64,000 nt of DNA from an uncultured bacterium (lineage in GTDB: Bacteria; Bacillota; Clostridia; Oscillospirales; Oscillospiraceae): contig CAOKLO010000001.1 in the NCBI GenBank assembly GCA_948469375.1, positions 104,861 through 168,860 on the forward strand. The letters run 5' to 3'. The first letter of the stretch is position 1. Every line of letters starts with the position of its first letter. The notes under the pieces were generated by a model, which saw nothing but the letters and a program-made list of their open reading frames with translations, was not told the origin of the DNA and ran no database searches. Below are positions 1-64,000 of this stretch, piece by piece. The position numbers and the translations under genes were made by a program.

Positions 1-247
1 GGCGGTTCAGGTTTCGGCTGATGGGATACTGCATATCCAGCGTGTCGTCCAGATAACGGATAATGTCCAGACACCGGTCCACACTACCCTCAAACAAGAG
101 ATAATCCGCCTTATCCAGGGCCAGACCAGCCCGGAGCAGCCGCTTGACCAGCTCGTCGTACAGCAGCAGCAGCAGCTCTCCCTGGGACATTTCGTTGATC
201 CCCTGTTCCTTATAGCCCTGGTACCCCTGGAAGCCTTTTCTGTCCAT
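1..247 (-). CDS. fliS: Flagellar export chaperone FliS (partial, C-terminus outside window)
   Basis: FliS is the cytosolic chaperone that binds the C-terminus of flagellin and keeps it unpolymerised before export. The visible 82 residues begin MDRKGFQGYQGYKEQGINEM, followed by SQGELLLLLYDELVKRLLRA, which is the start of the FliS four-helix bundle with its conserved Leu/Tyr-rich LLxLLYD stretch. The ATG ends at 247 and has an AAGGAG ribosome site just upstream. It follows fliD after about 30 nt, the usual fliD-fliS order, so it is probably read from the sigma-28 promoter at 3163-3189. The gene runs off the left edge. Confidence 0.88.
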   Translation of the reverse strand, partial: MDRKGFQGYQGYKEQGINEMSQGELLLLLYDELVKRLLRAGLALDKADYLLFEGSVDRCLDIIRYLDDTLDMQYPISRNLNR

Positions 248-277
248 TCTTGACTCCTTTTTAATGGATGACGATGA

Positions 278-3046
278 TTAGTAACCGGTGGAACCGCCCA
301 TCAGGCCGGAGAAGGCGGAGGCCTGAGAGTTCATCTCGGCGATCAATTGCTCCAGACGGCTGAACTGGGTGGTATAGCGGTCGATCTGGTCGGACATCTT
401 GTCCTGCCACCGCTCGATCTGGCTGTCGAGGCTGTCCATCTGGCTCTTCAGGGTGTTGCTGTTCAGAGAGGTGGGGGCCTTGACGGAACCGGCCCTGGTG
501 ATCAGTACGCCCTTGGGCTCGCCGGTGGTTTTGACATAGGTGTTCAGGGTGTTCTGCAAGGTCTGCATCAGCCCATCGCCGGAGGAGCCGCCCTCCTTGG
601 TCTTGGTGAAAGCGTTCTTCACCTTATCCGGGTCGCTGTCCAAAGCGGCGCGAAGCTTATCCTCGTCCAGGGACAGGGTGGTCAGCCCGTTGCTGTAGGA
701 GGTGCCGATGCCGATCTCCCGCAGGGTCTGTCCGTCGGTGCCGCCAGGCTGAATGGCGTTGAGCATCTTGCTGTAGAAGCTGGACAGGGTGGTATCGCCA
801 AACAGGATACCGGTCTTGGCCTTTTCGTTGTAGGCGGCCAGCTCACTCTCGCTGTACTGCTCCTCCTGCTCGGCGGTAAGGGGCTCGTACCGCTGCTTGT
901 TGCTGTTTGTCAGAGGCTGGGTGGAGTAGGCGCTCTTCAGCTCCGTGATCATCTCGTTGTAGTCGTCCACAAAGCTACGGATAGCCTCAACAATCTTATC
1001 GGAATCGGTGGTGGTGTTAAAGGTAATGGGCTCGTAGTCGCCCTCGCCGTCCTTGGGCTTCGCCTCAAAGGTGCCCTTCACGTTGACGGTCAGGCCGTCC
1101 AGGTTGAAGCTGTTGCTGCTGCGGGTCAGGCTCTCAAACCGCTTGCCGTTGATCTCCACATCCATGACGGCGTCCTGTCCGCTGGTATAGCTGGCGGTCA
1201 GCTGGGGCTTGAGCTCGCTGCCGTCCGAGCTTACCGTAAAGTCCATCATTTTGCCGGTATCGTCGGTTACGACAAGCTGCCCAGAAGCCTTATTATAGCT
1301 GGCAGTATAGCCAAAGGAGCTGAACGAGCCCTGGTTGTTCAGCTTATTGGCAATGTCCTCCATGGAGTCGGCGTTCGTGACGTCAAAGCTGAAATCAAAC
1401 TTGTCAAACCCAAAGGTAATGGATTTGCTTTGGCCGTCCGCCAAGCCGAGGCCATAGGTCTGGGAGAAATTATTCTTGCCGCTGCCGGAGGAAACGAACA
1501 TGCCCTCCGCCAGTCCGCCGAACTCGATCTTGCCGTTGGCGCCGGTCTCGGTGGCGGTGAACTTGAACTCGTTGGTCAGCTTGGAGTAGCTCACCTTTAC
1601 GCCCGACTCAGCGTTGGAGTTGATGGAGTTCATCAGGCCCTCCAGGGTGGTGTCCTCCGTGAGGTTGATGTTGGTGCCGTTGATCGAGAAGTCATACATA
1701 AACTTGCCGTCGGAGTTCACCCGGTAATAGTTGCCGTCCTCGTGGAGGCGCACCTTGTTGCCGGCGGCGTCAACAAGTCTGCTGGTGTTCACCGAGCCCA
1801 CCGGCTTCAGGCGGTTGTCAGCGGTGAACAGGTCGCCCATCAGGTCGCTGACCTTTTTGCTGGTGTTGATATAGTTGGCATCGCCGTTTTCAAAGCCCAG
1901 AGCCTGAATGCCGGTGCCGCCCAGGCTCAGCACGTCGCCTTCGACGGAGGGGGTGAAGGACAGCTTGTCGTCCTGCCTGTCCACGGTGACCCTGCCGGAG
2001 CCGAAAGCCTTGTCCAGCTCCTTCTGGAGGTTTTCCATGAAGGACCCGTTGGGGTCGGAGCCGTTCACATCGGTGGCCTTAATCACGTCCGACAGATTGA
2101 TGGTTTTGCTGACGCCATTGAGGCTGATGCCCAGGGTCTTGTCGGCCAGGTAGCTGTAAGTCTTGACGTCGTGGTCGGCCAGGGCGGCGTTTCCCACCTT
2201 GATGGTCTTGTCGCCGTCATCCTCGTTACCCAGACCGAACTTGTCCTTGATCTTGCCGGAGGAGGAGGTGATGGAGATATTGTTGCCGTTGCCCAGTCCG
2301 TCGGTGAAGGTGATGGTGCCGTCTCCGTTCGCCACAGCCTTAACGGCCCGGTCGGCGGTGGTGGTCTCGTTGAACCCGTTCTTGGTGTAGCTGTAGGTGA
2401 CCTCGCTGAGCTTTTTGTTGATGGCGTTGGCCAGCTTTTCCGCGCTGGTGTTCCCCTCAAACTCGTCGATGTCCTCCAGCTCGTCGAAGCTGATGTCAAA
2501 GGTGGTGCCGTTGGTGCCGCCGTACTGGAAGGTCAGGGAGCCGGAAATATTGCTCACCGTCATCTTACCGGAGATATCAAAATCCTTGCCGCCCACGGCG
2601 CTGGCGATCTCGCCCGCAGACTGTCCGCCCAAGCCGGACACGGTGTAGGTGGCGGCGGTGGCCATCTGCTTGACGGCGTTGATCTTGATGTCGCTGGAGC
2701 TCTTGCCGCTGGCGGTGATCTTGTCGGCGTAGGTGCCCAAAACGGCGGTATTTACCGCATTGGTGAAAAAGCTGCTGCTGAGCAGGTTGGTTTTGGAGGT
2801 ATAGGAGGTATACTTGGTGTTGAGGTTGGCCGCCTTGTCGATGATGCTACGGTAAGCCTCCTGCTGCCACTCGATCCTGGTACGCTTTTTCAGCAGGTTT
2901 TGGATTTTCATTTTGATGCCGGAGACCGCGTTTTCGATCATGGTCTCGGTATCCATGCCGCTGGCCAGGCCGCTGATCACATTTCGGCTGCCATAGATGC
3001 TGCTAGTTCTGGAAGTGCTGTTCATCATGCTGGTAATAGACGCCAT
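278..3046 (-). CDS. fliD: Flagellar filament cap protein FliD (HAP2)
   Basis: FliD forms the cap at the filament tip under which flagellin subunits fold and insert. The N-terminus (NVISGLASGMDTETMIENAV, then a helical QNLLKKRTRIEWQQEAYRS stretch at about residues 40-65) is the FliD_N domain. The C-terminus has FliD_C features: VDDYNEMITELKSAY, then a helical DSLDSQIERWQDKM region near the end. I start it at MASITSMM because AGAAAGGAGCGG lies just upstream of that ATG; the frame stays open 14 codons further. At 922 residues it is long for the family (commonly about 400-700), and the extra length lies in the central Gly/Ser/Thr/Asn-rich part. It is followed by fliS. Confidence 0.93.
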   Translation of the reverse strand: MASITSMMNSTSRTSSIYGSRNVISGLASGMDTETMIENAVSGIKMKIQNLLKKRTRIEWQQEAYRSIIDKAANLNTKYTSYTSKTNLLSSSFFTNAVNTAVLGTYADKITASGKSSSDIKINAVKQMATAATYTVSGLGGQSAGEIASAVGGKDFDISGKMTVSNISGSLTFQYGGTNGTTFDISFDELEDIDEFEGNTSAEKLANAINKKLSEVTYSYTKNGFNETTTADRAVKAVANGDGTITFTDGLGNGNNISITSSSGKIKDKFGLGNEDDGDKTIKVGNAALADHDVKTYSYLADKTLGISLNGVSKTINLSDVIKATDVNGSDPNGSFMENLQKELDKAFGSGRVTVDRQDDKLSFTPSVEGDVLSLGGTGIQALGFENGDANYINTSKKVSDLMGDLFTADNRLKPVGSVNTSRLVDAAGNKVRLHEDGNYYRVNSDGKFMYDFSINGTNINLTEDTTLEGLMNSINSNAESGVKVSYSKLTNEFKFTATETGANGKIEFGGLAEGMFVSSGSGKNNFSQTYGLGLADGQSKSITFGFDKFDFSFDVTNADSMEDIANKLNNQGSFSSFGYTASYNKASGQLVVTDDTGKMMDFTVSSDGSELKPQLTASYTSGQDAVMDVEINGKRFESLTRSSNSFNLDGLTVNVKGTFEAKPKDGEGDYEPITFNTTTDSDKIVEAIRSFVDDYNEMITELKSAYSTQPLTNSNKQRYEPLTAEQEEQYSESELAAYNEKAKTGILFGDTTLSSFYSKMLNAIQPGGTDGQTLREIGIGTSYSNGLTTLSLDEDKLRAALDSDPDKVKNAFTKTKEGGSSGDGLMQTLQNTLNTYVKTTGEPKGVLITRAGSVKAPTSLNSNTLKSQMDSLDSQIERWQDKMSDQIDRYTTQFSRLEQLIAEMNSQASAFSGLMGGSTGY

Positions 3047-3162
3047 ATTAGACCGCTCCTTTCTAAAAAGCTCATGGGCAAAACGCACCGCCCAAAGCGC
3101 ATTTGCAAAGGGAAATTTCTAAAAATTTTTTCACAGTTTTTTTGCTCTACCTCTGTTCTTTT

Positions 3163-3189
3163 TTATCGACCTGTAGTATATTAAACTTA
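3163..3189 (-). promoter_or_regulatory. Sigma-28 (FliA/SigD) promoter for fliD-fliS
   Basis: On the minus strand TAAG (3189-3186) is followed after exactly 15 nt by GTCGATAA (3170-3163). The consensus for flagellar sigma-28 is TAAA-N15-GCCGATAA, so both boxes match with one mismatch each. It lies about 115 nt upstream of the fliD ATG in an AT-rich gap. The sigma factor itself is encoded at 9787-10629. It overlaps the divergent upstream region of the ParA gene. Confidence 0.72.
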
Positions 3190-3230
3190 AGACTTTTCCC
3201 CAAGTTTTTGTGAAAGGGAGGGAACGTTTC

Positions 3231-4043
3231 TTGACTCAGATTATCACCGTCACCAACCAGAAGGGAGGGGTGGGTAAGACCACCACCGCCTCGGCCCTGG
3301 TGTGCGGGCTCCACCAGCGCGGCGCCAGGGTCTTGGGCATTGACCTGGACCCCCAAGGCAACCTGGGCTTCACCCTGGGGCTGGACATCGGCTCGAGCAG
3401 CACCGTGTACGACGTATTCAAGGGGACCTGTTCCATGGAGGAGGCCATCTCATCCACCGAGTACGGCGACATACTGCCTTCGGACATTATGCTGTCCACC
3501 GCAGAGGTGGAGTTTACCGCTCCCCGCCGGGAATTCATGCTCAGCGATCTGCTCACCGGTGTGCGCGACCGGTACGATTTCGTCATCATTGATACGCCGC
3601 CAGCTTTGAATATCCTGACGGTCAACGCCTACGTGGCCTCCAGCGGGCTCATTGTCCCCATGGAGGCGGAGGTGCTCAGCCTGGTGGGCGTCACCCAGCT
3701 CCAGGAGACCATTGAGGCCGTGCGGGACGCCTTCAACCCCCACCTGAAGGTCATCGGCATCCTCATCAACAAGTTCAACGGACGGCTCACCCTGTCCAAG
3801 GACATTTTGGAGCTGGCCCAGGAGGTGGCCGGCCAACTGGGCAGCCAGGTGTTCCAGGCCAAGATCCACCGGGGAGTGGGCGTGGCCATGGCCCCGGCCC
3901 ACGGGCAGAGCGTGCTCACCTACCAGCCGGACTCCCGCCCCGCCCAGGATTTCCAAGAAATCGTGGACGCGGTGGCCGGCGAGCGTTTCCCCCGGCCCAA
4001 GACCACATTCCGGCAGAAGTATATCTCTAAATTTTTCAATTGA
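3231..4043 (+). CDS. ParA/Soj/MinD-superfamily ATPase
   Basis: A deviant Walker-A ATPase of the ParA family, whose members form ATP-bound dimers that bind DNA or membrane and position cargo. With the TTG start at 3231 (270 residues) the motif KGGVGKTT is at 11-18, switch I DLDPQGNL near 40, and Walker B VIIDTPP near 120. The TTG is chosen because AAAGGGAGG sits 9 nt upstream; an in-frame GTG at 3210 has no such site. It is closest in character to chromosomal Soj but has no parB neighbour. Its partner gene is instead the ComFB-domain protein 18 nt downstream. It is probably not FlhG, because it lacks the usual flhF neighbour and the FlhG N-terminal extension. The role in positioning is inferred. 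Confidence 0.9.
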   Translation: MTQIITVTNQKGGVGKTTTASALVCGLHQRGARVLGIDLDPQGNLGFTLGLDIGSSSTVYDVFKGTCSMEEAISSTEYGDILPSDIMLSTAEVEFTAPRREFMLSDLLTGVRDRYDFVIIDTPPALNILTVNAYVASSGLIVPMEAEVLSLVGVTQLQETIEAVRDAFNPHLKVIGILINKFNGRLTLSKDILELAQEVAGQLGSQVFQAKIHRGVGVAMAPAHGQSVLTYQPDSRPAQDFQEIVDAVAGERFPRPKTTFRQKYISKFFN

Positions 4044-4061
4044 GTAAGGAGTATCAGCATC

Positions 4062-4793
4062 ATGGCATCAAAGGACAAAACCAGCAAGACCGCGCGGGTG
4101 ATGAACCTGCTGAGCAAGAAGACCGACCCCGCCCTGGAGGAGTCCGCCGGGAAACCGGCGGAGCAGCCCGCTTCCCCTGTGCCTCCCATTGTCACCGCTA
4201 TGGCCCCGGACGCCGCCGTGTCGGTGCAGATCAAAAACGCCCTGGAGGACGCCCTGGAGGGCGAGCTGGACTCCCAGGAGGCGGAGCTCCAGCCCGCTTC
4301 CCAGGCTCAGGCGGAGTTTGTGTCCGTCCAGGTGGCCGCGCCCGGGGAGGAGCCCGTATCTGCGGAGCCTGATTCTCAGCCCGAACCTGCCGCGCCCCTT
4401 TCCGCGCCTGCGGCGGAGGAGCCTGCGCCGGTTGCTGAGGAAGCCCCCGCGTCGGCCGCTGAGGTACCGGCCGGGCTGGTGGAGGAGCCCACTATGTGGA
4501 AGGAACCGCTTCAGCCGATAGACCCCGGCTATATCAACGTGATGCAGGTTTTGGTGGAGGAAAAGGCCCCGAAATACGTAAAGATGTTCGGCCTTTGCGA
4601 CTGCGCCCGCTGCATGGAGGACGTGAAAGCGTTTACGCTGAACCACCTGCCCCCCAAGTATGTGGTGCTGGAGCCGGGGGACCGGATTCCCCGCCTGACG
4701 GTCTATGAGGGCAAGTTCAGCAGCGACATTACGGCCCAGCTCCTTCAGGCCTGCAAGATTGTCCATAATACCCCCCATCACGGCCGGGACTGA
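4062..4793 (+). CDS. ComFB-domain protein with basic N-terminus and Pro/Ala/Glu-rich linker
   Basis: A 243-residue protein in three parts. Residues 1-21 are basic (MASKDKTSKTARVMNLLSKK). Residues 22-150 are low-complexity and acidic, rich in Pro, Ala and Glu. Residues 155-240 are a ComFB domain, with INVMQVLVEEKAP, then CDCARCMEDV (Cys179, 181, 184), then LNHLPPKYVV, the family hallmark. ComFB was first named from the Bacillus comF operon, and some members are reported to bind cyclic dinucleotides. The ATG has TAAGGAG upstream and is 18 nt from the ParA stop, so the two are co-transcribed. ParA partners often carry a short basic N-terminal peptide that stimulates the ATPase, which fits residues 1-21, but this is inference. 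A terminator follows. Confidence 0.82.
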   Translation: MASKDKTSKTARVMNLLSKKTDPALEESAGKPAEQPASPVPPIVTAMAPDAAVSVQIKNALEDALEGELDSQEAELQPASQAQAEFVSVQVAAPGEEPVSAEPDSQPEPAAPLSAPAAEEPAPVAEEAPASAAEVPAGLVEEPTMWKEPLQPIDPGYINVMQVLVEEKAPKYVKMFGLCDCARCMEDVKAFTLNHLPPKYVVLEPGDRIPRLTVYEGKFSSDITAQLLQACKIVHNTPHHGRD

Positions 4794-4807
4794 GCAAACA
4801 GGCAAAA

Positions 4808-4845
4808 ATCTCTGGCGGGCCAGAACGTCCGCCAGAGATTTTTTA
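4808..4845. terminator. Bidirectional intrinsic terminator
   Basis: An 11-bp stem ATCTCTGGCGG / CCGCCAGAGAT (4808-4818 with 4829-4839) is followed by TTTTTAT on the plus strand and preceded by AAAAA, giving a U-tract on the minus strand. It lies between the convergent ComFB gene and the last gene of the flagellar operon and can end both transcripts. Confidence 0.9.
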
Positions 4846-4863
4846 TGTTTCCTGATGCCTGAC

Positions 4864-6153
4864 TCAGTTCTCAGGCGCTTCCTCCTCAATGGGGGGCAGC
4901 TGCTGGGGATAGGGATTGGTAAGCTGCTCCCATAGGGTGTTTACATTCTCCATGCAGATGAAATAGACGCTGGTCATCATGTTGTCGGGAATGCCCAGTT
5001 CCTCCGCTAATGTCGTGATGCGGTCCCAGTCGGCGGACTCGTAGCTGAGCACCAGATCGTACAGCATTCCGCACCGGCCCTCGTGGGTCAGCAGAGCGGT
5101 TTTGATATCGTCGGCCACCGGTACTTCGGCCAGAATTTCCTCTAAGGGCGCGTCAATGAGGTAATTCAGCGTGGAGAACATACCCATGAGGTAGGCCTCT
5201 GACTTGGAAATGGGTACGTTTTTGGCGTGAGTGATCAGCTCGCTGCAAAAATTGGCCCGCATAAAGGAGAGCTTCAAAAACTCCTCCGATCCGGGGTCCG
5301 TCTCGTTTTCCGCGTTGCTGGCGCTGAGCAGGTAAATCCACTGCTTCAGCTGCCCCAGACCCAGGGTCATGATGGCCTGGGTGATGGTGGTGGCCCGGTG
5401 GCGCAGGGCAAAATAGGCGGAGTTGACCATTTTCAAAAGGCCGTAGGTCAGGCTGGCGTCCGCAGCGATTAAGGTCTCAATTTCCTCCACGTTGGGCTCG
5501 TCCCTGGTGACGGCTACCATCAGTTGGAAGAAGTTGCTTTGGATGTAGGAGCTGCTGTGGGCGCGGGTGGTCAGCTTGTCGGCCACATAGGGGCCCTCCA
5601 GGCCGTCGGCGCCCAAAGCGATGGCTCGCTGATAGAGTTGCGGGTCATCGATGTTGGTGACAATGCACTTGATGTTCATGCTGTGGGCAATTTCCACCGT
5701 GTTGCGAATGGCCAGCTCCGTTGCGGTTTTGGCGTTGATTTTGATAAAGTGGATATCGTCCAGCAGGGACAGGTAGCGGGGGGTGAACTGAAAATCGTTT
5801 ACCGCAATGCGGTAGCCCTCCTTGACATACTGCTGCACCAGGTGCATGGACAGGGGATGAATGATAACCGCGTCGTCGATTTGAATGACCAGGTCGTTCT
5901 TGTCGAAGAGACGGGGCGTCTTTTTCATCAGCAGCATGGTGGTAAAGGTCATGAAATTCAGCGTGCCCTTGAGCACCTTGGGGCTGTTGTCGGTGAGAAA
6001 GCTATAGATGGTATTGGCGGCGGCAAATTCCGCGCTTGAGGTGGAGCTGTCGCTGCTAAAGGCCTGATTGGCCCCGTGATATAGGATTTCATGTCCCAGG
6101 GTATTGCCCTCAGGGTCCCGGATGGGTTGCCGCACGATGTATTTGCCGCTCAT
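4864..6153 (-). CDS. Degenerate EAL plus HDOD domain signalling protein (YuxH-like)
   Basis: A 429-residue protein with an N-terminal EAL-like domain (about 1-200) and a C-terminal HDOD domain (about 205-400, LTYGLLKMVNSAYF and LGLGQLKQWIYLLS). The EAL part keeps the fold signature (VRQPIRDPEGNTLGHEILYH) but has lost catalytic positions: the usual DDFG is NDFQ and the usual KID is KIN. Hydrolysis of c-di-GMP is therefore unlikely and a binding or scaffold role is more plausible. It is the last gene of the flagellar operon, 27 nt after cheV, and ends at the bidirectional terminator. Bacillus YuxH has the same domain pair. Confidence 0.85.
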   Translation of the reverse strand: MSGKYIVRQPIRDPEGNTLGHEILYHGANQAFSSDSSTSSAEFAAANTIYSFLTDNSPKVLKGTLNFMTFTTMLLMKKTPRLFDKNDLVIQIDDAVIIHPLSMHLVQQYVKEGYRIAVNDFQFTPRYLSLLDDIHFIKINAKTATELAIRNTVEIAHSMNIKCIVTNIDDPQLYQRAIALGADGLEGPYVADKLTTRAHSSSYIQSNFFQLMVAVTRDEPNVEEIETLIAADASLTYGLLKMVNSAYFALRHRATTITQAIMTLGLGQLKQWIYLLSASNAENETDPGSEEFLKLSFMRANFCSELITHAKNVPISKSEAYLMGMFSTLNYLIDAPLEEILAEVPVADDIKTALLTHEGRCGMLYDLVLSYESADWDRITTLAEELGIPDNMMTSVYFICMENVNTLWEQLTNPYPQQLPPIEEEAPEN

Positions 6154-6180
6154 AAAAACTGCCTCCTATCTGGTCCTTCC

Positions 6181-7113
6181 TTATCCGTGGGTCTGCTCAT
6201 ACTGCAAGAGCAGGTGGTCCATCACATCCACCAAATGGCCGATTTCCGGCTTGGTGAGCTGCTCATCCGCGCCCAGGTCGCGGCCCTTAAGGCGCATCTC
6301 TTCGCTGATGAGAGAGGAGAAAATGATGAGGGGAATCTCCTTAAACCGGCTAGTGCTCTCCTTTACCAGCTTGGTCAGCCGGTGGCCGTCCATCTGGGGC
6401 ATTTCAATGTCGGTGATGATAAGGGCCACGTCACGGGTCAAATCTCCGTTCTGGGGCACGGCGCTGAGCGCCTCCCACAGCTCCAGGCCGTTGGAGAACA
6501 TGTGCAGGTTGACGTAGTTCGCCTTGCGCAGGGAGTCCTCAATCATCTTGCTGAGCAGGATGGAGTCCTCCGCCACCCAAATGGGCTTGTCGTTGCGCTC
6601 ACGGGGACCCAGCTGCTCCACCTCGGAGATTTGGATGGAGGTCTCCGGGGCAATTTCGGCCACAATACGCTCAAAGTCCAGGATGGTGACCAGCTCGCCC
6701 TCGCACTGGGCAATGCCGGTGGCCACGCTTTCCGCCCCGCCGGACACGGTTTTGTCCGGCTTGGAAATATCCGTCCAGGAGATGCGGCTGATGCGGTCCA
6801 CGGTGTGGACCCGGAAGGCGATGCACATCTTGTTGAAATTGGTGACGATGAAGATGTCCTTAGCATCCTTCGGACTGTCCACGCCCAGGTATTGGGGCAG
6901 GTCCACCACAGTGATTACGGTATCCCGGGGCTTAAAAATGCCCTCCACCGACGGGTGGGACAGGGGCATGGGCTTCACCGGCGCGGAGATCATGATTTCC
7001 AGCACCTTGGCAACGTTGATGCCGTACAGGTTGCCGCCGATGGTGAATTTCATGACCTCGATTTCGTTGGTGCCGGACTCCAGCAGGATGCCCCGCTTGT
7101 TCTCTTCCATCAT
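6181..7113 (-). CDS. cheV: Chemotaxis coupling/adaptation protein CheV
   Basis: CheV joins a CheW-like domain, which couples receptors to the kinase CheA, with a phospho-accepting receiver domain used in adaptation. The CheW-like part covers about residues 15-160 (MKFTIGGNLYGINVAKVLEI). The receiver covers about 175-305, with the phospho-acceptor Asp235 in LIITDIEMPQMDG. I use the ATG at 7113 because AAAGGGAG lies 8 nt upstream; a GTG at 7122 would sit inside that site. CheA and CheW are not in the window, so the partners must be encoded elsewhere. Confidence 0.93.
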   Translation of the reverse strand: MMEENKRGILLESGTNEIEVMKFTIGGNLYGINVAKVLEIMISAPVKPMPLSHPSVEGIFKPRDTVITVVDLPQYLGVDSPKDAKDIFIVTNFNKMCIAFRVHTVDRISRISWTDISKPDKTVSGGAESVATGIAQCEGELVTILDFERIVAEIAPETSIQISEVEQLGPRERNDKPIWVAEDSILLSKMIEDSLRKANYVNLHMFSNGLELWEALSAVPQNGDLTRDVALIITDIEMPQMDGHRLTKLVKESTSRFKEIPLIIFSSLISEEMRLKGRDLGADEQLTKPEIGHLVDVMDHLLLQYEQTHG

Positions 7114-7143
7114 TTCCAACACTCCCTTTCCGCGTGTGCGGTC

Positions 7144-7626
7144 TCAAATGATAAGTTCCTTGCGGCCGTAGCAGCGCACACAGCCCAGGCCGCTGTTTAC
7201 GTCAAAGAGCAGCGTGCGGGCCACCGACCCGCCCACGTCCTCTTTCAAAAGACGGATGCCCTCTTTTTTCAGGTTGAGCTTGACGCTCTCGATATTTCTC
7301 TGCCCAATGTTGCCCAGGGAACCGCTGCCGTCCTTAAACATCATGGCTCCTCCGGCAATCTTGGCAGTAATTCTGGAACGGTTGGCGCCCTTAGCTTCCA
7401 TCTGCTTTAAGGTTTCTCTGATCCCGGTATCGGCATATTTCATCGGATTTTTACGCCCTGCCTCCATATTAATCGGTAACATGATATGGACCAAAGCACC
7501 CAGCTTGAGGGCCGGATCGTGCAGGCAAATGCCGATACAGGACCCCAGCGCGTAGGTAATTAACATACCCTCCCCTTTGGCCATTTTCATGTCCGCAATG
7601 CCGATTGTGATCTTACCTTCAGCCAT
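7144..7626 (-). CDS. cheD: Chemoreceptor glutamine deamidase CheD
   Basis: CheD deamidates glutamines on chemoreceptors and, in Bacillus-type systems, binds and stimulates CheC. The catalytic Cys30 is in TYALGSCIGICLHD and the catalytic His46 in GALVHIMLP; Thr24 fits the third site residue. Length (160 residues) is typical. The ATG overlaps the cheC stop by 8 nt (ATGGCTGA), so the pair is translationally coupled and probably made in similar amounts. A GTG one codon upstream is possible. Next in the operon is cheV. Confidence 0.94.
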   Translation of the reverse strand: MAEGKITIGIADMKMAKGEGMLITYALGSCIGICLHDPALKLGALVHIMLPINMEAGRKNPMKYADTGIRETLKQMEAKGANRSRITAKIAGGAMMFKDGSGSLGNIGQRNIESVKLNLKKEGIRLLKEDVGGSVARTLLFDVNSGLGCVRCYGRKELII

Positions 7627-8245
7627 CACTTACGCCCAGCTTCCGTAATAGAACATTCAAAGACCGGAGGTCCGGGGACATCAGCAGGCGGCAGGGAACC
7701 TGCTTATTCTCACTAACAAAATTGCCTCCGATGGTCATAATATAATCAGACTGTCCGCCGTACTCCGCCATGGGCACGGCCAGAATAGCCCCTTGCATAT
7801 CCACGGTAAAGGCAGGCACCGTCAGGTTTACCTCCATGCCGGCCAGACCGCTCAGCGCGTTAATAAAGGTGGAGATCATAATATTGCCGACCTCGATCAG
7901 GGCGGAGTGCTCCATCTCGGTGAGCTGGCTGTAATCCTCCACGGCCTTGCCCATCATGCTCTCCAGCACGATGTTGACAAATTCCAGGGGCTGCACCGAC
8001 AGCATAATGCCGGTCAGCTGGCCGCTGAGCTTCACCAGTACGCCGGCGGTGATCTCCTCCGGACCGCCGATCCACTCGATGGCCTCGTTATATCCCATGA
8101 TGCGCACCTCGGGCAGCGTGATGCGCACCGCACGCCCCAGCATTTGGGACAGGGCGGTGGCGGCGTTGCCGGTGCCCATACTGCCGATCTCCCGGAGGGT
8201 ATCCAACTCCAGGGAGTTCAGCTCGTCGTAGTTTTTTATCGCCAT
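7619..8245 (-). CDS. cheC: CheY-P phosphatase CheC
   Basis: CheC dephosphorylates CheY-P and forms a feedback complex with CheD. The family has two sites of the form (D/S)xxxExxN. The second is intact here (SALIEVGN, Glu118 and Asn121). In the first, DTLREIGS has Glu19 but Ser22 where Asn is expected, so that half is probably weak or inactive. A GAGGAGG site precedes the ATG by 7 nt. It lies after the rod-protein genes and overlaps cheD. FliY in the same operon has two further phosphatase sites. Confidence 0.94.
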   Translation of the reverse strand: MAIKNYDELNSLELDTLREIGSMGTGNAATALSQMLGRAVRITLPEVRIMGYNEAIEWIGGPEEITAGVLVKLSGQLTGIMLSVQPLEFVNIVLESMMGKAVEDYSQLTEMEHSALIEVGNIMISTFINALSGLAGMEVNLTVPAFTVDMQGAILAVPMAEYGGQSDYIMTIGGNFVSENKQVPCRLLMSPDLRSLNVLLRKLGVSDG

Positions 8246-8266
8246 TCAGCTTCCTCCTCTCTCTAA

Positions 8267-9013
8267 TCAGGTACGCAGACCATTGATGGTAGTCTCGATC
8301 TCGTCGGAGGTCTGGACCATCTTCAGCGCCAGACCGTAGGCCCGCTGGGACTCGATCAGCTTGGTATACTCCTCGGCCAGGTCGGCGTTGGAGCCCTCAA
8401 CCACGCCCTGACGCAGCCTGCCGGTGCCGTAAATCAGATTGCCGTTTTTGTCCACCGGGAGGTAACGGGTGGCGTCGATCTGCTGCATACCGTTGTAGTT
8501 GATGTAGTCAAAGATGCCGACGGGCAGGGGAGTGGTGGTGTCGTCCCCCACCTCGATCAGGCCGCCCACGTCGCTGAGCACAAACCGGCCCTCGTCGTCC
8601 CCCAGGTAATAGACCTGCTCGGTGATGGGCTGGCCGTTCTCGTCCAGCTCGCCGGTGGGCATCTCCCGCCCGGACTTGATGAAAGCGCCGTTGCGGGTGT
8701 AGCTCACCTCGCCGGTGGCCAGATCCACCAGGGCGAAGAAGCCGTCTCCCTCGATCATGTAGTCCAGGGTGCGGCCAAAGTCCTCCACAGGGCCCTGAGC
8801 AAAGTTGGTGGAGGTCATGAGGATGCGGGTGCCCACGCCCATGGGCAGATCGTCCTCGATTCCCCGGTGGTTCTGGTACATCAGGGCGCTGAAATCGGTG
8901 CGGTCCGCCTTAAAGCCCATGGTGTTCACATTGGCCACGTTGTCGCCGATGACGTTCATCCGCTTGAGCTGCATGGAGGCGCCTACCGCGCCGGTATAGA
9001 AGGATTGATTCAT
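8267..9013 (-). CDS. flhP: Flagellar basal-body rod protein, FlgG/FlhP family
   Basis: An axial protein of the distal rod, secreted by the flagellar type III system. The N-terminus (MQLKRMNVIGDNVANVNTMG) has the flagellar rod motif, the centre has IEGDGFFALVD, and the C-terminus (SNADLAEEYTKLIESQRAYG) is the Flg_bbr_C heptad region. It is the second of two adjacent FlgG-like genes, as flhO-flhP are in Bacillus; flgG would be an equally fair name. A GAGGTGA site precedes the ATG. Export needs no cleaved signal peptide. Confidence 0.85.
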   Translation of the reverse strand: MNQSFYTGAVGASMQLKRMNVIGDNVANVNTMGFKADRTDFSALMYQNHRGIEDDLPMGVGTRILMTSTNFAQGPVEDFGRTLDYMIEGDGFFALVDLATGEVSYTRNGAFIKSGREMPTGELDENGQPITEQVYYLGDDEGRFVLSDVGGLIEVGDDTTTPLPVGIFDYINYNGMQQIDATRYLPVDKNGNLIYGTGRLRQGVVEGSNADLAEEYTKLIESQRAYGLALKMVQTSDEIETTINGLRT

Positions 9014-9024
9014 CTCATGTCACC

Positions 9025-9780
9025 TCATCCCATCCGGCCCACGTCGCTGGAGGCGTGGCCCATGACCTCGTCGTACATCTTGGTCACCGAAGCGCAACTC
9101 TGGAAGGCCCGCTGGCAGGTGAGCATCTCCGTCATCTGCTGAATCATGTCGCTGTTGGACCGCTCCAGGTACTTCCACAGCACATAAGGATTTTCCACGG
9201 CCTGGGCGCCCTCGCCGGTAAAGAAGCCTGCGTCGTTGTGCTCCAGCTGCTCCAAATCCTCGAACTGGTACACGCCCACAGTGCCCAGGTAGCCGCCGTT
9301 GTCCTTCTGGAAGATGTTGCCCTGCTGGTCCACGTTCAGCTTGTCGGTGCGCAGCTGGATGCGCTCGCCGTCCGGATCCATCACATAGCCCACGCCGGGG
9401 AAGCACAGGTAGCCCTCGTCGTCCAAGGAAAAGCTGCCCGCCCGGGTGTAGACCATGTCGCCATCCTCCCGCTGGATGGCGAAAAAGCCGTCGCCCATGA
9501 TGGCGAAGTCCAGGGGGATTTCGGTGGGCTCTGGGACGCCCTGAGTGTAGTCCACGTAGATGTCGCTGTTGGCCCGGATATAGCTTTGCCGGCCAATGTC
9601 GGTGTAAATTTTTTCCTGGTTGCCCACCCGGGTGTACATCACGTCGTCAAAGGTGCTGGCGGTGTACCGGCTCTGCTTGAAGCCGGCGGTGGATACGTTC
9701 ACCAGGTTGTTGCCCACCACATTCAGGTTCTGCTGCTGGGTGAACATGCCGGAGGTCAGATTGTAAAAGCCCTTAAACAT
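9025..9780 (-). CDS. flhO: Flagellar basal-body rod protein, FlgF/FlhO family
   Basis: A proximal or distal rod subunit. MFTQQQNLNVVGNNLVNVST is the N-terminal rod signature, IMGDGFFAIQREDGDMVYTR the central FlgE/F/G-type motif, and the C-terminal SNSDMIQQMTEMLTCQRAFQ the coiled-coil segment. It begins 6 nt after the sigma factor stop and is followed 11 nt later by the related flhP. FlgF, FlgG and FlhO cannot be told apart confidently from motifs alone; order favours flhO. Confidence 0.85.
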   Translation of the reverse strand: MFKGFYNLTSGMFTQQQNLNVVGNNLVNVSTAGFKQSRYTASTFDDVMYTRVGNQEKIYTDIGRQSYIRANSDIYVDYTQGVPEPTEIPLDFAIMGDGFFAIQREDGDMVYTRAGSFSLDDEGYLCFPGVGYVMDPDGERIQLRTDKLNVDQQGNIFQKDNGGYLGTVGVYQFEDLEQLEHNDAGFFTGEGAQAVENPYVLWKYLERSNSDMIQQMTEMLTCQRAFQSCASVTKMYDEVMGHASSDVGRMG

Positions 9781-9786
9781 CTTTCA

Positions 9787-10629
9787 TCATGCCTTCTTCC
9801 GCTTTTTGGATGATTTTTTTGGGGCCTCGCTGTTCATGTATGTGCCCATGTGCTCCCGGAGCTTCTGAATGGCCCGGGAGTGAATCTGGGAGATGCGCGG
9901 CTCGCTCACCTGCATCACCTGGGCGATCTCCTTCATGTGAAGGTTCTTTTCATAGTAAAGGGACAGAACGATCTGCTCGTTTTTTTGCAGGGAGGCAATG
10001 CCGCTGGCCAGGGTCTCCTGAAGCTCCTGGTCCTCCAGCACGGTCTCGGGCTGGACGGTGGGGTCTTCGGTGGACACCTCGAAGCGGTAGCCCTCCAGGT
10101 CCCGGGCGTCCATGAGGGCGTCCAGGGACAGAGTGTTGCTCAGCGCCACCCGTGCGGCCTCCTTCTGGTACTTGTCGGTGGGGATGCCCAGATGGCCGGC
10201 CACCTCGTGGTCGGTGGGAAACCGCCCCAGCTCATTGGCCAGGTGGGACACGGCGGTGTCGATCTCCTTGGCCCGCTGCCGGATGTTCCGGGGCAGCCAG
10301 TCCTGCTTCCTGGCCAGGTCGATGACCATTCCCCGGATGCGCTTGGCCACATAGGTCTCAAATTTGATCCCCTTGTCCGGGTCAAACTTGTCAATGGAGT
10401 TCAGCAGTGTGAGAATGCCCTCGCTGACGATGTCGTCCACCTGGGCAAAGCTGCTGTACACACCGCGGATTTGAAGCGCCGCGCTTTTGATGAGCCCCTC
10501 ATACCGCAGCACCAGGGGCCATTTCAGTTCCTCGTCCCCGGTCTGCTTGTAGAGCGCCAGCAGGTCGGGAGTGGCCATCGATTCGATTTCGCCGTCCGTA
10601 TACCGCCGCTGGACCGTGTTGGCGCTCAT
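9787..10629 (-). CDS. fliA: RNA polymerase sigma-28 factor for flagellar genes (FliA/SigD/WhiG family)
   Basis: Directs RNA polymerase to late flagellar and chemotaxis promoters. Region 2 spans about residues 38-110 (VDDIVSEGILTLLNSIDKFD, ETYVAKRIRGMVIDLARKQD), followed by the family-typical WLPRNIRQRAKEID. Region 4 spans about 205-262 (KEIAQVMQVSEPRISQIHSR). The last 12 residues are strongly basic. Its ATG overlaps the flhA stop (ATGA). Being inside the early operon, it would activate late genes such as fliD at 3163-3189. The anti-sigma factor flgM is not in the window. Confidence 0.95.
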   Translation of the reverse strand: MSANTVQRRYTDGEIESMATPDLLALYKQTGDEELKWPLVLRYEGLIKSAALQIRGVYSSFAQVDDIVSEGILTLLNSIDKFDPDKGIKFETYVAKRIRGMVIDLARKQDWLPRNIRQRAKEIDTAVSHLANELGRFPTDHEVAGHLGIPTDKYQKEAARVALSNTLSLDALMDARDLEGYRFEVSTEDPTVQPETVLEDQELQETLASGIASLQKNEQIVLSLYYEKNLHMKEIAQVMQVSEPRISQIHSRAIQKLREHMGTYMNSEAPKKSSKKRKKA

Positions 10630-12731
10630 GTATTCACCGCCCTTCGCTGGAGCTGGGCGGCCGTCTGGTCCACAATGTTGCCCAGGGCCTGGATCTGAAC
10701 GGTGTTGGTGATCTCATTGAAAGACAGCACGTAAACGTGGGGATAGAACTGAGTAATCATTTTGCTAAAATACCCGCGGATCACCTGGCTGACCAGGATG
10801 ACCGGCGTCTGGGACAGGTCGCTGAACTTCTTCAAATGCTCCGCCAGCTGGGAGATAATGGTCTGCATCAGCTCGGGACCCATAGCCAGGTACACGCCCT
10901 GCTCGTTGCGGGTGAGGGAGGAGATAATTTTCTTCTCCACCTCGGCGTCCAGGGTAATGACCCGCAACTGGCCGTCCTCGCAGAACCGGCGGGTAATGGT
11001 GCGGGCCAGGGCGCCGCGGACCTGCTCGGTGGCCATATCCAGGTCCCGGCCCTGGGAGAACGCGTCGGCGGCGGTCTCCACGATGGTGGCCAAATCCTTG
11101 ATGGGCACGCCCTCCTGAAGGAGGTTGCGCAGCAGCTTCTCCAGCTTGGAGTAGGGAATGAGGGCGGGGATGGCCTCCTCCACCAGCTCGGGGGAGGCCT
11201 GCTTGAGATTGTCCACCAGTCGTATGGTCTCGGCCCGGTTCAGCAGCTCGTATGCGTGCTTCTTCACGGTCTCGGCCAAATGGGTCAGCATGACGGACAG
11301 GGGGTCGATGACGTTGTAGCCGTAAATCTCCGCCATCTCCTTGTTCTCCGGCAAAATCCACCGGGAGGGGATACCGTAGGCGGGCTCGATGGTCTCGATG
11401 CCGTCGATCTCCCCCAGGGGATTGGGCGGTTCCAAGGCTAAATAGTAGTCCACCAGGATTTCGCCCTGGGCCACCACCTCGCCCTTGATGCGGATGGCGT
11501 ACTGGTTGGTGCCCAGCGCAGAGGAATCGTGGAGGCGGATGGACGGGATGACAAAGCCCATATCCTGGGCGTACTGCCGCCGGAAGATGACAATGCGGCT
11601 GATGAGCTTGCCGCCGTGGCTTTCGTCCACCAGCGGAATCAGGCTGTAGCCGAATTCCATCTCCACCGGCTCCACCGACAGCAGGGTATATACGTTATTG
11701 ATGTCCTTATAATAATCGTTTTCGCTGGGAACGGCCAGCTCCTCGGGCACATCGGGAGCCTGGGCCGCAGCTGCTTCCGCCTGGCGCACGGCGTTCATCT
11801 GGCGCACCAGGAAGAACCCGCCGCCCAGCAGGGCCACGCCGCCCACCATCAGGGGGGCGGTGGGCGTGCCGCGAATGAGCGACAGAATGAGCAGAATCAC
11901 GCCGGTGGTCATTATGGCCCGGGGCTGAGCCTTGAACTGGCCCAGCACATCCATGTTCAGGCTGCCGTCGGACACAGAGCGGGTGACGATCATGCCCGTG
12001 GCGGTAGAGATCATCAGGGAGGGGATCTGGGACACCAAGCCGTCGCCAATGGTGAGGATGCAATAGGTGTTCATGGCCTGGGAGATATCCATGTGGTTGA
12101 TGACCATGCCGATGATGATGCCGCCCACCAGGTTAATGAGCGTGATGATAATGGACATGGTGGAATCGCCCTTGACGATCTTGGTGGCGCCGTCCATGGC
12201 GCCGTAGAAATCGGCTTCCTTTTGGATCTTCTCCCGGCGCTGACGGGCCTGCTGCTCGTCGATGAGTCCGGAGGACAGGTCGGCGTCAATGGCCATCTGC
12301 TTGCCGGGCATGGCGTCCAGAGTGAACCGGGCGGCCACCTCGGACACGCGCTCCGCACCCTTAGTGATGACGATGAGCTGGACCAGCACGATGATGAAGA
12401 AGATGACGAAGCCCACTACGATGTTGCCTTGGGTAATCAGGTTGCCGAAGTTGGTGATGACCACGCCGGGGTCCCCAGTGGTGAGGATCATCCGGGTACT
12501 GGACACGTTCATACCCAGCCGGAACAGCGTTGTAATGAGCAGCAGGGAGGGGAAGATGGAGAAATCCAGCGCCTCCGAGATGTTCATGGTAATCATCAGG
12601 ATCATGATGGACAATCCGATGTTGACGATCAGCAGGATGTCCAGAATCCAGGGGGACAGCGGGATAAACAGGAACATGACCATGACCACCACGAACAGCG
12701 CTATGGAATTGTCCAAAATGCGTTTGAGCAT
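10626..12731 (-). CDS. flhA: Flagellar type III export gate protein FlhA
   Basis: FlhA is the largest membrane component of the flagellar export gate and its cytosolic nonamer ring docks chaperone-substrate complexes. The N-terminal half has about eight membrane spans. Between them lies the hallmark loop RFTLDAMPGKQMAIDADLSS near residue 140. The soluble C-terminal half (about 350-701) is the docking domain. The ATG has GGAGGT 9 nt upstream. In many Firmicutes flhF and flhG follow flhA; here the sigma factor follows directly with a 4-nt overlap. Confidence 0.97.
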   Translation of the reverse strand: MLKRILDNSIALFVVVMVMFLFIPLSPWILDILLIVNIGLSIMILMITMNISEALDFSIFPSLLLITTLFRLGMNVSSTRMILTTGDPGVVITNFGNLITQGNIVVGFVIFFIIVLVQLIVITKGAERVSEVAARFTLDAMPGKQMAIDADLSSGLIDEQQARQRREKIQKEADFYGAMDGATKIVKGDSTMSIIITLINLVGGIIIGMVINHMDISQAMNTYCILTIGDGLVSQIPSLMISTATGMIVTRSVSDGSLNMDVLGQFKAQPRAIMTTGVILLILSLIRGTPTAPLMVGGVALLGGGFFLVRQMNAVRQAEAAAAQAPDVPEELAVPSENDYYKDINNVYTLLSVEPVEMEFGYSLIPLVDESHGGKLISRIVIFRRQYAQDMGFVIPSIRLHDSSALGTNQYAIRIKGEVVAQGEILVDYYLALEPPNPLGEIDGIETIEPAYGIPSRWILPENKEMAEIYGYNVIDPLSVMLTHLAETVKKHAYELLNRAETIRLVDNLKQASPELVEEAIPALIPYSKLEKLLRNLLQEGVPIKDLATIVETAADAFSQGRDLDMATEQVRGALARTITRRFCEDGQLRVITLDAEVEKKIISSLTRNEQGVYLAMGPELMQTIISQLAEHLKKFSDLSQTPVILVSQVIRGYFSKMITQFYPHVYVLSFNEITNTVQIQALGNIVDQTAAQLQRRAVNT

Positions 12732-12769
12732 AGGTGGTTTACCTCCTGGCGGGGCCTGTTCCTAGGGGT

Positions 12770-13840
12770 TTACTTGACGATCTGCTGCTTGTCGTTCAGC
12801 TTGAAGATGTACACCAGCACCTTGGCCACCGGGTCGTACAGGTCCGGGGGAATCTGCTGGTTTAGCTCGGCCTGGGCGAACAGCGCCCGGGCCAGGGGGA
12901 CGTTCTCCACCACGGCCACCTGATTTTCCTCCGCAATCTGAACGATGCGAAGGGCCACGTTGTCCTGCCCCTTGGCCAGCACGATGGGGGCGTCGTCCAG
13001 GCCCGGCTTATACCGCAGGGCCACGGCGAAGTGGGTGGGGTTACGGATGACCACGTCCGCTCCGGGCACCTGCTGCATCATACGCTGCTGGGCCCGACGG
13101 CGCTGGATCTCCTTGATTTTTCCTTTGACCTGGGGATCGCCCTCCATTTGCTTGTACTCTTCCTTGACCTCCTGCTTGGTCATCATCATGTTCTTCTCGT
13201 AGTCCCACCACTGATAGAAGAAGTCCAGGGCGGCCACGGCCACAAAGGCAATGCAGATGCGCATGACCATGCCCCACGCCACCTCCACCAGATGGGCCAC
13301 AGAGGCGGACAGATCGGTGTATAAGTACTGGGAACTCTCAAAGAACATGTCCCGAACGCTCAAAAAGACAATGGCCATCAGGATCACGATCTTAATGAAG
13401 TTCTTCAAGGTTTCGACAAGACTTTTCAGGGAAAACAGCCGTTTGAACCCCTGAAGGGGGCTGAGGCGGCTGAATTTTGGCTTCATGGATTCGGTGCTGA
13501 CCAGAAATCTGGTCTGAGCAAAGGTGGCCGCCACAGCGCACAGAATGGCCACCGCCGCTATGATGCCCACCGTTTTCCCCAGGACCATAAGGCCCTGGAT
13601 GGACATCTCGCCTGCCAGGCTGCCCACATCCCGGGGCTCCTCGCCCGCCGTGGTCAGGCACAGGGTCATGAATCCGCCCAGCTGCTCGGCAAACGCGCCG
13701 GTGAGCAGCCACAGTGTGGCGAAGGTGCCCAGCAGGCCGGCCACGGCCACGGCGTCCCGGCTCATAAAGACGTTGCCCTTTTTTCGTTCGTCCCGTCGCT
13801 TTTTTGGCGTCGCTTTTTCTGTTTTATTTCCCTCGGGCAA
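12770..13840 (-). CDS. flhB: Flagellar export switch protein FlhB
   Basis: FlhB self-cleaves to switch export from rod/hook to filament substrates. It has four N-terminal membrane spans (about 30-210) and a cytosolic domain containing the autocleavage motif NPTH at 267-270 (VVIRNPTHFAVALRY). The start is TTG at 13840, with GGGGGG about 7 nt upstream. Length (356) is normal. A 110-nt spacer separates it from fliR. FliK, encoded at 23590-24726, is the expected hook-length partner that triggers the switch. Confidence 0.97.
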   Translation of the reverse strand: MPEGNKTEKATPKKRRDERKKGNVFMSRDAVAVAGLLGTFATLWLLTGAFAEQLGGFMTLCLTTAGEEPRDVGSLAGEMSIQGLMVLGKTVGIIAAVAILCAVAATFAQTRFLVSTESMKPKFSRLSPLQGFKRLFSLKSLVETLKNFIKIVILMAIVFLSVRDMFFESSQYLYTDLSASVAHLVEVAWGMVMRICIAFVAVAALDFFYQWWDYEKNMMMTKQEVKEEYKQMEGDPQVKGKIKEIQRRRAQQRMMQQVPGADVVIRNPTHFAVALRYKPGLDDAPIVLAKGQDNVALRIVQIAEENQVAVVENVPLARALFAQAELNQQIPPDLYDPVAKVLVYIFKLNDKQQIVK

Positions 13841-13950
13841 CGCCTGTCCCCCCTTTTTGGTCCGGTGCGGCCCCGTCCCTCAGAAGGGTGGAGGAAGGGG
13901 AATCAGTCAAAACGCTCTGTTATTTTACGGCCATTAAGGCCAAAGAGAAA

Positions 13951-14715
13951 TCACCCGGTGAGAACCAGGATATCGTGAAGGCTGTTGAGCATGGCCATCT
14001 CCGTTTGGAGCAGGAACTCGCTGAAGGGGATGACAAGCACCAGCAGCAGTCCCAGACCAACCAGCACTTTCAGCTCAATGTTGATGGAAAACACATTGAT
14101 CTGCGGGATGACCTTCATCAGCACGCCCATGCCCACCTGAGCGATGAGCTCGGCGGCCAGTATGGGGATGCAAAGCTTTATCCCCAGTACCGTACACTCA
14201 ATGAACAGCTCCAGCAGCAGGTTATAGGCGGGCAATCCGATGGACACCTGCCCAAAGGGCACGATCTCCTCTGAGGTGAGGAACAGCCGCAGCAGGGTGA
14301 AGTGTCCTCCTCCGGCAAAGAACAGAAGGGTCATCATGATGTTCAGCAGCTGCCCGGTAACGGACAGGTTGGCCGAAGACCCGGGATCATACATCTGGTT
14401 CATGGTCATGCCCATCTGGGTGTCGATCATGGACCCCGCCAGGGAGGGGATATAGAAGAAGAAATTTACCGCCATACCCAGCAGGAAGCCGATGGCCAGC
14501 TCCAGCAGCATGAGGATGATAAACTCCACCGTTCCGGCGGGATCGGCGGGCTGCTGCTCCGACGCCGCCGTCACAAAAATGGACAGCACCAAGCACATGC
14601 CCGTGCGGAAGGTGGTGGTGACATTGGTACGGCCCAGAATGGGGTTGAACAGGACAAATCCGCTCACCCGGGCGGTGACGAACAGAAACAGCGTCAGCTG
14701 CGGCCAGTCAATCAT
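13951..14715 (-). CDS. fliR: Flagellar export gate protein FliR
   Basis: An integral component of the FliP5-FliQ4-FliR1 export channel. The 254-residue sequence has about six hydrophobic spans (starting LFLFVTARVSGFVLFNPILG) and the family motif PILAAELIAQVGMGVLMKVI near residue 180. It starts 15 nt after fliQ. The next gene is flhB, after a 110-nt spacer that contains a small GGCC-TTAA-GGCC stem but no clear terminator. Confidence 0.95.
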   Translation of the reverse strand: MIDWPQLTLFLFVTARVSGFVLFNPILGRTNVTTTFRTGMCLVLSIFVTAASEQQPADPAGTVEFIILMLLELAIGFLLGMAVNFFFYIPSLAGSMIDTQMGMTMNQMYDPGSSANLSVTGQLLNIMMTLLFFAGGGHFTLLRLFLTSEEIVPFGQVSIGLPAYNLLLELFIECTVLGIKLCIPILAAELIAQVGMGVLMKVIPQINVFSINIELKVLVGLGLLLVLVIPFSEFLLQTEMAMLNSLHDILVLTG

Positions 14716-14730
14716 GGATCAGCGCCCCAT

Positions 14731-14991
14731 TCAGCTCGCAATCAGGGTAAAGACCTGATGGGTAAAGTCCTGCAGCGTGTCCAGCATCCAGCCCCCGGCC
14801 AGAAGAAGCACGCCGACCACCACAATGAGCTTCAAAACAAAGCCGATGGTCTGCTCATGGATCTGGGTGACAGCCTGGAAAATGGCCACCACCACGCCCA
14901 CCAGCATAGCCAGCAGCAGCATAGGGCCGGCCAGCCTCAGGGCGATACCGATGGCGTCGCGCATCAAATCTGCCACCTGTCCGGTATCCAT
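14731..14991 (-). CDS. fliQ: Flagellar export gate protein FliQ
   Basis: A small (86-residue) helical-hairpin membrane subunit of the export gate. LRLAGPMLLLAMLVGVVVAI and the IFQAVTQIHEQTIGFVLKLI stretch are classic FliQ. AAAGGAG lies 9 nt before the ATG. It sits between fliP and fliR in the conserved order fliO-P-Q-R-flhB-flhA. Confidence 0.96.
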   Translation of the reverse strand: MDTGQVADLMRDAIGIALRLAGPMLLLAMLVGVVVAIFQAVTQIHEQTIGFVLKLIVVVGVLLLAGGWMLDTLQDFTHQVFTLIAS

Positions 14992-15019
14992 AGCGTGCTC
15001 CTTTCTTCAGGAAATGGTT

Positions 15020-15700
15020 CTACTGAACGCTCTGCACCAGGGAGGAGAACATCAGGTTCCAGCCGTTGACAGACACGAACAAAAGCAGCTTAAAGGGCGT
15101 GGAGATCATGGCCGGCGGTAGCATGACCATACCCATGGACATCAGCGTGGAGGATACCACCACGTCAATGAGCAGGAAGGGGAGGTAGAGCAGCAATCCA
15201 GTATAGAACGCCTTTTGCAGCTCCTGGGTCATGAACGATGGGATGATGATCCGCATGGGCAGATCCATGGCCACCCCGTCTAAACCTGCGTCGTCCTCAG
15301 GTATATCTACATGGGCCAAATTGCAGAACATGCGCAGCGTGGGAGGCTGGGTGTTATTCAGCATAAATTCCTTCAATGGGTCGGCCGCCCGGTCAAAAAA
15401 TTCCTCCATGCTGATCTCCTGTTCCCGATAGGGCGTCCATGCCTCCGTTTCAATGCGGCTGATCACCGGGTTCATGGTAATCAGCGTGAGGAACATGGCG
15501 ATGCCCACCAGCACCACGTTGGGCGGAGTCTGCTGTGTGCCCATGGCAGTGCGCAGGAAGGACAAAGAGATGATGAACCGCGCAAAGGAGGTCATCATCA
15601 CCAGCATGGAGGGCAGCAGGGCGATCATGGTGGTGAGGAACAGGATCTCTAGGGTCTGTACGCTGTCGCCGTTGATGTTAATCAAGCTGTCGGTCGGCAT
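15020..15700 (-). CDS. fliP: Flagellar export gate protein FliP
   Basis: The pentameric core of the export channel. The family signature is present (MMTSFARFIISLSFLRTAMG), followed by QQTPPNVVLVGIAMFLTL and, near the C-terminus, MGMVMLPPAMISTPFKLLLF. I start it at MPTDSLIN (226 residues) because GAGGTGAGG is just upstream of that ATG. The 18 further in-frame residues do not look like a signal peptide, and this protein is shorter at the N-terminus than enterobacterial FliP, which has one. Confidence 0.96.
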   Translation of the reverse strand: MPTDSLININGDSVQTLEILFLTTMIALLPSMLVMMTSFARFIISLSFLRTAMGTQQTPPNVVLVGIAMFLTLITMNPVISRIETEAWTPYREQEISMEEFFDRAADPLKEFMLNNTQPPTLRMFCNLAHVDIPEDDAGLDGVAMDLPMRIIIPSFMTQELQKAFYTGLLLYLPFLLIDVVVSSTLMSMGMVMLPPAMISTPFKLLLFVSVNGWNLMFSSLVQSVQ

Positions 15701-15707
15701 CCCATCC

Positions 15708-16118
15708 TCACCTCGGTTTCTTTTGCTTGAGTACGGTGCGCAGCGCCTCCCCAAAGCTGGGGGGCGCGGGCTGGCCAGAGGCGGGGCGCGTATACAGGGC
15801 CTGGGCCTCCTCCCGGGTGAGCTCTGCCACCAGGGACACCCCCGAGGGGGTCACGCCCAGCAGAAGATAACGCTCACCGGCCTGGACTAGGGTCAAGGAC
15901 TGCTCCCGCCCCAAAGACAGGCGGGATAGCGCCTTGAACTGGTCCGTTCCTCCCCCTGCGCCCCAAAGGCTGCTATGTCCCGCCACATATTTGGTAAACA
16001 GGTAGGCCAGCACAATGATGACCAATACGCAGACCAGCAGCCAGACCAGGGATAGGATCGTATCCAGCGCGGAGGGTCCTCCTTGGGACAGGGAGAGAGA
16101 GAAATTGCGAAGGGGCAT
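15708..16118 (-). CDS. fliO: Flagellar assembly protein FliO/FliZ family
   Basis: FliO is a small membrane protein that helps the FliP ring assemble. The 136-residue product has one strong span (LVWLLVCVLVIIVLAYLFTK, about 23-42) and then a basic/beta domain with LSRLSLGREQSLTLVQAGER and YLLLGVTPSGVSLVAEL, which fits FliO (compare LEVVDRLPLGPRQSLVLVEVG in the family). It starts 5 nt after the cheY stop without a good ribosome site, suggesting coupling, and ends 7 nt before fliP. Confidence 0.85.
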   Translation of the reverse strand: MPLRNFSLSLSQGGPSALDTILSLVWLLVCVLVIIVLAYLFTKYVAGHSSLWGAGGGTDQFKALSRLSLGREQSLTLVQAGERYLLLGVTPSGVSLVAELTREEAQALYTRPASGQPAPPSFGEALRTVLKQKKPR

Positions 16119-16123
16119 TACGG

Positions 16124-16492
16124 TCAGGGCGCGCCCAGAATGGAGGTGACGGTCTTCAGAACACGGTCGGGCTTGAAGGGCTTGACGATAAAGTCCTTGG
16201 CGCCGGAGCGCACGGCGTCCATAACCATGGACTCCTGGCCCATGGCGGAGCACATGACCACGTTGGCGCTGCCGTCCTTGGCGCGGATGGCCTTCAGCGC
16301 CTCCAGACCGTCCATATTGGGCATGGTGATGTCCATGATGACCAGGTCGGGACCGATAGAGCTGAATTTCTCCACCGCATCGGCGCCGTCCACCGCCTCA
16401 TACAGATCGGTGTAGCCGTTCTTGCTCAGGGTGTCCATAATCATCTTACGCATGAATGCGGCGTCGTCCACTAACAAAATTTTCTTAGCCAT
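16124..16492 (-). CDS. cheY: Chemotaxis response regulator CheY
   Basis: Single-domain receiver that, when phosphorylated, binds the motor switch. Asp9/Asp10 are in ILLVDDAAFMRK, the phospho-acceptor is Asp54 in VIMDITMPNMDG, Thr/Ser in MCSAMGQ, and the conserved Lys in FIVKPFKP. I start at MAKKILL, with AAAAAGGATGG upstream. It lies between fliY and fliO, the standard clostridial and Bacillus position. Its targets here include FliM (residues 4-15) and possibly the three repeats in FliY. Confidence 0.95.
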   Translation of the reverse strand: MAKKILLVDDAAFMRKMIMDTLSKNGYTDLYEAVDGADAVEKFSSIGPDLVIMDITMPNMDGLEALKAIRAKDGSANVVMCSAMGQESMVMDAVRSGAKDFIVKPFKPDRVLKTVTSILGAP

Positions 16493-16581
16493 GGTTGATC
16501 CATCCTTTTTCATTTATGTTGTGCGCCCCAGCTTTTTCTGTCCGGAGCAATATTTATGCGGCCAGCCCCGCGTTTAGGGCC

Positions 16582-18072
16582 TTATTTGCCGGTGGCAAGC
16601 ATCTCAATCCCGGGGGTCTGGACAATCTCGGTGATGCGCACGCCGAAATTGTCCTCAATAACCACCACCTCGCCTCGGGCGATGCACTTGCCGTTGACGA
16701 ACAAATCCACCTGGTCTCCCGCCAGCTTATCCAGCACCACCAGAGAGCCTTTGGCGAACTCCAGAATGTCTTGGACCTTTCGCCGGGCCCGGCCAATCTC
16801 CACAGTGACCTGAAGGGGCACCTCCATAATAAGGTCCAGATTCTGGGCCTGTTCCTTGCCCAGCCGGTCGACGGCATCCATCTGCTCCATGTGTACGGGC
16901 TTGGTGGCTATGACCTTGGGCTCAGGAGCGGCCTGCTGCTGGGGCTCGGCAGGATAGGGATACGGATAGGGGGGATAGTACATGGGCGGATAACCCATGT
17001 ATCCGTTTTGCATCTGTCCGTCCGCGCCCGGCATGGACGGATAGGGATAGGGAGGCATCTGCCCCGGATAGCCCATCTGAGCGGCAGGCGCGCCCGGCGC
17101 GGGCTGCTGGGGCGTGGGAGCTGGAGCGGGAGTGGGAGTGGGAGCAGGAGCAGGAGCCGGTGCAGGTTCGCTGTTCATTCCGGCCATCATCTTTTCGATC
17201 TCCTCTTGGCTCATCTTCTTGTCCCCGCCGGAGGGGGCGGGGGCGGGAGCCGGCTCGGCGGGAAGGCCGCCGGCAAGCATTTTCTCGATCTCCTCCTGAG
17301 ACATTTTGTGGTCGCCGCCGGAGGGCTCCGGCGCAGGGGCGGGGGCGGGAGCTCCGCCGCCGGAGAGCAGCGCTTCAATCTCCGCCTGGCTCATCTTCCG
17401 GTCGCCGCTGCCGGAGGACTCCGGCGCAGGAGCGGGCGCGGGAGGCGCGGCGGAATCGGAGACGCTGCCCACCTCGCCCTCCAGGCCCAGGCCCTTCAGC
17501 AGCTCCTTGGCCAGTCCCACGCTCATAACGTTCATAAACTCGCTTTCCAGCGCGTTCTCGATCTTCAGGAAGAACCGGACCACCACCACCTGGTCCGCCC
17601 CTGGGGGCATGTGGTCAATTTTGAACTGCTCCAAATCCTCCAGCTCAAAGGACTGGGGGGTGGAGATGTCCACCCGGAAGCCCAAAAAGTCAGACATAGC
17701 CGTAGCCGCCGAGCCCATCATCTGGTTCATGACCTCGCACACACAGCTGATGGTCAGCTCGTTAAGCTCGAAGTCCTCGTCGGCGGTTTCCATGCCCATG
17801 AGGATGTCCACAATGACCTTGATGTCACTGCGCTTGAGCAGCATGATGTTGCTGCCCTCCAGCCCCTCGACATACTTGATCTCCACGCCGATGGCCGGCT
17901 CCAGGTTGCCCAGCGAAAATTCCTTGACGTCCACCACAGAGACCGTGGGCGTGGTGATATCCACCCGATGGTCCAGCATGTTTGATACGGCGGTGGCCGA
18001 GGAGCCCAGGCTGATATTCATCATTTCACCCAAGGCGTCAATCGCCATTGGGCTGAACATTTCCTTCTCCAT
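16582..18072 (-). CDS. fliY: Flagellar switch protein and CheY-P phosphatase FliY with a repeat-bearing linker
   Basis: FliY combines a CheC-like phosphatase domain with a FliN C-ring domain. Residues 1-200 hold two phosphatase sites, both intact (DALGEMMN, Glu16/Asn19; SCVCEVMN, Glu113/Asn116). Residues about 400-496 are FliN (MEVPLQVTVEIGRARRKVQD, KLAGDQVDLFVNGK). Between them is a Pro/Ala/Glu linker carrying three copies, 30 residues apart, of KMSQxEIExxLxG (226-238, 256-268, 286-298), and then a Pro/Tyr/Gly/Met-rich stretch. The repeats look like the FliM N-terminal CheY-binding peptide. The ATG is 4 nt from the fliM stop. At 496 residues it is longer than Bacillus FliY (378). Confidence 0.94.
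   Translation of the reverse strand: MEKEMFSPMAIDALGEMMNISLGSSATAVSNMLDHRVDITTPTVSVVDVKEFSLGNLEPAIGVEIKYVEGLEGSNIMLLKRSDIKVIVDILMGMETADEDFELNELTISCVCEVMNQMMGSAATAMSDFLGFRVDISTPQSFELEDLEQFKIDHMPPGADQVVVVRFFLKIENALESEFMNVMSVGLAKELLKGLGLEGEVGSVSDSAAPPAPAPAPESSGSGDRKMSQAEIEALLSGGGAPAPAPAPEPSGGDHKMSQEEIEKMLAGGLPAEPAPAPAPSGGDKKMSQEEIEKMMAGMNSEPAPAPAPAPTPTPAPAPTPQQPAPGAPAAQMGYPGQMPPYPYPSMPGADGQMQNGYMGYPPMYYPPYPYPYPAEPQQQAAPEPKVIATKPVHMEQMDAVDRLGKEQAQNLDLIMEVPLQVTVEIGRARRKVQDILEFAKGSLVVLDKLAGDQVDLFVNGKCIARGEVVVIEDNFGVRITEIVQTPGIEMLATGK
17179..17397 (-). repeat. Three in-frame repeats in the FliY linker encoding FliM-like motifs
   Basis: Codons 226-298 of fliY encode KMSQAEIEALLSG, KMSQEEIEKMLAG and KMSQEEIEKMMAG, each preceded by a GD pair and separated by Pro/Ala/Glu/Ser/Gly spacers, with an exact 30-residue period. 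The FliM of this window begins MAEVLSQSQIDALLNSMLSG, so the same LSQxxIDALLxG pattern occurs in both proteins. Confidence 0.9.
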
Positions 18073-18075
18073 CGC

Positions 18076-19101
18076 TTACTCGCTCCTTTGCTCGGCCGAA
18101 TAGCAAACCTCGTCTATCTTAATGGCCATGTTTTTCTTGTGGGTGCCCATGCGTCCAGTAAACCACTGGTATCCGCCGATTTCCAAGAACACTGGGGAAT
18201 CCTTCGACTTGCCTAGGTCCACCACGTCGCCTACATTGAGGTGGTAGACATCGCTGAGGGACAGCTGGGTGTCGCCCAACTCGGCGACGATCTCCAGCAT
18301 GGAGTCGCGCAGCTGATCGAAAATGTCCTCCGAGTGGTTCTCGCTGGTGGCCTTGCGTCCCATCGTCTCCCGGTTCACTTCACCGAAAACACTCATGAGC
18401 ATGTTGCCCGGAAGTACGACGCTCATGCGTCCCTCACTTTCGCCGAAGGTGAGCCGCATATCCACCAGAACCACCGTCTCGTCCAAATTGAGCAGCTGGA
18501 CCAGGGTTGGGTTGACCTGAGTGTGGTTATACTCAAAGGTAATGGGAACGTAATTCTCCCAGCTGCTTCCCATGAGGGCAATGATATCCTTGAGCAGATG
18601 CTCATACAACTGAAGCTCCAGATCGGTGTAGGTATAACCCATCGGCACTTCGCGGATCACATCGCTTTCGCTGCCCATCATCCGGTCCATCATTCCTAAC
18701 GCCGTGGAGGTGGACACATACACCATCACCGGGTCCTCCGCCTGGATATCCTGTCCGCCCTCCTCCCGCGGGTGGATGGTGACATCCACCATGGCCAACA
18801 CATCGCCCTCCGTGAGCGCATTGTTGAACTCATAGAACTTCTGTTCCTCAATGCTCTCCACCGTGATCTCGCAAGTAGTGCGCAGCTGAGCGTTGAGCCG
18901 GGAGCTGATGACCCGGGTATAGTTCTCAAAGATGCCGTTCAGCATCTTAATGCGGTCCTTGGTAAATTTACGGGGGGTGGTGAAGTCGTATTTTCGATAT
19001 TTTTTCTCAGGCTGTTTTTCTTCCGCCTTGTTCTCATCGCCACCACTGAGCATGGAGTTCAAGAGCGCATCAATTTGACTTTGCGACAATACCTCAGCCA
19101 T
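18076..19101 (-). CDS. fliM: Flagellar motor switch protein FliM
   Basis: FliM links FliG to the lower C-ring and receives CheY-P. The N-terminal CheY-binding motif is residues 4-15 (VLSQSQIDALLN). The middle domain (about 50-240) has NGIFENYTRVISSRLNAQLR and the GGDE-like switch loops. The C-terminal domain (about 260-330) is SpoA/FliN-like (LSLSDVYHLNVGDVVDLGKS). A GAGGTGA site precedes the ATG. It follows motB with a 38-nt gap where fliL often lies in other genomes. Confidence 0.97.
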   Translation of the reverse strand: MAEVLSQSQIDALLNSMLSGGDENKAEEKQPEKKYRKYDFTTPRKFTKDRIKMLNGIFENYTRVISSRLNAQLRTTCEITVESIEEQKFYEFNNALTEGDVLAMVDVTIHPREEGGQDIQAEDPVMVYVSTSTALGMMDRMMGSESDVIREVPMGYTYTDLELQLYEHLLKDIIALMGSSWENYVPITFEYNHTQVNPTLVQLLNLDETVVLVDMRLTFGESEGRMSVVLPGNMLMSVFGEVNRETMGRKATSENHSEDIFDQLRDSMLEIVAELGDTQLSLSDVYHLNVGDVVDLGKSKDSPVFLEIGGYQWFTGRMGTHKKNMAIKIDEVCYSAEQRSE

Positions 19102-19139
19102 CGAATCACCTCACCTGATCTGCATTTGCATAATTTTGG

Positions 19140-19952
19140 TTAGTTTTGCGTATCCGTCATGCCCTCATCGCTCAGGGTGAGGTAGCTGGACATAGCCGCG
19201 TTCAATTCCTCCGCGTCCAAATCCACGCCGCTGATAATCATCTCCACCCGGCGGTTGGGAGCGCGGGTCGCGCCGGTGGCGTTGCTGGAGATGGGCCGCC
19301 ACTGGCCGTAGCTCTCCGGAATCATCCGGGCGGGATGGATGGAGCTGTTGGCCTCGATGAAGGTCACCACCGAGATGGCCCGGTCGGCGGCCAGGCGGTA
19401 ATCACGCCAGGGCTCGTTGCGCTCATTGGCGGTGGCCTGGGCGGTGTGCCCCTGGACCCGGATTTCGTCGATTACATCCTTGGCTCCGTCCAAAAGGACG
19501 CAGATTTTAGACAGAATATTCTGTCCTCCGGGCTGAAGGTGGTAATCGTCGGCCAGGAAGAACACCGTGTCGCTGAAATGGACGTACACCTGGCCGCCGT
19601 TAAACTCCACCTGGATGGAGCTTTGCATGCCTTCAGCGGCCACCATGGCCTCGATGGCCTCGGCCAGCTCCTGCATCATCTGGTCGATTTCCTCCTGGGC
19701 GTCGGGATTGTCGAACACGCCGCCGCCCTGATTCTCATCAGCGCTGGGGCCTGAACCGCTCTGCAAATCCTCCACGCTGGTGGGAGTGCCCGTAGGATTG
19801 AAGCTCTGGACGATGGCCTTCCACTTGTCCTCGCTGATGGTGGACATGGAATACAGCAGCACAAAGAAGCACAACAGCAGAGTTACCATGTCGCCATAGG
19901 TATCCATCCAGTTGGCGCCGCCTTCGCCGCCGCCCTTTTTCTTTTTCGCCAT
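19140..19952 (-). CDS. motB: Flagellar stator protein MotB
   Basis: The stator subunit that anchors to peptidoglycan and carries the ion-binding Asp. The basic cytosolic N-terminus is followed by a single span, YGDMVTLLLCFFVLLYSMS, with the key Asp21. Residues about 140-255 form an OmpA-like peptidoglycan-binding domain (VQGHTAQATANE, DRAISVVTFIE, RRVEMIISG). The linker is acidic and Gly/Gln-rich. It follows motA after a 39-nt gap. Whether the stator uses protons or sodium cannot be read from the sequence. Confidence 0.96.
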   Translation of the reverse strand: MAKKKKGGGEGGANWMDTYGDMVTLLLCFFVLLYSMSTISEDKWKAIVQSFNPTGTPTSVEDLQSGSGPSADENQGGGVFDNPDAQEEIDQMMQELAEAIEAMVAAEGMQSSIQVEFNGGQVYVHFSDTVFFLADDYHLQPGGQNILSKICVLLDGAKDVIDEIRVQGHTAQATANERNEPWRDYRLAADRAISVVTFIEANSSIHPARMIPESYGQWRPISSNATGATRAPNRRVEMIISGVDLDAEELNAAMSSYLTLSDEGMTDTQN

Positions 19953-19991
19953 GTTCTCAACTCCTCACTTGCGCGTATGTAAGCCCTATCC

Positions 19992-20828
19992 TTACTCGCC
20001 GCCGCTGCCGCTGCTCTCCCGCTGTCCCTGGGGGATGTAGGTCAGCAGCTTTTCCCGCAGCGCCTTGGGGTTCTCACCGGATTGAATAGACATGATGCCC
20101 TCTACGATGATTTCCTTGCACAAAACCTCTTCGCCGTCCCGAATCCGCAGGTTGTTGCCAATAGGGCCGAAGATCATATGAGCCAGGATACAGCCGTACA
20201 GGGTGGTCACCAAAGCGGTAGCCATACTGCCGCCCAAATCGCCGCCGCCGCTGGTCACGTCCATGCTTCGCAGCATATTGATAAGACCCACCAGCGTACC
20301 CACCATGCCGAAGGCCGGGGCCACGGAGGATGCCTTGTCGTAAAGTCCCGCGGCGTCCTCGTGCCGGGCGGACATGCACTCGATGTCGTTCTCCAGGATG
20401 GCCCGCACCTTATCCGGGTCGTTGGCGTCCACAATGAGCATGATGGCCTGCTTAAAGAAGGGGTCCTCCTGCTCATTGGCCTTGCCTTCCAGAGCCAGAA
20501 GGCCGTTTTTACGGGCGGTCTGAGCCAAATCCACCAGCTGGTCGATGTAGTTCATGGGGTTGAACTTGCCCGTGTTCAGCATGATGCCGAAATGCTTGGG
20601 GATGGACCCCAGGGTGGACGGCGGGAAGCTGGCCACCACAATGGCAAAGGTACAGCCAATGACGATAAAGATACTGGCCGCGTCGAAGAAGTTCCACAGG
20701 TTGCCAATCTCAATGGTAATGAGCTGGGCGCCCTCCGGCGCGTTGGGGCCGATGTTGATGCCCATGATACAGCCCAGGAAGAACACGACGATGGCGGCCA
20801 CCAGACCGATGATGTACGTAATATTCAT
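19992..20828 (-). CDS. motA: Flagellar stator protein MotA
   Basis: Five MotA surround two MotB and couple ion flow to rotation. Four membrane spans are visible (residues about 4-24, 45-66, 155-178, 190-212). The cytosolic loop contains the charged torque region AQTARKNGLLALEGKANE, and the third span carries APAFGMVGTLVGLINML with the conserved Pro. GGAGGT lies 11 nt upstream of the ATG. It is preceded by flbD and followed by motB. Confidence 0.96.
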   Translation of the reverse strand: MNITYIIGLVAAIVVFFLGCIMGINIGPNAPEGAQLITIEIGNLWNFFDAASIFIVIGCTFAIVVASFPPSTLGSIPKHFGIMLNTGKFNPMNYIDQLVDLAQTARKNGLLALEGKANEQEDPFFKQAIMLIVDANDPDKVRAILENDIECMSARHEDAAGLYDKASSVAPAFGMVGTLVGLINMLRSMDVTSGGGDLGGSMATALVTTLYGCILAHMIFGPIGNNLRIRDGEEVLCKEIIVEGIMSIQSGENPKALREKLLTYIPQGQRESSGSGGE

Positions 20829-20889
20829 ACTACTGCACTACCTCCAACTCCGGGCGGAAGTGCGTGGCGGCCCGGTCGCCTCTTTTTCT

Positions 20890-21105
20890 TTAGCGGTTAT
20901 CTACGATGGTGATCTCGCGCTGGATGTCCATGACCTTGGCGTTGTAGCGCGCGATCTTCTCGATAATCTCGTCCGTGCTCTCCCGGACGAGGTAAAAGTC
21001 GTGGTTCATCATGACGATCTTGGATTCGGGAATGGACTCGATGTATTCGATCTGCAGGTGGTTGACGAGAAACTTTTCGTGGTTGCGCTTTGTCAAAACG
21101 ATCAT
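20890..21105 (-). CDS. flbD: Flagellar protein FlbD (SwrD family)
   Basis: A 71-residue FlbD-family protein, conserved between flgE and motA/fliL in Firmicutes flagellar operons. In Bacillus the homologue SwrD is linked to motor power. The sequence MIVLTKRNHEKFLVNHLQIE, then IPESKIVMMNHDFYLVRES, is diagnostic. AAGGAGGT lies 9 nt upstream of the ATG. The mechanism is not established. Confidence 0.93.
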   Translation of the reverse strand: MIVLTKRNHEKFLVNHLQIEYIESIPESKIVMMNHDFYLVRESTDEIIEKIARYNAKVMDIQREITIVDNR

Positions 21106-21148
21106 CTTGTGGACCTCCTTTTCCTAGTAGCAGGACCATAGGGGGTTA

Positions 21149-21177
21149 GCCCGGGGAGGAGGCACGCCTCCCCGGGC
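21149..21177 (-). other. Strong stem-loop between flgE and flbD
   Basis: An 11-bp GC-rich stem GCCCGGGGAGG / CCTCCCCGGGC with a 7-nt loop lies just after the flgE stop. There is no U-tract on the minus strand (the next bases are TAACCCCC), so it is not an intrinsic terminator. A 3' stabilising or processing element for the abundant hook mRNA is one possibility. Confidence 0.75.
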
Positions 21178-21191
21178 GGTGTAAAAGCTTA

Positions 21192-22373
21192 TCAGCGCTT
21201 CATGTTAACCAGTTCCTCCAGCATGGAGTCGGTCACGGTAATGATACGGGTGTTGGCCTGATAGCCGCGCTGGGTGAGGATCATCTGGGAAATTTCCTGG
21301 GCCAAGTCGGTCTTAGACATTTCCAGACCGTTGGACAGCAGGCGGGTCTTGCCGCCGCTGCGCAGACGGCAGACGTCGGCCATGGCAGCGTCCGCGTCGG
21401 CATTGAGGGACTTATTCATATAATAAGCGGTGCCGCTGGGGTCGGAGGCGTTGCCGAAAAGGCTCTGAGCCGCGCCGCCCAGCAGGGAGACGGACAGGCC
21501 GCCGGAGCCCTCGCCCGCCTGGTAGTAGTTGTCGCCCAGGTTGGTAACGCCGTTGGGGTTCTTCACCTGGCCGACGGCCACGATGCCGATGGTCACCAGC
21601 TCGCCGGTGTCCTTGGAGGTGCCGGAGATGATGCCGGTGTTCTTATCGAAGGTGATGCCCATGAAGGCGGCCTTGTCGTAGGGGGCTGTGGGATCGCCGC
21701 CGTCCGTAGCCGCGCTGTCCGGGTCCAGGATATCCTGAAGATGGCCGGTGCCGGGATACTCTTTGCCGCCCTGGGTGGGGTAGACAATCTCTACTTTGGA
21801 AACAGGGGGCTTCACACTGTCATCGGTGACGGTCCGCACACCGGGAAGGCGGATAGGCACCAGCTGGTCGCAGTAGTGGGGCTCGCCGGTGTCAGGGTCC
21901 ACATGGTCCACCAGGAAGCCGTAAACACAGTAGCCGTCGCTGTTGGACAGGTAGCCGTCCGGGCCGAAGTCAAAGTCGCCCACGCGGGTCAGGTTCATGC
22001 CGTTGAGCACGGTCTGGTCGGCGCCGGTGCCTCGGAACTGGCTGGCGGTGGTCTTCTCGCCCAGCATAAAGAAGCCGTCGCCATCGATCATCAGGTCGGA
22101 GGACTTGCCGGTGACGGCGTAGTTGCCCGTGCTCATGTCGATGCCCACGCTGCCCATGGTGGCGCCGTAGCCGATCTGGGACGGGTTGACGCCGCCCATA
22201 ACGGTGGTGCCGTCCGAGCCGCCGTTCAGGCTGGTATAGAGTGAGGTCTTGAACACCGAACGGGCGGACTTATAGCCGTAGGTGTTCACGTTTGCCACGT
22301 TGTTGCCGATGACGTTCAGGTTTTGCATATGAGTTCGCAGGCCAGCGATGGCCGCATACATTGCACCAGTCAT
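21192..22373 (-). CDS. flgE: Flagellar hook protein FlgE
   Basis: Main subunit of the hook. The N-terminal axial motif is MQNLNVIGNNVANVNTYGYK. The core contains MIDGDGFFMLGE, and the C-terminus ends SKTDLAQEISQMILTQRGYQ then ANTRIITVTDSMLEELVNMK. Length 393 fits a small hook protein without the large D2 insert seen in some species. AAAGGAG lies 13 nt before the ATG, a slightly long spacing. It follows flgD and the TIGR02530-like gene. Confidence 0.95.
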   Translation of the reverse strand: MTGAMYAAIAGLRTHMQNLNVIGNNVANVNTYGYKSARSVFKTSLYTSLNGGSDGTTVMGGVNPSQIGYGATMGSVGIDMSTGNYAVTGKSSDLMIDGDGFFMLGEKTTASQFRGTGADQTVLNGMNLTRVGDFDFGPDGYLSNSDGYCVYGFLVDHVDPDTGEPHYCDQLVPIRLPGVRTVTDDSVKPPVSKVEIVYPTQGGKEYPGTGHLQDILDPDSAATDGGDPTAPYDKAAFMGITFDKNTGIISGTSKDTGELVTIGIVAVGQVKNPNGVTNLGDNYYQAGEGSGGLSVSLLGGAAQSLFGNASDPSGTAYYMNKSLNADADAAMADVCRLRSGGKTRLLSNGLEMSKTDLAQEISQMILTQRGYQANTRIITVTDSMLEELVNMKR

Positions 22374-22474
22374 AGTGAGATGATTACTCCTTTCGGTTTG
22401 ACGCCGTCCCGGTCCGTGTCATTCGGACGCGGGCCGAAGGCATCCGTTTCCGGTCCTGCCATCTGTCTATCATA

Positions 22475-22855
22475 TTACAGGAAGACGGCGCCGTCAATAT
22501 TTGTGAAGATATTTTCCTTCATTTCTTCTTGGGTGATCGCGGTGATGACCTTGGCGTTCGGCACGTTGATGATAAAGGCCTTCTCGGTGTCCATCGCCAG
22601 GATATTGGTGGCCCCCTTGGCCTGGGCGCGGATAACGCTGCCCGCCAGCTGGTCCATCAAGTCCGGCGTGACCTCGATCCCCCGCTCCTGTGCCCGGCTG
22701 ATGGCGTGCTTGGAAAACGCCACGCTCTGGGCCGGCTGTTCGGCTCTGCTCAGCTCCTGCTGGAGCATGGCTCCGAAGCCGCCTGCCGGTCCGCGCTGCT
22801 GTACCGGGCCCTGCGGCGCTTGGCTGCGCTGAAGTCCTGATACGCGCTGGATCAT
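22475..22855 (-). CDS. Conserved flagellar operon protein (TIGR02530-like)
   Basis: A 126-residue protein of the family found between flgD and flgE in Firmicutes flagellar operons. The first 45 residues are Gln/Pro/Gly-rich. The conserved part is KHAISRAQERGIEVTPDLMD, then ILAMDTEKAFIINVPNAKVI, ending NIFTNIDGAVFL. GAGGTGA precedes the ATG. The biochemical role is unknown to me; position suggests hook assembly. Confidence 0.85.
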   Translation of the reverse strand: MIQRVSGLQRSQAPQGPVQQRGPAGGFGAMLQQELSRAEQPAQSVAFSKHAISRAQERGIEVTPDLMDQLAGSVIRAQAKGATNILAMDTEKAFIINVPNAKVITAITQEEMKENIFTNIDGAVFL

Positions 22856-22878
22856 CTTAAGTCACCTCAACCTTTCGT

Positions 22879-23568
22879 TTAGGGCTCGCTGCCGGGAACG
22901 CCCTGCACGCCGTCGTATTCGGCGTCGCCGGAGCCGGTGTCAGTACCGTTTTCGGTTTCTCCGGTCTCGCCGGGGTCCTTCACGGACTCATCTGGGACCT
23001 CGTCCGGCTTCTGCGCACTGTCATCGGGCTTTTCAGTGGTGTCGCCCGGGGGGGTGGCGCCGGGGGTGCTGGTTCCGGGCTTTGTGGTAGTGCCGCCTTC
23101 ATCCTCAATGGGAGGAAGCTTGCCCACAGCCATGATCTGGCTCAGGTTGTAGGTGCCCACATTGCCCTCTTCATCCTTGCCGAAGATGACGTACTGGCCA
23201 TTGGAGTAGCCGGTGCCGGTGACCTCGACCACATGCTCCTCCAGCGTGTCGCCGTTGATAATGCCGATGGTGACTTCCTTGCCCACCAGAGAGCTGGCGT
23301 AGGTCATGATATTGGTCTCGGTCATATTGGTAAGGGCGGTGACCATCTGCATCTGGACCATCTGGTTCAGCATTTCGCTGGTATCCATGGTGTCGTCCAG
23401 GGTTTGGCTTTGGAGCTGAACGATCATCAGCTGGAGGAAATCGGTCATGCTCAGCTCGGTGTTGTTTTCCCGGCTGGTGCTGTTTTCAGCCTTACGCGCG
23501 CTGTTTGAGCCGACGGCTCCGGTTAGGCGCCAAGAGACGTCTGACATGGAATACTGGCTGATACCCAT
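22879..23568 (-). CDS. flgD: Hook assembly scaffold FlgD
   Basis: FlgD caps the growing hook and directs FlgE polymerisation. The N-terminal third has LSMTDFLQLMIVQLQSQT and QMVQMQMVTALTNMTETNIM, the standard FlgD signature. The centre has a short beta segment (LVGKEVTIGIINGDTLEEHV). After about residue 150 the protein becomes a Pro/Thr/Asp/Glu-rich disordered tail of about 75 residues in place of the usual tudor and FnIII-like domains. AAAGGAG lies 11 nt upstream of the ATG. Confidence 0.92.
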   Translation of the reverse strand: MGISQYSMSDVSWRLTGAVGSNSARKAENSTSRENNTELSMTDFLQLMIVQLQSQTLDDTMDTSEMLNQMVQMQMVTALTNMTETNIMTYASSLVGKEVTIGIINGDTLEEHVVEVTGTGYSNGQYVIFGKDEEGNVGTYNLSQIMAVGKLPPIEDEGGTTTKPGTSTPGATPPGDTTEKPDDSAQKPDEVPDESVKDPGETGETENGTDTGSGDAEYDGVQGVPGSEP

Positions 23569-23589
23569 AATATAAGTTGCTCCTTTCGC

Positions 23590-24726
23590 TTAGAGTTCCC
23601 CGTCGGTGGGGATGAGTCCCAGGCGCAGCTGCTGCATGAAATCCTCGGGGCTGGTGTGCTCCTGGTGCTGCCGGCGGCGCTCCTGGCCGTCCTGGGCGTG
23701 GCCGTTGTGGCCGTCGTAATTGTGCTGGTGCTGCTGGTTCTGGTCCTGCTGGCTCTCCTGCTGGCGCTGAACGTTTACCTCCACGTTCTGCTGGGTGCGG
23801 CCGGCGAGCATACCCTGCAAATCGCCTGCGTGACGCTCCAGAAGGCCTCTGGTGTCGGCGTTGTGGGCGGTGAGCTCCACATGAAGCGCACCGTCGGCGT
23901 TCTGAGTAATCTCAACGGTGACCTCTCCCAGGTTCTCGGGGGTCAGCTGAATGCGGACCGTGGTGTCACCAGCCTGTAGGGCCTGGGCCAGCTTGGCGTC
24001 GATCTGCCCGGCCACGTTGGGCTCCTGGGTCTGCTGGGGGGGTTCCACGTCACCCACCTTCACCGGGGCGGCCTTCACGTCGTGGAAAAGCTGCTGGGGA
24101 GCCTGCTCCAGGTCGATGACCTCCCCCTGCTCGTCCTTTTCCTGGGGCTTGGCCTCTTCCACCGCCTGACTGACTGCCGATCCGGCCTGCTCGTCCACAG
24201 CCGTCTCCAGCAGGTCTGCAGGGCTGTGCTCCACGGTGGGGTCGATTGCCTCCAGCACGGCGTCGGCCTCTGGGTCCTTAGCCTGATCCATCAGCTCCAT
24301 GTTGTGCATGAACTGCTGAAGCTGCTGCTGCTGCCAGGGGTCCAATTCGATGACCGAAAGCACCTCGCCGTCCTCTCCCATCTGCATCACGACGTACTCG
24401 CCAGCTTCGGTTTGGCCCAGGGTCATGTTGTTGGGGTCAAAGGGGATCGCTCCCATGTTGGACTGGGTCAGCGTGTAGCCCTGTTCGGCCAGCTTCTTGA
24501 CCTGCTCCAGGGGATCGTCCTGAACGGGGCCCTCCTCCTTGCTGACGGCGTCGGTCTTAGGCTTCTGCTCCACGGGCGTGTCGCTCTTGGCAGAGGTCTG
24601 GGCCTTCTGATCCAGCAGCTTCTGGAAGTCGCCGGACGCCTTGTCGCCGGCCGTGTTCACCTTGGGCACCATTCCCTGACTGGCCATAGCCTGGTACATG
24701 GCCATGACCATATTGGTCTGTTCCAT
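23590..24726 (-). CDS. fliK: Flagellar hook-length control protein FliK
   Basis: FliK is secreted as a molecular ruler and triggers the FlhB substrate switch. The N-terminal 260 residues are low-complexity and acidic with many Gln. The conserved FliK C-terminal domain is about residues 255-325 (VRIQLTPENLGEVTVEITQN, then HVELTAHNADTRGLLERH). The last 50 residues are unusually Gln/His/Asn-rich. TAAGGAGGTG lies 8 nt upstream of the ATG. The 142-nt gap before it towards fliJ holds a stem-loop. Confidence 0.9.
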   Translation of the reverse strand: MEQTNMVMAMYQAMASQGMVPKVNTAGDKASGDFQKLLDQKAQTSAKSDTPVEQKPKTDAVSKEEGPVQDDPLEQVKKLAEQGYTLTQSNMGAIPFDPNNMTLGQTEAGEYVVMQMGEDGEVLSVIELDPWQQQQLQQFMHNMELMDQAKDPEADAVLEAIDPTVEHSPADLLETAVDEQAGSAVSQAVEEAKPQEKDEQGEVIDLEQAPQQLFHDVKAAPVKVGDVEPPQQTQEPNVAGQIDAKLAQALQAGDTTVRIQLTPENLGEVTVEITQNADGALHVELTAHNADTRGLLERHAGDLQGMLAGRTQQNVEVNVQRQQESQQDQNQQHQHNYDGHNGHAQDGQERRRQHQEHTSPEDFMQQLRLGLIPTDGEL

Positions 24727-24798
24727 TTCTTTTACACCTCCTTAGATGAGATATCTATTTCCAAACGGCGGGAACACGCCGTATTGGACCTCGTTAGC

Positions 24799-24822
24799 GC
24801 AAAGCCTGAGAGGCGGCTTTGC
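24799..24822 (-). other. Stem-loop in the fliJ-fliK spacer
   Basis: GCAAAGCC / GGCTTTGC (8 bp, 8-nt loop) lies in the 142-nt spacer, which also has an ACGGCG / CGCCGT pairing near 24765-24782. No U-tract follows. The spacer is the longest inside the flgB-to-sigma-factor operon. I see no promoter in it. Confidence 0.55.
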
Positions 24823-24868
24823 AGGGCCCGTTCAAATAGGGTGCGGTTTCTTTGGGCCCTTCTATAAC

Positions 24869-25321
24869 TTATGCGCCGATGCTGGCTCTAGCCCTGGCGG
24901 AACTGACGAACTCGTCAATCAGAACCTCCTCGCTCTTGGCTACTTCTTTGTTGTAGAGCTCCAGCTTCTTTTCCTTGAGCTTTTCGATGGAGGAGGTGTC
25001 GATCTTAGCGTCCACCACCTCCTGGCGCTTGGCCTCCTCCTTCTTGCGCAGCTCCTCCAGCTTGTCGGTCTCCCGCTGGATATCCCGCTCCAGCACCCGC
25101 AGGCCGTTCTGGTACACCATGGCGTCGGTGATGGTCATGCCCTCGGCCTTGCGCCGGCTGTATTCCGCGTCGCAGTCCCGGTATTGCCGCCAGGCGGACT
25201 CCAGCACTTCCTCCTGCTCCCGGACCTCGGCCATAATGGCGGCGTGTTCGCCCTGAAGGGACTCCAGCACCTGTTCCTTATAAGAGAGCACGGAATCCAG
25301 GGAGAATTTGAATTTTTTCAT
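24869..25321 (-). CDS. fliJ: Flagellar export chaperone FliJ
   Basis: FliJ is a cytosolic coiled-coil protein that links the FliI ATPase to the FlhA gate. The 150 residues are almost entirely two long helices (FKFSLDSVLSYKEQVLESLQ, later EKLKEKKLELYNKEVAKSEE), typical of FliJ. It starts 23 nt after fliI, with GAGGTG before the ATG. Sequence conservation in this family is low, so the call rests on start motif, length and position. Confidence 0.9.
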   Translation of the reverse strand: MKKFKFSLDSVLSYKEQVLESLQGEHAAIMAEVREQEEVLESAWRQYRDCDAEYSRRKAEGMTITDAMVYQNGLRVLERDIQRETDKLEELRKKEEAKRQEVVDAKIDTSSIEKLKEKKLELYNKEVAKSEEVLIDEFVSSARARASIGA

Positions 25322-25344
25322 CTATCTCTCGCACCTCGCAGGGT

Positions 25345-26646
25345 TTATTGGAGGATCTTTGCCATCTCCGCCACACACTGGTCGTAGGAGAAGGCTTCGT
25401 TCACGTCCTGAGTCAAAAAGTCGTTTACCGCGTCGATTTTAGACATGGCAAAGTCCAGCTTTCGGTTGGTGCCCGGCTTGTAGGCTCCGATGGCCACCAG
25501 GTCGGCGTTTTTCTCGTACACGCTCATAATATCTCGTATGCGGGAGGCCAGCTGTCGGTGCTCCGGGGGAACGATCTCCACCATTAGACGGGAGATGCTG
25601 GCGGACACGTCGATGGCCGGGTAATGATTGGAGTTGGCCAGCTGCCGGGACAGCACAATATGCCCGTCCAAAATACCGCGGACCGTATCGGCGATGGGCT
25701 CGTTGGTGTCGTCGCCCTCCACCAGAACGGTGTACACGCCGGTGATGGAGCCCCTGGCAAAATTGCCGCTGCGCTCCAGCAGCTTGGGCATTTCCGCGTA
25801 CATGGAAGGGGTGTAGCCTCTGGACACCGGCGGCTCGCCGATGGCCAAGCCGATCTCCCGCTGGGCCATGGCAAAACGGGTGAGGGAGTCCATCATCAGC
25901 AGCACGTCGTAGCCCTGGTCCCGGAAGTACTCCGCAATGCCAGTGGCCACACTGGGACACCGCATACGCAGCATGGCGGGCTGGTCGGAGGTTGCCACCA
26001 CTAGGATCGACCGCTTCATGCCCTCCGGCCCCAGGTCCTTTTCGACGAATTCCAGCACCTCTCGGCCACGTTCGCCCACAAGAGCGATGACGTTGATGTC
26101 GGCGGTGACGTTTTTCGCAATCATGCCCATCAGCGTGGACTTACCCACGCCGGAACCGGCGAAAATGCCGATACGCTGGCCCTTACCAATGGTAATCATG
26201 CCGTCGATAGCCTTCACGCCGAACTGAATGCGCTCCCGAATGGGAGGACGCTGCAAAGGATTGATATATCCGCCGCCCACACAGTAGGAGGTGCCCCCCT
26301 CAAAGGGGCCTTTGCCGTCGATGGGCTGGCCCAGGGCGTTAATGATGCGCCCCCGGAGGAACTCCCCCACCTGAAGGGTGAGCTGCCGCCCGGTATTCCG
26401 CACGAAATTGCCCGCCGAGATGCCGCTCATGTCCGAGTAGGGCATGAGGAGGATGTGGTCGTTCTTGAATCCCACCACCTCGGCGGTGACCTGCCCGCCG
26501 GAGTCGCCGTTGTAAATGCGGCAGATGTCGCCCACGGCGGCCCGGCCGCCGCTGGCCTCAATGGACATACCCACGATGTTTTCAATTTTTCCGGTCAGGC
26601 TGTAGGGTTCCGCGTTATAGACCTGCCGGATCATTTGCTGAAACAT
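25345..26646 (-). CDS. fliI: Flagellum-specific ATPase FliI
   Basis: Hexameric ATPase of the export apparatus, related to F1 beta. Walker A is GIFAGSGVGKSTLMG near residue 165. Walker B is YDVLLMMDSLTRFAMAQREI near 240, and the family motif GEPPVSRGYTPSMYAEMPKL follows. Length 433 is standard. It starts 9 nt after fliH and is followed by fliJ; the FliH-FliI-FliJ set forms the cytosolic ATPase complex. Confidence 0.97.
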   Translation of the reverse strand: MFQQMIRQVYNAEPYSLTGKIENIVGMSIEASGGRAAVGDICRIYNGDSGGQVTAEVVGFKNDHILLMPYSDMSGISAGNFVRNTGRQLTLQVGEFLRGRIINALGQPIDGKGPFEGGTSYCVGGGYINPLQRPPIRERIQFGVKAIDGMITIGKGQRIGIFAGSGVGKSTLMGMIAKNVTADINVIALVGERGREVLEFVEKDLGPEGMKRSILVVATSDQPAMLRMRCPSVATGIAEYFRDQGYDVLLMMDSLTRFAMAQREIGLAIGEPPVSRGYTPSMYAEMPKLLERSGNFARGSITGVYTVLVEGDDTNEPIADTVRGILDGHIVLSRQLANSNHYPAIDVSASISRLMVEIVPPEHRQLASRIRDIMSVYEKNADLVAIGAYKPGTNRKLDFAMSKIDAVNDFLTQDVNEAFSYDQCVAEMAKILQ

Positions 26647-26655
26647 ATGTATTCC

Positions 26656-27567
26656 TCAATGAAACAGGTTGATCCCAGATGCGCTGTTGGCGGTATCCAT
26701 TAAAATGGTCCGCAGGTTATCCAGCTGGGTGGACGCGCTGGCGTCCACGATCTCGTCGGGCATTTCAATGATGCAGGTGCCCGACTCGTCGTCGGACATG
26801 GGGATGATGCGCACCCGGTCGGACAGGGCGCTGAGGGCGGCGGACAGGGACGCGGGAATCTGGGTGAGCCGCTTGGCGTCGCACTCAGAAATATAGATGT
26901 GCACCCATTCCTTCTTTTTACGCTTGTCGATGGCGGTCTGAATCATTCGGCTGATGACGTCGGCGCTGCTTTTCAGGCTGACGCACACCACTTTCTCCGC
27001 CACAGCCAGGGCCAGGTCCCGCAGGTCGTCCACGCTCCGGTCCATCTGCCGGTCCAGGGTGTCTCCGGCGTGCTCCATGAAACGGTGGACCTCCTCCTCC
27101 AGGCGCTTGGCCTGCTCCTCCCGGAGCTGCCTGGACTCCTCCGCCGACTGGGCCATGCCTGCGGCATAGCCCTCCTGATAGCCCTCTTCCCGGGCCTTGG
27201 CAAAGACGCTTTGGGTCTCCCTGTCGGCGTCCTCCCGGGCCTGGGCCAGGATGCGCTCCGCGTCCTTCCGGGCCTGGGCCACGATTTCGTCCGCCTCCCG
27301 CCGGGCCTCCGCCTGAATCTCCTGGGCCTGAATCTGCGCGAAGCTGATGGGATTTAGTTCCGGCTCTGGCTCTTCCTCCGGTTCGGGGTCGGTAATCAGT
27401 ACGTCAAAGCCCTCGCCCTTTTCCCCCTGCTCCTCCGGGTCTGAAGGCCCTTCCTCGGGAACCGGGGGGGAATCTTCCGGGTCTGGCTCCACCACCAGCT
27501 CCTCCGCCTTGGGGAACTGATAGGACTCCGCCTTTACACGAGAGAACGCTTTGAATATGTTAGGCAA
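26656..27567 (-). CDS. fliH: Flagellar assembly protein FliH
   Basis: Peripheral stalk and regulator of FliI. The first 90 residues are acidic and Pro-rich. A long coiled coil follows (about 85-175, EIQAEARREADEIVAQARKD). The C-terminal domain (about 180-300, VVCVSLKSSADVISRMIQTA) is the FliH/V-ATPase subunit E-like fold. The start is TTG at 27567 inside the fliG stop region, with AAAGGA 10 nt upstream; it overlaps fliG by 8 nt. Confidence 0.92.
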   Translation of the reverse strand: MPNIFKAFSRVKAESYQFPKAEELVVEPDPEDSPPVPEEGPSDPEEQGEKGEGFDVLITDPEPEEEPEPELNPISFAQIQAQEIQAEARREADEIVAQARKDAERILAQAREDADRETQSVFAKAREEGYQEGYAAGMAQSAEESRQLREEQAKRLEEEVHRFMEHAGDTLDRQMDRSVDDLRDLALAVAEKVVCVSLKSSADVISRMIQTAIDKRKKKEWVHIYISECDAKRLTQIPASLSAALSALSDRVRIIPMSDDESGTCIIEMPDEIVDASASTQLDNLRTILMDTANSASGINLFH

Positions 27568-28639
27568 TGATATCGTCCTTTCCGCCCTTGGCGATTACGA
27601 TCTCGCCCTTCTCCTCCAGGCCGCGGATGATATCCACAATGCGCTGCTGCGCGTCTTCCACGTCCTTGAGCTTGACGTTGGTGGTGATCTCCAAATCGTC
27701 CTTGATGTTCTGTGCCATACGGGTGGACATATTGGTGAGCAGCTTCTTGGAGACCTCCTCGTTGGCGGTCTTGAGCGCCAGCACCAGGTCTCTGGGATCG
27801 CAGTCGCGCACGAAGCGCTGGACCGAGCGGTCGTCCATGGTGACAATGTCCTCGAATACGAACATCCGCTTGCGGATTTCGTCGGCCAGCTCCTGGTCAT
27901 AGGCGGACAGGCCGTCGAAAATGTTTTTCTCGCTGGTCCGGTCGATGTTGTTCATGACGTCGGCCACGTAATCGATGCCGCCCACCTTCACGTTGGAGCT
28001 GGTGACAATGCTGGAGAACTTCTTGCGCATCTCGGCCTCGATGATCTTGACGGCAACGGGGGACACGCTCTCGATCTTAGCCATGCTCTCCACCACCTGG
28101 ACCTGGCGCTTCTCGTCCAGCCGGGAGATGACCGCGGCGGCCTTGTCCGGCTCCACGTAGGACAGCACCAGGGAAATGGTCTGGGGCCGCTCGTTCTGCA
28201 GGGCGGAGAACAGGGAGGTCTCGTCCGCCTTCTCCATAAAGGAGAAAGAGCGGTTTTGCAGGGATTTGGTGACCTTGCCCAGCAGCTCGTCGGCCCGTTC
28301 CGGGCCATAGGCCTTTTCCAGCACAGCCCGGGCGTATTCCAGACCGCCCTCAGTGACCGCCCGATTGGTGCGGCACAGCTGGTAAAAATCATTCAGGATG
28401 GATTCAGTCTGCTCGGAGCCCAGAAAGCCCATTTTGGCCACCTCTAAGCTGAGCTCCTCCACATCCTCGGGGTCCATGTGCTTGTATAGAGCGGAGGCCC
28501 GCTCCACCCCCAGGGCGATGATGACGGTGGCCGCCCGCTGTGAGCCGGTGAGGGGGACTTCATTTTTGATCGCCTTTCTCTCCTTGGCGGAGGCGTCGGC
28601 GGGAGCCGCCTTCTGTTCAGCCACTGCCGCTTCAGCCAT
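27560..28639 (-). CDS. fliG: Flagellar motor switch protein FliG
   Basis: FliG is the torque-receiving rotor protein between FliF and FliM. LTGSQRAATVIIALGVERAS begins the N-terminal domain, and the middle domain has the EHPQ-equivalent ALQNERPQTISLVLSYVEPD. The C-terminal domain has FEDIVTMDDRSVQRFVRDCD with the charged torque residues. I start at the ATG at 28639, 9 nt after AAGGAGG and overlapping the fliF stop by 8 nt (ATGGCTGA); an ATG three codons upstream is also in frame. Confidence 0.97.
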   Translation of the reverse strand: MAEAAVAEQKAAPADASAKERKAIKNEVPLTGSQRAATVIIALGVERASALYKHMDPEDVEELSLEVAKMGFLGSEQTESILNDFYQLCRTNRAVTEGGLEYARAVLEKAYGPERADELLGKVTKSLQNRSFSFMEKADETSLFSALQNERPQTISLVLSYVEPDKAAAVISRLDEKRQVQVVESMAKIESVSPVAVKIIEAEMRKKFSSIVTSSNVKVGGIDYVADVMNNIDRTSEKNIFDGLSAYDQELADEIRKRMFVFEDIVTMDDRSVQRFVRDCDPRDLVLALKTANEEVSKKLLTNMSTRMAQNIKDDLEITTNVKLKDVEDAQQRIVDIIRGLEEKGEIVIAKGGKDDIIA

Positions 28640-30395
28640 GATCTCCATCCTCCTTCATCCAACTCTTGATCAACAGGGCCGCGACCTCCATGTTTTCGTC
28701 CACAAAGTCCCGGATGTTCTGGCGCAGCTCCATGCTGCGCTCGGTGTGCAGGTCCATCACATCGGCTCCGGTGATAGGGTTGCCATCCTCGTCCAGCTGC
28801 ACTTCAACAGGGACAGGCTGCCCGTCCGGGCCGATGGTGACGGTGACTGGCTGCCCGTCCTCGCCGATGATAACGGTGGTCTCTCCGGGCATGGCGGTGG
28901 CAAGCAGCTCCTCCACGGCCTTCTGCTCGGCCTCCTTTTTCTTTTTCTTGCCCCGGCGCACCAGCAGAATTACGGTCACCAGGACGACAACGAACAGAAG
29001 CAGACCGCCGATAGCGGCAAAGAATGCCCAGGTGGGAATACCCATCGCGTTGATGGTATCCAGGAAGCCGGGCTCGGGCTCAGGCTCGGGCGTGGTGACG
29101 AACGTGGTGCCCATCACGGTGATCTTTCGGGCGAGGTATTCCTCCGCGGTCATATTCTCCGGCAACTCCAGGGGAGCCTGAATACCTGCGGCATGGGCCA
29201 CCAGGGAGGTCAGGGTGTCCTCGTCAATGGGGCCGGTGTCGGCGGTGTCGATCATAACCGCCACGGTAACGTCCTTCAAAGTGGCGGCGGTGATCACCAT
29301 CTGGGTCTGGGTCTTGGAGTTGTCGTACTCGATATTGCCCTCGCCCACCAGACGGCCCAGGGCGTCCACCACGTCCTCACCCTCCTCCACGTAAATGGGG
29401 AGGTTGGAGTTGCCGGCGGTGCCCACCAGGCCGCCGGCGACCACGTCGTCGCCCACGCGGACCTGGTACTGGTAATACCGGGAACCGATGATGCCCGCCC
29501 CGTTGGTGGAGCCGTCCTCGGCAAACTCAGGCAAATGGACCTGATACTCATTGACTGTTTTATTGCCCAGCTCCACATTGCAGTGAACGGCTACGCTGAC
29601 GTTTTCCTCCGCAAAGGCCTGGTAGAGCATATTCTCAATGGCGGCGCGAATCTGGTTGCTCCACCACTGCTCGGTCTGGAGGGCCAGGGCGGTGGAGTCC
29701 ACGGAATCGGCGGTGCCGCCGGTGGTCAGGCCGTCGTAGATGTTGCCCTTCTTGTCGCTGATGGAAACGTCGTCCACCTTCAGCCCCGCCACGCCCTTGG
29801 AAATCAGGTAGCGGATGGCGTTGGCCTGCTCGGTGGTCAGCAGCTTGCCCTGCTGCATGGTCAGGGACACGCTGGCGGAGGCGTTGACCACGTTGTTGGT
29901 GTCCAGCACGTAGCGGTTGTCCTCGCCGGTGTTGATGTAGACCGTCGCGTCCCGCACGTTGTCAAACCCGCGGATAGTGTCCTCCAGGGACTCCTGAAGG
30001 GTGATCAGCCAGGCGTTGTCCCGGTCCTTCACGGTGGACAGGGCGCTGACCCGCTCAAAATATCCCTGCCAGGGAGAATTGCTGTTGGAGTACTGCTCCT
30101 GGAGCAGCCGGGTCTTCAACGAGGTGGCCTGACTCTCGGGCACCAAAATAGTGCCCGACCCGTCCATTTTATAATCCGTGACCCCCTGACTGCCCAGCCA
30201 GGTGATGACGGTGCTCACTTCTTCGTCGGTGGCCCCGGTGATGAGAGGCGTATAGGGCCGCGTATTCAGGAAAATGACCACCGCCACAATCAGCACAAGC
30301 ACGATTGCCGCGATCAAAATCCATATTTTTTTGGAAACCTTACCAAGGGTTTCTTTGACTTTTTCCCAGTAACCCTTCAGCTTTTCCTTGTTCAA
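28632..30395 (-). CDS. fliF: Flagellar MS-ring protein FliF
   Basis: FliF builds the MS ring in the membrane. Two membrane spans bracket the extracytoplasmic ring-building domains: residues about 20-40 (IWILIAAIVLVLIVAVVIFL) and about 440-460 (FFAAIGGLLLFVVVLVTVIL). Typical pieces are TRLLQEQYSNSNSPWQGYFE and QQGKLLTTEQANAIRYLISK. The acidic cytosolic tail (MELRQNIRDFVDENMEVAAL, then LIKSWM) binds FliG. No ATG is available near the start. I prefer TTG at 30395, giving the usual NKEKLKGYWEKV beginning; TTG at 30422 is the alternative. Confidence 0.94.
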   Translation of the reverse strand: MNKEKLKGYWEKVKETLGKVSKKIWILIAAIVLVLIVAVVIFLNTRPYTPLITGATDEEVSTVITWLGSQGVTDYKMDGSGTILVPESQATSLKTRLLQEQYSNSNSPWQGYFERVSALSTVKDRDNAWLITLQESLEDTIRGFDNVRDATVYINTGEDNRYVLDTNNVVNASASVSLTMQQGKLLTTEQANAIRYLISKGVAGLKVDDVSISDKKGNIYDGLTTGGTADSVDSTALALQTEQWWSNQIRAAIENMLYQAFAEENVSVAVHCNVELGNKTVNEYQVHLPEFAEDGSTNGAGIIGSRYYQYQVRVGDDVVAGGLVGTAGNSNLPIYVEEGEDVVDALGRLVGEGNIEYDNSKTQTQMVITAATLKDVTVAVMIDTADTGPIDEDTLTSLVAHAAGIQAPLELPENMTAEEYLARKITVMGTTFVTTPEPEPEPGFLDTINAMGIPTWAFFAAIGGLLLFVVVLVTVILLVRRGKKKKKEAEQKAVEELLATAMPGETTVIIGEDGQPVTVTIGPDGQPVPVEVQLDEDGNPITGADVMDLHTERSMELRQNIRDFVDENMEVAALLIKSWMKEDGDHG

Positions 30396-30441
30396 GTGCC
30401 ATCGACCCCGCTCTCCGCGCAAGTTCCTATCATCACGCGCA

Positions 30442-30786
30442 TTACACGTTCATGTTCTTCAGCTCGTTATAGGCCTCCAGCGCCCGGTTACGCAGCTGAA
30501 TCAGCAGGCTCAGGGAGAGCTCCGCCTTGTATGCGGAAATGCCCACCTGGACAGGATTGTCCAGCTGCCCGGTGGACAGCAGGTACTGAGCCTCGGTAAA
30601 CTCCGCGTCGGAGTCCTTCACGCCCTGAATCAGCTCGGAAAACAGGGAGCCGAAGGCGCTGTCCTTGACCTGGTCCAGGCTGGTAGACTCCTCCTGTCCG
30701 GAGAGGACAGGAGGGGCGATTTTCTGAATGGTATTGGCGATGCCGGTAATTCCGGTGTTGTTGATACCTTCGATGGAAGCGCTCAT
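30442..30786 (-). CDS. fliE: Flagellar MS-ring/rod junction protein FliE
   Basis: FliE joins the MS ring to the proximal rod and is among the first exported proteins. The 114-residue protein has FGSLFSELIQGVKDSDAEFT and the conserved C-terminal half VQVGISAYKAELSLSLLIQL then RNRALEAYNELKNMNV. AAAGGAG lies 9 nt upstream of the ATG. It is third in the operon after flgB and flgC. Confidence 0.95.
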   Translation of the reverse strand: MSASIEGINNTGITGIANTIQKIAPPVLSGQEESTSLDQVKDSAFGSLFSELIQGVKDSDAEFTEAQYLLSTGQLDNPVQVGISAYKAELSLSLLIQLRNRALEAYNELKNMNV

Positions 30787-30819
30787 AGCCGTTTTCTCCT
30801 TTATATGTTAAGGTGAGCC

Positions 30820-31290
30820 TTACCGGCCGATCTCCAGCCCGCTGGAAAGGACGGTCTTCAGTGTGTTGAACGCGGTAACGTTGGAGGCGTAGGCCCGGGT
30901 AGCGGCCATTGCGTCGGCCATTTCCATGACCATGTCCACGTTAGGCAGCTCCACGTAGCCGTCCTCGTTGGCGTCGGGGTGGGAGGGATCGTAAACCATC
31001 TTCATGGGGTCGTCCTCATCCTCCACAATCTCGGCCACCCGCACGCCGCCGGCCACGGGAGCGGCCTCGGTGTTGGAGATAAGCCCGTTGGACGCGCGCG
31101 CCAAAGCGGCCCGGAAGGTATCCCGGCCGCTCAAAGCCTCAAACACCACCAGCTTCCGGCGGTAAGCGCCTCCGCCGTTCTCGGTGCGGGTGGTCTGAGA
31201 GTTGGTCACGTTCTCCGCCACGATGTCCAGCCGAAGCTGCTGGGCCGTCAGGCCGGAGCCGATGATATTGATGGAATTCATGAATGACAT
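30820..31290 (-). CDS. flgC: Flagellar proximal rod protein FlgC
   Basis: A rod subunit. The N-terminal motif INIIGSGLTAQQLRLDIVAE then NVTNSQTTRTENGGGAYRRK is diagnostic, as is the internal DPSHPDANEDGYVELPNVDM. The C-terminus MADAMAATRAYASNVTAFNT is the rod coiled coil. AAGGGAGGT precedes the ATG. It follows flgB by 18 nt. Confidence 0.97.
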   Translation of the reverse strand: MSFMNSINIIGSGLTAQQLRLDIVAENVTNSQTTRTENGGGAYRRKLVVFEALSGRDTFRAALARASNGLISNTEAAPVAGGVRVAEIVEDEDDPMKMVYDPSHPDANEDGYVELPNVDMVMEMADAMAATRAYASNVTAFNTLKTVLSSGLEIGR

Positions 31291-31308
31291 ACTATGTAAC
31301 CTCCCTTA

Positions 31309-31698
31309 TCACTGGCCGTTGACTGCCATGCGCAGCAGAGAATAGTGCTTGTTGAGCGCCTGGTAGACGTATTGCTGCTGGTAGGCGTTGCGGATCATCT
31401 CCACCATCTGCTCAGTGGTGTTGATGCCGTTGTCGTCCATGCGGGTCTGCTCCTGGGCCTCGAACACGGTGAGCTCCGCGTCGTCCAGAATGTCCCGCAC
31501 CGCCTTGCCCGAGCCTGTGGGACGGGAAGCGGCCTCCTCCAGCTGAGCGCGGATGCTCTCCTCGAAGGTGACCACTTTTGCCTTGTACTCAGGTGTCTCG
31601 GCGTTGGCGATGTTGTCCAGGATGGCCGCCTGCTTCGTCCAGAGATAACCCACGGACTTCTCCAAAAGCAACTGGGAATTACTGGATAAAAAATCCAT
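31309..31698 (-). CDS. flgB: Flagellar proximal rod protein FlgB
   Basis: First gene of the 27-kb flagellar operon. MDFLSSNSQLLLEKSVGYLW then TKQAAILDNIANAETPEYKA is the FlgB N-terminus, and EQMVEMIRNAYQQQYVYQAL the C-terminal axial segment. The ATG at 31698 has AAAAGGAGG 7 nt upstream. A longer in-frame extension exists, but it covers the leader and has no ribosome site. Length 129 is normal. Confidence 0.96.
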   Translation of the reverse strand: MDFLSSNSQLLLEKSVGYLWTKQAAILDNIANAETPEYKAKVVTFEESIRAQLEEAASRPTGSGKAVRDILDDAELTVFEAQEQTRMDDNGINTTEQMVEMIRNAYQQQYVYQALNKHYSLLRMAVNGQ

Positions 31699-31747
31699 AA
31701 AATCCTCCTTTTCACAGAAACAAATCCTGCTGATATGTATTATAGTT

Positions 31748-31776
31748 ATTATGAAGGAAACACAGATAAAATGCAA
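31748..31776 (-). promoter_or_regulatory. Candidate sigma-A promoter, proximal (flgB operon)
   Basis: Minus strand: TTGCAT (31776-31771), 17-nt spacer, CATAAT (31753-31748). It lies about 50 nt upstream of the flgB ATG. Each hexamer has mismatches, and a second TATAAT nine bases downstream (31744-31739) lacks a partner -35. A start here would bypass the structured leader. Confidence 0.5.
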
Positions 31777-31837
31777 GCCCTAAAACTAGGCCAAAAAATG
31801 GAAAGCTGCGGGAATAAAGTCTGTGCAAATTTCCGCT

Positions 31838-31950
31838 CGGAAAACAACAGCCCCCACATAAGCCGATGGGGCCAGGCTCGGGGGGCTACAGATTTGATTG
31901 GAAGGGCCGGGGGCCGGTTTCCTCCCGTTGGGCGCTTACATCTGTGCTGG
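31838..31950 (-). ncRNA. Structured leader RNA or small RNA upstream of flgB
   Basis: Transcribed region predicted from the distal promoter. Pairings visible on the minus strand are: ACAGAT (near 31944) with ATCTGT (near 31890); CGGG/CCCG around a GGAAAC-containing loop at 31912-31927; and a stem AGCCCCC / GGGGGCT (ends 31887 and 31849) with an inner AGCC/GGCT helix, followed by TGTTGTTTT. The last resembles an attenuator or weak terminator 150 nt before flgB. I do not recognise a known riboswitch consensus (not GEMM c-di-GMP-I by its core motifs). Confidence 0.5.
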
Positions 31951-31955
31951 CGTAG

Positions 31956-31984
31956 ATTATAGCACAAAACGCAAAGGAGCACAA
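31956..31984 (-). promoter_or_regulatory. Sigma-A promoter with extended -10, distal (flgB operon leader)
   Basis: Minus strand: TTGTGC (31984-31979), 17-nt spacer ending TGTGC, TATAAT (31961-31956). The -10 is a perfect consensus preceded by an extended TGn element. Transcription would begin near 31949, some 250 nt before flgB. The same CCTTGTG ... TGTGCTATAATC layout occurs at 37327-37356. Confidence 0.78.
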
Positions 31985-32105
31985 GGGTTTTCCCAATGTT
32001 TTTTTTAATTAAAGTATACAAATGGTAAAACACGTATTCCTCTTCAACGAGAAAGCGAATGCTTGTTTCCTTACAATTTTCTAGTTTCCCGACAATTGTT
32101 TATAT

Positions 32106-32137
32106 AAAAAGGGCAAACCGCCGGGTCTGCCCTTTTT
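32106..32137 (-). terminator. Intrinsic terminator after the hybrid kinase
   Basis: The stem AAAAAGGGCA / TGCCCTTTTT has a 12-nt loop and is followed on the minus strand by TTTTTATATA. It lies 34 nt after the stop of the kinase gene and separates the signalling operon from the flagellar promoters. The rest of the 32138-32170 and 31985-32105 sequence is AT-rich and holds nothing else I can identify. Confidence 0.88.
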
Positions 32138-32170
32138 TATAGCTTTATTTGGAAGCCGCAGCCGCCGCTC

Positions 32171-34726
32171 TCACTTGATAAACTTGTCAAGCATCCGCAT
32201 AACCTCCTGGATGTCGATGGGCTTGGCGATATGGCCGTTCATGCCGCAGTCCAGGCTGCGCTGCACATCTTCGGCAAAAGCGTCCGCAGTCATGGCAATG
32301 ATGGGCAGGTCGTGGTCGGGCCGCTCCTTCATGCTGCGGATAACCTGGGTGGCCTCGTACCCGCCCATGATGGGCATACGCACGTCCATCAGCACGGCGT
32401 TATAAAAGCCAACGGGGGACGCCTGGAATTTTTCCACGCAGATTTGTCCGTTTTCCGCCCAATCCAGCACCAGGCCCTCCTCGCTGAGCAGCTCGGAGGC
32501 GATTTCCCAGTTGAGCTCGTTGTCCTCGGCCAGCAGGATGTGCCGGCCGGACAGGTCCCGGCGGTTCTGAGGCGCATCGTTTTTGTGCTCCGCCTCCTCC
32601 GTGATGCCCGCGAACTGCCTCAGGGAATTGAACAGTGTGGATTTGAACAGCGGCTTGGAGATGAACCCGGTAATGCCCGCCTCCCGGGCGTCATGCTCGA
32701 TCTCCGCCCAGTCGTAGGCGGAAATAAGCAGAATGGGCACGTCCTCGCCCAGCTCCTGTCGGATATGCCGGGCGGTGGCGATGCCGTCCATGCCGGGCAG
32801 CTTCCAGTCCAGCAGGATGATGTGGTAATCATCTCCCCGGTGGCGGCGCTTGGCGGCCATGGCCACCGCAGACTCGCCGTCCAGGGTCCACTCAGCGTTG
32901 ACGCCGATGGAGTTCAAGGCGGATACGGTGGACTCGCATAGCTGCTTGTCGTCGTCCACCACCAGCATATTCCAGTCAGGAAGAATCATGTCCTCCTCCA
33001 TGACCAATGCCTTGGTCAGGTCCAGGGTAACGTTGAACTCGGTGCCGCTGCCCTGGTGGCTGTTCACCTGAATGGTGCCGCCCATGGCGTCCATAACAAT
33101 ATATTTGGTAATGGCCATGCCCAGGCCGGTGCCCTCGGTGCGGTGGACCCTTGCGCTGTCCTCCCGGGCGAAGGAGTCAAAAATGTGTTTTTGGAACTCC
33201 TCGGACATGCCGATGCCGTTGTCCTTCACCTGGATGTGAATGCGCACGAAATCGTCTCCCTTAGGGGAGGCCTCCTCGTAGAGGGCCATATGGATCTGGC
33301 CTTCCTCCGGGGTGAACTTGATGGCGTTGGACAGCAGGTTGAGCAGCACCTGGTTGAGGCGCACGCTGTCGCACAGCACGTTCTCGGTGGAGATGTCGTG
33401 GATGAACACGTCGAAATGCTGGTGCTTGGCCTTTACCTGGGGCTGGCAGATGGACACGATGCTGTCCACCACCTCGCGCAGAGACACCTGGTCCAGGTTC
33501 AGCGTCATCTTGCCGCTTTCGATCTTGGACATGTCCAGCACGTCGTTAATAAGCCCCAGCAGGTGCTTGCTGGACAGGGTGATTTTTTTCAGGCAGTGCT
33601 GAACCTGCTCGGTGTTGTCGATATTGGCGGTGGCGATGGCGGTCATGCCCACGATGGCGTTCATGGGGGTGCGGATGTCGTGGCTCATGTTGGAGAGAAA
33701 TTCGCTTTTGGCCCGGTTGGCGTGCTCCGCCTCTTTCCGGGCCTCCTCCACCTCCTGCAGCTGCCTGCGGGTGAGGCCGAAATACTTGTAGAACACCAGC
33801 AGCAGGGCCGTCAGGATGAGCACCCCGCTGAAGACGGTCAGGCTGGCCCATTCCCGGCTGAAGCCGATGACGATGACGTCCATGGCGCCGTAGGGCAGGA
33901 AGGTGATAAGATACCACTCCGAGTAGGGCAGGCGGGTGCAGTACAGGTGGTAACTCTCCCCCTTCATGGTAAACTCGTTGGAGTAGTCCCTGCCCTGCTC
34001 CATCGCGGCGCCCAGCTCCTCCAGGTATTGGTCCGGCGTCATGCCGTTCACGTCCTCGTAGAGGGAGTGTACCCGCTCAAAGTAGTTGTTGCGGTAAGCG
34101 GCGTTGGTGCGGATGACGAAGGATCCGTCCCGGCGAATGATAAAGGAATAGGCCCGCTCATTGTTCTCCTCCAGGGACAGGTGGTCGCTGACATAGGTGA
34201 TGGGCAGCCCCGCCACCAGGGCCGCGCAGGCATGGTCCGCTGTGGGCTCGTGGGGGGTGGGCATCCCCAGCAGGACCACCTTTTCTCCTGATTCGTTGGT
34301 GCCGATGGCCACCTTTTTATCCCCGGCGGTCAGAGAGGACAGGAACGGCTCCGCGTCGGTGACCGTCAGCTGGGAACCGTAAAGCATTTCCACACTGCCG
34401 TCCTGGCCGCAGAAGCCCAGATAAGTAAAATCCCGCGCCTTGGCTTGGTCGATGAGCTCCTGCTGAAGCGCCTCGTCCCGGTGGACCGCATCAGAGGTAA
34501 TGGTGCCCGCCAGCGCCTCCAGCTGGTCCATCTGAATGTCAATGATGCTCTCGAAGTGGGTGGATATCTGCTGGCTCATGCTGGACATATAGAGCGACCC
34601 CACCTCGTTGATGGTGCGGGAGCTCCGGCCGCCCATGTGTATGGCGAGAAAGGAAAACACGCATACACACAGCAGCGCCACCCCGATCAGGCTGACCGCC
34701 AAGAACCGGGTTGTCTTGTTTTTCAT
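32171..34726 (-). CDS. Hybrid sensor histidine kinase (Cache-HisKA-HATPase-REC-REC)
   Basis: A membrane sensor kinase of 851 residues. Span 1 is about 8-30, then an extracytoplasmic Cache-like sensor to about 280, then span 2 about 293-313. HisKA has phospho-acceptor His349 (FLSNMSHDIRTPMNAIVGMT). HATPase boxes are N (NLLSNAIKF, near 465), G1 (DNGIGM, 502) and G2 (GTGLGM, 532). Two receiver domains follow with Asp640 (LLDWKLPGMDG) and Asp781 (LMDVRMPIMGG). The ATG overlaps the Hpt gene stop (ATGA). This multi-receiver layout needs a separate Hpt protein, which is the upstream neighbour. No DNA-binding output domain is present. Confidence 0.92.
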   Translation of the reverse strand: MKNKTTRFLAVSLIGVALLCVCVFSFLAIHMGGRSSRTINEVGSLYMSSMSQQISTHFESIIDIQMDQLEALAGTITSDAVHRDEALQQELIDQAKARDFTYLGFCGQDGSVEMLYGSQLTVTDAEPFLSSLTAGDKKVAIGTNESGEKVVLLGMPTPHEPTADHACAALVAGLPITYVSDHLSLEENNERAYSFIIRRDGSFVIRTNAAYRNNYFERVHSLYEDVNGMTPDQYLEELGAAMEQGRDYSNEFTMKGESYHLYCTRLPYSEWYLITFLPYGAMDVIVIGFSREWASLTVFSGVLILTALLLVFYKYFGLTRRQLQEVEEARKEAEHANRAKSEFLSNMSHDIRTPMNAIVGMTAIATANIDNTEQVQHCLKKITLSSKHLLGLINDVLDMSKIESGKMTLNLDQVSLREVVDSIVSICQPQVKAKHQHFDVFIHDISTENVLCDSVRLNQVLLNLLSNAIKFTPEEGQIHMALYEEASPKGDDFVRIHIQVKDNGIGMSEEFQKHIFDSFAREDSARVHRTEGTGLGMAITKYIVMDAMGGTIQVNSHQGSGTEFNVTLDLTKALVMEEDMILPDWNMLVVDDDKQLCESTVSALNSIGVNAEWTLDGESAVAMAAKRRHRGDDYHIILLDWKLPGMDGIATARHIRQELGEDVPILLISAYDWAEIEHDAREAGITGFISKPLFKSTLFNSLRQFAGITEEAEHKNDAPQNRRDLSGRHILLAEDNELNWEIASELLSEEGLVLDWAENGQICVEKFQASPVGFYNAVLMDVRMPIMGGYEATQVIRSMKERPDHDLPIIAMTADAFAEDVQRSLDCGMNGHIAKPIDIQEVMRMLDKFIK

Positions 34727-35091
34727 GCCTCGACACCTTCCTGATAGGCCCGTATGGTCTGACAGGTGCGGTCATAGTCCGCCTTCACCCGCTGGATCAG
34801 CTCCTCCTCTCCGGCCTGGGCGGGCTTGCCGTCCCGCAGGGCCTCGGTAAGGGCCTCGCTGGACGCCAGCAGGTCGTTAAAAGCCAGATTGGCGCACACG
34901 CCCTTCATGGTGTGGGCGGCCCGGAATGCCTCCTCCCGGTTTCCAGCGGCCAGGGAGTCCTGAAGCAGCTGATAGCTGCCGTCGTTCAGGAACTTCAGCA
35001 CGAACTTCTGAACCAGCCGCTCGCTGCGCAGATGGCCCATCACCTCGTCGTAATTGCCGCCCAGGGCGGCGTAGCACTCCTTCAGCGTCAT
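34723..35091 (-). CDS. Histidine phosphotransfer (Hpt) domain protein
   Basis: A 122-residue single Hpt domain, the shuttle of a multistep phosphorelay. The phospho-accepting His60 is in AFRAAHTMKGVCANLAF, matching the HxxKG pattern of the four-helix Hpt bundle. The ATG at 35091 has TAAGGAGG 8 nt upstream. It lies 13 nt after the HD-GYP/GGDEF gene and overlaps the hybrid kinase, so all three are co-transcribed. Likely phosphate path: kinase receiver to Hpt to the receiver of the HD-GYP/GGDEF protein (inference). Confidence 0.92.
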   Translation of the reverse strand: MTLKECYAALGGNYDEVMGHLRSERLVQKFVLKFLNDGSYQLLQDSLAAGNREEAFRAAHTMKGVCANLAFNDLLASSEALTEALRDGKPAQAGEEELIQRVKADYDRTCQTIRAYQEGVEA

Positions 35092-35104
35092 GGTTTTTTC
35101 CTCC

Positions 35105-37216
35105 TTATTCGTGTATCTTTCCGGGCGCGGTTTCTCCATCGATGGGGGAAACCGCCGAAATATCCTCGCCCACATGGGTGTGCTCCTCGTGATAGTAGCT
35201 GTAGTGGCCCTTGCCGCTGTTCTTCACCACGTAAAGGGCCTCGTCCGCACAGCGGAACAGGGACTCGTAATCCGCCTCCACCGTCTCAGTGCTGGCCACG
35301 CCCATGCTCACCGAGATAGTGAAATCCTCGTAAACGCCGCCGCTGACCCGGTTATAAATGCCGTCGATGGTAGATTCCAGGTCGTCCTTGTACTCCAGGA
35401 AGATGAGGAACTCGTCCCCGCCCACCCGGGCGGCAATGTCCCCGCCCCGGATGCTGTGGCGCATCCGTTCGGCCAGGAATTTCAGCACCTGGTCGCCGAA
35501 CATATGGCCGTAGGTGTCGTTGGCGGACTTGAAATAATCCAGATCCAGGATGGCCAGGGCGTAGAGTCCGGTTGGCCGGTCCTCCATACGCTCCATGATG
35601 CGTTTTCTGGCATAATCCCGGTTGACCAGGCCGGTGAGGGCGTCGTGGGAGGCCTGGAGCTCCAGGGTTTCCAGCTGGAGTCGGGAGGAGTGAACGTCCA
35701 GCGCCTTGCCGATGCAGCCGGTGTACCGGGGGGGCTCCTCGGAGGACCAGGAGGCCCGGGCGATGATCCGGTGCCAGCGCTCCTCGCCCTCCACCCGCAT
35801 TTTGCAGTCGAAGGTGACCACGGGGCTGCCGGGAGTGGTGGTGTGGAGCATATCCGCCAAGCTTTCCAGGTCCTCTCTAGGGAGCACAGCCATGGCCTCC
35901 TGGTTCTGGTAGGGCTCCAGGAGGGTCTCGGGCAGGCCCAGCTTTTCCGCGCCCCAGGTGTTCAGCACCATGGCGGGCGGGGTAACGGTATACTCGAACT
36001 GAATCTCCTTGGTCAGGGAGGCGAAGAAGCTGTACTTCATCCGCTCATGCTCCAGCAGCTCCAGGGTGCGCTCGGAGGCGGTGAGCTCCTCGTGCTTGTG
36101 GAGCTCCCGGGCCACGTTCTGCATTTCCCGGCGGCTGCGGGACTCGGCGTCTTCGGCGCTCAACTCCGACCGGATGATGTCGGCGCAGTCCCGCAGGCAG
36201 TCCATCACCAGGGGATTGAAGGTGCCGCACTCCCCGTTGAGGATCATGTGGATGGCCTGCTCGTGGCTGTATGCGGGCTTATACACCCGCTCGGAGGTCA
36301 GCGCGTCGTACACGTCGGCCAGCGCCACCATTTGGGCGGAGATGGGGATCTCGTCCTCCTTCAAGCCGTCTGGGTAGCCCCGTCCGTCCCACCGCTCGTG
36401 ATGCCAACGGCAGATCTGGTAGGCGGCCTTTACCAGCGGCTCGTTCTGATGGAAGGGCAGGGCCTCCAGCATTTCCGCCCCCACCATGGAGTGGGTTTTC
36501 ATGATGGCGAACTCCTCGTCGGTGAACCGCCCCGGCTTGTTGAGGATCTCCTCGGGGATGGCGATCTTGCCGATGTCGTGGAGGGCGGAGGCGGTGCTGA
36601 TGACGGAGATGTCCGTCTGGGTCAGGTGGTATTTGTCCGTCTTCTGAATGAGTGTTTTGAGCATGATCTCGGTGAGCGTATGTACATTGCGCACGTGCAT
36701 TCCGCTCTCGCCGTTTCGGAACTCCACGATGTGGCTGAGTATGTCGATCATCAGGCTGCTGCGGTGCTCCTTCTCGAAAATCTGGTCGGCCACCATGGAG
36801 GTCAGTTTTTTCTGCTTGGCGTACAGCAGGATGGTGTTCACCACCCGGCGGTGGACGATAAGCGCGTCGAAGGGCCGGCTGATGAAGTCGGTGATACCCA
36901 GCTCAAAGGCCCGCTCGATGTGGCTGGATCCCCGCTCGGCGGAGATCATAATCACCGGAATATCCTCGATCCAGTGGTATTTGTTCATCAGATTCAGCAC
37001 GCCGAAGCCGTCCATCTGGGGCATGACGATATCCAGCAGCACCAGGGAGATTTCCGCGCTGTGGGCTTGCAGCATGGATACGCCCTCTTTTCCGTTTTCC
37101 GCCTCAATGATATTGAACTCGCCGCCCAGCATATCCGCCAAAATGGCGCGGTTCATCTCCGAGTCGTCCACAATGAGTATGGTCTGTTTGCCTTCTGCTC
37201 TGTCCAAGGTATCCAT
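35105..37216 (-). CDS. REC-HD-GYP-PAS-GGDEF cyclic-di-GMP response regulator
   Basis: A 703-residue cytosolic protein with both c-di-GMP-making and c-di-GMP-degrading domains. The receiver (10-130) has phospho-acceptor Asp62 (LLDIVMPQMDG). HD-GYP (about 155-345) has the metal motif HDIGK at 213-217, then WHHERWDGRGYPDG at 271-284. A PAS-like region spans about 395-510. The GGDEF domain (520-690) has GGDEF intact at 599-603 and an inhibitory I-site RGGD at 590-593, exactly five residues upstream. Both active sites appear complete. ATG 37216 abuts the AAAGGGG site; TTG at 37207 has better spacing (9 nt) and may be the true start. First gene of the signalling operon. Confidence 0.93.
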   Translation of the reverse strand: MDTLDRAEGKQTILIVDDSEMNRAILADMLGGEFNIIEAENGKEGVSMLQAHSAEISLVLLDIVMPQMDGFGVLNLMNKYHWIEDIPVIMISAERGSSHIERAFELGITDFISRPFDALIVHRRVVNTILLYAKQKKLTSMVADQIFEKEHRSSLMIDILSHIVEFRNGESGMHVRNVHTLTEIMLKTLIQKTDKYHLTQTDISVISTASALHDIGKIAIPEEILNKPGRFTDEEFAIMKTHSMVGAEMLEALPFHQNEPLVKAAYQICRWHHERWDGRGYPDGLKEDEIPISAQMVALADVYDALTSERVYKPAYSHEQAIHMILNGECGTFNPLVMDCLRDCADIIRSELSAEDAESRSRREMQNVARELHKHEELTASERTLELLEHERMKYSFFASLTKEIQFEYTVTPPAMVLNTWGAEKLGLPETLLEPYQNQEAMAVLPREDLESLADMLHTTTPGSPVVTFDCKMRVEGEERWHRIIARASWSSEEPPRYTGCIGKALDVHSSRLQLETLELQASHDALTGLVNRDYARKRIMERMEDRPTGLYALAILDLDYFKSANDTYGHMFGDQVLKFLAERMRHSIRGGDIAARVGGDEFLIFLEYKDDLESTIDGIYNRVSGGVYEDFTISVSMGVASTETVEADYESLFRCADEALYVVKNSGKGHYSYYHEEHTHVGEDISAVSPIDGETAPGKIHE

Positions 37217-37326
37217 CCCCTTTATTTGGGCACAGCCTGTGTGCCGTAAAGCTCGTTTGCCGGGCTGGTGGGCCCTGTTTCCTCCCATTTTCCGGCGGGT
37301 GGGCATAAGCTCTCACAGTACCCTTG
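37217..37326 (-). promoter_or_regulatory. Structured leader sharing a motif with the flgB leader
   Basis: From the promoter at 37327-37356 the leader runs about 105 nt. It contains GCCGG (37298-37294) pairing with CCGGC (near 37264-37260). Inside that is TGGG / CCCA enclosing GGAAACAGG. The core GGGAGGAAAC (37286-37277) is identical to that at 31926-31917 in the flgB leader, and in both it lies 30-40 nt after the -10 box. A further GGCACA / TGTGCC stem lies near 37230-37246. No start codon follows the GGAGG at a usable distance in either leader. Confidence 0.5.
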
Positions 37327-37356
37327 ATTATAGCACAGTTTTATAGAGAAACACAA
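37327..37356 (-). promoter_or_regulatory. Sigma-A promoter with extended -10 for the signalling operon
   Basis: Minus strand: TTGTGT (37356-37351), 18-nt spacer ending TGTGC, TATAAT (37332-37327). The flanks (CCTTGTG and TGTGCTATAATC) match the distal flgB promoter. Confidence 0.75.
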
Positions 37357-37411
37357 GGATAATTTTGGAATTTTGTTGCATATGATTTTTCCAAAAAAAG
37401 CTGTGGCCCTC

Positions 37412-37440
37412 TTTACATTTTTCCTAGATGGGTATACAAT
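37412..37440 (+). promoter_or_regulatory. Sigma-A promoter for the beta-CASP RNase gene
   Basis: TTTACA (37412-37417), 17-nt spacer, TACAAT (37435-37440), about 50 nt upstream of the ATG. It is divergent from the signalling-operon promoter 56 nt away. Confidence 0.65.
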
Positions 37441-37491
37441 GCCAATTGGGGAAACTACACAAGATGCACACACAGAGAAGAGGTATTTTTG

Positions 37492-39087
37492 ATGAAACTG
37501 ACATTCTTCGGCGCGGCCCACGCGGTCACCGGCAGCTGCCACTGTGTGGAGGCCAACAGGCACAAGGTCCTGATCGACTGCGGTCTCCAGCAGGGCAAGG
37601 ACGAGACGGACAACCGGGAGCTGGACTTCGCTCCCTCCTACATCGACGACATGGTGGTCACCCATGCCCACATCGATCACTCCGGCCGCATCCCACTGCT
37701 GGTCAGGCAGGGCTTCGCGGGCAACATCTACTGCACCCGGCTGACGGCCCAGCTGCTGTCCATCATGCTCCGGGACTCCGCCCAGATCCAGGAGAACGAC
37801 GCGGCCTATGAGAACCAGAAGGGCAGGCGCGCGGGCAAGCCGCCGGTGGAGCCGCTGTATACCCTGCCCGACGTGGAGAAGGCCTTGCGGCACATCGTCA
37901 CCGTGGAGTACGGCCAGGAGGTGGACATCACCGACGGCATCAAGATCCGCTTCGTGGACGCGGGCCACCTGCTGGGGTCCGCCTGCGTGGAGATGTGGCT
38001 GACGGAGAACGGCGTCACCAAAAAAATCGTCTTCTCCGGCGACATCGGCAACAAAAAGACCCCCATCATCCGCTCTCCCCAGCCCATTTTCGAGGCGGAT
38101 TATGTGGTCACCGAGAGTACATACGGCGACCGCCTGCACAATGTGAAGGAGAAGCCGGATTACTCCGCCGAGCTGGCCGAGGTCATCGACGACACCCTAT
38201 CCCGGGGTGGCAATCTGGTCATCCCCTCCTTCGCCGTGGGGCGCACCCAGGAGCTGCTGTACTTCATCCGTCAGATCAAGGAACAGCATCTGGTGGTTTC
38301 CGACCCTGATTTCCAGGTTTACGTGGACTCCCCGCTGGCGGGAGCGGCCACCGAGATTTTTTCCGGCGACCTCACCGGCTATCTGGACGAGGAATCGGCG
38401 GAAAATCTGCGGGGCGGGGCGCTGTTCCGCTTTCCGGGGCTGAATATCACCGAAAGCACCGATGAGTCCCGCGGCCTGAACCTGGACCCCCATCCCAAGG
38501 TCATCATTTCCGCCTCCGGCATGTGCGACGCGGGCCGTATCCGCCACCATTTGAAGCACAACCTCTGGCGGCCTGAGTCCACCGTCCTGTTCGTGGGCTA
38601 TCAGGCGGAGGGCTCGCTGGGGCGGCGGCTTTTGGACGGCGCCCAGCATGTGAAGCTGTTCGGCGAGGAGATTGCCGTTCGGGCAAAGATCGTCCGGTTC
38701 CACGGCCTGAGCTCCCACGCCGACCGGGACGGGCTGGTCCGGTGGATCAGCAACTATACGCCCAAGCCTCAACAGGTGTTTGTGGTCCACGGCGACGCGC
38801 GGGCGGTGGAGAATTACACCAACACCTTGCTGGAGATGGGGTTTGAGGCCCACGCGCCGCTTTATGAAGAGGTTTACGATCTGCTGAACAACAAGATGAT
38901 CGCCGAGGGCATCAAGCTGGAGCCCAAGGCAGCCTCTGTCGACCTGGGCTCTCCCGCGTACCGGCGCTTGGAGGATATCGGTCGGAAGCTTATGGACGTC
39001 ATCGCCCACAACAAGGGCGGCTCCAACAAGGATCTCGGCAAATTTGCCGATCAAATTCGCGCCCTTATCAGCAAGTGGGACCGGTGA
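37492..39087 (+). CDS. Metallo-beta-lactamase/beta-CASP RNase (CPSF/Ysh1 family)
   Basis: A 531-residue nuclease-like protein of the bacterial CPSF-73-like RNA-processing family. Zinc motif 2 is THAHIDHSG (HxHxDH). Motif 3 is DAGHLLGSA and motif 4 is FSGDIGN. The beta-CASP part has VDSPLAGAATE, SASGMCDAGRIRHHLKH (motif B) and HGDARAVENY, with the HGLSSHAD motif before it. It is not RNase J, which is longer and has a different C-terminus. ATG 37492 is 7 nt after GAGGT. The single small gene downstream is probably co-transcribed. Confidence 0.9.
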   Translation: MKLTFFGAAHAVTGSCHCVEANRHKVLIDCGLQQGKDETDNRELDFAPSYIDDMVVTHAHIDHSGRIPLLVRQGFAGNIYCTRLTAQLLSIMLRDSAQIQENDAAYENQKGRRAGKPPVEPLYTLPDVEKALRHIVTVEYGQEVDITDGIKIRFVDAGHLLGSACVEMWLTENGVTKKIVFSGDIGNKKTPIIRSPQPIFEADYVVTESTYGDRLHNVKEKPDYSAELAEVIDDTLSRGGNLVIPSFAVGRTQELLYFIRQIKEQHLVVSDPDFQVYVDSPLAGAATEIFSGDLTGYLDEESAENLRGGALFRFPGLNITESTDESRGLNLDPHPKVIISASGMCDAGRIRHHLKHNLWRPESTVLFVGYQAEGSLGRRLLDGAQHVKLFGEEIAVRAKIVRFHGLSSHADRDGLVRWISNYTPKPQQVFVVHGDARAVENYTNTLLEMGFEAHAPLYEEVYDLLNNKMIAEGIKLEPKAASVDLGSPAYRRLEDIGRKLMDVIAHNKGGSNKDLGKFADQIRALISKWDR

Positions 39088-39099
39088 TCACAACGCACC

Positions 39100-39336
39100 A
39101 TGAGGGAAAGCGTCCTATACGAAACATATTCCCACAGCAGAGAATACAAATACGAGATATGCCGCCGCAGGGATGGGTTATATGAAGTATTCGTCCAGAA
39201 AAAGCATACAGATTCAGACGGATATATGCCCGAGGACTGGTTCCAATACCGGGACATAGCCGATATCCTCCACATGGCGGACACCCTGCAGAGGGCTATT
39301 GATATAGGCGATGAGTGCCTGAGAAATCTGGAATAA
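39100..39336 (+). CDS. Small hypothetical protein
   Basis: A 78-residue acidic, Tyr/Arg/Asp-rich protein (MRESVLYETYSHSREYKYEI ... DIADILHMADTLQRAIDIGD). No membrane span, signal peptide or motif is visible. It lies 12 nt after the RNase gene with only a weak ribosome site, and its stop is directly followed by a terminator. That placement supports it being a real gene. I do not recognise a family. Confidence 0.65.
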   Translation: MRESVLYETYSHSREYKYEICRRRDGLYEVFVQKKHTDSDGYMPEDWFQYRDIADILHMADTLQRAIDIGDECLRNLE

Positions 39337-39345
39337 TCAACAACA

Positions 39346-39377
39346 CCCCGGAGGAAAGTCCCTCCGGGGCTGTTTTT
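39346..39377 (+). terminator. Intrinsic terminator
   Basis: CCCCGGAGG / CCTCCGGGG (9 bp, 6-nt loop) followed by CTGTTTTT, 9 nt after the small hypothetical. The roughly 90 bases from here to the glmM stop hold no other feature I can see. Confidence 0.9.
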
Positions 39378-39467
39378 GATACCCGGCCAAAGCCCAGCGA
39401 AGCGGGTTTGGCCGGGAGAGGAGGAGCAAGGGAGCAGGATGAGAAATGCTCAACCGGGCATTCCGAA

Positions 39468-40850
39468 TCAGAGCGGACTTTGCTCCGACGAGTGTCCCTG
39501 GGCGATGATGACGTCCACCACCCGCTGAGCCAACTGCCGGCACAGGCCTTTTTCCGGGGCCTCTACCATCACCCGCACCAGCGGCTCGGTGCCAGACTCC
39601 CGCACCAGAATGCGGCCCGCGTCCCCCAGCTCGTCGGCCACGGCCTTCACCGCCTCCTGCACGGCCGGGTCGTCTTGGGCGGTCCTTTTGTCCTTCACCC
39701 GCACGTTGATGAGCACCTGGGGATAAATGGTCACCGGCTCGGCCAGACGGCTCAGGGCCTCCCGCTTAGCCATCATCACCTCCATGATTTTCAGAGAGGT
39801 GAGAATGCCGTCCCCCGTCCGGGCATATTTGGAGAAGATGATGTGCCCCGACTGCTCGCCGCCTAGGCGGTGGCCCCCGCGGACCATCTCCTCGTATACA
39901 TATTTATCGCCCACGGCGGTTTTGGCGTAGCCGATCCCCGCCTTGTCCAGCGCCTTATACAGGCCAAAATTGGACATAACGGTGGTCACAATCGTGTTGC
40001 TCAGCAGCTTGCCCCGCTCCTTCATATACAGGCCGTACAGGTACATGATCTGGTCCCCGTTGACCACGTTCCCCCTCTCGTCCACTGCCAGGCAGCGGTC
40101 CGCATCCCCGTCAAAGGCAAAGCCCGCATCGCAGCCGTGCTCCACCACGTATTTGCGCAGCCCGTCGATGTGGGTGGACCCCGCGTTCAGGTTGATGTTC
40201 AGGCCGTCCGGCTGGTCGTTGATGACCCGCACGTCCGCCCCCAGGGATCGGAACACGTTGGGCGCGATGGACCAGGCGGAGCCGTTGGCGCAGTCCAGCG
40301 CAATTTTTTTCCCCCGGAAGGAGTACACCGCCAGCGAGATCAAATAGCCCATGTACCGGTTGCGTCCGGCGGTATGGTCCACGATACTGCCCACCGCGTC
40401 GTTGGTGGCGAAGGGCAGCTTTGCGATAGGCTGTCCGTCCACCTCCAGATGGCCGTCCAGATAGTCCTCCACCAGGCGGATGGTGGCCTCGTCCATCTTC
40501 TCCCCCTCGCGGTTGAGCAGCTTGACGCCGTTGTCGTAATAGGGATTGTGGGAGGCGGAGATCATCACGCCGCAGTCGAAGCCGTCCGCCCGGGTGACGT
40601 AGGACACGGAGGGGGTGGTGGTGACGTGGAGCAGGTACACGTCCGCGCCGGAGGCGGCCATGCCCGCGCTGATGGCGTACTCCAGCACGTAGCTGGACCG
40701 CCGGGTGTCCTTGCCCACCACGATACGGGCCCGTTCCTCCTTCCGGCCGTAGTACCAGCCCAGAAACCGGCCAACCTCATAGGCGTGGTCGGCGGTGAGC
40801 TCCACATTTGCCTTGCCCCGGAATCCGTCGGTGCCGAAATATTTACCCAT
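39468..40850 (-). CDS. glmM: Phosphoglucosamine mutase GlmM family
   Basis: Interconverts glucosamine-6-phosphate and glucosamine-1-phosphate for cell-wall precursor synthesis. KYFGTDGFRGKANVELTADH is the family N-terminus. The phosphoserine loop is VMISASHNPYYDNG (Ser near residue 97). The metal loop is FAFDGDADRCLAVDE (DGDAD), and the sugar loop GGEQSGHIIF. The phosphate loop is RESGTEPLVRVM. This start (ATG 40850, 460 residues) fits AAAGGA about 12 nt upstream; TTG at 40859 sits inside the ribosome site. It is not beside cdaA-cdaR as in many Firmicutes but beside a beta-helix acyltransferase-like gene. Phosphomannomutase is the alternative name. Confidence 0.9.
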   Translation of the reverse strand: MGKYFGTDGFRGKANVELTADHAYEVGRFLGWYYGRKEERARIVVGKDTRRSSYVLEYAISAGMAASGADVYLLHVTTTPSVSYVTRADGFDCGVMISASHNPYYDNGVKLLNREGEKMDEATIRLVEDYLDGHLEVDGQPIAKLPFATNDAVGSIVDHTAGRNRYMGYLISLAVYSFRGKKIALDCANGSAWSIAPNVFRSLGADVRVINDQPDGLNINLNAGSTHIDGLRKYVVEHGCDAGFAFDGDADRCLAVDERGNVVNGDQIMYLYGLYMKERGKLLSNTIVTTVMSNFGLYKALDKAGIGYAKTAVGDKYVYEEMVRGGHRLGGEQSGHIIFSKYARTGDGILTSLKIMEVMMAKREALSRLAEPVTIYPQVLINVRVKDKRTAQDDPAVQEAVKAVADELGDAGRILVRESGTEPLVRVMVEAPEKGLCRQLAQRVVDVIIAQGHSSEQSPL

Positions 40851-40855
40851 GAAAT

Positions 40856-41524
40856 TCAATCTTCCTTTCGCTTGGGGACGATGACCCCGCCCGTTTTATA
40901 AATGCTGTCCGGCGGCACCACGCCCCGGACGCAGGAGACGGGATAGATATTGCTGCGAGGGCCGACGATGGTGCCCGGGTTGAGCACGCTGTTGCAGCCC
41001 ACCTCCACGCCGTCGCCCAGGATGGCGCCGATTTTTTTCCGCCCCGTCACAATGGCCTCGCCCTCGTTTTTCACCACCACCAGCGTCTTGTCCGACTTCA
41101 CGTTGGAGGTAATGGACCCCGCGCCCATGTGGCTTTTGTAGCCCAGGATGGAATCGCCGACGTAATTATAGTGCGGGGTCTGCACATTGTCAAACAGAAT
41201 CACATTTTTTAATTCGACGGAATTGCCCACCACGCAGCTGGCTCCCACCAAGGCGGAGCCCCGGATGAAGGCACAGTGGCGTATCTCGGTATGGGGGCCG
41301 ATGATGCAGGGCGCGCCCAAAAAGGCGGAGTGGGCAATCTGCGCGGTCTGATGCACCCAGATCTGACTGCCCATCTCCTCGTATTCGTCCCCCAGGGTGG
41401 GGCCCAGAGCGATAATCAGATCCTTGATGCCGTCCAGAGCCTGCCAAGGATATTCAAATCGGGCCAGATAGTCCCCCCCCAGGGTGTGGCTCAGGTCGAA
41501 CAGCCCGGTTGTGTTCAAATTCAT
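40856..41524 (-). CDS. Left-handed beta-helix acyltransferase-like protein (GlmU C-terminal type)
   Basis: A 222-residue protein made mostly of hexapeptide repeats (IWVHQTAQIAHSAFLGAPCI, IIGPHTEIRHCAFIRGSALV), as in the acetyltransferase half of GlmU and related nucleotide-sugar enzymes. HYNYVGDSILGYKSHMGAGS with a downstream NVK resembles the GlmU acetyl-transfer region. No N-terminal nucleotidyltransferase domain is present; the first 60 residues are short helices. GGAGGT precedes the ATG and glmM starts 5 nt after its stop. The neighbour suggests N-acetylation of glucosamine-1-phosphate, but this is inferred. Confidence 0.8.
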   Translation of the reverse strand: MNLNTTGLFDLSHTLGGDYLARFEYPWQALDGIKDLIIALGPTLGDEYEEMGSQIWVHQTAQIAHSAFLGAPCIIGPHTEIRHCAFIRGSALVGASCVVGNSVELKNVILFDNVQTPHYNYVGDSILGYKSHMGAGSITSNVKSDKTLVVVKNEGEAIVTGRKKIGAILGDGVEVGCNSVLNPGTIVGPRSNIYPVSCVRGVVPPDSIYKTGGVIVPKRKED

Positions 41525-41551
41525 AGTTAAAACCTCCCTGCTTAGAGTTTA

Positions 41552-41746
41552 TCAGCGATTTTTCAAGCGTTGATAGAGCAGAAACAAAAACGCCGCAGTG
41601 CATACGGTGACGCCTGCAAAGCTCCTCACCACAACCCAGCGCGGCTTTCCTCCCAGCACATCCAATACGAAGATCAGGATGAAAAACACGGTAAGCAGTC
41701 CAGCCGCCAACAGGCTGACCTTTGAATGTTCTCTTGGCTTCTTCAT
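41552..41746 (-). CDS. Small two-span membrane protein
   Basis: A 64-residue protein with spans at about 13-32 (LAAGLLTVFFILIFVLDVLG) and 39-59 (VRSFAGVTVCTAAFLFLLYQ), and a basic N-terminus. GAGGGG precedes the ATG. It starts 10 nt after the Gx-transporter gene and ends 27 nt before the beta-helix gene. No family recognised. Confidence 0.7.
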   Translation of the reverse strand: MKKPREHSKVSLLAAGLLTVFFILIFVLDVLGGKPRWVVVRSFAGVTVCTAAFLFLLYQRLKNR

Positions 41747-41756
41747 GCCAATCCCC

Positions 41757-42245
41757 TCATTTTTGCTCCGGCACCCGCTCCACCAGCACCCCGGACACGA
41801 CGCCGATGAGCACCCCGGCCACCGTGCCGGACACCCACAGCACCGGCAGATACCAGGCCAGCCGGGAAGTCTCCAGCAGGGCCATTGCCACTAGGATCTG
41901 CCCCCCGTTGTGGGCCACCCCTCCGGCTACGCTGACGCCCACCGAAGAAAATTTCCCCGTTTTTTTCAGCAGAGTCATAAGGGCCAGGCTCAACGCCGCT
42001 CCGGCTATGCTGTAGGCCAGCCCCGCCCCGTTGCCGAACAGCAGGAACACGAGGAACACCCGGACCATAGAGATGACGCAGGCGCCTTTGATTCCCAGCC
42101 GGTACAGGGCAAACACGATGGCGATGTTGGGCAGGCCCAGCTTCACCCCCGGCACGCCCAGCGGCGGCAGGAGGGACTCCACATAGGACAGCACCAGGGC
42201 CAGGGCGGTAATCAGCCCGTACCGAGCGACTTTCGATGCTCCCAT
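41757..42245 (-). CDS. Gx transporter / heptaprenyl diphosphate synthase component I-like membrane protein
   Basis: A 162-residue integral membrane protein with about five spans. GLITALALVLSYVESLLPPL then GVPGVKLGLPNIAIVFALYR is the signature of the family annotated as heptaprenyl diphosphate synthase component I or Gx transporter. In Clostridia it commonly follows a NusG_II-domain gene near Rnf or ApbE genes, as here; a role in flavin or quinone-related transport has been suggested but is not established. The start at 42245 fits AGGGGG 8 nt upstream; an ATG at 42260 overlapping the previous stop is also possible. Confidence 0.82.
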   Translation of the reverse strand: MGASKVARYGLITALALVLSYVESLLPPLGVPGVKLGLPNIAIVFALYRLGIKGACVISMVRVFLVFLLFGNGAGLAYSIAGAALSLALMTLLKKTGKFSSVGVSVAGGVAHNGGQILVAMALLETSRLAWYLPVLWVSGTVAGVLIGVVSGVLVERVPEQK

Positions 42246-42256
42246 GTCCTGCCCCC

Positions 42257-42637
42257 TCATCCGGCCACCGCGTCATAGTCCATAGCGGGCAGGCCGCTGT
42301 GCACCGTGACCACCAGTTTATGGGGCAGGCAGACGATGGACTCCCCCTCATACCGGACCGGCCAGTGACCGACGCAAATCTGATCTGGACAGGACGCCTC
42401 CACCACCCGCGCCCTCCTGTTCTCAATGACCAGGGTGTTGGTGCGCTCCCCCTCACCCAGCACAATCCAGATGTCCTTGTCAAGAGACAGCTCCATGACC
42501 GCCTCCCCGTCCATCTGGACGGACACATATCCCCCGCTTTGCCGGGTAAACCATAAAAACAGGGCCAGCGCCCCGGCCGCCGCCAGCAGCACGGCAACCA
42601 GTATAGCATCGTTTCGATGGGTTTTCAGCCAATTCAC
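42257..42637 (-). CDS. NusG domain II-like secreted or membrane-anchored protein
   Basis: A 126-residue protein with an N-terminal span (AILVAVLLAAAGALALFLWF) and then an extracytoplasmic beta domain of the NusG_II family. It contains VEASCPDQICVGHWPV, whose CPDxxC motif is typical, and VCLPHKLVVTV. GTG 42637 is 7 nt after GGAGG; the longer reading frame lacks a ribosome site. Such proteins are found beside Gx-transporter genes and redox membrane complexes; function unknown. Confidence 0.82.
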   Translation of the reverse strand: MNWLKTHRNDAILVAVLLAAAGALALFLWFTRQSGGYVSVQMDGEAVMELSLDKDIWIVLGEGERTNTLVIENRRARVVEASCPDQICVGHWPVRYEGESIVCLPHKLVVTVHSGLPAMDYDAVAG

Positions 42638-42662
42638 GCCCAGTCCTCCAGACCGCAACAAA

Positions 42663-42728
42663 GGGAAAGCCCTCACGGCCTTCCCTCGTCGGAATTTCAC
42701 GGGACCCGGCGGACGTGAACCCGCCGGG
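42663..42728 (-). other. Two stem-loops between rnfB and the NusG_II gene
   Basis: CCCGGCGG / CCGCCGGG (42705-42728, 8-nt loop) and GGGAAGGCC / GGCTTTCCC (42663-42685, 5-nt loop), the second followed on the minus strand by TTTGTTG. The latter is a plausible partial terminator that would lower expression of the three genes after rnfB. The gap is 109 nt. Confidence 0.6.
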
Positions 42729-42746
42729 CCTCCGTTTTCTCGTTTG

Positions 42747-43565
42747 TCAGCCGTTGCCCGCGGCAGCGCTGACGTTCAGCGGAGACAGGCAGCCCCGCTT
42801 ACAAACCTCCATGCACTTGCCGCAGCCGTCGCACTTGGCGTAGTCGATGCTGGCCAGGTTGTCGGCCACGGTAATCGCTCCATTGGGGCAGTTCTTCTCA
42901 CACAGGCGGCAGCCGATGCAGCCCACGGTGCAGCTCTTGGTAGTACCCGCGCCCTTTTGGCGGCTGTTGCACGCCACCACCATATGGGCGTCGGCGGGAC
43001 GGATGGCGATGACGCCGCTGGGACAGGTCTTGGCGCACAGGCCGCAGCCGATGCAGGCGCTGGCATCCACCCGGGCCAGGCCGCCGTTGACATGGATGGC
43101 TCCCACAGGGCACACCCGGGCGCAGTCGCCCAGGCCCATACAGCCGAACACGCACTTGCCGGTGCCGCCGAAGAGCAGCTTGGCGGCAGAGCAGCTGTCC
43201 AGGCCTTTATAATCCATCTTCACGGAGGTGGCCTCACAGGTGCCGGAGCAGCGGACCTCGGCCACTTGCTTGACCACGTCGCCGGCCTCCCGGCCCAGCA
43301 CCTTGCCGATGCTGGCGGAGGCGGTGGCTCCGCCGGGGACGCACAGGCTGACGGACAGGTCGGGGTTCTCCACCAGGGCGGCGGCATAGCCGTCGCAGCC
43401 GGCAAAGCCGCAGGCGCCGCAGTTGGCGCCGGGCAGGCACTCGCGGACCATGGGGATGCGCTCGTCCACCTCCACCGCCATGAACTTGGAGGCGATGGTC
43501 AGCATCACGGCGCACAGCAGGCCGATGACGGCTACTACCAGCACAGCAATTACAATCGGATTCAT
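42747..43565 (-). CDS. rnfB: Rnf electron transport complex subunit RnfB
   Basis: The ferredoxin-docking iron-sulfur subunit of the Rnf ferredoxin:NAD+ oxidoreductase. An N-terminal membrane anchor (3-25) is followed by GANCGACGFAGCDGYAAAL, a [4Fe-4S] site near residues 49-57. The ferredoxin-like clusters follow: CMGLGDCARVCPVGA, CIGCGLCAKTCPSG, CIGCRLCEKNCPNGA and CDGCGKCMEVCKRGC. That is a larger set than in proteobacterial RnfB and fits the clostridial form. AAGGAGGGG precedes the ATG. It is last of rnfCDGEAB. Confidence 0.95.
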   Translation of the reverse strand: MNPIVIAVLVVAVIGLLCAVMLTIASKFMAVEVDERIPMVRECLPGANCGACGFAGCDGYAAALVENPDLSVSLCVPGGATASASIGKVLGREAGDVVKQVAEVRCSGTCEATSVKMDYKGLDSCSAAKLLFGGTGKCVFGCMGLGDCARVCPVGAIHVNGGLARVDASACIGCGLCAKTCPSGVIAIRPADAHMVVACNSRQKGAGTTKSCTVGCIGCRLCEKNCPNGAITVADNLASIDYAKCDGCGKCMEVCKRGCLSPLNVSAAAGNG

Positions 43566-43580
43566 ATACGCTTCCCCTCC

Positions 43581-44189
43581 TTAACCCAGCAGATTTTCCA
43601 CGATGCCGGCGAAGCCCATGAAGGACACGGACACGATGGCCGCGGAAATCAGGGTGATGGGCATACCCTTAAAGCTCTCAGGGCAATTGCACTTGTCCAC
43701 CCGGCTGCGCACGCCGGAGAACAGCACCATGGCCAGCAGGAAGCCCAGGCCGGAGCCCAGGGAGTTGAACATGGCCTGGACGAAGCCGGGGCCGAAGTCG
43801 GTGACCAGGTAGTTGTCGATGTTGCTGATGCACACGCCCAGCACGGCGCAGTTGGTGGTGATCAGGGGCAGGTACACGCCCAGGGAGGCGTGGAGCGCGG
43901 GGATGTACTTCTTGAGGATGATCTCAACCAGCTGCACCAGGGCGGCGATGACCAGGATGAACACGATGGTCTGAAGGTAGCCCAGGCCGTTGGGGTTAAG
44001 CACGAAAAACTGAATGGGGAAGGTGACGGCGGTGGCCAGCAGCATAACGAAAATGACGGCCACGCTCATGCCGGCGGCCTGGTCCAGCTTTTTGGACACG
44101 CCCAGGAAGGGACAGATGCCCAGGAACTGAGACAGCACGTAGTTGTTGACCAGGATCGCGGCCATCACGATAGCGAGCAATTCTTTCAT
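43581..44189 (-). CDS. rnfA: Rnf complex subunit RnfA
   Basis: Integral membrane subunit with about six spans that, with RnfE, forms the membrane core and holds an intramembrane iron-sulfur centre. VNNYVLSQFLGICPFLGVSK carries the conserved Cys, and ITTNCAVLGVCISNIDNYLV the second. Length 202 is standard. Its ATG overlaps the rnfE stop (ATGA). Confidence 0.96.
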   Translation of the reverse strand: MKELLAIVMAAILVNNYVLSQFLGICPFLGVSKKLDQAAGMSVAVIFVMLLATAVTFPIQFFVLNPNGLGYLQTIVFILVIAALVQLVEIILKKYIPALHASLGVYLPLITTNCAVLGVCISNIDNYLVTDFGPGFVQAMFNSLGSGLGFLLAMVLFSGVRSRVDKCNCPESFKGMPITLISAAIVSVSFMGFAGIVENLLG

Positions 44190-44878
44190 TTCGCGGCAGC
44201 CTCCCTCTTGTCAGCGCAGTTCTGCCCGTTGCACGCCGCAGCGCTGGGGCAGCCCTCACAGCTGAAGTCTTTTTTCTTGATGGCCTTGCCGTTGCTGGCC
44301 TTGTTGATGATGGCGATGAGAATGCCGAAGATGGCGAAGCCGCCGGGGGCCATGGTCATGATGGAGATGTTGTTCTCACTGAGCACGGGCAGGGCGATGC
44401 CGAACCAGGTGCCCGCGCCGAAGATCTCGCGGATGGAGGCCATGGCCAGCATGGCCAGGGTGTAGCCCACCCCCATGCCGATGGCGTCCAGGGCGGAGTC
44501 GAAGGCGGTGTTCTTGTTGGCAAACATCTCGGCCCGGCCCAAGATGATGCAGTTCACCACGATCAGGGGCAGGTACAGGCCCAGGGCCACGTCCAGGGCG
44601 GGCAGGAAGGCCTTGACAATCATCTGCACCAGCGTCACGAAGGAGGCGATGACCACGATGTAGCAGGGGATGCGCACCTTGTCGGAGATCACCTTGCGCA
44701 GCAGGGAGATCATCACGTTGGAGCACAGCAGCACGAAGGTGACCGCCGCGCCCATGCCGATGGCGTTGGACGCCTGGGTGGTGACCGCCAGGAAGGGGCA
44801 GGTGCCCAAAATCAGCACCAGAATGGGGTTTTCCTTGATGATGCCGTTGGTCAGGATTTGCAGCTTATTGTTTTTCAT
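44186..44878 (-). CDS. rnfE: Rnf complex subunit RnfE with a C-terminal Cys-rich tail
   Basis: Integral membrane partner of RnfA. LTNGIIKENPILVLILGTCP then FLAVTTQASNAIGMGAAVTF and LIVVNCIILGRAEMFANKNT are diagnostic, with the paired Cys of the membrane cluster. After the last span the protein adds a tail with Cys207, 210, 216 and 221 (CEGCPSAAACNGQNC, CX2CX5CX4C), then KREAAAK. The tail could bind a metal or iron-sulfur centre. GGGAGG precedes the ATG. Confidence 0.95.
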   Translation of the reverse strand: MKNNKLQILTNGIIKENPILVLILGTCPFLAVTTQASNAIGMGAAVTFVLLCSNVMISLLRKVISDKVRIPCYIVVIASFVTLVQMIVKAFLPALDVALGLYLPLIVVNCIILGRAEMFANKNTAFDSALDAIGMGVGYTLAMLAMASIREIFGAGTWFGIALPVLSENNISIMTMAPGGFAIFGILIAIINKASNGKAIKKKDFSCEGCPSAAACNGQNCADKREAAAK

Positions 44879-44897
44879 AGCAGTGTGCCTCCCTTCC

Positions 44898-45440
44898 TCA
44901 GCCGTTCACCGCGTCGAAAGCGGTGTAAGCGTCTGCAATGGCGGCCCGGTAGTAGTTGGAGGAGAACGTGGCGCCGGAGATGTTGTCCACACCCTCCAGC
45001 CCCCTGTCCTTGCCGGGGAATTGGTCCTTGAAGGCGTCGGTGGTAATCTTGGAGCCCAGACCAGCGGTCTCGGAGTGGCTGAGCACCTTGGTATCGGTGA
45101 TCTTGCCGTCCATGTCGATGCCGATGGTCATTTTCAGCGTGTTCTTGCCGCCGTAGCCCTGGGTGGTGAGGGAGAACACGTAGCCCGTGCCGTTGGTAGC
45201 CTGGAACACGCCGGTGATGGAGTCGGGCAGGCCCGCGATCTCCACCTGCTCGAAGCCGTCGGCCTCCGGCATAACCTCCAGCCGGGCGGCCTCGTTGGCG
45301 GCGCGCTCGGCCTCCTCAATGATGGGGGCGGTGATGCTGTTGGTCAGAGCCAGCAGTCCGCTCATGACCGCGCAGATCAGAACCAGCACAATGATGGGGG
45401 CCCCGAAGTCGGTCATTACATTGGATTTCGCTTTTGTCAT
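44898..45440 (-). CDS. rnfG: Rnf complex flavoprotein subunit RnfG
   Basis: Membrane-anchored subunit with covalent FMN. One N-terminal span (about 13-33) is followed by an FMN-binding domain. The flavinylation motif is SGAT at 155-158 in VDNISGATFSSN, so Thr158 is the attachment residue. Attachment needs an ApbE flavin transferase, which is not in this window. The ATG overlaps the rnfD stop (ATGA). Confidence 0.95.
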   Translation of the reverse strand: MTKAKSNVMTDFGAPIIVLVLICAVMSGLLALTNSITAPIIEEAERAANEAARLEVMPEADGFEQVEIAGLPDSITGVFQATNGTGYVFSLTTQGYGGKNTLKMTIGIDMDGKITDTKVLSHSETAGLGSKITTDAFKDQFPGKDRGLEGVDNISGATFSSNYYRAAIADAYTAFDAVNG

Positions 45441-46378
45441 GCCTGCACACCTCCAAACGGCTTGGTCTTGGTCCAGCTGCTGATGTAGGGATTGAGGATG
45501 TTCATGAGCAGGATGGAGAAGGACACGCCCTCAGGATAATTGCCCCACACGCGGATGAGCACCGTGATGAGGCCGCAGCCCACGCCGAAGATCAGCTTGC
45601 CGGCGGGGGTGGGGGGAGAGGTGGTGTAGTCGGTGGCCATGAAGATGGCGCCGATGAACAGGCCGCCCGCCATAACCTGGTACAGCGGCTGCTGGCCCAG
45701 GATCGCAGTAAACACCAGCACCGTGCCGATGAAGGCCACGGGGGTGTGCCAGGAGATGACCTTGCGGCAAAGCAGGTAAACGAAGCCGATGAGCAGGGCC
45801 AGGCAGCTGGTCTCGCCCATGGAGCCGCCCCGGGCGCCCAGGAACATCTGGGCCAGGGTGGGCAGCTCGCCGGCCGCGCCCTCGGCGCCCAGCAGGGCCA
45901 GGGGGGTGGCGGCAGTGACAGCGTCCACCGGGGCGTTGGAGAACGCGGCGGGGACAAAGGCGGTCATGGTGCCGGAGAAGGCCACCAGCATAATGACGCG
46001 GGCGGTGATGGCGGGGTTGGCGAAGTTCTGGCCGATACCGCCGAAGAACTGCTTCACCACGACAATGGCCACGAAGGAGCCGAAAATGGCCTGCCAAATG
46101 GGGATATTCACCGGCAGGTTCAGGGCCAACAGCAGGCCGGTGACGGCGGCGGAGCAGTCCATAATGGTAATGGGCCGGTTGCAGATTTTCTCGAAGGCCC
46201 ACTCGCAGGCCACGGCCACCGCGACGCACACCACCTCCACCAACAGGGCCTGGACGCCGAAAAAGAGGACGGATGCCACAACGGCGGGCATCAGGGCGAT
46301 GAGCACGTCCCGCATGATGGTCTGGGTGGTGTCCTTGGCGTAGACGTGGGGGTTGACGGAAACGATCATGTTGTTCAT
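45437..46378 (-). CDS. rnfD: Rnf complex subunit RnfD
   Basis: Membrane subunit with about eight spans and a second covalent FMN. The likely site is Thr158 in VDAVTAATPLALL. Other family motifs are TTQTIMRDVLIALMPAVVAS and FFGGIGQNFANPAITARVIM, with TTSPPTPAGKLIFGVGCGL near the C-terminus. AGGAGG lies just before the ATG, which directly abuts the rnfC stop. Confidence 0.95.
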   Translation of the reverse strand: MNNMIVSVNPHVYAKDTTQTIMRDVLIALMPAVVASVLFFGVQALLVEVVCVAVAVACEWAFEKICNRPITIMDCSAAVTGLLLALNLPVNIPIWQAIFGSFVAIVVVKQFFGGIGQNFANPAITARVIMLVAFSGTMTAFVPAAFSNAPVDAVTAATPLALLGAEGAAGELPTLAQMFLGARGGSMGETSCLALLIGFVYLLCRKVISWHTPVAFIGTVLVFTAILGQQPLYQVMAGGLFIGAIFMATDYTTSPPTPAGKLIFGVGCGLITVLIRVWGNYPEGVSFSILLMNILNPYISSWTKTKPFGGVQA

Positions 46379-47731
46379 TTAGACCGCCTCCTTTTCTTTT
46401 TCTTTGGCCGCTTTTTTCTCAGCGGCGGCCTTTTGCTCGGCGTTGTACTTGTTCAGCATGGCCTTTGCCAGCTTGTTGACCTGCACCAGCGGGCGGCGGG
46501 CGGGACAGCCGAAGGAGCAGCAGCCGCACTCCATGCACAGGTTGACCTTCAGTGCCTTCAGGGTTTCCGGCTCGTTGTTGTTGTAGGCGGTCTCAATGGC
46601 GGCGGGCATCAGGCTGAAGGGACAGTGGTTCACGCACCGGCCGCAGCGAATGCAGGCGGAGGGCACGGGGTCGGCGGCGTCCTTCTCGTCAAAGGCCAGG
46701 ATGGCGTTGGTGTTTTTCATCACTGGCGCCTCCAGGGAGGGGACGGAGGTGCCCATCATGGGGCCGCCGTAGAGCACCTTCTTAGGCTCGCACTTGAGGC
46801 CCGCGAAGTCCAGCACATTCTGGATGGGGGTGCCCACGGGGACGATGACGTTCTGGGGGTTGGCCACGGCGGAGCCGTCCACAGTGACCACCTTCTCCAC
46901 CAGGGGCATGCCGGTCTTGATGTACTTGGCGATGACGGCCAGGGTGGTGCAGTTGATGACGATGGCCCCCACGTCGATGGGCAGCTTGCCCTCGGGGACG
47001 ATTTCGCCGGTGGTGTTGTAAATCAGCACCTTCTCGCCGCCCTGGGGATACAGCGCGGGCAGGGCGGCCACCTCGAAGTTGGAGATGTCCTTGCCCCTCT
47101 CCTGCATGGCCTTGACGCACTGGGGCTTGTTGTCCTCGATGCCGATGATGATCCGGTCGGGGCTGTAGTACTTCTGGAGCAGCTGGACGCCGTAGATGAT
47201 GTCGTCGGCGCTGTCAATCATGGTGCGGGTGTCGGACGTGATGTAGGGCTCACACTCCGCGCCGTTGATGACTACGCTGCGGACCTTGGCCGGATCCACG
47301 TTCAGCTTCACCGAGGTGGGGAAGCCGGCGCCGCCCAGGCCTACGCAGCCGCACTGGCGCACGGCCTCCACAAAGCTGTCCTTGTCTGTGACCGTCGGGG
47401 GGGTGATGCCCTCCAGCACGGTCTGCTCGCCGTCGGTCTCGATGACGATGGTGGTGTCGAACCGGCCGGCGGCGGTGACTATCTCATCCAGCCGCTTCAC
47501 CTTGCCGGATACCCCGGAATAGATGGGCGCGGACACGAAGCCCCCCGCCTCGGCAATCATCTGGCCCACCTTCACCAGGTCCCCCGGCTTGACGACGGGC
47601 TTGCCGGGGGCGCCGATGTTCATGGACATGGGCACCGTGATCACCGGAGGCACCGGCAGGCGCGTAGGCGCGCTGTCCGCCGTGTTTTTCCGGTGGGGCG
47701 CATGGACGCCATGCAATTTGCCACTGAACAC
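46379..47731 (-). CDS. rnfC: Rnf complex subunit RnfC
   Basis: Cytosolic NADH-binding subunit, homologous to the Nqo1 family. The glycine-rich stretch CGCVGLGGAGFPTSVKLNVD binds NADH/FMN. Two [4Fe-4S] motifs lie near the C-terminus: CIRCGRCVNHCPF and CMECGCCSFGCPARR. The last 30 residues are Lys/Ala/Glu-rich. GTG 47731 (450 residues) is 8 nt after GGAG in GAGGAGGAG; the 50-residue upstream extension crosses the leader and is not likely coding. First gene of the rnf operon. Confidence 0.93.
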   Translation of the reverse strand: MFSGKLHGVHAPHRKNTADSAPTRLPVPPVITVPMSMNIGAPGKPVVKPGDLVKVGQMIAEAGGFVSAPIYSGVSGKVKRLDEIVTAAGRFDTTIVIETDGEQTVLEGITPPTVTDKDSFVEAVRQCGCVGLGGAGFPTSVKLNVDPAKVRSVVINGAECEPYITSDTRTMIDSADDIIYGVQLLQKYYSPDRIIIGIEDNKPQCVKAMQERGKDISNFEVAALPALYPQGGEKVLIYNTTGEIVPEGKLPIDVGAIVINCTTLAVIAKYIKTGMPLVEKVVTVDGSAVANPQNVIVPVGTPIQNVLDFAGLKCEPKKVLYGGPMMGTSVPSLEAPVMKNTNAILAFDEKDAADPVPSACIRCGRCVNHCPFSLMPAAIETAYNNNEPETLKALKVNLCMECGCCSFGCPARRPLVQVNKLAKAMLNKYNAEQKAAAEKKAAKEKEKEAV

Positions 47732-47810
47732 AATGTCTCCTCCTCTTTGTTTGTTTCTTTGGGTTTCGCCGCCCCGCGGGATGAGGCCCCGGCAGGGCGG
47801 GCGGACAGAC

Positions 47811-47849
47811 GGCGTCCCTGCCCTGAACCGCGGGCAGCGCGGGAACGCC
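47811..47849 (-). other. Long imperfect hairpin in the rnf leader
   Basis: GGCGTCCCTGCCC (47811-47823) pairs imperfectly with GGGCAG...GGG.ACGCC (to 47849) around a GAACCGC loop. It lies in the about 125-nt leader between promoter and rnfC. No U-tract follows. Function unknown. Confidence 0.5.
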
Positions 47850-47864
47850 AAATCATGTAGACAT

Positions 47865-47892
47865 ATTATACCACGTTCCATATCAAACGCAA
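47865..47892 (-). promoter_or_regulatory. Sigma-A promoter of the rnf operon
   Basis: Minus strand: TTGCGT (47892-47887), 16-nt spacer ending TGG, TATAAT (47870-47865). A perfect -10 with extended TG element. It is divergent from the Rrf2 promoter 60 nt away. Confidence 0.75.
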
Positions 47893-47951
47893 GGGAAAAT
47901 ACGTTGAAAACTCTACAAAAATTGCCAAAAGCTTAACGGGACCATTTGGCC

Positions 47952-47980
47952 TTGAATTCCCATTGGATTTGTGGTATTTT
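47952..47980 (+). promoter_or_regulatory. Candidate sigma-A promoter of the Rrf2 gene
   Basis: TTGAAT (47952-47957), 17-nt spacer, TATTTT (47975-47980), 43 nt upstream of the ATG. The -10 is imperfect. Confidence 0.5.
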
Positions 47981-48022
47981 ATTATCTGTACCTCTTTGGG
48001 AGGCGCGAATGGAGGGACCCCG

Positions 48023-48466
48023 ATGAAAATTTCCACAAAGGGGCGCTACGCCCTTCGACTGATGGTGGATATCGCTCAGCACACCCAGGAAGGCCCGGTA
48101 TCCCTGCGGGACGCGGCCCGGCGGCAGCAGCTCAGCGACAAATATCTGGAGCAGATCGTCACGCCCCTGGCCCGGGCGGGGCTGGTGCGCTCGGTGCGGG
48201 GCGCGGGAGGCGGCTATCTGCTCACCCGCAGTCCGGAGGAGTATTCGGTGGGGGACATTCTGCGCCCGCTGGAGGGCGACCTGGCCCCGGTGGAGTGCGC
48301 CACCGACGACGGCTACTGTGAGCACAGCTGCGACTGTGTCACGGTGGAGCTGTGGCAGGACATTCACAAAGCGGTATCGGCGGTGGTGGACGGCACCACT
48401 CTGGCCGACCTGGTGGAACGCCAGAACGCCCGGCAGAGCCGGAGCGAGCCAACCGCTTGTCCGTGA
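48023..48466 (+). CDS. Rrf2-family transcriptional regulator (IscR-like)
   Basis: A 147-residue winged-helix regulator. MKISTKGRYALRLMVDIAQH is the family start, then the DNA-recognition part LSDKYLEQIVTPLARAGLVR and the wing SVRGAGGGYLLTR. Cys92, 99, 103 and 105 (ECATDDGYCEHSCDCVTVEL) match the position where IscR and relatives ligate an iron-sulfur cluster, so cluster-dependent sensing is likely. ATG 48023 is 7 nt after GGAGG. It is divergent from the rnf operon, which is a candidate target. Confidence 0.9.
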   Translation: MKISTKGRYALRLMVDIAQHTQEGPVSLRDAARRQQLSDKYLEQIVTPLARAGLVRSVRGAGGGYLLTRSPEEYSVGDILRPLEGDLAPVECATDDGYCEHSCDCVTVELWQDIHKAVSAVVDGTTLADLVERQNARQSRSEPTACP

Positions 48467-48505
48467 GTAATTGCGGCGAATTTTTACACTGAGAGGAACG
48501 ACCGT

Positions 48506-49690
48506 ATGGAGATCAACGGCGCGCAGGTACAAGAGACCTATTATTATAAGGATATGGGGCTGTCCCAAGCCACCATGAAGGCCCTGGACAAAAAGGGCTT
48601 TGTCCAGGCCACCCCCATCCAGGGCGGGGCCATTCCCTATTTCATGGAGTGGAAGGACGTGGTGGCCAAGGCCCCCACCGGCACAGGCAAGACCTTTGCC
48701 TTCGGCATCCCCATGGTGGAGCACATCGATCCGGACTCCAGCGAGGTCCAGGCTCTGATCCTGGCCCCCACCCGGGAGCTGGCCATTCAGATCCGTGACG
48801 AGCTGCGGGACTTGTGCGCCTTCCGGGAGGGGGTGCGCACCGTGTGCCTCTACGGCGGCCAGCCCATTGAAAAGCAGATCACTCAGCTCAAGAGCAAGCC
48901 CCAGATCGTGGTGGCCACGCCCGGGCGGCTGATGGACCACATGAAGCGGCGCACCGTCAAGCTGGACAAGGTGCAGACTGTGGTGCTGGACGAAGCGGAC
49001 CGGATGCTGGACATGGGATTTATTCAGGACGTGACCCGTATCCTGGACAAAATGCCGAACCGCCGCAACCTAGGGTTATTTTCCGCCACAATATCACGAG
49101 AAGTTATGGATATCTCCTGGGTGTACCAGCGGGACCCGGCGGAGATCACCGTCCGCCCGGTGGAGGAGAACCGTCCGGACATTCAGCAGTACGCCATCGA
49201 GCTCATGGGCCGGGAGCAGAAGCTGGACACCATGACCGCCCTGCTCAACAACGGCGGATACGACCGGGCCATCGCCTTCTGCAACACGAAAAACATGACG
49301 GACCGGCTGGCGGGACTGCTGAAAATGCGTGGGATTTCCTGCGAGGCCATCCACGGCGACATCCAGCAGCGGGTGCGGGAGCAAACCTTGAAAAAGTTTA
49401 AGGACGGCAAGCTGCGGGTACTGGTGGCCACCGACGTGGCGGCCCGGGGATTGGACATCGACGACGTGGACGCAGTATTCAACTACGACGTGCCCGACGA
49501 GCAGGAGTACTATATCCACCGCATCGGCCGCACGGGCCGGGCGAAGAAGCACGGCGTATCCTATACGCTGATGGCCTCCGTCACGGAGTCCGTAAAAATG
49601 CGGGACATCGCCCGGAACACCAAAGCGGAAATTCAGCTTTTGAAGTATGACAAGGACGGCTGCCTCATGCTGGTGGAGCAGGAAAACTGA
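48506..49690 (+). CDS. DEAD-box ATP-dependent RNA helicase
   Basis: RNA-unwinding enzyme with both RecA-like domains and almost no C-terminal extension (394 residues). The Q motif is FVQATPIQ (32-39). Motif I is APTGTGKT (56-63), Ia PTRELA, Ib TPGRL, II LDEADRMLDMGF and III FSATIS. Motif IV is AIAFCNTK, V ATDVAARGLDI and VI HRIGRTGR. Short forms such as this resemble RhlE/CshB-type helicases. It follows the Rrf2 gene by 40 nt and may share its transcript; a terminator follows. Confidence 0.95.
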   Translation: MEINGAQVQETYYYKDMGLSQATMKALDKKGFVQATPIQGGAIPYFMEWKDVVAKAPTGTGKTFAFGIPMVEHIDPDSSEVQALILAPTRELAIQIRDELRDLCAFREGVRTVCLYGGQPIEKQITQLKSKPQIVVATPGRLMDHMKRRTVKLDKVQTVVLDEADRMLDMGFIQDVTRILDKMPNRRNLGLFSATISREVMDISWVYQRDPAEITVRPVEENRPDIQQYAIELMGREQKLDTMTALLNNGGYDRAIAFCNTKNMTDRLAGLLKMRGISCEAIHGDIQQRVREQTLKKFKDGKLRVLVATDVAARGLDIDDVDAVFNYDVPDEQEYYIHRIGRTGRAKKHGVSYTLMASVTESVKMRDIARNTKAEIQLLKYDKDGCLMLVEQEN

Positions 49691-49696
49691 TGGGAT

Positions 49697-49733
49697 AGAC
49701 CGGGGGAGCGGGAATTCGTCCCTCGGTCTTTTT
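49697..49733 (+). terminator. Intrinsic terminator after the helicase gene
   Basis: AGACCG-GGGGA pairs with TCCCT-CGGTCT around a short loop and is followed by TTTTT. It overlaps the space before the ymdB ribosome site (AAAGGAGG at 49737-49744). Confidence 0.8.
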
Positions 49734-49753
49734 GTAAAAAGGAGGCATAGTTG

Positions 49754-50530
49754 ATGAACATTCAAGTATTGGCCGTGGGCGACGTGGTGGGAGACGCCGG
49801 AGTGGACTTTCTCTGCCGCCACCTGCCCGCCCTGCGCAAGCTCCACGGCGTCCATTTCACCGTGGTGTGCGGGGAGAATGCCGCCTGTAACGGTCTGCTC
49901 CCCCAACAGGCGGACGCCATTTTTTCCGCCGGAGCGGATGTGATAACGATGGGAAATCATACGTGGGATAAACAACAAATCGTTAAGTACATGGAGGGCA
50001 ATCCCTATATCATCCGTCCCGCCAACTACACCAGCCGTGCCCCCGGCCGGGGCTGGGGGGTGTTCGACGGTCCCCGGGGCTTGCGCATCCGGGTGGTGGA
50101 CCTGATCGGCCGGTGTGAGATGGACGCCAATTTTGACAACCCCTTTACCAAAATGGACGAAATTTTAAGGGAAAAGGACGCTGATTTGACTCTGGTGGAC
50201 CTCCACGCCGAGGCCACCAGCGAGAAGGGTGCCATGGCCTGGTATCTGGACGGGCGGGCGCAGGCGCTGTGGGGGACCCATACCCATGTGCCCACCGCCG
50301 ACTGCCAGGTGCTGCCTCAGGGGCTGGGGTTCGTCACCGATTTGGGCATGACCGGGCCCAGCCGGTCTGTCATCGGCATCAAGCCAGAGCAGGCCGTCAA
50401 CCGCTTTATGGGCGGCCTGCCCCGGCGGTTTGAGCCCGCGCCGGGGCCGTGCAAGCTGAACGCGGTTCTGTTTGAGATCGACGCCGCCGCCAAGCGGTGC
50501 GCCGGCGTTCAGCGCATTGACATCAGCTGA
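49754..50530 (+). CDS. ymdB: YmdB-family metallophosphoesterase
   Basis: A TIGR00282-type calcineurin-like phosphoesterase; the Bacillus member hydrolyses 2',3'-cyclic nucleotides and affects motility versus biofilm choice. Metal motifs are visible: VLAVGDVVGDAG (Asp), CGENAAC (Glu/Asn), MGNHTWD (Asn-His) and LVDLHAEATSEKGA, ending with GTHTHVPTAD. Length 258 is typical. The ATG has AAAGGAGG 8 nt upstream; a TTG directly before it is in frame. Confidence 0.94.
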   Translation: MNIQVLAVGDVVGDAGVDFLCRHLPALRKLHGVHFTVVCGENAACNGLLPQQADAIFSAGADVITMGNHTWDKQQIVKYMEGNPYIIRPANYTSRAPGRGWGVFDGPRGLRIRVVDLIGRCEMDANFDNPFTKMDEILREKDADLTLVDLHAEATSEKGAMAWYLDGRAQALWGTHTHVPTADCQVLPQGLGFVTDLGMTGPSRSVIGIKPEQAVNRFMGGLPRRFEPAPGPCKLNAVLFEIDAAAKRCAGVQRIDIS

Positions 50531-50560
50531 CCTGCTTTTTCTTTGTAAAGAAAAAGCAGG
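50531..50560. repeat. Near-perfect palindrome after ymdB
   Basis: CCTGCTTTTTCTTT / AAAGAAAAAGCAGG with a 2-nt centre, starting at the base after the ymdB stop. It has no separate U-tract, but the internal T/A runs would allow terminator-like folding in either direction. The remaining sequence to 50661 contains GCAAC-CAATA-GTTGC (near 50580-50594), a possible operator. Confidence 0.6.
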
Positions 50561-50661
50561 CAAAAGAGACTTTTGACTGGCGCAACCAATAGTTGCCCCA
50601 TATTTGGTGGACGCAACCATTCCTTTTTGATAGGATGGGCCCATCAAAAGGAGGTAATATT

Positions 50662-51021
50662 ATGGCATCTGCATTCCCTTTGGCTCTTCCCGTACTGCTC
50701 CTCAACCTTGCGCTTTTGGTCTTTTTCATCTATGTAGTCGTGCTGATTGTCCGCGCCTTGCGAAAATATCTCCGCTCCGGCCCAGACGGCAAAAATCCGC
50801 CCGAGCAGGCAAAAACTCTGGGCGAAACGCTCAAAGCCCACCGCACCAGCCGAGGCTTCACCCAGGAGTACGTGGCCGAGTCCCTGGGCGTCAGCCGTCA
50901 GGCCGTCAGCAAGTGGGAGAACGGCACCTCAGACCCCAGCACCGCCAATCTGATGGCCCTGGCAAAGCTCTACGGCCTGTCGGTGGATGAGCTTCTGAAG
51001 CAAGTGGAAACAACCGAATAA
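50662..51021 (+). CDS. Membrane-anchored XRE-family regulator
   Basis: A 119-residue protein with one N-terminal span (ALPVLLLNLALLVFFIYVVV, about 7-30) and a cytosolic Cro/C1-type helix-turn-helix (about 55-110: LKAHRTSRGFTQEYVAESLG, SRQAVSKWENGTSDPSTANL). AAAGGAGGT precedes the ATG. Membrane-tethered HTH proteins of this size are common in Clostridia; target unknown. It is followed by its own terminator. Confidence 0.85.
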   Translation: MASAFPLALPVLLLNLALLVFFIYVVVLIVRALRKYLRSGPDGKNPPEQAKTLGETLKAHRTSRGFTQEYVAESLGVSRQAVSKWENGTSDPSTANLMALAKLYGLSVDELLKQVETTE

Positions 51022-51032
51022 ACGACAAAATA

Positions 51033-51064
51033 TCCCTCCCGTCCAGCGGGAGGGACATTTTTTT
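51033..51064 (+). terminator. Intrinsic terminator after the XRE gene
   Basis: TCCCTCCCG / CGGGAGGGA (9-bp stem, 5-nt loop) followed by CATTTTTTT. The stem sequence closely resembles that of the hairpin at 52665-52690. Confidence 0.9.
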
Positions 51065-51108
51065 GCCCAAAACCATAGATTGGGGAAAACCGAAAAGGAG
51101 TTTTTCCT

Positions 51109-52551
51109 ATGAAGCTGTCTCAGCTGTTGTCCGCCATCGGCGCGGACTGCCCCCAGGAGGCGGAGATCACCGCCCTCACCTGCGACTCCCGCGAAGTGGT
51201 CCCAGGGGCGCTGTTCGCCGCCCTGGAGGGCGCCCGCACCGACGGCCGCGCCCACATCCCCGACGCGCTGAGCCACGGCGCCGCCGCCGTGGTGTGCCGT
51301 CCGCCTCTGCCGGAAAACGTCCCGGGAGCGGCGGCGGAACGCCCCAGAGCCGCGCTGGCCCTGCTGGCCGCAGAATTTTACGGCCGTCCCGCCGACGCCC
51401 TCACGCTCATCGCCGTCACCGGCACCAAGGGCAAAACCACCACCGCCCACATGCTCCGGGACATTCTCACCGCCGCGGAGCACAAAACCGGCATGATCGG
51501 CACGCTTGGCACATATATCGGCGCTGAAAAGTTGTCCGACACCCTCAACACCACCCCGGAGCCCATCGCCCTCCACCGCACCCTGCGGCAGATGGCCGAC
51601 GCAGGCTGTACCCATGTGGTGATGGAGGTCTCCTCCCAGGCTATGAAGCTGGAGCGGGTCCACGGCCTCACTTTCGCCGCCGGACTGTTTTTAAACCTCT
51701 CTCCGGACCACATCGGCGGCGCGGAGCACGCCGACTTTGACGAATACCGCGCCTGTAAAGCCGCCTTGTTCCGTCAGTGCAAAGCCGCTGTGGGCAATGC
51801 CGACGATCCAAGCTGGCCCGTTATGGCGGATCAGGTCCCGGCCGGAGCGCCCGTCACCACCTTTGGCTTCGGCAAAAAGGCGGATATCCGCGCCCTTTCC
51901 TCCGCACCGGACCCGGACCGTCCCCTGTCCTCCCTCCTCACCGTCGAGGGCTCCGCCCCCTATTCCGTCCCTCTCCCCGGGGCCTTCAACGCCGCCGACG
52001 CCCTGGCCGCCGCCGCCCTCAGCCGTGCCTTGAGCGTCCCGAACCACGCCGTCCGCGCCGGATTGGCCCGCGTCTCCGTTCCGGGACGGGCCCAAATCAT
52101 CCCCGTGCCCGCCCCCTTTACTGTGGTCATCGACTACGCTCACAACGGCGTCAGTTTCGACGCCATCCTCTCCGCCCTGCGGGAGCACCACCCCCGCCGT
52201 ATCCTCTTGGTGTTCGGCGCGGGGGGCGACCGCCCCAAAATCCGCCGCCGGGACATGGCCCGCTCCGCCGCCCGGTGGGCGGACTACGCCATACTCACCG
52301 CCGACAACCCCCGGTCCGAACTCGCCGAGGACATCTGCGCCGACATCGCCGCCGCCCTGGGAGACGCCATCCCATGGGAAATCATTCCAGACCGGCAGGC
52401 GGCCATTTTTCGGGCGCTGTCGCTGGCGGGAGAGGGGGACGTGGTGGCCCTGCTGGGCAAGGGGCACGAGGAGTACATCGAGGAAAAGGGAATCCGCCGT
52501 CCCTTCTCGGAGCGGCGGGCGGTAGAGGCGTATTTCAGCGTGCAACGTTGA
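51109..52551 (+). CDS. murE: UDP-MurNAc-tripeptide synthetase MurE family
   Basis: Mur ligase that adds the third amino acid to UDP-MurNAc-dipeptide. The ATP loop is TGTKGKTTT at 104-112; most MurE have GTNGKTT, so the Lys is a variant. Other motifs are LNTTPEPIALHRTLRQMADA, MEVSSQAMKLERVHG, LNLSPDHIGG and VIDYAHNGVSFDAIL. DNPRSE near residue 405 indicates diaminopimelate rather than lysine. LLGKGHEEY closes the C-terminal domain. It stands alone, outside a division/cell-wall cluster, so it may be a second MurE copy. The ATG has AAAAGGAG upstream. Confidence 0.88.
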   Translation: MKLSQLLSAIGADCPQEAEITALTCDSREVVPGALFAALEGARTDGRAHIPDALSHGAAAVVCRPPLPENVPGAAAERPRAALALLAAEFYGRPADALTLIAVTGTKGKTTTAHMLRDILTAAEHKTGMIGTLGTYIGAEKLSDTLNTTPEPIALHRTLRQMADAGCTHVVMEVSSQAMKLERVHGLTFAAGLFLNLSPDHIGGAEHADFDEYRACKAALFRQCKAAVGNADDPSWPVMADQVPAGAPVTTFGFGKKADIRALSSAPDPDRPLSSLLTVEGSAPYSVPLPGAFNAADALAAAALSRALSVPNHAVRAGLARVSVPGRAQIIPVPAPFTVVIDYAHNGVSFDAILSALREHHPRRILLVFGAGGDRPKIRRRDMARSAARWADYAILTADNPRSELAEDICADIAAALGDAIPWEIIPDRQAAIFRALSLAGEGDVVALLGKGHEEYIEEKGIRRPFSERRAVEAYFSVQR

Positions 52552-52664
52552 CCTTTCATCCGTTTGACGGTTACGATTCGGATCACAAAAAGGGACAGCC
52601 GCTCCGCCAGGGATTTGTCAAGCGCCCCCTTTCCCTTGCACCGAAACGTGCAAGGCGGCGGCGG

Positions 52665-52690
52665 TTATCCCTCCCTGGCGGGAGGGATAA
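52665..52690 (+). promoter_or_regulatory. Hairpin that sequesters a ribosome binding site
   Basis: TTATCCCTCCC (52665-52675) is perfectly complementary to GGGAGGGATAA (52680-52690) with a TGGC loop. The GGGAGGG (52680-52686) is the ribosome site of the gene starting at 52695, so translation should be low unless the stem is opened. A second inverted repeat CCTTGCA / TGCAAGG (52634-52655) lies just upstream. Confidence 0.7.
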
Positions 52691-52694
52691 AAAT

Positions 52695-53126
52695 ATGCAA
52701 CACACAGACAAGTACAAGCTGAACCTGATTGAAAAGGACGACGTATTTTCGCCGGACACGCTGAACGAAAACGCGGAGAAGGTGGAAAGCCTTCTGGTCT
52801 CGCTGGCAAACGGGGACAGGGAGGAAGCGGAGGCAAGGGAAGCGCTGGAAAGCCGGGTCATTGCGCTGGAGGCCAAAAAGGTGGTGACGGGGACCTACGT
52901 CGGGGAGGGGGCGGTGAGCTCATACGCTCCCCACGTGATTTCCCTGGGCTTCACCCCGCTCGCGGTGATCGTCCTGGGGGGCAGCCCGGTCGTGACCATA
53001 TTGGCCGTTCAGGGCACCCCCAGCCCCAGCATGACGATCGTAGACGGCGGATTTACCGTGATGCGCGGCCAGGGCAGTGACTTGGATAATGAAAAGCTCA
53101 CATACCGTTACATCGCTTTCGGCTAA
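52695..53126 (+). CDS. Hypothetical protein, phage-tail-like
   Basis: A 143-residue protein. MQHTDKYKLNLIEKDDVFSP then DTLNENAEKVESLLVSLANG resembles N-termini of phage-tail-associated proteins often seen in clostridial genomes. Residues 25-65 form a short coiled coil, and residues 70-143 look like a beta-rich domain (GTYVGEGAVSSYAPHVISLG). No signal peptide. No other phage gene is nearby. The ribosome site is inside a hairpin, and a strong terminator follows the stop. Function unknown. Confidence 0.75.
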   Translation: MQHTDKYKLNLIEKDDVFSPDTLNENAEKVESLLVSLANGDREEAEAREALESRVIALEAKKVVTGTYVGEGAVSSYAPHVISLGFTPLAVIVLGGSPVVTILAVQGTPSPSMTIVDGGFTVMRGQGSDLDNEKLTYRYIAFG

Positions 53127-53136
53127 AATCAAAGAG

Positions 53137-53166
53137 AAAGCCCCCCGGAATTCCGGGGGGCTTTCC
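53137..53166. terminator. Bidirectional intrinsic terminator
   Basis: AAAGCCCCCCGGAA / TTCCGGGGGGCTTT is a perfect palindrome between the convergent phage-tail-like gene and the SLH gene, with A/T runs on both sides. Confidence 0.92.
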
Positions 53167-53197
53167 TCATGCTTTGGGTGTTTGTATACGTCTCAAC

Positions 53198-56100
53198 TTA
53201 GCCCATAGTGCTCTGGTCCCAGTTGACGTAGATGACGGTGACGGTCAGAGGATCGCTGGGGCTGGTCTGGATGCTGACCATCGGGAAGTGACCGGTGGTG
53301 TTGTAAACCTCGGAGGTGGAGGACGCCTCGTTCAGGGTGCCCAGGTCGGCGATGTTCGGCCAGATCCGGGCGGCGCCGACGTTCTTGGCGTTCAGGTTGA
53401 CCACCTTGGCGCCCGCCACGTTGAAGATGGCGTAGCCAGCGTTGTTGTCAGCGACGCCGGTGCTACTCACGTCAGTGCCGATCTTGGCGGTCTGGCTGGC
53501 ATAAGTGGCGGCGTTGTACTCCACACGGTTCAGGATGGGATGGCAGTTGTTGCCGATGATGCCGGGACGTCCGGCGACTTTCAGCTCCGTGATGCCGGTG
53601 TCACTCTTCCAGCTGGCGGAGGCCTTGATGATGCCGTCACCGCTCGTGCCGTCGTCATGGGCGCGGTACACGGTGTCACCCATGGGAGTCTTCAGGCCGG
53701 TGTCAACCAGCACGTAGAAGCTGTCCTTCACCAGGGCGTGGTCGGTCTCACCAGCGCCAGCCTCAGTGGGATCGTTGATCAGCCAGCGCTGGACCTCCTC
53801 GCCATTCTCGTACATGGTGTACAGATGGAAGGTGTTGACGCCCTGCGTAATCTCAGAATCCTGAGCGGGGTTGCCCACGAAGTACAGGTTGCTGCCGCCG
53901 GTCCAGGACACCGCGTCCTTGGGGATGATGATGGTGTCAACCTTGGTGGGGTTGGTGCCGTCCACGCTGGCGTAGCTCAGCGGGCTGGAGGTGTAGTACA
54001 TCTGCTCGTTGAAGTGACGGCTGGCCGTATCAGGAGCAGCAGCATGCTCCTTCAAATAGGCGTCGCCGGTCGCGGTCAGGGTATTCGCGCCGGAGATGGT
54101 AACGGTGGAACCGCCCTTGAGCAGCTCCTCGATGCCGTTGTACACCTCGACCTTCTGGGTGTCGGTGCCCGCGCCGTCCACGATGATGAACTTGGTATCG
54201 CTGGTGGCGTAGGTGCTGCCGCCCAGCAGCTTGGTGCCCAGACGGGCGTCGGTGGTGTTGAAGGTCCAGGTGGCGTTATTGGCCAGGATATTAGCGCCAG
54301 CAGCACCGGCGGTAGTGCCGGATCCAGCCATGCCCACGCTGGGGCTCACGGTGGTAAAGACGCCGCGGTTGGTGTCCTTGGTGTAGCCGGTGGCGCTGGT
54401 CATATCGCCGTTCTCGTTGACCAGGTAGCCCACGTAGCTCTGCTTGGTCACGCCGGACACGCCGTTGGCGCTGTCACGGAAGGGCAGGCCGGTATCGGCC
54501 ATGGTCACGACGTTGGCCTGGGTGGACACGTTGGCGATGGGCTTGCCGTCCAGAGTCTTGACGACCTTCTTCACCTGCTCGCCCTTCAGGTTCACGCCCA
54601 CCAGGGTGTACTCATAGGTGGAGGAGCCGTAGGGAGTGGTGTAGTCCAGGTAGGTGCCGTAAACGAACTCGCTGTTGTAGATGGGCTCAATCCAGATGTA
54701 CTTGCCGTCGGCGTCCAGGTAGGCGCGGTAGTTGCCGTACAGCTGGGCGGTGGCGGACAGGTTCACAGCCGGCTTATTGCCCTGGATGCCCCGGTTGGCA
54801 GCAGTGGGATCGGCGTCATAGTCCGCGATGTCGTCGGCCAGCAGGGAGCGCTCGATGCGCTGGCCGCCGATGACGATGGAGCCGGTGTGGTTGGCCTGGG
54901 TGTAATTGAAGTTGGTCACAGTGCCCTCCACAACGCTGGTGGGCTTGGACAGGCGGTAGAACAGGTTGGCAGTATCGCCGCCATCCACGGTAGTGGTGGC
55001 CGGAGGCGTAAAGCCGGTGGCCTCGGGAGTGCCGGCAGTAGCGCTGCACACAGTCTTCACGTCCGGGGTGTTGGTGCCGATGATGGCCACGCCCACCACG
55101 GGTTCGCCCAGGGTCTTGGTGGAGGTAGCGGTCAGGGCGGTCTGGTGAATCATATCCAGGGCCTGATCGTTCCAGGTGTCATTGGCAGCAGCAAACTGGG
55201 GCACGGTCACGGTGGGATAGGAGGCGTGGCTGTTCACCTGAGCCACCCGGGACACATTGGTGCTCAGGGCAACAACCATGTCCACCTGGTTGTTGCTGCT
55301 GTTGGAGATCAGCAGGTACAGGGGATAATCGGTGTTGCTGTCCTCGCCCAGCTTGTTGGCGCTGACCACGCCGTTGGCGTCGTGGCCGCTGCCCACGGTG
55401 GCGAAGGCGCCGTTGGACACATAGTCGCTGGAGCCGACTGCCTCAGTGGTGGTGTTAATGCGCGCGATGGAGCCGGACACGCCGAAGTCCTGGTTGAACA
55501 CGGCCTTGCTCCGCTTCAGGTCCACGTTGAACCCGGCGGCCTGAGCGGCCTGGCCCAACAGAGCCTTGGTAGCCTTGGCGGCGGCAGTATAAGTGGAGTC
55601 GGACAGCGCCACCTTACCGTCGGCAGCAGGATCGCTGACGGTAACCAGAGCGGTCTTCACCACGTTGTCGTACAGGGCGTAGGTGGTCTTGTTGCCCGTG
55701 TCATCATTGTTGTACCAGATTTCCACCTTGTGGCCAAACATGTCAACGCCGGTCTTGGCGTCGATGGACACCGTCTCGGTGGTGGTGCCCACGCCCGGAG
55801 TGGCCAGGCTCTCGTCAAAGTTCCTGGTCTGATGGAAGTAGCTGTAGTAAGCGGGCTTGCCGGTGAGGTTCCAGTTCACGCGGGTGCCGGACTCGCCGGT
55901 GTCCTGGTTGCCCACGATGATGCCGGTGCTCTTCTTCAGGCCGAAGTACTTCTCGCCCAGGCTCTCATTCTCCACGCGCTGCTCGCCGGTGGTGGCGGAG
56001 CCGCTGTAGTGAGTGGTCTGATAGCCGAAAGCGGGGGTGTACTCCACGGTGGCCGCCTGAGCGGCGTGGAACAGGATGGAGGCCACCACGTCACGGCGGG

Positions 56101-56683
56101 AGGCCAGATGCAGGGTGGCGTCGTAATGGGCGGACTTCACGTCATTCAGCAGCTCGCGCTGAGTGGCGGTAGAGGACACCCGGAGAATCCACTGGGAACC
56201 GGTGAACTCGTTGTTCTGGTCGTAGCCCATGGCGCGCAGGACCATAGCCAGCACCTCATAGCCGGTGACGTTGGCATAGGGATTAAAGGTGGTGGCGGTG
56301 GTGCCCTTGATGTAGCCTGCATTCCAGCAGTAGCCCACGTAACCGGCGAACCAGTCGTCGGCCTTCACGTCAACGAAGGGATGGACCGTGGTGTACAGGT
56401 CCTTCTTCTCGTTGCCGGTGTCGCCGGTGGACAGGCGGTAGATCAGAGCGGCGACCTCGGCCCGGGTAATGTTGCTGCCGGGGCGGAAGCCGTTCTCGTC
56501 GCCCTGATAGACCTTCATGCCGGAGAGAACATCGACAGCCTTGATGAACTCTTCCGTCACTTGATCCTTGTCGGTCCATTCCTTGACCTGGTCGTACTTG
56601 GACGCGGCATTCGCGGTCAGCATCAGGCTGAACGACATGACCATCGCCATGACCAGAGCGAGGAACTTCTTCAAGTTTCTCAT
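53198..56683 (-). CDS. Large S-layer homology (SLH) domain surface protein
   Basis: A 1,161-residue secreted protein. The signal peptide is residues 1-26 (MRNLKKFLALVMAMVMSFSL, cleavage after ANA). Two SLH domains follow, about 40-95 (GFRPGSNITRAEVAALIYRL) and 100-160 (FVDVKADDWFAGYVGYCWNA, then NPYANVTGYEVLAMVLRAMG). These anchor to pyruvylated cell-wall polymer. The remaining 1,000 residues are Thr/Ala/Val/Asn-rich, beta-type, with no enzyme motif I can see. Size, strong AAGGAGG site and uniform codon use suggest an abundant S-layer subunit. Usually three SLH copies are present; I can place only two. It is monocistronic between terminators. Confidence 0.9.
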   Translation of the reverse strand: MRNLKKFLALVMAMVMSFSLMLTANAASKYDQVKEWTDKDQVTEEFIKAVDVLSGMKVYQGDENGFRPGSNITRAEVAALIYRLSTGDTGNEKKDLYTTVHPFVDVKADDWFAGYVGYCWNAGYIKGTTATTFNPYANVTGYEVLAMVLRAMGYDQNNEFTGSQWILRVSSTATQRELLNDVKSAHYDATLHLASRRDVVASILFHAAQAATVEYTPAFGYQTTHYSGSATTGEQRVENESLGEKYFGLKKSTGIIVGNQDTGESGTRVNWNLTGKPAYYSYFHQTRNFDESLATPGVGTTTETVSIDAKTGVDMFGHKVEIWYNNDDTGNKTTYALYDNVVKTALVTVSDPAADGKVALSDSTYTAAAKATKALLGQAAQAAGFNVDLKRSKAVFNQDFGVSGSIARINTTTEAVGSSDYVSNGAFATVGSGHDANGVVSANKLGEDSNTDYPLYLLISNSSNNQVDMVVALSTNVSRVAQVNSHASYPTVTVPQFAAANDTWNDQALDMIHQTALTATSTKTLGEPVVGVAIIGTNTPDVKTVCSATAGTPEATGFTPPATTTVDGGDTANLFYRLSKPTSVVEGTVTNFNYTQANHTGSIVIGGQRIERSLLADDIADYDADPTAANRGIQGNKPAVNLSATAQLYGNYRAYLDADGKYIWIEPIYNSEFVYGTYLDYTTPYGSSTYEYTLVGVNLKGEQVKKVVKTLDGKPIANVSTQANVVTMADTGLPFRDSANGVSGVTKQSYVGYLVNENGDMTSATGYTKDTNRGVFTTVSPSVGMAGSGTTAGAAGANILANNATWTFNTTDARLGTKLLGGSTYATSDTKFIIVDGAGTDTQKVEVYNGIEELLKGGSTVTISGANTLTATGDAYLKEHAAAPDTASRHFNEQMYYTSSPLSYASVDGTNPTKVDTIIIPKDAVSWTGGSNLYFVGNPAQDSEITQGVNTFHLYTMYENGEEVQRWLINDPTEAGAGETDHALVKDSFYVLVDTGLKTPMGDTVYRAHDDGTSGDGIIKASASWKSDTGITELKVAGRPGIIGNNCHPILNRVEYNAATYASQTAKIGTDVSSTGVADNNAGYAIFNVAGAKVVNLNAKNVGAARIWPNIADLGTLNEASSTSEVYNTTGHFPMVSIQTSPSDPLTVTVIYVNWDQSTMG

Positions 56684-56903
56684 TGGATTTGTTTCCTCCT
56701 TGTTTATTTTCGCCGTCATTTCAGAACTTTTTTAACGAATACATTCAGGATAAGCCATCCTCTCTAATTTTCTATATTTTCCCTGTTCCTTCTATATTCA
56801 TCCATTTTTGACCCGTATTTTTCATCCTCTGCGCACATTTTCACGGCAAATCAGGCGATGTGATATTTTCTTTCCTCAACCAATCCCACAGAGAATTAGA
56901 CAC
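56684..56903 (-). promoter_or_regulatory. Upstream region of the SLH gene
   Basis: An AT-rich 220-nt leader between the lepA-side terminators and the SLH start. It contains two AATATAGAA copies (near 56770-56795) that could serve as -10 elements, but I cannot pair either with a convincing -35. A long untranslated leader would fit a highly expressed S-layer gene. Confidence 0.35.
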
Positions 56904-56933
56904 AAAAAATCGAGAGGGCTGTTTCTCCTCTCG
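56904..56933 (-). terminator. Second terminator downstream of lepA
   Basis: CGAGAGG / CCTCTCG with a 9-nt loop (56911-56933), followed on the minus strand by ATTTTTTG. It backs up the adjacent terminator at 56942-56972 and insulates the SLH gene. Confidence 0.8.
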
Positions 56934-56941
56934 AAATTGAC

Positions 56942-56972
56942 AAAAAAAGGAGCGCTCCTGTTGGAGCGCTCC
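56942..56972 (-). terminator. Intrinsic terminator of lepA
   Basis: GGAGCGCTCC repeated around a 4-nt AACA loop (56949-56972), followed on the minus strand by TTTTTTT, 10 nt after the lepA stop. Confidence 0.9.
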
Positions 56973-56981
56973 CAACCATAT

Positions 56982-58793
56982 TCAACCCTCGTCGTCCAGC
57001 TTTAGGACCGCCATAAACGCCTCCGTGGGCATCTGCACCGTACCCAGAGAGCGCATTTTCTTCTTGCCCTCCTTCTGCTTCTCCAGCAGCTTCTTCTTCC
57101 GGGTGATGTCGCCGCCGTAGCACTTGGCCAGCACGTCCTTGCGCATGGCCTTCACCGTCTCCCGGGCGATAATCTTGCCGCCGATGGCCGCCTGGACGGG
57201 CACCTCGAAGAGCTGGCGGGGGATGTTCTCCTTCAGCTTCTCGCAGATGCGCCTGGCCCGGCCGTAGGCCTTCTCCCGGTGGACGATGAAGCTCAGCGCG
57301 TCCACCTGGTCGCCGTTGAGCAGCAGGTCCACCTTCACCAGGTCGCTGGGCTCATAGCCCTCCAGCTCGTAGTCCAGGGAGGCGTACCCCTTGGTGCGGG
57401 CCTTCAGGGCGTCGAAAAAGTCGTAGATGATCTCGCCGATGGGCATGGAGTAGTGCAGCTCCACCAGGTTGGTGTCCAGATACTGCATGTCCTTGAACAC
57501 TCCCCGCCGCTCCTGACACATAGGCATGATGTTGCCCACATAGTCGGGGGGCGAGATGATGGACACCTTGGCGTAGGGCTCCCGGGCCTGGGAGATGGCC
57601 CCGGGGTCGGGGTAATTGTGGGGGTTATCCACCCGCACCACACTACCATCTGTTTTCGTTACCTCGTATATAACAGATGGTAATGTAGTCACCAGGTCCA
57701 GGTCGAACTCCCGCTCCAGCCGCTCCTGGATGATCTCCATGTGGAGCATCCCCAAAAAGCCGCAGCGGAACCCAAACCCCAGGGCGATGGACGACTCCGG
57801 CTCAAAGGACAGGGAGGCGTCGTTGAGCTGGAGCTTTTCTAACGCGTCCCGCAGGTCGGGATACTTGGAGCCGTCCTCGGTATACACGCCGCAGTAGACC
57901 ATGGCCTGAGCGGGCCGGTAGCCGGGAAGGGGCTCAGCCGTGGGCCGGGCGGCCTCGGTGATGGTGTCGCCCACCCGGGTGTCCTTCACCGTCTTAATGG
58001 AGGCGGTGAACCAGCCCACCTCTCCGGCGGACAATTCCTTCGCCGACTCCATGCCCAGCGGCCGCAGATATCCGCAGTCCAGCACGTTGTACTGGGCTCC
58101 GGAGGCCATCAGGCGTACCTGCATTCCCGGGCGCAGCGTCCCCTCCATCACCCGGAAGTAAACAATGACGCCCAGATAGGGGTCATACTGGCTGTCAAAA
58201 ATCAGCGCCTTTAAGGGCGCGTTCGGGTCCCCGGAGGGCGCGGGGATGTTGTTCACAATATCCTCCAGCACCGCCGGGATGTTGACGCCCTGCTTGGCGG
58301 AAATCTCCGGCGCGTCCAGGGCAGGCAGGCCGATAATGTCCTCGATCTCGTGCTTTACCCGCTCTGGGTCGGCGGCGGGCAGGTCGATCTTATTGAGCAC
58401 CGGGCGGATCTCCAGGTCGTGGTCCAGTGCCAGATAGGTATTGGCCAGGGTCTGGGCCTCCACCCCCTGGGCGGCGTCCACCACCAGCACCGCCCCCTCG
58501 CAGGCGGCCAGGGACCGGCTCACTTCATAGTTAAAGTCCACGTGTCCCGGCGTATCGATGAGGTTGAGACAATAGGTCTCCCCGTCGGCGGCCTGGTAGT
58601 CCATGCGCACCGCCCGGGCCTTGATGGTGATGCCACGCTCCTTTTCCAGCTCCATGTTGTCCAGCAGCTGGGACTCCATCTGCCGCTGCTCCACCGCGCC
58701 GCAGATTTCAATCATCCGGTCGGACAGGGTGGATTTTCCGTGGTCGATGTGGGCAATGATAGAAAAGTTGCGAATTTTAGCTTGATCCGTCAT
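56982..58793 (-). CDS. lepA: Elongation factor 4 (LepA), back-translocating GTPase
   Basis: Ribosome-associated translational GTPase. G1 is AHIDHGKST (14-22), G2 ERGITIK, G3 DTPGHVDF, G4 NKID. The C-terminal LepA-specific domain has [20 protein letters not shown]-like residues (here [20 protein letters not shown]). Length 603 is typical. ATG 58793 is 5 nt after GTGGAGG; four more codons are open upstream. Expressed with no obvious partner. Confidence 0.97.
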
Positions 58794-58843
58794 AAAAACC
58801 TCCACGATGCTTCACAGGTTTCAAGGCCCCGCGAAGCGCTGTA

Positions 58844-59902
58844 TCACGGGCTCTGCTCCAGCCCAATCTGCCAGCTGTACAGCCCGTCATAGTCATAGCT
58901 GTTCACAAACTGCCGCAGCTCGTCGATCTGTCCCTGATAGAATTCCGGCCAGATCCGCCAATCGCCGTTGATCATCCCTTGGGCCGTCTGATAGGTCACC
59001 TCGGACGAGCAGTGGACGTGGTCGGTATACCGCTCCAGATTGGTGGTGGTCCACCGGTCGTTGAGGAAGCTGTACACGCTCACATTCTCATAAAACACCA
59101 GCCGCCCGCAGGCGTACTCCAGGGCGGTGAGAATGGCCTCCGTGGTCCCCTCCCGCTGGGCCTTGTCCCAGTACAGGATGCTGTAGGGTGGGAACCAGAT
59201 TTTGAATTGGGTGTCCGGGTGCCGCTCCACCCAGGAGCAGACCACGTCCATATTCTCCCGGGCCGCCTCCAGATAGGCGCCGGCGGGCAGAGGCTCCTCC
59301 ACCTTATCCGGCCTGGGATAGCTCTCCAGTGCGGTGAACCAGGAAAATTTATGCTTCCCGTCCCAGATAAACGCCTCATCCAGCGTCACCTTTGCCCCGT
59401 CCCCCTGGAGCATGGACTTGGCCGCCAAAGCCAGGCTTTCCCCGTTGAGATAGAATTGCAGGTCGTCCACCGGGTTGTCGTTGTAGAGATATTCCGGCAG
59501 CTCCACCCCCTGGTCCTCCCGGATGAGCACATTGGGGTCCAGCCCGAAATACACGGTGTTCAGCGTTCCATGGGTGCGGAAGGCCAGGTCCAGCGCGATC
59601 TCAAACTCGCTGAGCCGCCCGTCGGGAAATGTGACCTTTAACGTCTTGCGCCCCGTACCCTGGGTAAACCAGGACGCCCGGTAATTGGCCACCAGCGAGG
59701 TGCCCATGACAATGTCCTCATAGTCCTGGTGCCGAATCAGCCCCGCCATCTCGTAGCGCTCATTGACAAACAGGGCGGTTCCGCCCTCCTCCAGAGCCCC
59801 TGCGGTGAGCAGAGGGTCCGCCCAGGCCACCACGCACGCCGTCCCCGCCAGCACCAGCAGGGCGCAGGCCAGCGCGGCGATGAAAAAGGTTTTTGATTTC
59901 AT
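58844..59902 (-). CDS. SGNH-type hydrolase/acyltransferase partner of MBOAT
   Basis: A 352-residue protein with an N-terminal signal anchor (FFIAALACALLVLAGTACVV) and an extracytoplasmic domain. The block I Ser is in IVMGTSLVANY (near residue 68), and the block V pair is DHVH in ERYTDHVHCSSEVTY (near 303-306). Such proteins work with MBOAT enzymes (the AlgI-AlgJ/AlgX arrangement) to acylate surface polysaccharide or cell-wall polymers. The MBOAT gene lies 75 nt upstream in the same direction. Substrate unknown. Confidence 0.82.
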   Translation of the reverse strand: MKSKTFFIAALACALLVLAGTACVVAWADPLLTAGALEEGGTALFVNERYEMAGLIRHQDYEDIVMGTSLVANYRASWFTQGTGRKTLKVTFPDGRLSEFEIALDLAFRTHGTLNTVYFGLDPNVLIREDQGVELPEYLYNDNPVDDLQFYLNGESLALAAKSMLQGDGAKVTLDEAFIWDGKHKFSWFTALESYPRPDKVEEPLPAGAYLEAARENMDVVCSWVERHPDTQFKIWFPPYSILYWDKAQREGTTEAILTALEYACGRLVFYENVSVYSFLNDRWTTTNLERYTDHVHCSSEVTYQTAQGMINGDWRIWPEFYQGQIDELRQFVNSYDYDGLYSWQIGLEQSP

Positions 59903-59921
59903 GTCTCCCGCCTCTTTTCGT

Positions 59922-59965
59922 TGTCACGCTGCCAAGCGGCCAGGGCGCCCGGTCGCTTTCCCTTC
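59922..59965 (-). repeat. Intergenic repeat copy 1 (MBOAT-SGNH spacer)
   Basis: A 44-nt segment (TGTCACGCTGCCAAGCGGCC ... GTCGCTTTCCCTTC on the plus strand) differs at about 7 positions from the copy at 61447-61490. Both can form AAGCG / CGCTT stems on the transcribed strand, and they lie in the two spacers around the MBOAT gene. Confidence 0.6.
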
Positions 59966-59977
59966 TCCACGCTTCTC

Positions 59978-61429
59978 TCAAAAATTGGCATAGATGAAGG
60001 TGTCCACCCCAGCAAAGAACAGCACCGATCCCGCCAGGCACGCCGCCGTCAGCACGGCCCGCCACACTGTGGGACGGAAGCGCTCCGCCGTTTTCAGCGG
60101 GTTGGGCAGGGCCAGCAGCCCCAGCCCAGCCGGAAGCAGGGCCAGCGGAAGCCAGTAGGTCAGCAGGCACCCCTTGGGGGCGATGGCGTTCTGGAGGAAA
60201 ATCAGGGTTTCGCTCATCACCCTCAGAGGCAGGGCGGCGGCAAATTCCCGGCTGGGCAGAGCCCAGCCGCCCTGGAACAGCCCACCCAGCAGAGACAGCG
60301 CCTGACCGGCGCTCTCCGCCCGGAAAAACACCCAGGCGAGGTTGACAAACAGGAAGGTAAGCAGCCAGGCCAGCGGCTTGGGCGGAGAAAATTTTCCCTC
60401 GAGAAGCCGCTCCCCCACCTGGGCCAGCCCGTGGAGCGCGCCCCAGATGAGAAAACCCCAGCCCGCCCCGTGCCACATGCCGGACAGCAGGAACACGATC
60501 ATAATATTCCGGCAGGTCGCAGCGGTCCCCGCCCGACTTCCCCCCAGGGGAAAATACACACACTGCCGGAAAAAGGCGGACAGGGTCATATGCCACCGGC
60601 CCCAGAAATCCCGGACAGACAGCGCCTGATAGGGGCTGTCAAAGTTCACGGGCAGCCTGACCCCCATCATCCGGGCCATGCCGGAGGCCATGTCGCAGTA
60701 ACCGGAGAAGTCAAAATAAATTTGCAGCGTATAGCACAAAATAGTCATGACCGTATCCGCCGGAGAAAGGGTTCCCACGTTGGCGTATCCAAAATTGGCC
60801 CCGTTGGCCAGCACCCCCGCCACCAGCACCTTCTTTGCCAGCCCCAGGGCAAAGCAATACAGCCCCGCCGCCAGATCGTCCCAGGCAAAGGGCGCGGGGC
60901 GGCGCAGCTGTGGGGCCAGCTCTCCCACCCGGGTGATGGGCCCGCAGGTGGCGGCGGCGAAAAAGGTCAGGCAGCAGGCATAGTCCAGGGGGGACACGTC
61001 CTCCCCCACCGCTCCGTCATAGCAGTCCCGCAGCCAGAAGATCTGCTGGAAGGTGACGAAGGACAGCCCCAGGGGCATCAGCCAGGCCGGGGGCGTGAAC
61101 AGCCCCTCCAGCGGGGTGAGGGACAGCACAAAGCCGGTGTACTTGAAAAAGGCCAGCACCGCCAGCAGCACCAGGGCCCCCGCCCACAGCAGGGGCCTGC
61201 CCCGGGACCGGTCCCGGGCAATGCGGCGGCCCAGCCAATAGCTGACCGCTCCCTCCGCCCCCAGCACCGCCAGAGACAAGGGAGCCCCCCAGCCGCAGAA
61301 CACCGCCCCGGCGCACAGCAGAAACGCCCGGGCGGCGGTCCGGTTTTTCAGCCGCCCGCCCAACAGCCGCCACACAATCAGCACCAGGGGCAGATAAGCC
61401 AGCACAAACAGATGGCTGTGTACATTCAT
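59978..61429 (-). CDS. MBOAT-family O-acyltransferase (AlgI/DltB-like)
   Basis: A 483-residue membrane protein with about ten or more spans that moves acyl groups across the membrane. The AlgI-type signature is RDFWGRWHMTLSAFFRQCVY, and the catalytic His is in LSGMWHGAGWGFLIWGALHG. Other family pieces are MPLGLSFVTFQQIFWLRDCY and IYFDFSGYCDMASGMARMMG. ATG 61429 has GAGGAAA upstream. It pairs with the SGNH protein downstream; an XRE regulator gene precedes it. Confidence 0.93.
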   Translation of the reverse strand: MNVHSHLFVLAYLPLVLIVWRLLGGRLKNRTAARAFLLCAGAVFCGWGAPLSLAVLGAEGAVSYWLGRRIARDRSRGRPLLWAGALVLLAVLAFFKYTGFVLSLTPLEGLFTPPAWLMPLGLSFVTFQQIFWLRDCYDGAVGEDVSPLDYACCLTFFAAATCGPITRVGELAPQLRRPAPFAWDDLAAGLYCFALGLAKKVLVAGVLANGANFGYANVGTLSPADTVMTILCYTLQIYFDFSGYCDMASGMARMMGVRLPVNFDSPYQALSVRDFWGRWHMTLSAFFRQCVYFPLGGSRAGTAATCRNIMIVFLLSGMWHGAGWGFLIWGALHGLAQVGERLLEGKFSPPKPLAWLLTFLFVNLAWVFFRAESAGQALSLLGGLFQGGWALPSREFAAALPLRVMSETLIFLQNAIAPKGCLLTYWLPLALLPAGLGLLALPNPLKTAERFRPTVWRAVLTAACLAGSVLFFAGVDTFIYANF

Positions 61430-61446
61430 GGGATTTCCTCGGTTCT

Positions 61447-61490
61447 TGTCGCGCTGCAAAGCGGTCAGGACGCTCAGTCGCTTTCCCTCC
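61447..61490 (-). repeat. Intergenic repeat copy 2 (XRE-MBOAT spacer)
   Basis: Second copy of the 44-nt element at 59922-59965 (TGTCGCGCTGCAAAGCGGTC ... GTCGCTTTCCCTCC). Differences fall partly in the loop, and the AAGCG / CGCTT pairing is kept. Confidence 0.6.
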
Positions 61491-61531
61491 GGTCCAAGCT
61501 TCTTCGCTGTCCGCTTCTCCGCGCTTCTTTG

Positions 61532-62236
61532 TCAGCGGGTGTTCTCCAGATGGCTGGCCATCTCGCCGTTGAGCCGCTCGCCGCAGGTGTGTACGATCTG
61601 GAGCAGGGACTGGTAGGTGCCCGGATAGGCCGCCTTCATGGAGTCGTTGTCCAGCGGCGGAAACCGGGTGTCCTTCCCCACGTTGGCCAGGGCGTCCACA
61701 AATTCCGCCTCGCTCATGAGCAGGTCCGCCCGGGGCAGCCCCGCCAGGAACCACTCCTCACGAATGTTGAAAAAGTCGCCGTTCTCGTTGCCGCTGGCCC
61801 GGTGCAAGTGGCGGAAGAGAATATACACCGTGCCGGACAGATAGTTTGCCGCCGCCCGGATGGCCTTCTTGCTGCCCACCTTGCTGAGCAGGTCGAACAG
61901 CAGGCCCACCGAATTGACCACCAGCTTCTTGGACAGGGTGGCCAGCACCGACCCCCGCAGCACATTGTCCCGCTCGTCGGACACGTCGTACAGGGTGTCT
62001 GCATCCAGGATGGTGGTGCCGTCCCGGCTGAGGGTGCGCCCCAGCAGGAAATCGGCGGAGACATTGTAAAAGTCGCAGGCCTTCACCACAAAGACCAGGC
62101 CCGGCTCACGGGCCCCATTCTCATAGTGGGACAGCAGCGCCTGGGAAATCCCCAGCGTTTTGGCGGCCTGCCTTTGAGAAATACCCCTCTCCTGCCGCAG
62201 CAGGGAGAGAGTTCGCGCAAAATCAGGATTGGTCAT
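61532..62236 (-). CDS. XRE-family helix-turn-helix regulator with a C-terminal sensor-like domain
   Basis: A 234-residue cytosolic regulator. The Cro/C1 HTH is residues 4-60 (LSLLRQERGISQRQAAKTLG, ISQALLSHYENGAREPGLVF). The C-terminal 160 residues are helical with no motif I recognise. ATG 62236 is 9 nt after AAAGGGG; the longer frame to 62365 passes through a tandem repeat and is not likely coding. It precedes the MBOAT-SGNH pair in the same direction, 102 nt away, and may regulate it. Confidence 0.85.
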   Translation of the reverse strand: MTNPDFARTLSLLRQERGISQRQAAKTLGISQALLSHYENGAREPGLVFVVKACDFYNVSADFLLGRTLSRDGTTILDADTLYDVSDERDNVLRGSVLATLSKKLVVNSVGLLFDLLSKVGSKKAIRAAANYLSGTVYILFRHLHRASGNENGDFFNIREEWFLAGLPRADLLMSEAEFVDALANVGKDTRFPPLDNDSMKAAYPGTYQSLLQIVHTCGERLNGEMASHLENTR

Positions 62237-62302
62237 CCTCATCTTCCCCTTTCCTAGTGTAGCTTCAAAAATCGACATCGTCATTAGGAAAAGGCTGTTG
62301 GG

Positions 62303-62342
62303 ACACGGACTCACGAACACACGGACGCATGGACTCACGGAC
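62303..62342 (-). repeat. Five tandem octamer repeats in the XRE gene leader
   Basis: On the plus strand the units are ACACGGAC, TCACGAAC, ACACGGAC, GCATGGAC and TCACGGAC. They lie in the transcribed leader between the promoter at 62433-62461 and the ATG at 62236. Confidence 0.75.
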
Positions 62343-62432
62343 AAGCGGCTGCGCTCCAAGGGCACGCTGAGTTCCCTTCAGCATTTCCTGCGGGCCGGAT
62401 GGACTCATCCGCCTTCGCAACACAGTATGTAT

Positions 62433-62461
62433 AGTATAGCGGGGAGAATACGTTTTGTAAA
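62433..62461 (-). promoter_or_regulatory. Sigma-A promoter of the XRE gene
   Basis: Minus strand: TTTACA (62461-62456), 17-nt spacer, TATACT (62438-62433). Gives a leader of about 190 nt that includes the octamer repeats. Confidence 0.7.
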
Positions 62462-62529
62462 GAGTTGTTTGCCCCAGAATGTCAAAGAAAAAATATCTCG
62501 AACTTTTTGTGATTTTGCCCATAAAGCTC

Positions 62530-62558
62530 TTGAAAAAAATGGGGCATAGTGTTAAATT
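62530..62558 (+). promoter_or_regulatory. Sigma-A promoter of pta
   Basis: TTGAAA (62530-62535), 17-nt spacer, TAAATT (62553-62558), about 85 nt upstream of the pta ATG. The AT-rich stretch 62460-62575 shows nothing else. Confidence 0.6.
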
Positions 62559-62644
62559 AAATCATAGCATTCACAAAATACCGGGCGGGCCGAAGAGATG
62601 CCCAGGGCGCTCTCCCATCCGCCCCCAATGGAGGAAACCAATTT

Positions 62645-63622
62645 ATGTTTAGACTGATGATCCAAAAGCTGAAGAAAAATCCGAAGAAGATCGTGTTCAC
62701 CGAGGGCGAGGACCCCCGGGTGCTGGAGGCCGCCGCCCGGTTGCTGTCCGGAACCTTCCTCACCCCCATCCTCATCGGCGACCCGGAAAAGATCTACGCT
62801 ACTGCGGACGAGGAGTGCCTGAACGTCAAGGGCGTCACCATTCTCCAGCCCCACACCTATGACAAGATGGACGCCATGGTGGATAAGATGGTGGAGCTGC
62901 GCCGCGGGAAAATGACCCCCGACCAGTGCCGGGAGGCCCTCCAGCAGGGCAACTACTTCGGCACCATGCTGGTGGCCATGAAGGAGGCGGACTGCCTGCT
63001 GGGCGGCGCCACCTACTCCACCGCCGACACCGTGCGCCCCGCCCTCCAGCTCATCAAGACCAAGCCGGGCAACAGGATCGTGTCCTCCTGCTTCATCCTG
63101 GTGCGTCCCTTTGCCACCGGCGGCAACCAGGTGCTGGCCATGGGCGACTGCGCCATCAACATCGACCCCAGTGAGGACGACCTGGTGGAGATCACCCAGG
63201 AGGTAGCCGCCTGCGCCCGCCGGTTCGGCGCGGAGCCCAAGGTCGCCATGCTGAGCTATTCCACCATGGGTTCCGGCGCGGGCCCCATGGTGGACAAGAT
63301 GCGCAACGCCTGCAAGAAGCTCCAGGCTCTGGACCTGGACTACCCTGTGGACGGCGAGTTCCAGTTCGACGCCGCCGTGTCCCCCACCGTGGGCCACCTG
63401 AAGGCGCCCAAGTCCAATGTGGCCGGCCGGGCCAACACCTTCATTTTCCCGGACATCACCTCGGGCAACATCGGCTACAAAATCGCCCAGCGCATGGGCA
63501 ACTTCGACGCCTACGGCCCCATCCTGCTGGGCCTGAACGCCCCCATCAACGACCTGTCCCGGGGCTGCAACGCTCTGGAGGTCTACTCCATGTCCATCAT
63601 CACCGCCGCTCTGGCCGACTGA
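62645..63622 (+). CDS. pta: Phosphate acetyltransferase (phosphotransacetylase)
   Basis: Converts acetyl-CoA and phosphate to acetyl-phosphate and CoA, the first step of acetate formation with ATP gain. The 325-residue short form lacks the N-terminal regulatory domain of enteric Pta. Family motifs are KIVFTEGEDPRVLEAAARLL, AMKEADCLLGGATYSTADTV and MLSYSTMGSGAGPMVDKMRN. The C-terminal motif is NTFIFPDITSGNIGYKIAQR. GGAGGAAACC precedes the ATG. No ackA is adjacent; a phosphotransbutyrylase identity is less likely. Confidence 0.94.
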   Translation: MFRLMIQKLKKNPKKIVFTEGEDPRVLEAAARLLSGTFLTPILIGDPEKIYATADEECLNVKGVTILQPHTYDKMDAMVDKMVELRRGKMTPDQCREALQQGNYFGTMLVAMKEADCLLGGATYSTADTVRPALQLIKTKPGNRIVSSCFILVRPFATGGNQVLAMGDCAINIDPSEDDLVEITQEVAACARRFGAEPKVAMLSYSTMGSGAGPMVDKMRNACKKLQALDLDYPVDGEFQFDAAVSPTVGHLKAPKSNVAGRANTFIFPDITSGNIGYKIAQRMGNFDAYGPILLGLNAPINDLSRGCNALEVYSMSIITAALAD

Positions 63623-63661
63623 TCCCAGCTGGATACAAATTCCATTTTATAGAGCAGTTTA

Positions 63662-63704
63662 CCCCCTGACGCAGGGCTTAAGCCCTGCGTCAGGGGGCTT
63701 TTTA
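63662..63704 (+). terminator. Intrinsic terminator after pta
   Basis: CCCCCTGACGCAGGGCTTAA pairs with its inverse (to GTCAGGGGG at 63697), followed by CTTTTTAA. The stem is about 15-18 bp and perfect. The A-poor upstream side makes it mainly a plus-strand terminator, though it also lies 28 nt beyond the pnp stop. Confidence 0.92.
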
Positions 63705-63731
63705 ATTCGCTGTCTGCCTTTGGCCCGGCCC

Positions 63732-64000
63732 TTACTTCACAGCCTCGCCTGCGGCCTTTTTGGCCTCGATCTCCCGGAGCGCGTCCTTATAGGACAGGTT
63801 GACCCGGCCCTTTTCGTCAATGTCGGTGACCTTGACCCAGATCATGTCACCGATGTTGATGACGTCCTCCACCTTAGCCACCCGGTGGTTGGCCAGCTTG
63901 GAGATGTGAACCATGCCGTCCTTGCCGGGGGCCAGCTCCACAAACGCGCCGAACTGGAGGATGCGCACCACCTTACCGTAGTACAGCGCGCCCACCTCAG
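63732..64000 (-). CDS. pnp: Polyribonucleotide nucleotidyltransferase (PNPase), 3' end only
   Basis: The last 89 codons of a gene that continues past the right edge. [20 protein letters not shown], then [20 protein letters not shown] and [20 protein letters not shown], is the C-terminal S1 RNA-binding domain in the form found at the end of PNPase. The frame is open to the window edge, so the GTG at 63995 is internal, not a start. PNPase is a 3'-5' phosphorolytic exoribonuclease of RNA decay. Confidence 0.88.

Follow-up and report, generated by a model that had tools for sequence, protein, structure and literature searches.

Several described systems resemble, in one respect or another, the gene pair considered here. 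In Myxococcus, a basic 22-residue peptide at the N-terminus of the Ala/Pro-rich domain of PomX activates the ParA-like ATPase PomZ, and the C-terminus of PomX is self-interacting (PMC7993993). The FlhF-FlhG system ties a Walker-type ATPase to flagella, and FlhG contacts FliM via the FliM N-terminus (PMC12826062). ComFB proteins are represented by those of Bacillus subtilis (4wai) and Synechocystis (CdgR/ComFB; 8hja, a complex with c-di-GMP), the latter binding c-di-AMP (2.6 uM) as well as c-di-GMP (PMC12313861).

The pair lies in a window of 64,000 nucleotides (the whole stretch of DNA that was analysed), part of contig C1 of an uncultured Oscillospiraceae genome of 3.68 Mb that is 91.6% complete. 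Like PomX-PomZ, it joins a basic N-terminal peptide, an Ala/Pro-rich region and a dedicated ParA-type ATPase; however, the tail of the partner is a ComFB domain, the link is to flagella and not to division, and the likeness drawn here is one of build. With FlhF-FlhG it shares the association of a Walker-type ATPase with flagella, but it has no FlhF and the C-terminal tail of its ParA is not conserved. As in Soj/Spo0J, the partner bears a basic N-terminal peptide, and ParA/Soj proteins are the closest solved structures to the window ParA; in contrast, the partner is not a ParB, several of the basic positions of Soj differ and the genome has its own soj-parB. Compared with both ComFB proteins, the partner adds an N-terminal extension, the pairing with a ParA and a flagellar setting. 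The features of the locus are the following:

2 to 247, minus strand: 5' part of fliS, the window edge removing its 3' end (PF02561, E 7.1e-14)
278 to 3046, minus strand: fliD, divergent neighbour (PF07195, E 8.5e-41)
3163 to 3190, minus strand: sigma-28-like promoter of fliD, an intergenic, conserved site
3231 to 4043, plus strand: parA (P0001, 270 aa), a Soj-type Walker ATPase with the deviant Walker A KGGVGKTT
4062 to 4793, plus strand: partner of ParA, ending in a ComFB domain (P0002, 243 aa), from Pfam, alignment and structure model
4062 to 4121, plus strand: basic N-terminal peptide of the partner, residues 1-20, with 6 Lys/Arg, 1 Asp and the motif KTARVMNLL
4212 to 4277, plus strand: second conserved helix of the partner, residues 51-72, S-x-Q-I-K-x-A-L-E-x-x-L
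4530 to 4781, plus strand: ComFB domain, residues 157-240, with the zinc motif C179xC181xxC184...H240
4864 to 6153, minus strand: EAL-HDOD protein, convergent neighbour (PF08668, E 1.7e-19; partial PF00563, E 2.5e-9)
10626 to 12731, minus strand: flhA, with fliA (9787-10629) directly after it and no flhF-flhG in between

The two genes are on the same strand, 18 nt apart. The start of parA is the TTG at 3231, and the mechanical open reading frame begins at GTG 3210. The initial annotation had placed the pair between fliD-fliS and flagellar/chemotaxis genes, and Pfam matches confirm this siting: the convergent side carries the EAL-HDOD gene, cheV, cheD, cheC, two flgG-like genes, fliA and flhA. 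Unlike in Bacillus, the window ComFB does not lie in a comF operon, its neighbours being flagellar and chemotaxis genes; the partner is a ComFB by family and fold, and no competence role is claimed. In our own reading, the EAL signature of the EAL-HDOD neighbour appears degenerate (EIL for EAL, NDFQ for DDFG), so that this protein is probably no phosphodiesterase. The window also holds a response regulator-HD-GGDEF protein (35105-37306) and Rnf-type electron transport genes (42747-46378). In a promoter scan with the sigma-28 consensus, a sigma-28-like site in the fliD direction is present in 38 of 41 loci, the shuffling expectation being 7.1 per direction. Sites in the parA direction occur in 6/41 loci, which is not above the 7.1 expected by shuffling, and the window has none within 3 mismatches; sigma-28 control of parA, and with it shared regulation with the late flagellar genes, is therefore unsupported.

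The ParA matches PF13614 (AAA_31; E 1.1e-50) and PF01656 (E 2.4e-26). Residues K11 and K16 of the deviant Walker A and the catalytic D40 are invariant in 15/15 aligned pair ParAs (an alignment that omits L050, L055 and the truncated L059), and the protein, as judged from alignment, retains the residues that mark a Walker ATPase as active. It had been described as a Soj-type ParA without an adjacent parB, and the Pfam matches of its neighbours agree; a profile search of the genome's contigs gives no parB match on contig C1. Matches of parB type are present on contigs C11, C49, C105, C91 and C74, and also on C6, where a soj-like parA is flanked by two parB-type genes. A canonical ParB elsewhere in the genome had been named as an argument against the proposed pairing: canonical-looking parA-parB neighbours do exist, but with other parA genes. 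In a ParA tree, 33 of the 35 ParAs linked to ComFB group in a single clade (SH-aLRT 85), separate from Soj and far from FlhG, with L050 and L055 placed elsewhere. Identity of the ParA with FlhG is rejected in view of this tree position and of the only 10 residues that precede Walker A K11; a DQAxxLR helix is found in the FlhGs of relatives and not in the window ParA. The latter ends in a basic, amphipathic-looking tail (FRQKYISKFFN), and a MinD-like membrane anchor at this site was set aside because the tail is missing from the other aligned pair ParAs.

The Soj-like character of the ParA would suit an orphan DNA-partition pair hitch-hiking in a flagellar cluster, as would R185, which is Arg in 12/12 Soj rows and Arg or Lys in 30/30 pair ParAs. 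Yet several other positions have lost the basic residue of Soj, for example R217 (12/12 Soj rows vs 0/30 pair ParAs) and R214 (11/12 vs 5/30, the window ParA retaining it), and others have gained one, for example K181 (0/12 vs 30/30). Moreover, the only Pfam match of the partner is ComFB, with no ParB domain, and the pair travels together with the FlhA type, as described below. This explanation appears highly improbable.

The partner matches PF10719 (ComFB) over residues 159-238 (E 1.5e-16; 60.6 bits, curated cut-off 25) and is the only ComFB match in the 91.6% complete genome. Residues Cys179, Cys181, Cys184 and His240 are invariant in 18/18 aligned partners; the C-terminal ComFB domain with Cys179/181/184 that was read from the sequence initially is thereby borne out. 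His240 is probably the fourth zinc ligand, a role held by Cys88 in B. subtilis ComFB (PMC4381287). Residues 1-20 are the proposed ATPase-activating peptide, within which a helix (residues 9-18) is modelled at a pLDDT of about 60 for the partner alone. A co-fold of the N-terminus with ParA had been suggested; in a read-through ParA-partner model, a monomer without ATP, the peptide is not docked and its pLDDT falls to about 40, so that docking on ParA is unsupported by this model. The variable, Pro/Ala/Glu-rich linker had been taken to be disordered. Its variability stands for residues 71-155, with a mean pairwise identity of 0.33 vs 0.61 for residues 41-70, but it is not fully disordered: conservation extends over residues 41-70, and the structure model contains a helix at 51-72 (pLDDT about 80), with A60 and L61 in 50/50 rows and I57 in 49/50. 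This second conserved helix is a new observation.

For the survey of the pair, 79 named loci were collected with a partner alignment, the N-terminal motif being one of two search patterns. The parA gene is directly upstream of the partner gene in 74/74 of the named loci with room for it, no more than 200 nt away in 70 and further off in four, and five loci begin at a contig end; the two genes are thus neighbours in related species, as the initial annotation had supposed. The closest of these loci belong to Oscillospiraceae (for example Lawsonibacter, Oscillibacter, Flavonifractor and Pseudoflavonifractor). In a sample of the order, ComFB is present in 37/295 genomes, and the surroundings were read for 40 of the 41 matches (one of the two in G084 being left out); a ParA is directly upstream in 18 of these 37 genomes, with locus L074 (G249), whose ComFB was not located by the script, left unjudged. 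For L071 (G213), whose partner gene runs off its contig, the ParA was matched on another contig (L269). A ParA search of 16 genomes negative for FlhF raised the order pairs from 18 to 23, the five further genomes having ParA relatives (49-75% identity) paired with a motif-bearing partner.

An N-terminal motif, KTA[HR]V[ML]NL with near variants, is found in 94 of 99 ParA-linked partners, a count that omits partners truncated where their contig stops (L127, L133, L148, L152 and L188), covers genomes that are not all distinct, as do the 100 sequences used below (the named and unnamed sets overlap at L149/L078, L159/L077 and L181/L044), and holds partly by construction for the named set, because the motif served as search pattern and 74 named partners were taken by it. 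A separate count was therefore made of ParA-linked partners found by ComFB profile or by ParA, independently of the motif, and 20 of these 25 carry it. Among the stand-alone ComFB proteins examined none does (0/50: 0/20 from the order and 0/30 from the class). The ParA-linked partners without the motif are L045, L050, L055, L058 and L069. L058 and L069, whose ParAs form a subclade with that of L045, have in common an alternative N-terminus, KE[LQ]MYKK[IL]MPS, and L045 has a looser relative of it. L050 and L055 (family f6) apparently represent a second, separate ParA-ComFB pairing, in which both the N-terminus and the ParA lineage are different. In family f26, KTxxVMxL is retained by the partners L270-L272, whose ComFB domain Pfam no longer recognises and of which L272 is without the ComFB cysteines; the window partner matches L270 weakly (E 2e-4). 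The patterns in f26 and in L058/L069 suggest that the N-terminus of the partner tracks the ParA and outlives the tail, and persistence of the motif where ComFB has decayed is as expected of a ParA-activating peptide. Conservation of the N-terminus, a point on which the initial proposal could have failed, is thus upheld, and the constant pairing, the absence of the motif from solo proteins and its retention despite ComFB decay make the assignment of the ComFB protein as the ParA partner well supported at the genomic level.

The association with flagella is also marked in gene content. FlhA is present in 51/295 order genomes, and every one of the 18 order pairs found first belongs to this set (Fisher 1e-15). 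Of the fliD/fliS neighbourhood, proposed as a conserved setting, fliD is largely retained: among the 68 named loci with room, 62 have a divergent fliD next to the pair. No flagellar genes adjoin the pairs of L050, L055 and L069. The L058 pair adjoins flgN-, flgK-, flgL- and fliW-like genes (named by eye), and that of L045 adjoins FlhB-like, flagellin-, fliW- and cheA-like genes (partly named by eye). In a tree of FlhA (59 rows; the FlhF label of G595, G612 and G646 is from gene order, that of G628 from kin only), presence of the pair requires 3 changes and follows the FlhA type, not the host family. Both FlhA types occur within families f1, f7, f13, f17 and f52; for example, G529 of f52 has the pair and an FlhA of the pair clade, and the other 7 tested members of f52 have FlhF. 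It looks as if the whole flagellar cluster has moved horizontally. The module is conserved, on this genomic survey, in many flagellated gut Clostridia, usually within the flagellar gene cluster, and the claim that it is tied to flagella is well supported by genomics; that the pair serves the flagellar system is, on the same evidence, well supported.

A profile search finds no FlhF above cut-off in the window genome; nor is there any in the pair carriers G450 and G529. In FlhF-positive relatives, flhA is followed by flhF and flhG; an FlhF-sized gene and FlhG come after it in L108, L109, L110 and L243-L245. Of the 51 flagellated order genomes, 17 have an FlhF above cut-off, and the pair is found in 23 of the 34 FlhF-negative ones vs 0/17 FlhF-positive ones (Fisher 2e-6); the ParA search covered 16 FlhF-negative genomes and none of the 17 FlhF-positive, where a decayed partner may therefore have been missed. 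The exclusion of FlhF and pair coincides with a single deep division in the FlhA tree and thus counts as about one event, and an independent-pairs test on this tree is without power. Replacement of FlhF by the pair is not obligatory: in 11 flagellated order genomes FlhF is missing and no pair was found, and 6 (G305, G342, G383, G446, G473 and G476) of 80 hand-chosen genomes among the 147 flagellated ones of the class are without FlhF or a known pair.

Some linkers offer a hint as to the target. A motif resembling [LM]SxxxIxxLL has 21 matches in 5 of 100 partner sequences vs 0.38 expected (maximum 3 in 200 shuffles). It occurs in 2 to 6 copies per linker in the lineages of G114 and genus g28 (L268 at 2409-3621; L051, L064, L070 and L269), and the window's own partner has none. 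These repeats resemble the N-terminus of FliM (in the window FliM, MAEVLSQSQIDALLNS), known as the CheY-P site. They are a lineage-specific pointer, at the level of a hint, to the target of the module, and together with the absence of FlhF and FlhG they point to the basal body/C-ring or to CheY-P. The likeness extends to FlhG, which binds the same FliM segment (PMC12826062); no literature joining FlhG, FliM and EIDALL was found.

Docking of CheY-P by such repeats would also be expected if the module positioned chemoreceptor arrays or chemotaxis proteins, in the manner of ParC or PpfA/TlpT. The repeats of these two lineages, cheV, cheD and cheC in the adjoining operon, a receptor-like gene read from the sequence after the pair in L271, and the basic N-terminal extension of TlpT (PMC7993993) are all consistent with this. 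However, the closest and most constant neighbour is fliD, the EAL-HDOD gene flanking the pair opposite it in just 51 of 77 loci, and the associations with FlhA type and FlhF absence concern flagella. Array positioning is thus an unlikely function, if one of some substance.

Cyclic-dinucleotide control of the module is plausible from the ComFB/CdgR fold and the presence of GGDEF proteins: GGDEF matches (scored for presence, catalytic motifs aside) are found in 25/25 pair genomes, with one weak match in G084, and the pairs L270, L271 and L272 of f26 are each preceded by a GGDEF gene. Such sensing cannot be indispensable in all lineages, since the f26 partners are without a Pfam-detectable ComFB. 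The usual setting of ComFB raises the question of competence or of type IV pili; pili are under ComFB regulation in cyanobacteria (PMC12313861), and the 30 solo class ComFB loci (L192-L221) are mostly by aro-, pilus- and prepilin-peptidase-like genes, named by eye. Nevertheless, the family is nearly confined to flagellated genomes, FlhA being present in 109/112 ComFB-positive vs 38/279 ComFB-negative genomes of the Clostridia class sample (a table that drops the weak FlhA matches of G351, G378 and G488), and the carrier Oscillibacter valericigenes Sjm18-20 (L176) has peritrichous flagella and swims, type IV pilus genes being reported absent (PMC3558957). A role of the pair in pili or competence is very unlikely.

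Taken as a module for flagellar placement or number, the pair could work as follows. Dimerisation of the ComFB domain would double the N-terminal peptides, which, by analogy with the N-termini of ParB and PomX (TlpT and McdB being proposed parallels), would engage ParA in its ATP-bound, dimeric state and set off hydrolysis; the resulting cycle could give rise to pattern formation or to gradients of ParA. Through the linker with its helix, the complex may be tethered to the flagellar system, the likeliest targets being CheY-P and the nascent C-ring/basal body, and flagellar placement or number would thereby be controlled in a lineage without FlhF and FlhG. This activity may in turn be tuned by c-di-GMP or c-di-AMP, sensed by the ComFB domain. 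The core of this proposal, that in such a lineage the pair sets flagellar placement or number as a ParA with its activator, seems to us about evenly balanced between right and wrong. Its fuller form, a new stand-in for FlhF-FlhG in a broad set of gut Clostridia in which a cyclic-dinucleotide-sensing ParA activator reaches the C-ring, with FliM-mimicking motifs in some lineages, is tentative and less likely than not.

It is also conceivable that the pair governs expression or assembly checkpoints, such as flagella number or a late-gene switch, via nucleotide sensing and without positioning. FlhG affects gene expression via FlrA/FleQ (PMC12826062), cyanobacterial CdgR works through DevH (PMC13075795), and the divergent fliD promoter is conserved; but Pfam finds no DNA-binding domain in ParA or partner, and ParAs with basic-peptide partners normally position cargo (PMC7993993). 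This seems a rather improbable role, and placement or number of flagella remains the preferred reading.

In the literature on ComFB with c-di-GMP, ParA or flagella, drawn mostly from titles and the first lines of abstracts and with subscription papers mostly outside it, the pair is undescribed. Among the carriers, those bearing the names of cultured strains include Oscillibacter valericigenes Sjm18-20, Flavonifractor plautii ATCC 29863 and Oscillibacter ruminantium GH1. No ParA activator under direct control of a second messenger is known to us; the partner would be one, should its ComFB tail bind a cyclic dinucleotide. The pair gives ComFB a flagellar setting and, were the fuller form of the proposal to hold, flagellar placement or number in these bacteria would be directly responsive to c-di-GMP or c-di-AMP.
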